In this document: positions 1 to 32,118 of the stretch, piece after piece
Position numbering within the stretch: the first letter of the stretch is position 1
Layout of the letters: each line of letters opens with the position of its first letter
NCBI GenBank assembly: GCA_943349725.1
Contig: CALQZP010000004.1
Span: 1 to 32,118, forward strand
Direction of reading: 5' to 3'
Length of the DNA stretch: 32,118 bases
Origin: Candidatus Nomurabacteria bacterium
GTDB taxonomy: Bacteria > Patescibacteriota > Minisyncoccia > Phycocordibacterales > UBA10002
Made by a program: the position numbers and the translations under genes
The notes under the pieces: generated by a model
Seen by the model: only the letters and a program-made list of their open reading frames with translations
Told to the model about the DNA's origin: nothing
Databases searched by the model: none

Positions 1-2
1 AA

Positions 3-95
3 GAGCGTACGGCAAGGAAACAAGCCGAGCAAAAAGCGGAGCGAGAAGCGGAGCCCATGACACTCCAACGGAAGCTTCGTCGGTTGCTCTTCTAA
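3..95 (+). CDS. C-terminal end of a truncated CDS (Glu/Arg/Lys/Ala-rich helical tail ...ERTARKQAEQKAEREAEPMTLQRKLRRLLF*)
   Basis: Open frame 3 from the window edge to TAA at 93-95 with a charged helical composition; runs into the next gene's leader. Confidence 0.5.
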   Translation, partial: ERTARKQAEQKAEREAEPMTLQRKLRRLLF

Positions 96-111
96 ACCTG
101 AAAGGAAAAAG

Positions 112-1623
112 ATGAATATTATATTGCAGATTAGCAAGACCCTCGCAAAGGGCTTGCTCACGGGACTAAACGAGCTCAAGGTGAGCGCAACACCAGCATT
201 CCTCAAATACCTTGAGCTACTGGAGAAAATCGCCACCAAAGGCATCGGAGGACCACTTGTCCTCGCAGCTTTGGCCTATCTCGGGTACGGGGTGACAACG
301 ACATCAGTTGACATCCTTCAGTACTGGGGATGGACCGGAAAGTTCTGGTCCTGGGTCTCCCTCCTTCTGGGTAAAACCGAAGGGTTATGGATGACCATGC
401 TAGCGCTTGCGGGAATCGTGAGCTTCGGGTATGTGTGGCTCTTAGGTGTCCTCGCGGCACCGATTGGAGTCGCTATACACGCATCCTCTCCCGCCACGCG
501 AACCGTACCTCACACACCTGTAGCGGTGAGTTTGGGAACGCTAGCGAGTTCAATCCTCACGGAAATCCGTGACGTACGCATTGGCATCACCAATGCGCTT
601 CAGGTGGGCGTGAAGGAATATGTGTCGCAAGTAAAGCTTGCGTTGACCTTTGTCGGGTTGACCTACTTCTTCGCATCAATGTTCCCCGGGCTTCGCGCAG
701 TGTTGCTTCTATTCATCTTAGGAGCGCTCATCCTGACAGCACTGCGGGAATTCAGCCATCCCGTTGCCTCCTTCATAAGGTTCGCCGTCTGTGTGGCGCT
801 CCTCTGGTGCGTAGCGGGTAAGATGTTCCCGGAACTGAATCCGTTCATAAACGATTTCAGCACCTCGCCGAAAGTCGTGGTGAAAAAGATGTGGGACGCT
901 ACCAATGTGTTCGTTCCAGAAAACTGGACCAAGCCAGCCTTCTGGCTTCTGCTCTGCGTTGTAGCACCATTCATGTATATCGCCTACAGAGCGATCCTCG
1001 GATGGGCTAGAAATGCATTTGTGCCGACAGCAACAGTAGTGGCGGGAAGTCACCTACACGGAGCAACTGCTACGGCGCAAAGCACCTCGCACGGAGGAGG
1101 CCACGGCTCACATGGGAACAAGTTCTTTGACTCCCTCGTCATTGTCGCCATCGCAGTCTTCATCGCCGGTTGCATCTTCTGGATGTACAACAGGTGGGTG
1201 AATTGGGACACGCTTCGCGACATCAGGATTGACGCGCAGGCGGAGCTTCATCGTGTTCGCGAAGCTCGGCAATCATCGGCGCCAGCGCCACGCGCAAGTG
1301 TAGCAAGTGCTACACCAGCAGGCGTACCTCCGGCCGACCCACTCACCATTCCGGACGGTCTTCGGGGACTCAAGAACCCGAAGATGTACGAGCTTAGTCT
1401 CACCACCAACTGGAGCGAGGAAATCCCTCGCCCCGTTGGACAGTCCGTACGGACCCACCCGCCCGATCTCCTCACGGAGATGCGGGTCAACGGAAAGACC
1501 GTTCGGGATAGGATGCCCGGGGTTCACTCATCTATCAAGGGTACACACTCCTTCGCTCTCCGGGTGAAGGATGGTTCCCCCGTCACCGTCGTGGTCGGGG
1601 TCGGTTGGGAAACCAGCCATTGA
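112..1623 (+). CDS. Multi-pass membrane protein of unknown function, 503 aa
   Basis: Long ORF, SD-like aaaggaaaaag before ATG, many hydrophobic segments, followed by a strong terminator. Confidence 0.8.
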   Translation: MNIILQISKTLAKGLLTGLNELKVSATPAFLKYLELLEKIATKGIGGPLVLAALAYLGYGVTTTSVDILQYWGWTGKFWSWVSLLLGKTEGLWMTMLALAGIVSFGYVWLLGVLAAPIGVAIHASSPATRTVPHTPVAVSLGTLASSILTEIRDVRIGITNALQVGVKEYVSQVKLALTFVGLTYFFASMFPGLRAVLLLFILGALILTALREFSHPVASFIRFAVCVALLWCVAGKMFPELNPFINDFSTSPKVVVKKMWDATNVFVPENWTKPAFWLLLCVVAPFMYIAYRAILGWARNAFVPTATVVAGSHLHGATATAQSTSHGGGHGSHGNKFFDSLVIVAIAVFIAGCIFWMYNRWVNWDTLRDIRIDAQAELHRVREARQSSAPAPRASVASATPAGVPPADPLTIPDGLRGLKNPKMYELSLTTNWSEEIPRPVGQSVRTHPPDLLTEMRVNGKTVRDRMPGVHSSIKGTHSFALRVKDGSPVTVVVGVGWETSH

Positions 1624-1640
1624 GTTGATAAGACTCTCAC

Positions 1641-1704
1641 AGAGCGGAAAGAAAAGAAGACCGGTGCAGGTGCACCCGTCTTCCAATCTTTCCGCTCTTT
1701 TTTT
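1641..1704 (+). terminator. Rho-independent terminator
   Basis: AGAGCGGAAAG ... CTTTCCGCTCT followed by a T run. Confidence 0.85.
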
Positions 1705-1736
1705 GTCTACTTTTTACGCCATTAGCTTAGACTACC

Positions 1737-1773
1737 CATGTACCGATAACAGCGGTGCTGTTATCGGTACATG
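1737..1773. repeat. Perfect 17-bp inverted repeat with 3-nt loop
   Basis: CATGTACCGATAACAGC ggt GCTGTTATCGGTACATG, no T-tract. Confidence 0.9.
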
Positions 1774-1804
1774 ACGTATGCCCTTTGGTGCTTGGGTAAA
1801 CAAC

Positions 1805-2561
1805 CTAAGAAGTCGGCGCGACAAGCGAATACGGACCAATTACCTTTGAACAGTTGTTGTCTTCGTTGCTTTCGTCCACCTTTCTTTCTGAATCTACACA
1901 GACGCGGTAGTAACGGGGTTCCGCACCCGCATTTCCCGTGCGTTTCAGCTCCGGAATCTTAGTGACACTACTCCCCTTCAGCCACGAAAGAACCTCTTCT
2001 CCACTCGCTATCCAACCGGTCGCTGCGTTGGCGCTTTCCTCAAATCGGACGCGTGTGGGAATAGAGGTTCCGAGTTTCCCGCCATTTTTTACACTCGCCT
2101 GAAGCGTATATGGTCCCGCAATGTAGAGCCCTCTCTTTTTTTGAGGTTTTGAGTCCCACGGCCGAAAATGACGAAACCGAGAGGTCAGTGGTACCGACGT
2201 TTACTTGAAGCTTCACCGTCTGCGCGACTCCCGGCCCGAAGCAGGTAACGACAAACGCGCGACTTGCGGTGATGGATCCCGTTGTCACACCTGTTGCGCG
2301 AAGCACACCTTCGCTCCAATTACTGACACACCCCACACCCACTGACTCCCACACAATGCTAAAGTCGGAACCCGCCGAAACCGTAACGGGAGATTTTACC
2401 GGGGTATTGTTCACCTGTACTACCGCCCTAAGTCCTATTGAATTTTGGAGCGGGAGCGGCCCGCTGAATGCGGCGAGGGCAAGCGAAGGAACTACAAAGA
2501 AGAACCCCGCAAAAAGCAGGGTTCCTCTTATTACAAAGCTTTGAGGCTTCGCAAAAGACAT
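1805..2561 (-). pseudogene. Secreted Ig-like/CARDB-like protein with an apparent single-base frameshift (track ORF ends at 2040)
   Basis: Signal peptide at N-terminus. In the +1 frame after the A7 tract at 2136-2142 the coding continues as RGLYIAGPYTLQASVKNGGKLGTSIPTRV...YYRVCVDSERKVDESNEDNNCSKVIG... to a stop at 1805-1807, matching the neighbouring paralogue. Confidence 0.75.
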
Positions 2562-2564
2562 GGA

Positions 2565-3341
2565 CTATTTTTTAATATTTCCGAAGATAAAGTGCTTGGT
2601 GAACGGGGAGCAGTTGTCGGTTTCGCTTGACTCGTCAACCTTTTTTTCGACATCCACACACACACGGTAAGAGTACTGGTCGCCTCTATCATTGGAGGCT
2701 TCAGTACGGAGAGTGTCATTAAAGGTAAACTCTTTGCTCCCGCTCGCAGGTAGCCCAGCGAGAAGCTGATTGTCAATCTCCTCGGAGGCACCCGTATCCT
2801 TTCGTTTCTCAAGATTTACCCGGATAAGAGAAGCAACGGCAACCTTTGTTGAGTTAGTTACCTTGTATTTCAAGATGAACGGCGAAGGTTCCAGAAGATA
2901 CTTTCCCGAAACGAGTGTTCCTTGTGCAAGCGTCGGTGTCGCGGTAGTAAGATTCGGCTTGCTGACAGTGACCTGTACTGAAGCCGTCTGCGCCTGGCCA
3001 ACGCCCACACAGGTAAGCACGAACGAGCGACCCTTGGCCTCCGCGGGGAGCGTGCCTGTTATAGTCCCACTGGTAAGAAGCGGCAGACTGTCCCAACTAC
3101 TCCAGCAACCCTTCCAACCCGATGGCACCGTCCAGTTTAGAGCAACCTCAGTGTTGGGAGGTATGGTTACGGAACCAGCCTTTGCCGTAACACCGCCTAC
3201 CGACACCGTGAGGGTTACCTTACCCTTCGGCGCGACTGGAAACACCGCGAATTCGGCTGCGTGTGCAAATACCGGCACGACGAGGACAACTGCGAGGAGA
3301 ACGAGAACGCTTCTCTGAAACGTTTTTACATAGTGTGACAT
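2565..3341 (-). CDS. Secreted protein with Ig-like N-terminal part and CARDB-like C-terminal part (RVCVDVEKKVDESSETDNC)
   Basis: Signal peptide, CARDB-like motif; paralogue of the adjacent gene. Confidence 0.75.
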   Translation of the reverse strand: MSHYVKTFQRSVLVLLAVVLVVPVFAHAAEFAVFPVAPKGKVTLTVSVGGVTAKAGSVTIPPNTEVALNWTVPSGWKGCWSSWDSLPLLTSGTITGTLPAEAKGRSFVLTCVGVGQAQTASVQVTVSKPNLTTATPTLAQGTLVSGKYLLEPSPFILKYKVTNSTKVAVASLIRVNLEKRKDTGASEEIDNQLLAGLPASGSKEFTFNDTLRTEASNDRGDQYSYRVCVDVEKKVDESSETDNCSPFTKHFIFGNIKK

Positions 3342-3482
3342 ACTAAAAAAACTACTGATAAAAAATAAACTACTAATTGACCTACATAGTATAGCTCATT
3401 CCTGCAAAAGGTCTACGGCGATGTCCACAGGTGCCATTAGAGTTTGGCGGATGATGGATTTTTCTGTCATTCCCGTGGCTAA

Positions 3483-3665
3483 GAGCCTGTTCATACTCTA
3501 ACCGCAGTATACAGCCTAAAACATAGCTTGCTTGCCGAAATGTCCAAAATTCTGTTGCAAATCTGGTCTTTCTCGTCAACGTATCTCGATATGTTTCCTC
3601 AAAATCCCCGATTTTCACAACGAATCTTGAACATTTCATTCAAGCATTAGATTATGAACAGGCTC
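3483..3665. mobile_element. MITE-like element, about 183 bp
   Basis: TIRs GAGCCTGTTCATA / TATGAACAGGCTC flanked by TAA at 3480-3482 and 3666-3668; no transposase ORF. Confidence 0.75.
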
Positions 3666-3777
3666 TAAAGCCCGATGGGCTCGCCCGTCTAGGGAAAACG
3701 GAAATCCAGGTTCTCTCTATCTTCTGGATTCCAGCTTTCGCTGGAATGACAACATTGGAGCCATTCTTGAGTAGACA

Positions 3778-3805
3778 TTGACAAAATATGGTTATCTGCT
3801 ATAAT
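3778..3805 (+). promoter_or_regulatory. Consensus sigma70-type promoter TTGACA-16-TATAAT
   Basis: Exact -35 and -10; predicted start about 7 nt downstream coincides with ATG 3812. Confidence 0.85.
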
Positions 3806-3811
3806 GCTTGT

Positions 3812-5032
3812 ATGAAAAATACGTTAAAACAGAGCTTTATAGCGCGCGAGCTCTTTGTGCTTGCGATCGCAGTGTTTTCTCTTGGTGCTTCATTTCCCTC
3901 GGTAGCGATAGGACTTTCACGAAGCGACCTTGGTCAACCAAATCCGCAATCTATGAATGGGGATTACGGAACCATTAGTGGAAGTGGTTCTAGCGGTGGA
4001 TACTCTAGTGGATCCACGCAAAACAGACTCGCAGGGAGCCCCCTTTCGGTTTCCTGTGCTTCTACCAAGCTAAATACGACAGTTGGTCAGCCTATTACTT
4101 GGTTCTCTTCGGTTATTGGTGGTATCGGTTCTTACGCGTACACATGGAACGGTACCGAAGGATTTTCGGGTAACACCAGCACCATCACTCGCGCGTATGC
4201 TACAAACGGTGAGAAGTTTGCCACACTCTCTATTACCTCCGGAAACCAACTCGTCACGGTTTCCTGTGGTTCGGTCGTAGTTGGAAACCCGGCTCCTATC
4301 GTCCAATCTATCGCCTTCTCGGGTTTTGGAGCTTCCTGTTATGCAACACCCGAACGAGCGCTTCCCGGCGAGACGGTGACATGGCTCTCTATTGTAACCG
4401 GCACCACCGCCTCTACTACCTACACATGGGACGGCACTGACGGCCTTACGGGAGACCGACCGCTCATTTCCAAGGCCTATACGACAAATGGCATCAAGTC
4501 TGCTTTGCTTACCGTCACAAACGGCTCAAATAGAATCGTTACTGCCTGTACGAGCTCGGCTTCAATTGGCCCACGCATCGCCGTGACGACCGCTCCCAAG
4601 TCGCAGGTAGCAGGAGCTACCGATATTCATGGAGTGTGTGCCCCCTCTTCAACGCAAATTAGGACGAGCGAGCCTGTTGTGTGGACCGTGGCCACGATTG
4701 GTGGTACGGCAAGCAACTATGAGTTCCTCTGGAGCGGAGACGAGGCCTTACTTGGGACATCTTCCACAACTTCCAAGACGTACGCTACGCCAGGTATCAA
4801 GAATGCCTCTGTGGTTATAGCGTCGGGTAGCAAGACGGTAACCGTTACCTGTCCTGCAGTTGAGGTTACGAAGGGTTGGGCGAGCGGACTTACCGCTTCT
4901 TCCCTCTTTTCCTGGATTAGTGGCACCGTTGGGTATCTTCTCGCACTTGGTGGCGCGATTATTGCAGGTATTGTGTTCGCACGCCGAAAGCGCGCGAAGG
5001 AAGAAGAGGAGGAAAAGGACCACGAACATTAA
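3812..5032 (+). CDS. Secreted/surface protein with three PKD/Ig-like repeats and a C-terminal membrane anchor
   Basis: Signal peptide, three repeats (TYTWDGTDGLTG...KAYTTNGIKSALLTV), C-terminal TM plus charged tail. ATG 3812 preferred over the track start at 3788, which lies inside the promoter. Confidence 0.8.
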   Translation: MKNTLKQSFIARELFVLAIAVFSLGASFPSVAIGLSRSDLGQPNPQSMNGDYGTISGSGSSGGYSSGSTQNRLAGSPLSVSCASTKLNTTVGQPITWFSSVIGGIGSYAYTWNGTEGFSGNTSTITRAYATNGEKFATLSITSGNQLVTVSCGSVVVGNPAPIVQSIAFSGFGASCYATPERALPGETVTWLSIVTGTTASTTYTWDGTDGLTGDRPLISKAYTTNGIKSALLTVTNGSNRIVTACTSSASIGPRIAVTTAPKSQVAGATDIHGVCAPSSTQIRTSEPVVWTVATIGGTASNYEFLWSGDEALLGTSSTTSKTYATPGIKNASVVIASGSKTVTVTCPAVEVTKGWASGLTASSLFSWISGTVGYLLALGGAIIAGIVFARRKRAKEEEEEKDHEH

Positions 5033-5078
5033 AGAAGCTGTCAGCTTCTAGGTGCTAGCTTCTAGGAAGTGAAGAAGG

Positions 5079-5112
5079 AAAACCGCTCCGATGAAAATCG
5101 GAGCGGTTTTTG
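5079..5112 (+). terminator. Rho-independent terminator
   Basis: AAAACCGCTCCGAT gaaa ATCGGAGCGGTTTTT. Confidence 0.85.
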
Positions 5113-5258
5113 TGTGGGACGGCCTGATTCTCCCTTTCCTAAAGGGAGTACCCGTTAGGGGGAGGGATTTTGACCCCCTTCCCGCCGACCTGTCCTCCGA
5201 AGCCTTGGCGGAGGAGGAAGACTTCGTGTGTCCCCTTTGATAGGGGAGAATAAGAAGG
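5113..5258. repeat. GC-rich imperfect palindromic repeat (family P)
   Basis: ATTCTCCCTTTCCTAAAGGGAGTACCCGTTAGGGGGAGGGATTT... shared with 8610-8738 and with the insertion in truB. Confidence 0.7.
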
Positions 5259-5326
5259 GAAACACCCCTCCTTGCATCAGAACGCAAGTGCTCCCCTTAT
5301 TAGGGGAGATACAGAATACAGAAAAC

Positions 5327-5356
5327 TTGACCGCATACTTATAATCGTGCTATAAT
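5327..5356 (+). promoter_or_regulatory. Promoter TTGACC-18-TATAAT
   Basis: -10 exact; located 45 nt before the ATG at 5401. Confidence 0.7.
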
Positions 5357-5400
5357 CTTTTCAGATTCCGAAACCAAACCATCAAACCGAAAGTCTAAAG

Positions 5401-5898
5401 ATGAAAAATTTGTTCCTCGCAATTTCTCTCATTGCCTTAACCTCCGGTTGTGTCGGTCCTCGAACCGCCAGCGTTGGACATAAGTATGTCCAACCAATCG
5501 TCACCACCAATATGGTAGGGACGACAACGTCCTATCAAGTTGGTGGGCAACCCGCCACCATCAACACCACGACCAACTGGTCGGTTATCTCCACCCCGCC
5601 CGTTGAAAAACGGACGTGGCGAGAGACAGTGTTCGGCAGGAGGGCTCCCCGGGCGACCGTCTTGGTTGCTGTTCCTCCCTTCCCAAGTAGCGGATGGGTG
5701 GCTCATACCTCACCCGCACCCCCACCAGATGCGCGTAGCCGTAGCTCCTCTGGGGGAGGCTCGGAGAGAGATTTCTTTTCGCGACGGTCAAGTCTCGGGC
5801 AACCGAACCCGAGAGCGAACCTTCAGTATAGGTCGTCAGGGGGACTTAGTCGGTCAAGTCTCGGGCAACCGAACCCGAGAGCGAACCTTCATCGGTAG
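5401..5898 (+). CDS. Putative lipoprotein with duplicated C-terminal SSLGQPNPRANL motif
   Basis: MKNLFLAISLIALTSGCVG lipobox-like signal; 41-bp repeats at 5785-5825 and 5851-5891. Confidence 0.7.
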   Translation: MKNLFLAISLIALTSGCVGPRTASVGHKYVQPIVTTNMVGTTTSYQVGGQPATINTTTNWSVISTPPVEKRTWRETVFGRRAPRATVLVAVPPFPSSGWVAHTSPAPPPDARSRSSSGGGSERDFFSRRSSLGQPNPRANLQYRSSGGLSRSSLGQPNPRANLHR

Positions 5899-5972
5899 CA
5901 CCCCCTTTCGGGAGATACACCCCTCCCTCCGACAGTACGTCGGGGTACTCCCCTTATTAGGGGAGATAACGC

Positions 5973-6003
5973 AAAAGGCTCACCCACACGGGCGAGCCTT
6001 TCA
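5973..6003 (+). terminator. Probable terminator
   Basis: AAAGGCTCACCC acac GGGCGAGCCTTTCATTTT. Confidence 0.6.
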
Positions 6004-6040
6004 TTTTGAGCAAAATGCAAACTGGAGCTCTATCGCTAGG

Positions 6041-6433
6041 TTATTGTCTTAGGATTTTACCTTCTACATCTCCGTAGAGTGATTCGGGATTTACAATCGG
6101 AGCCACATCTGGTGTCTCGTCTAGAATGACCGTGTTGGTGAGGATACCCACGAGTCCCCAGACGGAGAGCATAATGAAAACGCCTACCACGCCCCAGATG
6201 ATGAACTGTTTCGCTTGCGCGCGTTTTTCTTCGTCGCCCGCACCGGAGATGTAGTTGAACACACCCCAGATGATGACGAGGACCGCGAGACCGACGAGGA
6301 ACGGGATAATGGCATTGATAACCTTATTGACCTGGTTGATGATGCCGTAGACGCTTGTATCAACATTAGCATCCCCCGCGAATGCAACGACCGGCAAGAG
6401 ATAGGCTGATGCCGAAATAACAAATTTCTTCAT
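6041..6433 (-). CDS. T4SS_pilin-type small protein (signal peptide plus two TM), paralogue 1
   Basis: IIPFLVGLAVLVIIWGVFNYISGAGDEEKRAQAKQFIIWGVVGVFIMLSVWGLVGIL signature shared with neighbours. Confidence 0.8.
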   Translation of the reverse strand: MKKFVISASAYLLPVVAFAGDANVDTSVYGIINQVNKVINAIIPFLVGLAVLVIIWGVFNYISGAGDEEKRAQAKQFIIWGVVGVFIMLSVWGLVGILTNTVILDETPDVAPIVNPESLYGDVEGKILRQ

Positions 6434-6567
6434 AGTGAAATTAATTAAATTAATAATACTCTTATAAAAAAGCTATAAAATACGACCTTTTATTGATTTC
6501 TTATTTCCCTACCAGTATATACCTCCTGCTATGAGACGCAAATAGGGTTATCAACAGGGAGAGGGAG

Positions 6568-6664
6568 TATGTACTATGGACTATGAAATATGGACTATAA
6601 GAGATATGGACTATGGAATATGAAATATGGACTATGGACTATGGACTAGGTACTACATACTAGG
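6568..6664 (+). repeat. Degenerate heptad array, consensus TATGGAC
   Basis: TATG-type cores at 6568, 75, 82, 89, 96, 6605, 12, 19, 26, 33, 40, 47, 54, 61 (7-nt steps with one 9-nt step). Confidence 0.9.
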
Positions 6665-6704
6665 CGATAAACTATAAAAAGGTACTTTCTTCTTTCTGCT
6701 AGTT

Positions 6705-6750
6705 CATAGTACATGTTCCATAGTTCATATCTCTTGTTGCATATTACATC
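6705..6750 (-). repeat. Heptad array in inverse orientation (CATA cores on +)
   Basis: Cores at 6705, 6712, 6719, 6726, 6740, 6747; includes the stop codon of the S23 gene. Confidence 0.85.
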
Positions 6751-7118
6751 TTTCGCAGAATACCCCAAAGCATCGCTCCAATCTCCTTTTCAAACATTCT
6801 AAGCTTTCCGTATTCCGGCTCTTTTAACCACTGCTCTTTGTAAGCAAATCCTGTTAAATATGATGATTCTTCCAAGGAACCGTACGATATCTCCAAAAAG
6901 TTCTTGTGGACGAGCTTACGTTGCCGAGCGTACCCTTCCACATAGTTAAGCATCACTGAAAGGGCCGCCCTTCTAAGTTGAGACACCGATCCGTACTGTT
7001 CTTCTTTGGGAAACTGCCTCGTTGCCGCATACACCGCATGAACGTAATTATCTATCAATTCGTGAAGTTTTTTATGGTACGACTGTGCGTTTTGTTCCAG
7101 ACCTTTCTGATATTCCAT
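6744..7118 (-). CDS. Four helix bundle protein (S23 / 23S rRNA intervening-sequence protein family)
   Basis: QLRRAALSVMLNYVEGYARQ....FLEISYGSLEESSYL family signature. Confidence 0.85.
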   Translation of the reverse strand: MEYQKGLEQNAQSYHKKLHELIDNYVHAVYAATRQFPKEEQYGSVSQLRRAALSVMLNYVEGYARQRKLVHKNFLEISYGSLEESSYLTGFAYKEQWLKEPEYGKLRMFEKEIGAMLWGILRKM

Positions 7119-7176
7119 ACTACATAGTTCATATTACATATTCTCCTAGTCCATAGTACATATTCCATAGTCCATC
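7116..7176 (-). repeat. Heptad array running into the S23 start codon
   Basis: CATA-type cores at 7116, 7123, 7130, 7137, 7152, 7159, 7166, 7173. Confidence 0.85.
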
Positions 7177-7180
7177 CTCT

Positions 7181-7549
7181 TTACCCTCCTATCGCCTGAA
7201 TGGTGTTTTGAATGATGTTTACGATACCCACGACCCCGACCATAATGACCATACCAATGATACCCCAGAGCATATGCTTTCCGCCGGTGGCGCGCGCCTC
7301 TTCGTTATCAAGACGCGCCACAAACTGCACCAGTCCCCAGATAAAGACGACAAATCCCGCGGCAAAAAGGAGGAAGATGATGGGGTTGATAATCACCTCG
7401 CTTATTTTATTCAAAAGTCCCGTGACATTGGAAGAGGCGTTTTCGTTCAGTGTTCCCTGCGCGAACACGACAAAAGGCAACCCAAGTAGCGGAGAGAAAA
7501 TCACCCCCCTAATTACAATTTGTATATATCGTCTCAAGGTTGTAGTCAT
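7181..7549 (-). CDS. T4SS_pilin-type protein, paralogue 2
   Basis: IFLLFAAGFVVFIWGLVQFVARLDNEEARATGGKHMLWGIIGMVIMVGVVGIVNII; start at MTTTLRRYIQ preferred over the track start. Confidence 0.75.
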   Translation of the reverse strand: MTTTLRRYIQIVIRGVIFSPLLGLPFVVFAQGTLNENASSNVTGLLNKISEVIINPIIFLLFAAGFVVFIWGLVQFVARLDNEEARATGGKHMLWGIIGMVIMVGVVGIVNIIQNTIQAIGG

Positions 7550-7562
7550 AACAATCAGTGAA

Positions 7563-8042
7563 CTATCCTGTTCCCCCATCAAGCTCCGGCACCTTCGGAA
7601 TCTTACCGCCATCAATCTGATTATCTAGCTGAAACGTATTGAGGAGAATGTTCACAAATCCCCAAACGGAAAGCATCATAAATACCCCGACCACACCCCA
7701 GAGAATATACTTCTTTGCCTCTTCGCGTTTCTCCTCGTTTGAGGCCTGCGTAATATAGGTAAGGATGCCCCAGATGACCACGAAAACAGCAAGCCCGATA
7801 ATGAAAGGGACGACAGAACTAACGATACCCTGTACTTTTGCCAGAAATCCTGCGATATCACCGCCACCTCCTTGTCCACAATCGTGATTATACCCGGCAT
7901 TAGTAAATTCCTCACTGTCACCACATGGATGACCTGCAAAAGCTACACTTGGGGGAACAACAACGGTGAGTAGGAGCACTCCGAGTGCCACCGTTATCAT
8001 AAGCGATAGGAAGAATACAGGTAATTTTTGCTTCATAGACAC
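7563..8042 (-). CDS. T4SS_pilin-type protein, paralogue 3
   Basis: VPFIIGLAVFVVIWGILTYITQASNEEKREEAKKYILWGVVGVFMMLSVWGFVNILLNT. Confidence 0.8.
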   Translation of the reverse strand: MSMKQKLPVFFLSLMITVALGVLLLTVVVPPSVAFAGHPCGDSEEFTNAGYNHDCGQGGGGDIAGFLAKVQGIVSSVVPFIIGLAVFVVIWGILTYITQASNEEKREEAKKYILWGVVGVFMMLSVWGFVNILLNTFQLDNQIDGGKIPKVPELDGGTG

Positions 8043-8048
8043 GACAGA

Positions 8049-8573
8049 TTAGCTACTAGTTGGGAAAATAGGGCGAACCGACGGGGCGGTTTTATCAAGC
8101 TTTATGGTGTTCCCGAGAATATTGATAAGTCCCCAGATTGAAATCATCACGAACACGAAGATGACGCCCCAGATGATAAACTGCCGTGCCTCGGCTCGCT
8201 TCTCTTCATCGGCAGAGTGCGAGATGTATCCGAACACGCCATAAATAATGAGAAACACGGCGAGTCCAATGAGAAACGGGATAATCGCGTTCAGGATACC
8301 GTTAACGGTATTAAGAAGTCCTCCGAAGGTGGTTATTTCGCCGCCATCTTCGGAAGAATCATAGGACACCGGACTGCCTCCCTGATTGACATACTCTCTT
8401 CTATTTTCGCTCCGGGAAACTTCATTATTGTAGCTATTTTGAATACAATCGTGCCCTTCAATTGGACCGTCACCGTCGCACGGGTGGCCGGCGAACAGAA
8501 AACTCGTAGGGAAGAAGAAAATCCCGAGCAGCAACATAAACCCTATATTCGCCGAAAAAAGTTTCTTAGACAT
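8049..8573 (-). CDS. T4SS_pilin-type protein, paralogue 4
   Basis: IIPFLIGLAVFLIIYGVFGYISHSADEEKRAEARQFIIWGVIFVFVMISIWGLINILGNT. Confidence 0.8.
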   Translation of the reverse strand: MSKKLFSANIGFMLLLGIFFFPTSFLFAGHPCDGDGPIEGHDCIQNSYNNEVSRSENRREYVNQGGSPVSYDSSEDGGEITTFGGLLNTVNGILNAIIPFLIGLAVFLIIYGVFGYISHSADEEKRAEARQFIIWGVIFVFVMISIWGLINILGNTIKLDKTAPSVRPIFPTSS

Positions 8574-8609
8574 AGATTTTCTCTTGATTATTGAACTTCC
8601 ACTGTTGGG

Positions 8610-8738
8610 TCTTATTCCTCCTTTTCTAAAGGAGGTGCCGTCTTCGGCGGAGGATTTAAATCCCTCCCCCTAACGGGTACCCGCCCGACTGAACGACCTC
8701 AGTCGTTCGGGCGGGCCCCCTTTAGGAAAGGGAGAATC
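8610..8738. repeat. GC-rich palindromic repeat, family P copy
   Basis: Shares GTACCCGTTAGGGGGAGGGATTT (inverse strand) with 5113-5258; also hairpin CCCGCCCGACTGAACGAC ctca GTCGTTCGGGCGGG. Confidence 0.7.
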
Positions 8739-8859
8739 CAGAAAGAGTGCGCTGTTCCTAAATTAGTATTCGTATCTTCTCTTATTCGTAGGTATTAGTA
8801 GATTCGTCTTTATTCGCCCTCCTCCGCTAAAGCTACGGAGGACAAGTATATTGGTTTTA

Positions 8860-9219
8860 CTACCCCAGCAAGCTCGTATGGATAATCATAACAAATCCCC
8901 AGAAAGAAAGCATCATAAAAAGTGCGAGGATACCATAGAGAATGGACATCCGCGCCTTCGCCACCTTCTCGGCGTCACCTGCGTGCGTGATGTAGGTGAA
9001 GATACTCCAGACAATAATGACAAACGCTATGCCGATAAGAAACGGAATAATCACATTCGCAATTCCGGAGAGCTTGTTTACCAGCGTGGTGAAATTGAGG
9101 TCGGTGCTGGTTTCGGTGAAGACGGTAATCGTGGGAGCCTGGGCGGAGGCAAGCAGGGGGAAAGAGAGCAGTAGGTAGAGGGCAGAAAGTAGCAAAGAAG
9201 GTGTCTGTATTTTATTCAT
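8860..9219 (-). CDS. T4SS_pilin-type protein, paralogue 5
   Basis: IIPFLIGIAFVIIVWSIFTYITHAGDAEKVAKARMSILYGILALFMMLSFWGFVMII. Confidence 0.8.
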   Translation of the reverse strand: MNKIQTPSLLLSALYLLLSFPLLASAQAPTITVFTETSTDLNFTTLVNKLSGIANVIIPFLIGIAFVIIVWSIFTYITHAGDAEKVAKARMSILYGILALFMMLSFWGFVMIIHTSLLG

Positions 9220-9253
9220 AATTCATAATTCTTACTCCATACTTCCTATACCC

Positions 9254-9736
9254 CTAGCACTTCACATCTACCCCAAGCTGTCCGATGGTACCGCAGATGG
9301 CGGCGCGTATGACATAGACGCCGAGAAGCACGAATGCGCCTACGACAATCCAGGTGAGCATTTTCCGCGCATCGCTCACTTTCTCGCTGTTACCCTGCGC
9401 CGTAACGAACTTGAATCCCGCAAAGACGATAAAGAGGACGATGAGCAGTGCTCCATACTGAATGACCACATTGACGATTTCAAGAAAGAAATCGGTGAGG
9501 TTGCCAAACCTTATAGGGTTGCAGAGTTTTCCATCGGGGCAACACGGTATCGGAGGCTGTCCAGTCACCTTATTTGGTTCTGTCCACACTCCAGACGCTT
9601 CAGTACAAACTGCTTCCGCCACTCGTATGACCAAAGACTGCGAAAGGAATGAGGCAAACAGCATTGCAAGAAAGAACACCGCGACGGTGGTACTGCGGGT
9701 GGACGTTACCCATGTGGTTTTTAGTGTATTCAGCAT
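9254..9736 (-). CDS. Pilin-like two-TM protein, paralogue 6 (Cys-containing exported segment)
   Basis: GALLIVLFIVFAGFKFVTAQGNSEKVSDARKMLTWIVVGAFVLLGVYVIRAAI. Confidence 0.75.
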   Translation of the reverse strand: MLNTLKTTWVTSTRSTTVAVFFLAMLFASFLSQSLVIRVAEAVCTEASGVWTEPNKVTGQPPIPCCPDGKLCNPIRFGNLTDFFLEIVNVVIQYGALLIVLFIVFAGFKFVTAQGNSEKVSDARKMLTWIVVGAFVLLGVYVIRAAICGTIGQLGVDVKC

Positions 9737-9741
9737 ATGTT

Positions 9742-10230
9742 TTACGGGGTGGCTGTCGGTTGCAAAAACGAACGATTTTTCGCCTCGGGGGTAAGAAATG
9801 CGCTCTCCAGTGCGTAGGCAATAAGCCAGGCGGAGAGCATAAAGACGAAGCCGAGAGCGGTCTTGGTGAAGATGGAGTGGGCGTGGCTTATCTTCTCCGC
9901 GGAACCCATTGCGGTAATGTAGAGCAGTCCCGCGTAGGCAAAGCCCATAGTGGCAAAGGTGACACCAGCGATAATCCAGCCGGTAATAAGTCTCTTGGCC
10001 ATAGTAATGACATCACCAAATCCGCAGGGGTTGTCTACGATGTCGTCTCGTCCTGGGGTAATCGCACCTGTCTTGGGATCTTTTGTTACTACATCATCCG
10101 TACCGCACGGAACGTATGAAGCTTGATAGGCGGGTGTTTCGGAGGGTTTGGTTTGTGCAAAAACAAGCGTAGGCGCTACCACGGTAAGTATAGCAAACGA
10201 AGTGAGAGTTGTGAGGAAGAGTCTTTTCAT
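9742..10230 (-). CDS. Pilin-like two-TM protein, paralogue 7
   Basis: ITGWIIAGVTFATMGFAYAGLLYITAMGSAEKISHAHSIFTKTALGFVFMLSAWLIAYALESAFL. Confidence 0.75.
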   Translation of the reverse strand: MKRLFLTTLTSFAILTVVAPTLVFAQTKPSETPAYQASYVPCGTDDVVTKDPKTGAITPGRDDIVDNPCGFGDVITMAKRLITGWIIAGVTFATMGFAYAGLLYITAMGSAEKISHAHSIFTKTALGFVFMLSAWLIAYALESAFLTPEAKNRSFLQPTATP

Positions 10231-10348
10231 GATTATTTACCAATCAACTAATCTGGTACCAATCTGCTAATACCTGCGAATAAGACCACGTTTCGGATTG
10301 GTAGGTATTTGTAGATTGGTGTTCATTCGTAGATTGGTATTTGATTAG

Positions 10349-11614
10349 TTAGCGCAGCGCGCTCTGCAGTTCCGAATTGGCCTTGCTAAGTGCCCGAACC
10401 GTTTCTTCCTTTCCACTTCCCACTGATTCTATCATGGTTTGAAAGATGCCGGCCGATTTCGCAGGGTTCGGGTCAAGAAAACCGCGCGCGCGCGAGGCGG
10501 AATCATACAAAATAGCGCCGACAGTATCGGAAGGTTTATCGCGAAGAAGATTACGGTGCACAGGGGGGAGGTCGTTTTGACTGTGGAGAAAGCCTGATGC
10601 CGAAGGACTCGTGAGAGTCAGGAGTACCTGAAGCGCAACTGACGGGTTACGCACGCCTCTTAGCATAGCGATACCAGTGAGTTTGCCGTAGGTGATGCCG
10701 AGAGAAGCGTTTCGTGGGCGCGGGAGGAGTGCCACATCAAAGTTGAGGTTGGGGTTTTTCTTCTGGAGGTCTTTGTATTCGCTCCCAAAACCAAAGTAGA
10801 CAGCGAGACGGGAGGAGGTAAATTGATTTCGCGATGAGGGAAGCGAGCGATTCCACGAATAAATGGGCTTAAGTGGGTTCGCGAACTCAAGAAAGAAATT
10901 GAGCACCGCTGACGCGCCTCCCTGATTAAGTAATGCCTTGGCAGCGCCCTTCTCGTCAGTGCCCATAATAGTGTTGCCACTTTGGAGAAAGAGCACGGAG
11001 AGAATCTCCTTGGCGGAAACGATATTGCGGTACTCGCCAAGCGCGACAGCGCTCCGCGACAGATTTCCAGTATCGTCCTTTTCACTGATATTCTTCGCGA
11101 GTGTGAGAAATTCGTCCCAGTACTTGGGGGGAGCGGAAATGCCAGCCTCGTCAAACATATCTCTGTTCCAGTACATCACCATTGGGTCAAGCACGAACGG
11201 AAAGGCGTAGATTCCTTTGGGTGCTAGAAAAAGGTCACCTTCCTGCACGAAGGTGTCGCTAAAGATTCGCGCGGAGTAATTTTCATAAGGAATGAGTCTA
11301 ATTTTGTCTCGATAGCGAAGCAAGAGTTCTGCGGGAAGAAGCACCATATCGGGACCCCTACCAACCGCGAGAGCTTCAATGATGGTTTGGTCAAGCTCAC
11401 GCTCGTCAATCTCACGATACACCACGCCTATCTTGTCGCTCCGCTCATAGAAATTCTTGATGAGGTTATTCACCTCTACGCTGGATTCGCTTCCCCAGAT
11501 AGTGAGGTTAACTTTATCCGCATTCTTGTTTGACTTCGTCATCGCCACTGCGAGTAACCCCGCAATGATGAAGAAGCCGAAGATGCCGAGAATGATGGTT
11601 TGGAAGGAATTCAT
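10349..11614 (-). CDS. Membrane-anchored extracellular solute-binding protein (family 1-like)
   Basis: N-terminal TM then LTIWGSESSVEVNNLIKNFYERS...GRGPDMVLLP...FPFVLDPMVMYWNRDMFDEAGI. Confidence 0.8.
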   Translation of the reverse strand: MNSFQTIILGIFGFFIIAGLLAVAMTKSNKNADKVNLTIWGSESSVEVNNLIKNFYERSDKIGVVYREIDERELDQTIIEALAVGRGPDMVLLPAELLLRYRDKIRLIPYENYSARIFSDTFVQEGDLFLAPKGIYAFPFVLDPMVMYWNRDMFDEAGISAPPKYWDEFLTLAKNISEKDDTGNLSRSAVALGEYRNIVSAKEILSVLFLQSGNTIMGTDEKGAAKALLNQGGASAVLNFFLEFANPLKPIYSWNRSLPSSRNQFTSSRLAVYFGFGSEYKDLQKKNPNLNFDVALLPRPRNASLGITYGKLTGIAMLRGVRNPSVALQVLLTLTSPSASGFLHSQNDLPPVHRNLLRDKPSDTVGAILYDSASRARGFLDPNPAKSAGIFQTMIESVGSGKEETVRALSKANSELQSALR

Positions 11615-11623
11615 AGGTGAGAA

Positions 11624-11707
11624 AGTAGAAAGTAGAAGGTAGACAGTAGAAGGTAGTTAGTAGAATATCACGAAGAGTTAATAGTTAGTAGTTAGTAGTT
11701 AGTAGAA
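11624..11707 (+). repeat. Degenerate heptad arrays (AAGTAGA / TTAGTAG)
   Basis: TAG at 11626, 33, 40, 47, 54, 61 and again 11682, 89, 96, 11703, exactly 7-nt spacing. Confidence 0.9.
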
Positions 11708-11720
11708 TGCTTGTGGAAAA

Positions 11721-12089
11721 CTAATAGCCGTATTCAGAGTTGCCTATCATTTTATTCAACATTTTTAGGACTTCCGACAGCACACCTTCAGTCGCAGGGT
11801 ATCCCTCTTTTGCCCCAAAAGAGAGACGCTTTGCCGCCTCAAGTTGGGTTTCTAGCTCGGAACCGGAACCAAAGGACATTGTATAAAAATGGCATTTGTC
11901 TTTTCCGGTTTTACGTCGGCTTCCTTCTGCGATGTTAGACGGAATTGAAATAACGGCACGGCGCATTTGACTGGTCAACCCAAAAAGCTCACTTTTAGGA
12001 AAAGAATCGGTCATTCGATAAATCAAAACGACTAAATCCATCGCTTTCTGCCACACAATCAAGTCCTTATAACCGTTATTCTCGTTCAT
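11721..12089 (-). CDS. Four helix bundle protein (S23 / IVP family), second copy
   Basis: DLIVWQKAMDLVVLIYRMTDSFPKSELFGLTSQMRRAVISIPSNIAEGSRR signature. Confidence 0.9.
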   Translation of the reverse strand: MNENNGYKDLIVWQKAMDLVVLIYRMTDSFPKSELFGLTSQMRRAVISIPSNIAEGSRRKTGKDKCHFYTMSFGSGSELETQLEAAKRLSFGAKEGYPATEGVLSEVLKMLNKMIGNSEYGY

Positions 12090-12094
12090 TCTTT

Positions 12095-12126
12095 GCTACT
12101 TACTACTAGCTACTAACTACTTACTT
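12095..12126 (-). repeat. Heptad array, inverse orientation (CTA on +)
   Basis: CTA at 12096, 12103, 12110, 12117. Confidence 0.85.
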
Positions 12127-12651
12127 CTTAAAAAGAAATCCATAATGGTGCGCACCTGCGTCTATCTTCTTCACATAGTTGAACCCACCCCTCTCAAAGA
12201 GCCTCCGTGCTTCGGGTCCGGTAACTACGTGGTCAATATGCGGTCCCATTCCGTGGAACGACTCCGTCCAGTCTATGAGGAGGACCTTGCCCCCCGGCTT
12301 TAGGATTCTTTTTGTCTCGGCTACAAAACCTTCCTTGTCGGCAATCTGAAACAGTACATTTGACGCGACCACAGCATCTACCATTGCGTCTTTGAGGTGT
12401 GTGCCGTTTGTCCGTTCAATATCGCCCCAGAGAGCCTCTATCGTAGCATGTACCCTCTCTTCCTTCGCGTGATTTGCAAGTCTATCAAGGAGATTCTTCT
12501 GTACTTCAATAGCGTACACCTTGCCCTTGTCCCCCACGGCACGAGCGATGAGTATGGAAAGTATGCCTGTGCCGGCACCAAGGTCAGCAACAATGCTTCC
12601 GCTTTGGAGGTCAAACTGGGAGATGGTGTGAGGGGGGTCGGAGAACGGCAT
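12121..12651 (-). CDS. Class I SAM-dependent methyltransferase
   Basis: VADLGAGTGILSILIARAVGDKGKVYAIEV, LKPGGKVLLIDW motifs. Confidence 0.85.
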   Translation of the reverse strand: MPFSDPPHTISQFDLQSGSIVADLGAGTGILSILIARAVGDKGKVYAIEVQKNLLDRLANHAKEERVHATIEALWGDIERTNGTHLKDAMVDAVVASNVLFQIADKEGFVAETKRILKPGGKVLLIDWTESFHGMGPHIDHVVTGPEARRLFERGGFNYVKKIDAGAHHYGFLFKK

Positions 12652-12896
12652 ACAAATAATTTCTAATTACCTAATTTCTAATTCACCTAATAAAATGCCC
12701 AACTACCAATTCCTTAAAGAAAGCCGCAAGATCTTCTACCAGTGGTGAACAACATTGATAATCTCCAAAATCAAGATGAGCCACAAGCAAACGTTAATTT
12801 CCGCAAACCAGCTTTTATCTACATTCATAGCATTGAGTCTTTGAAATTTTATTAGAAATTAGGTGAATTAGAAATTAGAAATTTAGCTTCATTATC

Positions 12897-15380
12897 CTAT
12901 AAGCAAGTCAATGAAGCTATGCTGTCTCCTTCTCGCAATTTCATAATCCGCACGCCCTGCGTCTGTCTCCCCAGTGAGGCGATTTCGTTGACGCCCGTGC
13001 GGATGACTTGGCTCTTTTTGGAGATTGCAACCACCTCTTCTTCGGGCGAGGTCACGACATGCGCGGCGATAAGCTGACCTGTCTTTGGGGTAATCTTGGC
13101 TGTTTTGATGCCTGACCCTCCTCGTTTTTGGGTCTTGTATTCCTTAAGCAGAGTTTTTTTGCCGTAACCGTTTTCCATAATCACCAAAAGTTCGGGCCCG
13201 CCCGACCCTACGCCAGCCGTTCGGGCAAGCTTTTCGTCGGTTTTATGAATGATACCGGTACCCACGATAGAATCGCCTTTCTTTAGGCTCATTGCTTTCA
13301 CCCCCGAAGCGCCACGTCCCATCTCACGAATATCGCTTTCTTTGAAGCGGATTGACTGCCCCTTTGAGGTTACGAGTACTGCATCATCTCCCTTCTCCAC
13401 AAATGATGCAGACACCAGCTCGTCGCCCGGGCGGAGTTTAATCGCGAGTAAACCGCTTTTACGCACATCATGAAAAGCAGAGGCGGCCGTTTTCTTACCG
13501 ACCCCCGCCTTCGTGACCATAAGAAGCGAAAGCGAGGAAGATTTCACCGCCTTCGGCATCGGGAGAATAGAGGTTACCTTTTCTTCGGACCCAAGCGCGA
13601 GAAAGTTCATTATGGACTTGCCCTTCGTAGCGCGTCTGCCCTCGGGAATCTCATACATTTTTATTTGGAACGCCTTACCTTTGTCGGTAAAGAAAAGGAA
13701 ATCATTATGGGTCGTACCGGTGATAACGTGGGTCACGAAATCTTCGTCCTTGGTGTCAAGGTCTACCACTCCGACACCACCTCGGCGCTGTTTGCGATAC
13801 TCTTCGGGGTCGGTGCGTTTGATGTAGCCACCCTTCGTGAGCACCAGTACGGCATCTTGGTCGGGAATAAGATCTTCCTCGGAAAATGCTTTGGCTCCGT
13901 GCTTCACGACACGCGTACGGCGGTCGTCTCCGTATTTTTCGTTGATTTCCAAAAGCTCCTTCTTGATAACGGCAAGAATTCTTTTTGGGCTACTCAAAAT
14001 AGATTTGAGCTCTGCGATAAGTGCCTGCACCTCGCGAAGCTCGTCCTCTATTTTCTTGCGCTCAAGTCCTGCGAGCTTCTGAAGACGCATCTCCAAAATC
14101 GCCTGCGCCTGAATCTCGGAAAACCTAAAGGTTTTGATGAGGTTCACTCGTGCCTCGTCCACATCCTTTGATTTCTTGATGAGCTTGATGATTTCGTCTA
14201 TATGGTCAAGCGCCTTCTTGAGACCAAGCAGTATGTGTTCGCGCGCTTCGGCCTGCCGAAGGTCAAAGGCGGTTCGGCGCTTCACCACCTCCTTGCGATG
14301 CAAGATAAATTGCTCAAGGATTCCCTTGAGTGAAAGCGTCTGGGGTACGCCGTGTACGAGCGCAACCACGTTGAAGTGGAACATCTCCTCAAGTTGGGTG
14401 TGTTTATAGAGAAAGTTCAAAATCTTTTCGGGAAAACTGCCCTGTTTGAGATCAATCACCACCCTGACTTCGCGCGTTGACTCGTCCCGAAGCCCCTTGA
14501 TGCCGTCAATCTTTTTCTCCCGAACGAGGTCGGCAATCTGGATAATCATCTCAGCCTTGTTCACGCGATACGGAATGGAGGTGATGATGATTTGATGCTG
14601 TCCGCTTTTATTTTCGATAATTTCGGCGACACCACGTGTCACCACACCGCCCTTTCCTGTCGCGTAAGCATGCTTGAGGTCAGTGGAACCAAACACAAGT
14701 CCACCTGTCGGGAAGTCGGGACCTGTCACAAACTGTAAGAGGTCATCGGTCGTTGCCTCTTCATTGTCTATAAGATGTACCGTTGCGCCGAGAACCTCAC
14801 GAAGGTTGTGCGGGGGAATGTTGGTCGCCATACCGACAGCAATACCGAGTGTGCCGTTGAGGAGAAGATTCGGGACCGTCGCAGGAAGGACGACAGGCTC
14901 CTTGTGCATACCGTCGTAGTTGGGACGAAAATCAACCGTGTCTTTATCAATATCACGAAGAAGCTCGCCAGCAAGACGCGACATCTTGGCCTCGGTGTAA
15001 CGCATCGCGGCAGCCGAATCGCCGTCTAAGCTCCCAAAATTTCCTTGACCGATAACGTGTGGATACCGAAATGAGAAGGTCTGCGCCATCTTCACCATCG
15101 CGTCATACACAGAAATATCACCATGCGGATGGTACTTTCCAAGCACTTCACCGACGACAGTGGCCGACTTTCTCGTCTTCGCGGACGCGGTAAGACCCAT
15201 CACATTCATCGCATAGAGAATACGACGATGCACGGGCTTGAGGCCATCGCGGACATCGGGAAGCGCGCGTGAAGTGATGACGGACATCGCGTAGTCAAGA
15301 TACGACTCCTTCATCTCGGTCGTAATGTTCCGCGCGACTACATTTTGATGTATGGGGATTTTGGGTTCAAGATTCGCCAT
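12897..15380 (-). CDS. gyrA: DNA gyrase subunit A
   Basis: [30 protein letters not shown] active-site region, QRRGG GyrA-box-like motif; 827 aa. Confidence 0.95.
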
Positions 15381-15474
15381 AGAAACACTACTCCACTCTT
15401 ATTCTAGTGGCCTCTATATTACTATATTTGGAAAGTCCGCGCCACCTTTTTCTGCTTTTCTTATTACTCTTGGT

Positions 15475-15789
15475 TTACTCTGAAACGGACTCGCTTTGAG
15501 CTGTCGTGGTTGACGCACTCCTCTCTTTTGAGAACCCTGAAAAGATACCTGCCGCGCTTTGAAGCGTCTCTGCCGTACTGGTAAAGAAGAGGTCTACTCC
15601 CTCGGTAAGCGCCTTAAACGGACCGGCCTCCTCTGTGCCCGACGCGGCTTTTGGAGTGCCTTCAGTAAACGAAAGGTTGACGACCCAGAGAAGAACGATA
15701 ACGCCCGTAAGGGATATTGAAAAGAGAAGTGCGATTTTCTTTCGCGCATTTTCCGGTTTACGTTGAAGTTTATACAGAAGCGAGAGCAT
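15475..15789 (-). CDS. Small single-TM protein of unknown function
   Basis: MLSLLYKLQRKPENARKKIALLFSISLTGVIVLLWVV; the track start at 15894 runs through a dispersed repeat (VIPAFAG). Confidence 0.6.
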   Translation of the reverse strand: MLSLLYKLQRKPENARKKIALLFSISLTGVIVLLWVVNLSFTEGTPKAASGTEEAGPFKALTEGVDLFFTSTAETLQSAAGIFSGFSKERSASTTTAQSESVSE

Positions 15790-15947
15790 TTTAAAAAAAT
15801 GATGGATTTGCGTATTTCGGACTTTCTTGTCATCCGCCCGGATGAATCCATTCGGACGGGTTCCGGCGAAAGCTGGAATGACAGAAAACAACAAAATGCG
15901 TAGGTCCTAATTTATTAGAAATTAGGTAATTAGACAATTAGAAATTT

Positions 15948-16586
15948 TTATAGTGCTGGCTTCAGCACCACCACCTCCCCTTCCTTCCCTTCCAAATCTT
16001 TCTTCTTGATAGTAAGCTTTTCCTGCATTTCGGCTTTTTCTTCTCCCGCTTCCTTTAAAAACTGCTTGAGGGACCCCGCAGCTCCAAGACCTTCAAAGTG
16101 CATGGGGATAACAAGGTGCGGTTCCAGCGTTACCGATAGTTTCTCCGCAAATGAAGGAGTAAGCACACCGTCACCACCAATCGGAACGAAAAGAATATCC
16201 ACTTCATCAAGCTCCTCTTTAAGTTCGGAAGGAAGCTCGGGGGAAGAAAGCGCTCCAAGGAAACAGAGCTTCATACCTTCAAGGTCAACGGTGTAAACCG
16301 TATTTATTCTTTTCTCGCCATCAAAAAGAGACTCGGTCGGAAACCCTCGCACTACCACGCCCTTTATCTCATACTCGCCGGGACCCGATATAACAAACGG
16401 TGCACGGCCACTGTGCCCAACCTGCTCAGCTCCATTCATATCGGGATGGTTGAGACTGACGAGCGCGACATCCGCGCCGAAGCGCGACGCTTTAAGCTTG
16501 GAATCCTTTGACGGCGGGTTGAAAGCAAGCACAGTATCGCCGAACTGAACCTTAATGAATTCTCCTCCGAGGTAAGTGATAATCAT
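15948..16586 (-). CDS. MBL-fold metal-dependent hydrolase-like protein
   Basis: MIITYLGGEFIKVQFGDTVLAFNPP, LVSLNHPDMN, ISGPGEYEIKGV. Confidence 0.8.
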   Translation of the reverse strand: MIITYLGGEFIKVQFGDTVLAFNPPSKDSKLKASRFGADVALVSLNHPDMNGAEQVGHSGRAPFVISGPGEYEIKGVVVRGFPTESLFDGEKRINTVYTVDLEGMKLCFLGALSSPELPSELKEELDEVDILFVPIGGDGVLTPSFAEKLSVTLEPHLVIPMHFEGLGAAGSLKQFLKEAGEEKAEMQEKLTIKKKDLEGKEGEVVVLKPAL

Positions 16587-16592
16587 AAGAAA

Positions 16593-16625
16593 TAGTAAGT
16601 AGAAAGTAGTTAGTAGTAAGTAGAA
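16593..16625 (+). repeat. Heptad array AGTAGNN
   Basis: TAG at 16593, 16600, 16607, 16614, 16621. Confidence 0.9.
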
Positions 16626-16875
16626 AAAATAACGTCGGACGAGAACAGTATAGCAAATATAATTGAATTATGAAGTATACATTATGAAGTATGCTTAATT
16701 ACGAATTCTTAATTCCATATTCTGGGGCTGAGAAGTGGACATTCTGCCCCTTTTTAGGTATACTTCTGCCCACGTCCGTTTTTGGACTTTATTAACAACC
16801 TGTCAGGAAATAATCCTTTGCCAAGCCTTCGGTTTACTATCTGGCTAAGAGTTTCCCGACATATTTATTACACGT

Positions 16876-18018
16876 ATGGACGATACGAATATCATTCCTC
16901 CCGTCATCATGACGGAAGAAGAAGCAGAAGCGGCTGCCGAGGCAGCCAAGCAAAACGAGAAGCTTATGAGCAAGCTCATGAGTGGCGTGAAGAACCCTCC
17001 CTCCGTTGGAGACCTTATTGAGGGAACGGTTATCGCCTCGTCTCACGGACGAGTGTATATTGACCTCCCGCCGTTTGGAACGGGTATTATCTACGGTCGC
17101 GAGTACATCAACGCGCGCGATGTCATCAAGAAGATTACCCCCGGCGACACCATTGCGGCCAAAATCGTGGATTTTGAAAATCCCGATGGCTACATTGAGC
17201 TTTCGCTCAAGGAAGCTCGCCAAGCGCTTATCTGGAGTGAAGCTGAGTCGGCTATTCGCGAAAAGAAGGTCTTTGAGCTTCCGGTAAAGGAAGCGAACAA
17301 AGGCGGTCTTATTATGGACTGGCAGTCTATTGCAGGTTTCCTTCCCGCCTCACAGCTCAAGGCCGACCACTACCCTCGCGTGCCAGATGGCGACAAGGAC
17401 AAGATTTTTGACGAGCTCAAGAAGCTAGTCGGTGAGAAACTCCAGGTCACGATTATTTCCGCCATTCCAAAGGAGGGAAAACTCATCTTCTCCGAGAAGA
17501 GCACCACCGAGAAGGAGCGCGAGAAGATTATCGGAAAGTACAATGTGGGCGACGAACTTCCTGGCGAAGTGACCGGACTCGTTGATTTTGGCGCATTCGT
17601 CAAGATTGAAGATGGTCTTGAGGGACTGGTGCACATTTCCGAAATTGATTGGGCGCTCGTTGAAGACCCACGCAAACTCTACAAAGTTGGCGATAAGGTG
17701 AAGGTCAAAATTATTGAAATCAAAGAAGGAAAAATCTCTCTGTCGCTCAAGGCGCTGAAGCCAAACCCTTGGGTAGAAGCGGGAGCAAAGTACAAGAAGG
17801 ACGATGTGGTGAAGGGTGTCGTGATCAAGTTCAACAAGCACGGCGCGCTTGCCTCAATTGAGGAAGGTGTCGCGGGACTGGTGCACATTTCAGAATTTGG
17901 CAGTGAAGACAAACTTCGCCGCAACCTTGAGCTCGGCAAGACCTACGCGTTCAAGATTACCCTCTTTGACGCCAAGGAGCAGAAGATGGCCCTCTCGTTT
18001 GTCGGAGAAAAAAAATAG
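16876..18018 (+). CDS. rpsA: S1 RNA-binding domain protein, ribosomal protein S1-like, 380 aa
   Basis: Four S1-like repeats, e.g. GEVTGLVDFGAFVKIEDGLEGLVHISEIDWALVEDP. Confidence 0.85.
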   Translation: MDDTNIIPPVIMTEEEAEAAAEAAKQNEKLMSKLMSGVKNPPSVGDLIEGTVIASSHGRVYIDLPPFGTGIIYGREYINARDVIKKITPGDTIAAKIVDFENPDGYIELSLKEARQALIWSEAESAIREKKVFELPVKEANKGGLIMDWQSIAGFLPASQLKADHYPRVPDGDKDKIFDELKKLVGEKLQVTIISAIPKEGKLIFSEKSTTEKEREKIIGKYNVGDELPGEVTGLVDFGAFVKIEDGLEGLVHISEIDWALVEDPRKLYKVGDKVKVKIIEIKEGKISLSLKALKPNPWVEAGAKYKKDDVVKGVVIKFNKHGALASIEEGVAGLVHISEFGSEDKLRRNLELGKTYAFKITLFDAKEQKMALSFVGEKK

Positions 18019-18047
18019 GCCCTAGGTTTTAGGCACTAGGCTCTAGG
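18016..18047 (+). repeat. Heptad array TAGGNNN overlapping the rpsA stop codon
   Basis: TAGG at 18016, 18023, 18030, 18037, 18044. Confidence 0.9.
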
Positions 18048-18051
18048 AAAG

Positions 18052-18086
18052 AAAAACCGCCCCGACTTCTGTCGCGGCGGTTTTTG
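18052..18086 (+). terminator. Rho-independent terminator
   Basis: AAAAACCGCC CCGAC ttct GTCG CGGCGGTTTTT. Confidence 0.85.
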
Positions 18087-18137
18087 CTAACCACTATGAC
18101 CTTTCGCCACCCTTTATTACCGCCCTACAACCATCAA

Positions 18138-18185
18138 CCTCAAAATACCACTTATTTGCGGTCGCGGATAAGTGGTATTTTGAGG
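18138..18185. repeat. Perfect 18-bp inverted repeat with 12-nt loop
   Basis: CCTCAAAATACCACTTAT ttgcggtcgcgg ATAAGTGGTATTTTGAGG. Confidence 0.9.
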
Positions 18186-18189
18186 TTCC

Positions 18190-18352
18190 TTGACAATACT
18201 TCGGGTACTGCTATCCTAAAGAAGCAATGACACACGCACCGCAAAAAGGAATGATTATGTCTATGATGAAAAACTGCCCCAAAGGCTGATTTTTGCGTTG
18301 AACCACTTTTCCACGACTTCAAAACAAAAACCAGCCAATGAGCTGGTTTTTT
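18190..18352 (+). ncRNA. Short autonomous transcript: promoter (TTGACA-16-TATCCT), micro-ORF MTHAPQKGMIMSMMKNCPKG* (18227-18289), terminator (18326-18352)
   Basis: Promoter elements, SD-like AAAAGGA before internal ATGs, AAAAACCAGC caatga GCTGGTTTTTT terminator. Confidence 0.6.
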
Positions 18353-18414
18353 CGTTGTACGAAATCTAAAAGTCGCAGTGACTTACGTTCGCCCATGGCG
18401 AGCTAAATCGGTCT

Positions 18415-19317
18415 TTGACAACTACAGACAAGCTACTTATGAGTACCCACAACCTCAATCGGATACTTCACCCACACATTCAGAACTTCACCCAAGACCT
18501 CGGATTCTCTATTTCTGGAATAAACGACTGTTTTCTTTGTCCCGATGCACTCCAGCGATCTGAAGACCGATACATCGGTATCTTCGGCTCGAGGCCGTCC
18601 TGTCGTGGTGTTGCGGATGATATCATCGCCGCATGCGCCGCTCTCGCCGTACTCGATGCCAAACGCGGAGCCCCAACGGTGATAAACATCAATGCGGCCC
18701 CCCGTGGAACAAAAGTTCAGAGCCTCGTCGCGGAAAAACCCGCAAACGGAACGCCGTTTGGTTTTGTCAGATTCGGCGGAACACTCATCACTTCGACCCT
18801 CAAAGGTTACGAGCTTTCGCTGGTTAAAAAGTTCTTCGGCCTGAAGAAACTTTGTTTGCTCGACATTCCCGCCGTCATGGAGTACATGGTCAAGCTCGGA
18901 CGAGTTTCGGAGGACCATGCGGAACACGTCTGCAACACCCAGTTCAGGAGCTTCGAGTTCCAGCCTGACGTCGCCGCCTGGCTCTGGGCAAAAGAAGAGT
19001 TGCCTTTTACCGAGGTATCAGCAGATACGATTCCCGATATGCCGAGAATCGTGTGGAAAATCGATAACTTCGGCAACTGCTGCACGACCCTTCACCGTTC
19101 CGAGGTTTCGGAGTTGGATGGACAAATCGCGACAAAGTGGGGAGCTCTTCCTTATTACAAGCGCCTTGCCGATGTACCGAGTGGCAGGGTGGCTGTCGTA
19201 TCAGGAAGCTCTGGATTTGGGTTCGGTCCTCGGAACCGCTTTCTTGAAATCATGGTTGGCGGCATGGGAAGGGCCTCAGAGAAACTTGATATCAAAGTCG
19301 GGGAAACCGTCCTGTAG
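18415..19317 (+). CDS. Protein resembling the SAM hydroxide adenosyltransferase/SAM hydrolase (DUF62) family, divergent
   Basis: IVWKIDNFGNCCTTL and GFGPRNRFLEIMVGGMGRASEKLDIKVGETV resemble the C-terminal domain motifs (IDRFGNLVTNI; LEIAVNxGxAAExLGLKxGDxV). Confidence 0.45.
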   Translation: MTTTDKLLMSTHNLNRILHPHIQNFTQDLGFSISGINDCFLCPDALQRSEDRYIGIFGSRPSCRGVADDIIAACAALAVLDAKRGAPTVININAAPRGTKVQSLVAEKPANGTPFGFVRFGGTLITSTLKGYELSLVKKFFGLKKLCLLDIPAVMEYMVKLGRVSEDHAEHVCNTQFRSFEFQPDVAAWLWAKEELPFTEVSADTIPDMPRIVWKIDNFGNCCTTLHRSEVSELDGQIATKWGALPYYKRLADVPSGRVAVVSGSSGFGFGPRNRFLEIMVGGMGRASEKLDIKVGETVL

Positions 19318-19340
19318 CCGGTAAATGCTAGATTTTGCAC

Positions 19341-19373
19341 GCCGCCTCGGCTCTCAAACCGAGGCGGCTTTTT
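19341..19373 (+). terminator. Rho-independent terminator
   Basis: GCCGCCTCGG ctctcaaa CCGAGGCGGCTTTTT. Confidence 0.9.
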
Positions 19374-19374
19374 G

Positions 19375-19627
19375 TTGACAGAGGCCTAAACCGGCGTAGA
19401 ATGACCATGTCAGTTCTTGTCTTGGTCAGATTTTAGCCGAGGCCGTAGTTTCGTATAAATTTCTTCAGCGGGGTTCCCCACCCCCACTTAAACCTCGCCA
19501 GGTTTTCCTAAATTTATACATTTCTGCGGTCTCGGTTAATTTCTCGATCCCTTAGTCGACGTTCAGACGGTTTTGCACTTGGAGTTCTCAAGCTCATTTT
19601 GCATGCTGTCTGTCCGTCGGCTTTTTG
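19375..19627 (+). ncRNA. Candidate structured ncRNA unit 1 (own promoter and terminator)
   Basis: TTGACA 19375-16-TAGAAT 19397; helices CCGAGGCCGTAG/CTGCGGTCTCGG (with G-U) and TATAAATTT/AAATTTATA; terminal hairpin ending GCATGCTGTCTGTCCGTCGGCTTTTTG. Confidence 0.65.
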
Positions 19628-19866
19628 TTGACAGCGTAAATAGTCGGTGTACACTGGCCGTGTAAAAGTTCACCGGGACGAGGCTAGACAGACTCATGGC
19701 GTATCCTTCAAGTGGGATTCCTCATCTCCAACATGTCAGTACGCCAACGAAGGCTTTGGTTTTCGTTCCGTGGCGGCCGGCGCGGCAGACAGCAAAAAGT
19801 ACATACGTCAGGTAACCCACTATTTTTTACCTCACTAGTGTATGCTGTCTGTCCGCCGGTTTTTTC
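19628..19866 (+). ncRNA. Candidate structured ncRNA unit 2 (own promoter and terminator)
   Basis: TTGACA 19628-16-TACACT 19650; helices TGGCGTA/TACGCCA and AACGAA/TTCGTT; CCGGCGCGGCAGACAGCA pairs with TGCTGTCTGTCCGCCGG then T-run. Confidence 0.65.
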
Positions 19867-19896
19867 TTTGGCGTGTTTGTGCGGTATAGTGTAGCG

Positions 19897-20316
19897 ATGG
19901 CACCCCCCCAAAAAACCGTGCTGGTGTTCGGGACCTTTGACGGACTACACGACGGACATCGCTTTTTCTTGACCGAGGCGAAACGCCTCGGAAATAAACT
20001 TATCGTGTCGGTCGCGACCGATGAGGTGGTCGCGAAGTTCAAGGGTCACGCCCCGAAACAGCATCTGGAGGAACGCTTGCAAACACTTGAGGCGAGCGGG
20101 CTTGTGGACCTTGCCGTTGCGGGGGACAGAGTGCTTGGTGGGTGGGGGGCGATACGCGTCTGGAAGCCAGATATCGTCGCTGTCGGCTACGACCAAACGC
20201 ACCTCGCCGAAACGCTCCAAAAGTTTATCACCACCGAAAAACTTTCTTTAAAAATTGTGCCAATTAAAGCACTTGAACCCACCCGTCTGCACTCCAGTTT
20301 GCTCCCAGGGAAATAG
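19897..20316 (+). CDS. Nucleotidyltransferase (cytidylyltransferase/HxGH-like family)
   Basis: VLVFGTFDGLHDGHRFFLTEAKRLGNKLIVSVATDE; ATG 19897 lies 6 nt after TATAGT. Confidence 0.8.
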   Translation: MAPPQKTVLVFGTFDGLHDGHRFFLTEAKRLGNKLIVSVATDEVVAKFKGHAPKQHLEERLQTLEASGLVDLAVAGDRVLGGWGAIRVWKPDIVAVGYDQTHLAETLQKFITTEKLSLKIVPIKALEPTRLHSSLLPGK

Positions 20317-20365
20317 CTTACCTCACCATCGAATGTTGAGGGAGATACGCGTGGTCTAATTTTGT

Positions 20366-20635
20366 CTACTCTGGTTCCTCTGTCTTGAGCAGACGGACGA
20401 GGTAGACCGAAAGCGCGACCACAATGACGCTGATGAGAACCGCATACACAAACTTCGCGGGAATGCTGTCCTTCCCGAGCGGAAAGAGATACTCAATGAG
20501 CGCTTTGATGGCGTCGTTCCAGGCGAGACCGGCCACGAGCCCAAGGCCCCCCGTAATAAATCCGAGCGTCCGCTCCCGCACTTCCTTCCGAAGTGCCTTC
20601 CCTTCTTCTTTTACTTTTTCAAAAACTGGCTCCAC
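20366..20635 (-). CDS. Small two-TM protein, DUF5654-like
   Basis: RTLGFITGGLGLVAGLAWNDAIKALIEYLFPLGKDSIPAKFVYAVLISVIVV. Confidence 0.65.
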   Translation of the reverse strand: MEPVFEKVKEEGKALRKEVRERTLGFITGGLGLVAGLAWNDAIKALIEYLFPLGKDSIPAKFVYAVLISVIVVALSVYLVRLLKTEEPE

Positions 20636-20643
20636 GCGGATGA

Positions 20644-20841
20644 TTATAAGTTATAAGTGAAAAGTTTTAAGTTAAGAAATGAATTTTCAAAGACTTCTTG
20701 AAGTTCTTTTTTGCATGCTGGAAGTGTCCGTGTGTTTGCCCAGACACCCCGAACACCCAAGATATCGCCAAAATACGTCCCGTCGGGAAGTCGTTTGAAT
20801 CGAGCCTTTTGCATTTGTTTGAGTATGTAGTGGCTAAGCAT
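20644..20841 (-). CDS. HicB-like protein with C-terminus encoded by a heptad array (probably truncated)
   Basis: LPDGTYFGDILGVRGVWANTRTLPACKKELQEVFE resembles the HicB fold; tail NSFLNLKLFTYNL* is repeat-encoded. Confidence 0.6.
   Translation of the reverse strand: MLSHYILKQMQKARFKRLPDGTYFGDILGVRGVWANTRTLPACKKELQEVFENSFLNLKLFTYNL
20648..20676. repeat. Heptad array AAGTNNN
   Basis: AAG at 20648, 20655, 20662, 20669. Confidence 0.85.
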
Positions 20842-20869
20842 AGGCGCAGTATACCATTTATTCGTATAT

Positions 20870-20945
20870 CTAACTACTAATGTCTAACGTCTACTGTCTA
20901 TTTTTCTACTGTCTACTTGTCTAATGTCTAACCTCTACTGTCTAT
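20870..20945 (-). repeat. Heptad array (CTANNGT on +)
   Basis: CTA at 20870, 77, 84, 91, 98, 20906, 13, 21, 28, 35, 42 (7-nt with two 8-nt steps). Confidence 0.9.
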
Positions 20946-20947
20946 TC

Positions 20948-21634
20948 TCACTGAATCTTATAAATAACGTCTTTGCGTTCAACAGTAACGGACCATCCAC
21001 TACGCTTCGCGTGAGCGAACAGTTTCGCGTTCGGATTGAAGCAAATCGGCTCACCGACCAGTTCCAGAAACGGAATGTCACTTTCGGTATCGCCTACTCC
21101 GATGGAACCTTTAAGCGTAAGCCCTTCTTTCGCGACTGCGTGCTGCACAACTGCCGCCTTGTTGAGCATAAAAGTCTCCTCCGTAATTTTTCCGGTAAAC
21201 CGCTCCGTAGGACCTGTTTCGTAAATGAGCCCGTACACCTTGTTAAATCCGAGACGTTTGCAGAAATGGTCGAGTACACTCTTTGGCGAATGCGAGACGG
21301 CGAGCAAAAAGTAATCTTTTTTCTTGAGGTCCTTGATGAGGTCGCGGGTAAAGCGGTATACGCGGTCCTTCTGGTCCGCAACCACCTCCTCGCCAATACG
21401 ACTAAAGTCGGCGTACTCCACGCCCTTGATGTTCTGCACGAACACTTTTACGACCGCCATAATATACTCTTCATAGCTTCCCTTACGGTCCAGCCACGCC
21501 TGCTTCTGCCTCGCGAACTCCTGCGCTTTCTGCTTGCTGAAAATACCCTCCTCGATCAGCCTATCCACAATTTGGATAAGGAGACTTGAACGGAAAATGG
21601 TTCCGTCTATATCAAAAATAGCGACTTTTTGCAT
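20948..21634 (-). CDS. HAD-superfamily hydrolase, subfamily IB-like
   Basis: VAIFDIDGTIFRSS, SHSPKSVL, GVGDTESDIPFL. Confidence 0.85.
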   Translation of the reverse strand: MQKVAIFDIDGTIFRSSLLIQIVDRLIEEGIFSKQKAQEFARQKQAWLDRKGSYEEYIMAVVKVFVQNIKGVEYADFSRIGEEVVADQKDRVYRFTRDLIKDLKKKDYFLLAVSHSPKSVLDHFCKRLGFNKVYGLIYETGPTERFTGKITEETFMLNKAAVVQHAVAKEGLTLKGSIGVGDTESDIPFLELVGEPICFNPNAKLFAHAKRSGWSVTVERKDVIYKIQ

Positions 21635-21724
21635 ACCTCTACCTTTACACAAAAAACCCGGCGTGTACAGCGTCCTTGACTATACCAAACCGAGAAGTAA
21701 GCTGTGGAAAGAGGAGAACTACTT

Positions 21725-22195
21725 ATGAAAAATTCGGAAACTGCGGATGATTCCCTACCCAGCGTGCTCATTTACACATCATGGAACGAAACGTGCGCGG
21801 TAGAAATGCAACTTGCCGGACGTTGTCGCCGTCTCAAGGTGTTCAGTCGGGCAGATACTCTTTTGCGCTTCATGGGGGGCGCTGGTGCCACCTATGAAAT
21901 CATTCTTCTCATTTCACACACAGGGCGATGCACCGAGAAACTTTCTGCACGGCTTAGCCAGATGCAAAAAAGTGGCGTATGCATCACACTTCTGGTTGAG
22001 GAACCCGATCCTTTTTACGGTTTTTTTGACGGCGTCACTCACGAGCCGGTGTGCAGTGAAGAAGCATTTTTCGCGCCTGTCTCGGAGAATATCTTTTCCC
22101 GCCTTTACACCTCCTATGATTGGCGACGGCTCCTTGAAGTGGCGAAGAGGATACACTCAGGCAGCGTGATGCTTCTCCGAGCGCCTCTCAATTGA
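21725..22195 (+). CDS. Hypothetical protein
   Basis: ATG with SD GAGGAG; followed by terminator. Confidence 0.7.
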   Translation: MKNSETADDSLPSVLIYTSWNETCAVEMQLAGRCRRLKVFSRADTLLRFMGGAGATYEIILLISHTGRCTEKLSARLSQMQKSGVCITLLVEEPDPFYGFFDGVTHEPVCSEEAFFAPVSENIFSRLYTSYDWRRLLEVAKRIHSGSVMLLRAPLN

Positions 22196-22219
22196 AGGTA
22201 GTGTTCTTAACCAAACGCA

Positions 22220-22251
22220 AAGGCGCCGTGATGCTCACGGCGCCTTTTTTG
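22220..22251 (+). terminator. Rho-independent terminator
   Basis: AGGCGCCGTG atgct CACGGCGCCTTTTTT. Confidence 0.9.
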
Positions 22252-22375
22252 TATCTCGTTCGTTCCTCTCTTTCTTTGTTCGTATCTTGTTCGTCTTTTC
22301 TTGGTTCGTACAGATTCGTATTCTGTTTTTGTTCGTATCTTGTTCGTATTCTGTTCGTACCCTTTCGTATTATAT

Positions 22376-23431
22376 TTACATCTTGATAACCTTCTCCCAC
22401 GGAAGTCCTTTTTTGCCGAAATGTCCATAGCTGGCGGTTTTGAGATACCACGGCTTTCGCAGGTCCAGACGGTCAATAATCGCGAGCGGACGGAAATCAA
22501 AGTTCTTTTTAACGAGTGAGGCAAGACTTTTCCCCTTCTCATCAATCGCATGCACCATCAAGGGTTCAATGTGACCGATGGCGTAGGCGACCGAGACGAG
22601 ACAGTCCTTGGCGTAGCCGTTCGCAACGAGGTTCTTCGCGACGAAACGACACATATACGCGGCGGAGCGGTCTACCTTGGTGAGGTCCTTTCCGGAAAAC
22701 GCGCCTCCACCGTGACAAATAAGCCCGCCGTAGGTGTCTACCATAATTTTGCGTCCCGTAAGTCCTGCATCAGCCTCAAATCCTCCCTGCACAAAAATGC
22801 CGGTGGGGTTGACGAGCACTTCAATGCCCTTGAGCGAGCCTATAATCGGAGCGATAATTTTCTTCGTAACGGTCTCCGTCACTTCATCATGCAAGACACT
22901 CTTGTCGTGCTGGGTAGAGACAAGTGCGGTAGCAATCTTGTTGTCGAGAATAGTAATCTGGGTTTTGCCGTCAGGCTTGAGCCATTTGATTTCTTTTTTC
23001 TCGCGAGCCTCCTGAAGTCGGCGTGCCATTTTGTGCACGAGTACGACACCTGTAGGCAAAAATTCGGGAGTTTCCATGGTGGCGAAGCCATACATAATTC
23101 CCTGGTCGCCCGCGCCACCGGTATTCACACCCTGCGCGATGTCCTGCGACTGTTCCACAATAAAGACTTGAATGTCCAGAGGTTTGGTATAGCCGATACT
23201 TCGGTACACACTGGCGGCAATCTTCTTGTAATCCACCTTCGCATTAGTCGTCACCTCCCCGCCGAGCACGAGATGTCCGTGACTTCCGAAAGTTTCTACC
23301 GCGACCCGGCTCATCGGGTCCTGACGAAGACACTCGTCCAAAATGGCGTCCGAGATTTGGTCACAGACTTTGTCTGGGTGACCGTTCGTTACGCTTTCTA
23401 CCGTATATGTTTTTCGGTCGTGTATGTGCAT
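22376..23431 (-). CDS. metK: S-adenosylmethionine synthetase
   Basis: ESVTNGHPDKVCDQISDAILD, GAGDQGIMYGFA, GGGAFSGKDLTKVDRSAAY; start at MHIHDRK preferred. Confidence 0.95.
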   Translation of the reverse strand: MHIHDRKTYTVESVTNGHPDKVCDQISDAILDECLRQDPMSRVAVETFGSHGHLVLGGEVTTNAKVDYKKIAASVYRSIGYTKPLDIQVFIVEQSQDIAQGVNTGGAGDQGIMYGFATMETPEFLPTGVVLVHKMARRLQEAREKKEIKWLKPDGKTQITILDNKIATALVSTQHDKSVLHDEVTETVTKKIIAPIIGSLKGIEVLVNPTGIFVQGGFEADAGLTGRKIMVDTYGGLICHGGGAFSGKDLTKVDRSAAYMCRFVAKNLVANGYAKDCLVSVAYAIGHIEPLMVHAIDEKGKSLASLVKKNFDFRPLAIIDRLDLRKPWYLKTASYGHFGKKGLPWEKVIKM

Positions 23432-23490
23432 AGCTTGCCTATCACGATACCAATATGTGAATTGGTACAAATGACACTAATAAATACTAA

Positions 23491-23520
23491 TAAAAGAAAA
23501 ACTTTCCCGGTAGGAAAGAT
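23491..23520 (-). terminator. Terminator/expression platform between riboswitch and metK
   Basis: Minus strand CTTTCC taccg GGAAAG TTTTTCTTTTA. Confidence 0.75.
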
Positions 23521-23524
23521 TTTT

Positions 23525-23632
23525 GTGTAGTATCCTTCCCCCGAGGGGGCTGGGTGAGCACTTTATTCCTTTCGGAACAAGTTGCCGGAGGGTCCTTGAG
23601 CCAGTGCTCTATCCTCTCTCTTGATATCGCTA
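23525..23632 (-). promoter_or_regulatory. SAM-I-type (S-box) riboswitch upstream of metK
   Basis: Minus strand TATCAAGAGAGAGGATAGAGCACTGGCTCAAGGACCCTCCGGCAAC...AAAGTGCTCACCCAGCCCCCTCGGGGGAAGGATA; P1 TATC/GATA and S-box signature ATCAAGAG...CCGGCAAC...GTGCT...CCAGC. Confidence 0.88.
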
Positions 23633-23808
23633 TTCAGTTGTAGAGACATCATAACTAACCTCATAGAAACATGCAATGTTACAATCGAAAGTCTTGACCC
23701 CTATTCGGAGAGGAGTAGGATGGAGTCTAGCTGTGCTGGATTGAAAACACCTAAAAGGGGACAGAACTCCCCACAATTCCTTACAGCCAAACCACCACAA
23801 GGAATACC

Positions 23809-24201
23809 ATGAAAAAAAGAGTTGTGTTCTCTCTCATTGCGATGGTCTGCGCAATTGAATGCTTTGCACAGACCACCAACAGAACCAGCTTGGTTCTACC
23901 ACCTCCACCGCATGTTGGGAAGGGCAAAGCCCTCACCCTCACCCTCCAAATCCCTCCCCCGAAAGATGGGGAACGTATCATTGGGGTGACACTCATCATC
24001 ACGAGCGTCACCTCAGAAGACACTAAAAAAGAAAAAGAGACTGTCCCTCCACTACCTCCCATTCAATTGCGAAGAATAGAGCCGAGGGATAAGCTCACCA
24101 CAAACTCAAGTTGGAGGTTTGTGAGCGAAACGAGCGAGCGATGGGGACTGCTCACATCCCGCGAGCCGCGACCGATATTCGCGCTTCAGCGCAACTTCTG
24201 A
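23809..24201 (+). CDS. Small secreted protein of unknown function
   Basis: SD AAGGAA and N-terminal signal peptide MKKRVVFSLIAMVCAIECFAQ. Confidence 0.65.
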   Translation: MKKRVVFSLIAMVCAIECFAQTTNRTSLVLPPPPHVGKGKALTLTLQIPPPKDGERIIGVTLIITSVTSEDTKKEKETVPPLPPIQLRRIEPRDKLTTNSSWRFVSETSERWGLLTSREPRPIFALQRNF

Positions 24202-24221
24202 AAATGCAGCAGGGCACGGAG

Positions 24222-24256
24222 GGCGCCACCCATACACGAGTGGCGCCTTTTTATAT
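24222..24256 (+). terminator. Rho-independent terminator
   Basis: GGCGCCAC ccatacacga GTGGCGCCTTTTTAT. Confidence 0.85.
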
Positions 24257-24820
24257 GTTAATGTACACACTTCCCTGTCGTAGAATCTTCAGTTTTCCCT
24301 CAGGAAACGAAATCAAGGTGGACGGTTTTCCCTCCCTTTTTTTACCGGCACTCACATAGAAATCAACCGCACTCCCGAAATAGTTTTTAGCTTCCGTAAT
24401 AGTGGTCGCAGGTGGCTTGCCTTCAGGATTTGCGCTCGGAGCAAGAAGCGGACCTGTCTTTTTGAGAAGCGAAATAAGTTTCGAAGCACGGGGAAACCGA
24501 AACGCGAGCGACTGCGTCCCAAGATGCAGATACGAGAATTTCTTTTGCGGGCAGGGAAATACCACACTGACCTTTCCGGGCCATACTTTTTTGAGTATTT
24601 CCTTTTCAAACAAAGAGAGCGTTACGCCAAAATCTACGAGCTCACTCACTGAGCTTATCAGGATAATGAACGGCTTCCCTTCGGTCTTGCGACGCAAGTG
24701 GTACAGACGCGCCACCGCTTTTTTGTTTTGTGCTGAAGCGACAACGCCATAAAGCGTGTCGGTGGGAATGACCCCAAGACCTCCACGTTTTAGAACCGAA
24801 ACTATGTTTGATGAAGGCAT
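24251..24820 (-). CDS. Sua5/YciO/YrdC family (threonylcarbamoyl-AMP synthase-like)
   Basis: GGLGVIPTDTLYGVVASAQNKKAVARLYHLRRKTEGKPFIILISS; LLAPSANPEGKPPATT. Confidence 0.9.
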   Translation of the reverse strand: MPSSNIVSVLKRGGLGVIPTDTLYGVVASAQNKKAVARLYHLRRKTEGKPFIILISSVSELVDFGVTLSLFEKEILKKVWPGKVSVVFPCPQKKFSYLHLGTQSLAFRFPRASKLISLLKKTGPLLAPSANPEGKPPATTITEAKNYFGSAVDFYVSAGKKREGKPSTLISFPEGKLKILRQGSVYINI

Positions 24821-24861
24821 ACTCTGGATCCCTGTTTGCACAGGGATAACACTGACTCGTG

Positions 24862-25416
24862 TCACTTTACCTTGAAGGTTGCCACTACTCCCTCTACAAG
24901 TACATCTTCTTTGTAATTAAAGTCGAGGGCACCTACATCACGATAAATGACAATACGATAGGTTCCACCAGCAACAGTCGGGCGTAATAGTTCAACCGAA
25001 ACATTCTCTCCCTTCCCGGCAAAAACCTTGCTTGCTCCAAGAATGTTACCAGGTTTGCCTTCCTTCACTTCGCGAACTGCAACCCACAGTGCTTCCTTCG
25101 CTTCCACACTTTCAATAAGTACCTTTGAACCTGCCTCCTGGTCCTTCACGATTAGGGTGTTTGAAACCGGAAGTACTGTGTCGGCGACCTTCCTCGAAAC
25201 TTCAGGAGTACTACCGGTAGCAGCCTTTGTTGGTGTAGTAGTAGAAATCGTTAACATATCAGTAGATTCTTTTCCGATTGTCGTTAGGGTGTCCTTCCGT
25301 TCACCTGCTCCCGCACGGCGGTCCTGCCAAAAGACACCCATCGCAAAGCCGACCAAAAGGCCGATGATAAGAGCGGTGATAATTTTTCCCGACGCGCTGT
25401 TTGTGGTTGGCTCCAT
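24862..25416 (-). CDS. Membrane-anchored exported protein, DUF7282-like domain
   Basis: N-terminal TM; VKDQEAGSKVLIESVEAKEALWVAVREVKEGKPGNILGAS. Confidence 0.65.
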   Translation of the reverse strand: MEPTTNSASGKIITALIIGLLVGFAMGVFWQDRRAGAGERKDTLTTIGKESTDMLTISTTTPTKAATGSTPEVSRKVADTVLPVSNTLIVKDQEAGSKVLIESVEAKEALWVAVREVKEGKPGNILGASKVFAGKGENVSVELLRPTVAGGTYRIVIYRDVGALDFNYKEDVLVEGVVATFKVK

Positions 25417-25430
25417 AGAAGAGATAAAAT

Positions 25431-25457
25431 ATGAATAATGGAATATGGAATATGGAG
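25431..25457 (+). repeat. Heptad array ATGGAAT
   Basis: ATG at 25431, 25438, 25445, 25452. Confidence 0.85.
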
Positions 25458-25626
25458 GTATTGTAAGGAATTGCCCCGAAATAGAAACTAGACCGGAGCT
25501 TGATGCTGTGCTATACCTACTGGTAGATTTTTGACCTTACTTTTGCCACCGGTCTGATTTCACCCCTAGAAAGGAGACGAGACATACCTTCTATATCGTA
25601 GGGTCTTTTTCAGACGCGTGTGGGCC

Positions 25627-25665
25627 GGGGAGTCGTGCACCGTTCACGACTCCCCCTTTTTATAT
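25627..25665 (+). terminator. Rho-independent terminator upstream of the hydrolase gene
   Basis: GGGGAGTCGTG caccgtt CACGACTCCCCCTTTTT. Confidence 0.85.
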
Positions 25666-25685
25666 CGTATACTTATTACAAAGCT

Positions 25686-26471
25686 ATGTTTCGTACCCGC
25701 TTCAAAAAAGAAATTGTCTGCGAGTTTATTCCACCCCAGAAGTCTAGCCGAAGGGTAATTGTCCTTGCCCACGGCATGCCGGGAGTCCCCAAGGCGAAAG
25801 AAACGATGGAGTTCTGGTCCAAAAAAGGTTTCTGGGTCTTTCTTCCCCGCTACCGAGGCACGTGGGAAAGTAGTGGCGAGTTTCTCAAACATTCTCCCGA
25901 AAAAGATATTTTGGATGTGATAGACGGAATCGTTAGAGGTTTTTCAGACTTATGGTCCGGTGCTGTATTCCATATTCCAAATTCCATATTCTATATCTTT
26001 GGCGGCAGTTTCGGTGGTCCCGCCGCAATTCTCTGTTCGCGTGACCCGCGAGTCACGAAAGCCGTCGCCTTCGCGCCTGTTATAGACTGGGAAGCACCTT
26101 CCGACGAGCCGATGGACCAGCTCGGGGCCTTTCTCCCAAAAGGATTTGGTAACTGCTATCGATTCTCAAAAAAGAATTGGAATCGTTTAAGTCGCAATGA
26201 GTTCTATAGTCCCATCTCTCTTCTCTCCTCCCCTCCTCGGCTGAGGAGGGGTGCCGGAGGCGGGGTGGTGGGACAGGTTTTCGACGGCAAAAAACTCCTT
26301 ATTTTCCACGCCAAGGACGATACCTGCGTTCCCTATTCATACACCAAGAAATTCGCCGAAAAAGTTGGCGCAAAACTCGTCACCCTCCGTTCCGGCGGAC
26401 ACTTCGGCTTCAACAAATCCATTGAACCCAAAATCTATAATGAGATACGGAAATTCATCGCACATAATTGA
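25686..26471 (+). CDS. Alpha/beta hydrolase (serine aminopeptidase/dienelactone-hydrolase-like) carrying repeat-derived insertions
   Basis: VLAHGMPG, GGSFGG nucleophile elbow, HAKDDTCVP, GGHFGF; ATG 25686 preferred to GTG 25620, which lies before the terminator hairpin. Confidence 0.8.
   Translation: MFRTRFKKEIVCEFIPPQKSSRRVIVLAHGMPGVPKAKETMEFWSKKGFWVFLPRYRGTWESSGEFLKHSPEKDILDVIDGIVRGFSDLWSGAVFHIPNSIFYIFGGSFGGPAAILCSRDPRVTKAVAFAPVIDWEAPSDEPMDQLGAFLPKGFGNCYRFSKKNWNRLSRNEFYSPISLLSSPPRLRRGAGGGVVGQVFDGKKLLIFHAKDDTCVPYSYTKKFAEKVGAKLVTLRSGGHFGFNKSIEPKIYNEIRKFIAHN
25967..25998 (+). repeat. Heptad array ATTCCAT inside a CDS
   Basis: ATTC at 25967, 25974, 25981, 25988. Confidence 0.85.
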
Positions 26472-26496
26472 CAGATACTTAATCATGTGCTAATAT
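26468..26496 (+). promoter_or_regulatory. Promoter TTGACA-17-TAATAT
   Basis: Near-consensus boxes upstream of the PPC gene. Confidence 0.8.
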
Positions 26497-26524
26497 TCCT
26501 TGAGCTCAAGCTCCTTGAGAGGTT

Positions 26525-26579
26525 GGTTGAAATGGGCGTTTTAAACGCTTTTTTTGTTTTCAAAGCGTCCATTTCAACC
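26525..26579 (+). promoter_or_regulatory. Attenuator-like leader with alternative hairpins
   Basis: GCGTTTTAAACGC+T7 terminator nested in GGTTGAAATGGGCGTTT/AAAGCGTCCATTTCAACC. Confidence 0.6.
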
Positions 26580-26587
26580 AAAAAACT

Positions 26588-27067
26588 ATGCAAATATCAA
26601 CTGTCAGTTTACGGAACGTCGCTTTCCGCCTTACAAGCGGAGAAGATCTGAACACTCAGTTGGAGGCCTATCTCCAGAAACTAGGGGCTGGATTTCTTTG
26701 GCTTTACGGCTTGCAGGCGCAAATCACCTCGGCCACGCTTCGCTTCTGGGATGTGAAGGCACAAGTTTATAAAAAACACATCATTCAGCCTCCTGGCCAT
26801 TCCCGAATTGAACCTGGAGCTATCTCGGGAAATGTCACCTGGGTGAACGGAAAACCGTTTGCTCACATTCACGGAGCTTTCTTCTCCGCGGAACCCGCCG
26901 AGCAAGGGAAGCTCCTCGGGGGAGGTCACATCTGCGAGCTTGTCGCGGGTAGAACCTTGGAAGGACTCATCGGCATCGGGGATACTAAAATAACCCGGGT
27001 GCTCGACGAGCATCCTGATTGCCAAGTGAAAACCTGGCGTTTTCCCGGAGACGTCGGAAATCCTTAG
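26588..27067 (+). CDS. PPC/DUF296-domain protein
   Basis: GISGNVTWVNG-type core and HIHGAFF...GGHICELVAGRTLEGLIG. Confidence 0.8.
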   Translation: MQISTVSLRNVAFRLTSGEDLNTQLEAYLQKLGAGFLWLYGLQAQITSATLRFWDVKAQVYKKHIIQPPGHSRIEPGAISGNVTWVNGKPFAHIHGAFFSAEPAEQGKLLGGGHICELVAGRTLEGLIGIGDTKITRVLDEHPDCQVKTWRFPGDVGNP

Positions 27068-27085
27068 AAACCTTAACACTCACAC

Positions 27086-27119
27086 GACCCGCAGTCCTCA
27101 AGGCAGCGGGTCGATTTTT
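27086..27119 (+). terminator. Rho-independent terminator
   Basis: CGACCCGC agtcctcaaggca GCGGGTCGATTTTTT. Confidence 0.85.
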
Positions 27120-27814
27120 TGTGCATTTTCTATTTTGAACTCCCCGATACGCGTACGGCGCAGTCCCGCAAGCGTTGCGGGGACACCGAGACGACGGCCA
27201 AACTCTTCGGCAAGGGAGCGGATATAGGTTCCGCTTGTGACAGAGAAGCGGGCAGAAACACACCACCCCTCATTCCCCTCCTCAGCCGAGGAGGGGAGGA
27301 AATCCCTCCCCGCCGCAGACGACGGTACTCCCTTTTCCAAAGGGAGAATACCGAACCCGAGAAGCTCGCAGTCTGTCACTTCCATCGTCTTTATTGGCGT
27401 ATCCACCACCTCCCCGCGTCTCGCTTTTTTGTACAGTGCCTCTCCACCGCGTTTAATCGCCGAATAGGCAGGCACGTGGAGTTCAAGTTTCCCCACCATT
27501 TCTTTTAAGACTTTTCTTATTTCTTCCTCCCTTAATTCATAATTCTTAATTCCTACTTCCTTCAGGATTTTTCCTGTCACATCTCCCGTATCGGTTTGCA
27601 CTCCAAGCAAGATCTCCGCCTCGTATGTCTTCGGCAGCTTCAAAAAATCCTGAAGTTTCTTCGTCCCGTCCCCTACCCCGATAATCATGAGTCCTGTCGC
27701 CATCGGGTCCAGCGTCCCGGCATGACCCATCTTTCTAATGCCGAGCTTACGGCGAAGTATCCGAATGCAGTCAAAAGAAGTGATGCCTTTTGGTTTGTCT
27801 ATCAGCAATATCAT
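27098..27814 (-). CDS. truB: tRNA pseudouridine(55) synthase TruB with repeat-derived insertion
   Basis: LLIDKPKGITSFDCIRILRRKLGIRKMGHAGTLDPMATGLMIIGVG; ...SVTSGTYIRSLAEEFG. Confidence 0.93.
   Translation of the reverse strand: MILLIDKPKGITSFDCIRILRRKLGIRKMGHAGTLDPMATGLMIIGVGDGTKKLQDFLKLPKTYEAEILLGVQTDTGDVTGKILKEVGIKNYELREEEIRKVLKEMVGKLELHVPAYSAIKRGGEALYKKARRGEVVDTPIKTMEVTDCELLGFGILPLEKGVPSSAAGRDFLPSSAEEGNEGWCVSARFSVTSGTYIRSLAEEFGRRLGVPATLAGLRRTRIGEFKIENAQKIDPLP
27262..27346. repeat. GC-rich palindromic repeat (family P) inside truB
   Basis: Inverse strand ATTCTCCCTTTGGAAAAGGGAGTACC...GGGGAGGGATTTCCTCCCCTCCTCGGCTGAGGAGGGG matches 5113-5258 family. Confidence 0.8.
27534..27560 (-). repeat. 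Heptad array AATTCNN inside truB
   Basis: AATTC at 27534, 27541, 27548, ACTTC 27555. Confidence 0.8.
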
Positions 27815-27913
27815 AGTTCGTAAAGTTCATAAAGTAGCAAGTTCATAAAGCAAGCAAAGCCTATCTCTAACTTTATAACTTTACAAACTTTATAAACCTT
27901 ATAAACTTATCAT

Positions 27914-28168
27914 ATGTCCCACATTTCACGCGACGAATTTCGGAAGGCACTTTACAAGCTCAAATCTGGCGGGTCTTTTTCTAACCACGAAATTGATGAG
28001 GTGGAGAACATCTTTTACAGTAGTCTTCACGAGAGTGGGCCAAGTGCAGGCATAAGCAGTGAAGAACTCAAAAAAGGTATTCACTACCTCAAGCATCACC
28101 CTGAAAATCATCATCTCTCACATGATGAAATTACGAAACTGGAGGAGGTGATGAGACATTATCTCTAA
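27914..28168 (+). CDS. Small EF-hand-like helical protein with internal duplication
   Basis: Two about 40-aa halves: ISRDEFRKALYKLK...LSNHEIDEVENIFYSSL and ISSEELKKGIHYLK...LSHDEITKLEEVMRHYL. Confidence 0.65.
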   Translation: MSHISRDEFRKALYKLKSGGSFSNHEIDEVENIFYSSLHESGPSAGISSEELKKGIHYLKHHPENHHLSHDEITKLEEVMRHYL

Positions 28169-28556
28169 TCACATACTTACTCATGAGAAAAAGGAGGAGT
28201 TTTAACATGACTAGCGCGGGCGCAATCCGAAATAGAGTGAATAGTGCAAGGCCGGCAAGTGTCGGAAAAGCGGGGTCATTGGATAAGCTTGCCCAGTAGT
28301 AAAAGATAAGGGAAACAAGGATTCCTGCACTCATCACATACTTTTGCAACCACTTTTCACTTTTAAGTGTACGATGAAGATCTACGGCAAGAGAGATGAA
28401 GACCACGAGGTTGAAAAGAGTTGCTCCATATAACTCATTCCTTACCCAGCCACCCGTTGCCAACTCGTAAGCAACCTCGGAAAAGATTATAGAAACGGCA
28501 ACAGCCAAAAAGCTTGCCGGTAAGAAAAGGTAAAGAAATTTGGGCTGTATTTTCAT
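28131..28556 (-). CDS. Hypothetical four-TM membrane protein
   Basis: Four hydrophobic segments; convergent 3' overlap with the preceding gene. Confidence 0.65.
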   Translation of the reverse strand: MKIQPKFLYLFLPASFLAVAVSIIFSEVAYELATGGWVRNELYGATLFNLVVFISLAVDLHRTLKSEKWLQKYVMSAGILVSLIFYYWASLSNDPAFPTLAGLALFTLFRIAPALVMLKLLLFLMSKYVIRDNVSSPPPVS

Positions 28557-28565
28557 ACATGAGGA

Positions 28566-28946
28566 CTATAGCGGCTTGCTTTCACTTTTCTGTTCTCGTA
28601 GGGTTCTCACTGCCCTCACAGCCTGCTTCAGATGCCTGACGGCAAAGAAGCCGACCACTCCGAGCGCCACGAGGAGGATTTTTGTTTGGAGCTTTGTTCC
28701 CGACACGGCAGAAAGTGAAAACATGAGCGCTTTTGACCCAGACGCGGCGGTGGAAAAGTTGGAGAGGACATCACCCACCGACACAAAGACGGTGACCATA
28801 AATACGGCGACCACAATAAGCACGCAATCAAAAGCGAGAGGCGAAAGATTGCGCACCATAAACAAAAGATAGATGCGACGCATTATCCTCTGCTTCAAGG
28901 TTCGGCTTGTCTCCGATTGTGGGTTAAATTCGTCTTCCATATTCAT
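28566..28946 (-). CDS. Two-TM membrane protein directly downstream of a sigma factor
   Basis: ORF start abuts the sigma gene stop. Confidence 0.7.
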   Translation of the reverse strand: MNMEDEFNPQSETSRTLKQRIMRRIYLLFMVRNLSPLAFDCVLIVVAVFMVTVFVSVGDVLSNFSTAASGSKALMFSLSAVSGTKLQTKILLVALGVVGFFAVRHLKQAVRAVRTLREQKSESKPL

Positions 28947-29561
28947 TTAGTTGTGACTAAGTGGACTCTGTGCCTTTCGTTTCTTCATAAGTTCCTTCAA
29001 CTCTTGCTTGGCTCGGTGCACACGTGCGCGTACCGCTCCTTCCGAAATACCCATAATGGTGGCGACGTCGGCGTGCGGTTTTCCTTCAATAAAGTGCAGG
29101 CGCATTGGCTCGGCGAGTCCTTCCGAAAGTTCTTTAAGGAGTGACTCCACTTCATCGCGGTCAAGTTCCTGCTCACGACGATCTTTGGCTCCCTTGTCGG
29201 ACACAAGCTCCTGAAACTCGGGGTCAAGGTCGGCAAGAAACGCGCCTTCGCCCTTGTGCTTTTTATACGCCGTAAAGCAGGTGTTCACAAGGATGCGGTA
29301 CGCCCAGGACTTAAACCCGGCTCCCGGTTGAGGCACGAATCGTTTCGCGTTTTTGTAAATCTTAACAAAGGCATCTTGCACCGCATCCTGTGATGCCTCC
29401 TTGGTACCTAAAATGTAGTACGCCTTTCGGAGAAACGCTTCCTCGTAACGGTCAAGAAGCTTTTCAAAAAGATACGGGTGCGAGAACGAGCGCTTGAGAA
29501 GCTCCTCGTCCGACATGCTGGCTACGATGTCCTTTTTTGTATCTGGCTCTTCAAGAAACAT
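28947..29561 (-). CDS. RNA polymerase sigma factor, sigma-70/ECF type
   Basis: KAYYILGTKEASQDAVQDAFVKIYKNAKRF (region 2) and RLHFIEGKPHADVATIMGISEGAVRARVHRAKQEL (region 4). Confidence 0.9.
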   Translation of the reverse strand: MFLEEPDTKKDIVASMSDEELLKRSFSHPYLFEKLLDRYEEAFLRKAYYILGTKEASQDAVQDAFVKIYKNAKRFVPQPGAGFKSWAYRILVNTCFTAYKKHKGEGAFLADLDPEFQELVSDKGAKDRREQELDRDEVESLLKELSEGLAEPMRLHFIEGKPHADVATIMGISEGAVRARVHRAKQELKELMKKRKAQSPLSHN

Positions 29562-29859
29562 AGATAGCTCAAATAGTACCCATCTTTCCCTACTTCTGCA
29601 ACTGAATTCGTAACGTCTTCGTTACGAATTCATCCCAGCCTTGAGCTGGGACATGGGTCCCGCATCAGGTGCGGGACGCTCGAAAAACATAGTCGTCCGC
29701 TCCTACGGACTCCTTGTTTTTCGGCGCCTATCCACAGGACACCCTATTGCGATGTTCAATCTCGTGAGATACTTAGGATACAAAATCCTGAACTTGCACG
29801 TACAGTACAAGGGAAGGAAAAGGTCGACGTTCATTTCATTTTTCATCATAAAAAATAGT

Positions 29860-30033
29860 ATGCGCACTAATTCTTCCGGAGCATTTCGTCATCTCACTCC
29901 GATTCTCATCATTCTCCTTGCCCTTACGTTCCTACTTAAAGCAATGGATATGCTTTCAGCTCCTGTCGTGTCTGTCGTCTGGCCGATTCTCTTCGGACTC
30001 ATCGGACTCGTGAAGCTCGAAGAGGCAAAGTAG
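29860..30033 (+). CDS. Small membrane protein (57 aa)
   Basis: MRTNSSGAFRHLTPILIILLALTFLLKAMDML; followed by terminator. Confidence 0.6.
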   Translation: MRTNSSGAFRHLTPILIILLALTFLLKAMDMLSAPVVSVVWPILFGLIGLVKLEEAK

Positions 30034-30057
30034 TCACTTCTTCATATTCTAACGCAA

Positions 30058-30091
30058 AGAAAAAACCGACCTTCTGTCGGTTTTTTCTTTG
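30058..30091 (+). terminator. Rho-independent terminator
   Basis: AAAAAACCGAC cttct GTCGGTTTTTT. Confidence 0.85.
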
Positions 30092-30127
30092 ATAATTTTT
30101 ACAGCCGTAAAGTACAGCGGGCAAAAA

Positions 30128-30457
30128 CTAAAAACTTCGGCGATCGCTACCGCGGTCATTACCACGGTCACTTCCACCACCTCGGCTATCAAAACGCTTT
30201 GGAGGGCGGTCCGCCATCGGACGTGCCTCATTGACGCGAAGATTCCTCCCGTCAAGGTCCTTGTCGTTCCACATGTCTATGGCTTTGGCCGCATCGGCCT
30301 CTTCCATCTCCACGAAACCGAAACCTCGTGAGCGTCCGCTCATGCGGTCCACAAGTACGGATGCCGAAACAACGGCTCCTGCCTGCGCAAACGCGTTCTT
30401 CAAACTCTCGTCAGTTGTGGTGTACGAAAGGTTACCAACATAAAGCTTTGTTGCCAT
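30128..30457 (-). CDS. RRM-type RNA-binding protein with Gly/Arg/Asp-rich tail
   Basis: KLYVGNLSYTTTDESL (RNP2) and RSRGFGFVEM (RNP1). Confidence 0.93.
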   Translation of the reverse strand: MATKLYVGNLSYTTTDESLKNAFAQAGAVVSASVLVDRMSGRSRGFGFVEMEEADAAKAIDMWNDKDLDGRNLRVNEARPMADRPPKRFDSRGGGSDRGNDRGSDRRSF

Positions 30458-30736
30458 GTTGAGAAAAACTAACTGCTAACTAACATTATCGTCCCCGACC
30501 TCGAGATAGCCTCCTTTACGAGATGCTAAACCCATACCTTCTCAACATGGTGCGAGCCTTCCCGACCAACGTGAGAACAACGATGATGGTACTATAGCGA
30601 AATAATAAAAAAGTGCAATATGTATCTTGCCTTATGCATATGCGCAAAAGCGAGTTCAACAATATTAGAGTGCGGTGGTTTACGGTATACTATTTCCATT
30701 TTGTCCTTCCTTTTTCTCTTTGTCTTTAGCGCTTCC

Positions 30737-30772
30737 AACAGCTATTCTTTACTTAAGTAAAGAGTAGCTGTT
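30737..30772. repeat. 36-bp palindrome (18-bp arms, one G-U)
   Basis: AACAGCTATTCTTTACTT/AAGTAAAGAGTAGCTGTT. Confidence 0.85.
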
Positions 30773-31006
30773 AGTCACGGCGTAGAAAGACTTGCGCCTG
30801 ATTGCCATTAAGCTTTAGTGGGTGTGCGAAGAAGTTGCTCTGTGTGAGCAGATTTCTCCCTCGCCGTGAGTATGTCCTTCACCAGCACCACCACGCGCTC
30901 CGCGCGTGCGATTAAGAGCTTTCGTCAGGATTATCAGCAAAATACATTCGGACTTTGTTTAATACTTCAATACACACCGCCAAAATTCGGAATCAAAAGA
31001 AACGGA

Positions 31007-31043
31007 CAAAGCGGGGTCGCGCCTTCGGCGCGACCCCGCTTTG
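31007..31043. repeat. Perfect 17-bp inverted repeat with TTC loop
   Basis: CAAAGCGGGGTCGCGCC ttc GGCGCGACCCCGCTTTG. Confidence 0.9.
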
Positions 31044-31065
31044 GCTCTAAAATCGATTTCGATTT

Positions 31066-31155
31066 TGGCGGAGGGTGAGAGATTTGAACTCTCGATGCCC
31101 TTTCGGGCATGCCACCTTTCCAAGGTGGTGCACTAGACCGCTATGCGAACCCTCC
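31066..31155 (-). tRNA. tRNA-Ser(GGA), CCA encoded
   Basis: Acceptor GGAGGGT/ACCCTCC, anticodon arm CCACCTTGGAAAGGTGG, long variable arm TGCCCGAAAGGGCA, T-arm GAGAGTTCAAATCTCTC, 3' G-CCA. Confidence 0.93.
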
Positions 31156-31245
31156 ATCGGGCGGTCACTACTACTGACCTAGCCCAAAACAGGATTACCT
31201 TAGCATAAAATCACTTTTTCTAAAATGTCCCCACAATTTGCTATC

Positions 31246-31299
31246 GGCTAATTCGTCCCCGTCCTTCCGTAGCTTCATGCGAAGGAAGACGAATTAGCC
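31246..31299. repeat. Long hairpin
   Basis: GGCTAATTCGTC...TCCTTC...GAAGGA..GACGAATTAGCC. Confidence 0.75.
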
Positions 31300-31332
31300 T
31301 ATAGTAGAGAAATACTTAAGAAGTTTTTATAG

Positions 31333-31995
31333 TTAAATAGAACGATAGACGAAGAGGGATCCGAGGCCGAAGACGATGGCAAGGTAGAGAATATACTGTC
31401 CGAGAAGAAGAAAAACGGGATTGGGAACGATGCCGTAGAGCAGGACAAACCCCACGCCGACACATTGCAAAATCATTTTGAGCTTCCCTATTGTCTTCGC
31501 GGGCATAAGTTTCCCGCTATAACGGAAATACGCGGAGCCAGCGAGGACAAGCTCAATCGCGACAATGGCGAACGTGATGTGCCAACCCAAATACTTCATC
31601 ACCACAAGGAGCGATACCGAGCCGATGAGAAGTTTGTCCGCGATGGGGTCGGCAACGATACCCCACTTCGTGATGCGGTGCTGTGTGCGTGCGACCGCGC
31701 CGTCAAGCGCGTCGGAGAGAGCGGCAAAGACGAAAAGAATGGTCCCTGCAATGTTGTATCCGACAATCAAGAGAAAAAGAATAATAGGAATACTGATAAA
31801 CCTAAATATCGTAATCCGATTTGGCGAAAGTGAGCGTGGAAGAAGCGGGAGAATAGTCGCCGCAAAAAAGCGGTCAAATATCGTGACGTGAGTGAGATAA
31901 TCTAGACGAGCACCTTCAAGCTTAAGGCGCTTCAAACGCTTCCACTGAAGCGCTTGCGGACCGGAGGTGAAGGTTGGGGTGATTTCTTCGGACAT
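31333..31995 (-). CDS. pgsA: CDP-alcohol phosphatidyltransferase (PgsA-like)
   Basis: DALDGAVARTQHRITKWGIVADPIADKLL motif; start MSEEI preferred over the repeat-encoded N-terminus. Confidence 0.85.
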   Translation of the reverse strand: MSEEITPTFTSGPQALQWKRLKRLKLEGARLDYLTHVTIFDRFFAATILPLLPRSLSPNRITIFRFISIPIILFLLIVGYNIAGTILFVFAALSDALDGAVARTQHRITKWGIVADPIADKLLIGSVSLLVVMKYLGWHITFAIVAIELVLAGSAYFRYSGKLMPAKTIGKLKMILQCVGVGFVLLYGIVPNPVFLLLGQYILYLAIVFGLGSLFVYRSI

Positions 31996-32081
31996 AACTA
32001 TAGTGTACCGCCTGAAGAAGAACACCACCACCCCGCCTCGCGGACTCGTCACCCCTCCTCGACTGAGGAGGGGAGGAAGAA

Positions 32082-32118
32082 CTACCGCTCGAGGAGGGCT
32101 TTGACGCGTTCCTCAACA
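32082..32118 (-). CDS. C-terminal end of a CDS (...VEERVKALLER*), truncated by window edge
   Basis: Open frame ending TAG at 32082-32084. Confidence 0.5.
   Translation of the reverse strand, partial: VEERVKALLER

What the first reader, a model, noticed from the sequence alone, without database searches (positions are those of the whole stretch)
19375..19866. Two tandem promoter-structured RNA-terminator units upstream of a nucleotidyltransferase
Both units start with GGCTTTTTGTTGACAG (terminator T-run of the previous unit joined to the next -35) and a 16-nt spacer to TAGAAT or TACACT. They extend about 200-220 nt without convincing ORF and end in related hairpins ..ATGCTGTCTGTCCG(T/C)CGG(C/T)TTTTTT. 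Unit 1 has a long helix (CCGAGGCCGTAG/CTGCGGTCTCGG then TATAAATTT/AAATTTATA); unit 2 has TGGCGTA/TACGCCA and AACGAA/TTCGTT. Shared ends with different middles suggest duplicated sRNA genes that diverged, or two members of an undescribed CPR ncRNA class.
Basis: partly seen in the sequence, partly recalled or inferred. Interest (0 to 1): 0.72.

Follow-up and report, generated by a model that had tools for sequence, protein, structure and literature searches.

The report
Tandem genes of uncatalogued small RNA
The window carries two neighbouring genes for small folded RNAs; the first, and probably the second, belongs to a previously uncatalogued RNA family that is common in Verrucomicrobia and rare in ultrasmall CPR bacteria, and whose exposed C-rich loops look built to block ribosome-binding sites.

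Summary
Two tandem units (19375-19628, 19628-19866) each have a TTGACA-16-TAnnnT promoter, a ~205-220 nt strongly folded non-coding transcript (z -10.3, -5.7) and a terminator; no Rfam family matches. 20 of 23 pairs covary (0/500 shuffles). It has its own promoter just before the hairpin and a U-run after it. Neighbour genes show no preferred orientation, so it is not a leader. A covariance model built without window sequences hits unit 1 (38.9 bits, E 2e-8) and its syntenic relative in a congener (26.8 bits); unit 2 is below significance (11.3 bits), a probable diverged member. Patescibacterial members share the window units' layout. Most members expose two C-rich strands, UUCCYCA and ACCUCCUU, the latter identical to the 16S anti-Shine-Dalgarno; the window units keep only the first. 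Most likely trans-acting sRNAs that mask ribosome-binding sites (mechanism ~0.4; RNA genes ~0.9). No expression data.

The parts
19341..19375 (+). Terminator of the preceding gene, whose T-run joins the -35 box of unit 1
   Evidence: 10-bp stem, 9 G-C pairs, then TTTTT
19375..19402 (+). Promoter of unit 1, TTGACA-16-TAGAAT
   Evidence: 11 of 12 consensus matches
19409..19627 (+). Unit 1: predicted small RNA, about 219 nt (start inferred 7 nt after the -10 box)
   Evidence: fold -88.0 kcal/mol, z -10.3
19433..19539 (+). Unit 1 main hairpin: 16-bp outer helix 19433-19448/19524-19539, inner helix 19453-19462/19510-19519
   Evidence: MFE and MEA structures agree
19445..19516 (+). Unit 1 match to the family model
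   Evidence: 38.9 bits, E 1.9e-8 with R1, built without window sequences; 29.0 bits with R2
19463..19488 (+). Conserved apical motif, CTTCAGCGGGGTTCCCCACCCCCACT; P2 stem GGGG/CCCC 19470-19473/19482-19485
   Evidence: 20 of 20 match to the family core at 19468-19487
19554..19626 (+). Unit 1 terminator domain and T-run
   Evidence: 8-bp helices 19554-19561/19615-19622 and 19564-19571/19605-19612, then TTTTT
19628..19655 (+). Promoter of unit 2, TTGACA-16-TACACT
   Evidence: 10 of 12 consensus matches
19662..19866 (+). Unit 2: predicted small RNA, about 205 nt (start inferred)
   Evidence: fold -77.4 kcal/mol, z -5.65
19670..19773 (+). Unit 2 main hairpin, inner helix 19697-19704/19739-19746
19706..19732 (+). 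Apical motif of unit 2, CTTCAAGTGGGATTCCTCATCTCCAAC
   Evidence: 15 of 20 match to the family core; R1 11.3 bits E 1.2, so weak on its own
19775..19865 (+). Unit 2 terminator domain and T-run
   Evidence: helices 19775-19782/19854-19861 and 19784-19794/19843-19853
19897..20316 (+). Downstream nucleotidyltransferase-like gene, the shared landmark in congeners; not shown to be regulated by the RNAs
   Evidence: Pfam CTP_transf_like E 1.7e-12; 72% identical orthologue in G004

Best explanation
Unit 1, and probably unit 2, are tandem genes for small structured RNAs of an uncatalogued family, each transcribed alone from a sigma-70-type promoter and ended by its own terminator (inferred from sequence; RNA genes about 0.9 likely). 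The family hairpin is a rod that presents pyrimidine-rich single strands: an apical UUCCYCA loop on a short GGGR/YCCC stem and, in nearly all members outside the window's genus, an internal ACCUCCUU identical to the 16S anti-Shine-Dalgarno. Most likely mechanism: it acts in trans, pairing with purine-rich ribosome-binding sites of mRNAs and blocking initiation, as C-rich sRNAs such as LhrC do (inferred, about 0.4). The window's copies have lost ACCUCCUU, so they would act through the UUCCYCA loop, perhaps on narrower targets (inference).
For: Independent model R1 hits unit 1 at E 1.9e-8 and the syntenic copy in G004 at 5e-5. Covariation: 16 of 23 pairs in a plain MAFFT alignment, 20 of 23 in 73 sequences, 303 double-change cells against 81 in shuffles, 0 of 500 as high. 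Own promoter 9/12 or better in 68 of 99 against about 5 in shuffles, T-run in 83 of 99 against 40. Downstream gene 39 same strand, 42 opposite: not cis. Patescibacterial copies share promoter-leader-hairpin-terminator. ACCUCCUU in 67 of 73 members, predicted unpaired at 0.90; duplex with a consensus Shine-Dalgarno -12.1 kcal/mol. Variant loops stay pyrimidine-rich. Several copies per genome and a tandem pair elsewhere.
Against: No expression data and no target identified. Both window units lack ACCUCCUU; the UUCCYCA loop alone pairs weakly with a consensus Shine-Dalgarno (-4.2 to -5.8 kcal/mol). Unit 2 is not significant with any model. So strong conservation across phyla is unusual for a base-pairing sRNA and would also fit a protein-binding RNA.
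Confidence: 0.45

Rival explanations
1. Protein-binding RNA: the conserved pyrimidine strands form a binding site that sequesters or scaffolds an RNA-binding protein (KH, S1 or cold-shock type), like CsrB or 6S in logic, rather than pairing with mRNAs.
For: The core is conserved almost base for base across phyla while the stems vary freely; several copies per genome.
Against: ACCUCCUU is exactly the anti-Shine-Dalgarno, which pairing explains and protein binding does not need; no partner gene recurs beside the RNA. CsrA-type GGA loops are absent.
Confidence: 0.3
2. Cis-acting leaders (riboswitch or attenuator) of the nucleotidyltransferase gene: promoter, sensing hairpin, terminator, gene.
For: Unit 2 ends about 30 bp before the gene, and the same gene follows the RNA in G004.
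Against: Elsewhere the downstream gene is on either strand (39 against 42) and of no constant kind; two complete units in tandem, each with its own promoter, do not fit one leader. Other congeners keep the gene without a detectable copy.
Confidence: 0.12
3. Mobile or selfish hairpins spread by a transposase.
For: Several copies per genome; sporadic in Patescibacteria; one copy lies about 270 bp before an IS110 transposase.
Against: Each copy keeps its own promoter and U-run and compensatory stem changes, which selection on a transcript explains; no transposase recurs among neighbours; no match in plasmids or phages.
Confidence: 0.08
4. Divergent copies of a known housekeeping RNA (6S, SRP, RNase P, tmRNA).
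For: About 200 nt and rod-shaped, as 6S RNA is.
Against: No Rfam 15 match for the window units at gathering or relaxed threshold, nor for the best members; ARAGORN finds no tmRNA here; copy number up to 7.
Confidence: 0.04

Closest known systems
LhrC1-5 of Listeria and other UCCC-motif sRNAs (RsaE, SprD, RNAIII, FsrA)
   Same: Several copies per genome; pyrimidine-rich UCCC motifs in loops and single strands; in LhrC these bind an mRNA and cover its Shine-Dalgarno (PMC4132741).
   Different: No sequence relation was found here; LhrC is about 111-114 nt and confined to Listeria, whereas this hairpin is about 75 nt, strongly covarying and shared by two phyla.
FopS sRNAs of Bacteroides (PMC11697453)
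   Same: Multicopy sRNA family with its own promoters that represses translation of target mRNAs near the start codon.
   Different: Its seed lies in a single-stranded 5' end, not in a hairpin; it is deposited in Rfam, and Rfam did not match ours.
PmaR of Agrobacterium (PMC6234868)
   Same: Long stem with an accessible C-rich loop that contacts targets.
   Different: Mostly activates targets, and most predicted sites are away from the ribosome-binding site; single species studied.
Alphaproteobacterial 'cuckoo'/CcsR RNAs with CCUCCUCCC loops
   Same: Recalled as tandem multicopy hairpin sRNAs with anti-Shine-Dalgarno-like loops (own knowledge; the paper looked up is not held).
   Different: Not compared by sequence here; a lead, not a test.

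Membership tests
New UCCYC-hairpin RNA family (defined here) | Significant match to a covariance model built without the window | tested here: met
   Unit 1: 38.9 bits, E 1.9e-8 with R1
New UCCYC-hairpin RNA family, unit 2 | Significant match to a covariance model | tested here: inconclusive
   11.3 bits, E 1.2; 13.3 bits with R3 where an unrelated site scores 12.0; supported by loop motif, P2 pairs, promoter and shared terminator end
New UCCYC-hairpin RNA family | UUCCYCA loop on a GGGR/YCYC stem | tested here: met
   Both units
New UCCYC-hairpin RNA family | Internal ACCUCCUU strand | tested here: not met
   Present in 67 of 73 members, absent from both window units and L004; L217 and L218 have also lost it
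New UCCYC-hairpin RNA family | Own promoter upstream and terminator downstream | tested here: met
   Both units
6S, SRP, RNase P, tmRNA or any Rfam 15 family | Match at the curated gathering score | tested here: not met
Cis-regulatory leader / riboswitch | Constant co-directional downstream gene | tested here: not met
   39 same strand, 42 opposite; no constant neighbour
LhrC-type C-rich sRNA | Accessible UCCC-like motif in a loop | tested here: met
   UUCCCCA and UUCCUCA mostly unpaired in both units
LhrC-type C-rich sRNA | Pairs with target mRNA at the Shine-Dalgarno and represses it | not testable with these tools
   Needs an experiment
IS110 bridge RNA | Lies in the non-coding end of an IS110 element | tested here: not met
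   No IS110 gene adjoins the window units; only one of the examined copies has one nearby

The most novel reading that the evidence does not exclude
A cross-phylum family of anti-Shine-Dalgarno-mimic RNAs that tunes translation initiation broadly in Verrucomicrobiota and was passed horizontally to ultrasmall Patescibacteria, where, as in this window, it was duplicated, enlarged and turned to narrower targets.
Probability: 0.2. Interest if true: 0.85.

Novelty: new variant of a known kind. Interest (0 to 1): 0.6.

Why it matters
A strongly covarying RNA family missing from Rfam 15 and shared by Verrucomicrobiota and Patescibacteria gives a handle on post-transcriptional control in two poorly studied groups; a text search found no paper on small RNAs of Patescibacteria that bears on it. 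If the anti-Shine-Dalgarno reading is right, it would be a translation-level regulator that can be tested in a cultured Verrucomicrobium.

Tried and rejected
Direct DNA similarity in 40 relatives found nothing; the stems diverge too fast, and the motif search worked instead. The G245 pattern hit was treated as chance, since the reversed-pattern control gave 4 hits in the same survey. The pattern hits that lack the CCACCTCC continuation were dropped. Weak ~20-bit hits in G762, L172, L175 and L059 were not counted as members. Plasmid and phage collections: no match. Literature searches for the sequence and the family: nothing found. IS110 bridge RNA was considered because of L025/L061 and rejected. 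L005 (G008) was considered a third orthologue at the same locus: promoter, rod and terminator are there, but no model hits it, so it stays a candidate.

Full report
Observation. The two units exist as described. Promoters TTGACA-16-TAGAAT (19375-19402) and TTGACA-16-TACACT (19628-19655) score 11 and 10 of 12. Both transcripts fold far below shuffles (z -10.3 and -5.65). Their 3' ends are homologous (24 of 27 bases; score 39 against at most 26 in shuffles). Rfam has no match. The host is a patescibacterium: its order contains G185, whose 92608-bp contig C9 corresponds to the record CAIOGI010000009.1, a Candidatus Taylorbacteria assembly.

The main hairpins share an apical motif: CUUCAGCGGGGUUCCCCACCCCCAC in unit 1 and CUUCAAGUGGGAUUCCUCAUCUCCAAC in unit 2. 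In congener G004 the same motif lies in a promoter-hairpin-terminator unit upstream of the orthologous nucleotidyltransferase (72% identical), although the next gene upstream is a different one.

The family. 110 occurrences share a ~75-nt hairpin, mostly in records titled Verrucomicrobia. The scan did not require the bases after CCA, yet the real hits nearly all continue ACCUCC. Structure: a long variable stem, an inner ACG/CGU, an asymmetric internal loop with ACCUCCUU on its 3' side, and a GGGR/YCCC stem with UUCCYCA. Covariation is strong: 16 of 23 pairs in 38 sequences aligned by plain MAFFT and 20 of 23 in 73 sequences, 0 of 500 shuffles as high; the second alignment was fitted to the model and so leans towards it. 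Copies have their own promoter just before the hairpin (68 of 99 at 9/12 or better, about 5 in shuffles) and a U-run after it (83 of 99, against 40). Rfam has no match for members at the gathering score, nor a meaningful one below it.

Distribution. In a Verrucomicrobiota sample 20 of 243 genomes had a hit, with up to 7 places in one (strict filters, so a lower bound). In the phylum of the one Sumerlaeia-titled record, 1 of 40, so that copy may be contamination or transfer; titles of metagenome bins are not reliable. Some patescibacterial and Verrucomicrobia-titled copies share parts of the stems as well as the loop (L213 against L047, L063 and L138), which suggests transfer; no tree was made.

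Membership of the window units. Model R1, with no window sequence, hits unit 1 (38.9 bits, E 1.9e-8) and L004 (26.8 bits, E 5e-5) and gives unit 2 only 11.3 bits, E 1.2, though at the right place. R2 gives unit 1 29.0 bits and does not list unit 2. R3, built from patescibacterial rows including unit 1 and L004 but not unit 2, gives unit 2 13.3 bits in a 621-base search in which an unrelated site scores 12.0. Unit 2 therefore rests on its loop motif, the kept P2 pairs, its promoter and its shared terminator end; a core match of 15 of 20 or better also occurs at three other sites in the window. Architecture agrees: the other patescibacterial copies have promoter matches of 8 to 11 of 12 with the -10 box 26-57 nt before the motif, and nearly all have a separate terminator; the window units have 60 and 50 nt.

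Mechanism. Shown: a covarying hairpin, conserved pyrimidine strands, promoter and terminator signals, no cis linkage, several copies per genome, and tandem pairs here and in L090. Inferred: transcription, trans action and target pairing. ACCUCCUU equals the 16S 3' tail (established knowledge) and is predicted unpaired at 0.90; its duplex with a consensus Shine-Dalgarno is -12.1 kcal/mol, that of UUCCUCA -5.8. Variant apical loops stay pyrimidine-rich (UCCUC, CCCUC, UCUCC, UCUUC). This fits masking of ribosome-binding sites as in LhrC (PMC4132741). The window units have lost ACCUCCUU, so the case for them is weaker than for the family. A protein-binding role remains open.

Verdict.

Noticed in passing
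window 23527-23630 (-) and 22376-23470 (-): A SAM riboswitch (Rfam RF00162, 47.1 bits) precedes a SAM synthetase gene on the same strand: ordinary pairing, in a patescibacterium.
   Followed up: partly
window 18415-19317 (+): The gene before unit 1 ends in a SAM hydroxide adenosyltransferase C-terminal domain and has no match in the 12 congeners searched.
   Followed up: no
L005 1142-1425: At the same locus in congener G008: promoter, long rod and terminator with CCGGCG/CGTCGG ends, not hit by any model; a possible further diverged orthologue.
   Followed up: partly
L090 1096-1170 and 1214-1287: Two family hairpins in tandem 118 nt apart, as in the window.
   Followed up: no
L055 3643-3738: A family copy with a second hairpin inserted in its core (36.5 bits).
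   Followed up: no
L025/L061: A patescibacterial copy lies about 270 bp before an IS110 transposase gene.
   Followed up: partly
about 15 verrucomicrobial loci, e.g. L029, L068, L073, L075: A conserved pair of genes (about 365 and 670 aa) lies upstream, on the opposite strand, in one subgroup; proteins not identified.
   Followed up: no
G762, loci L173, L176, L178: Six ~20-bit hits that look like a genome-specific repeat containing CCCCCACCTCCTTGG.
   Followed up: no
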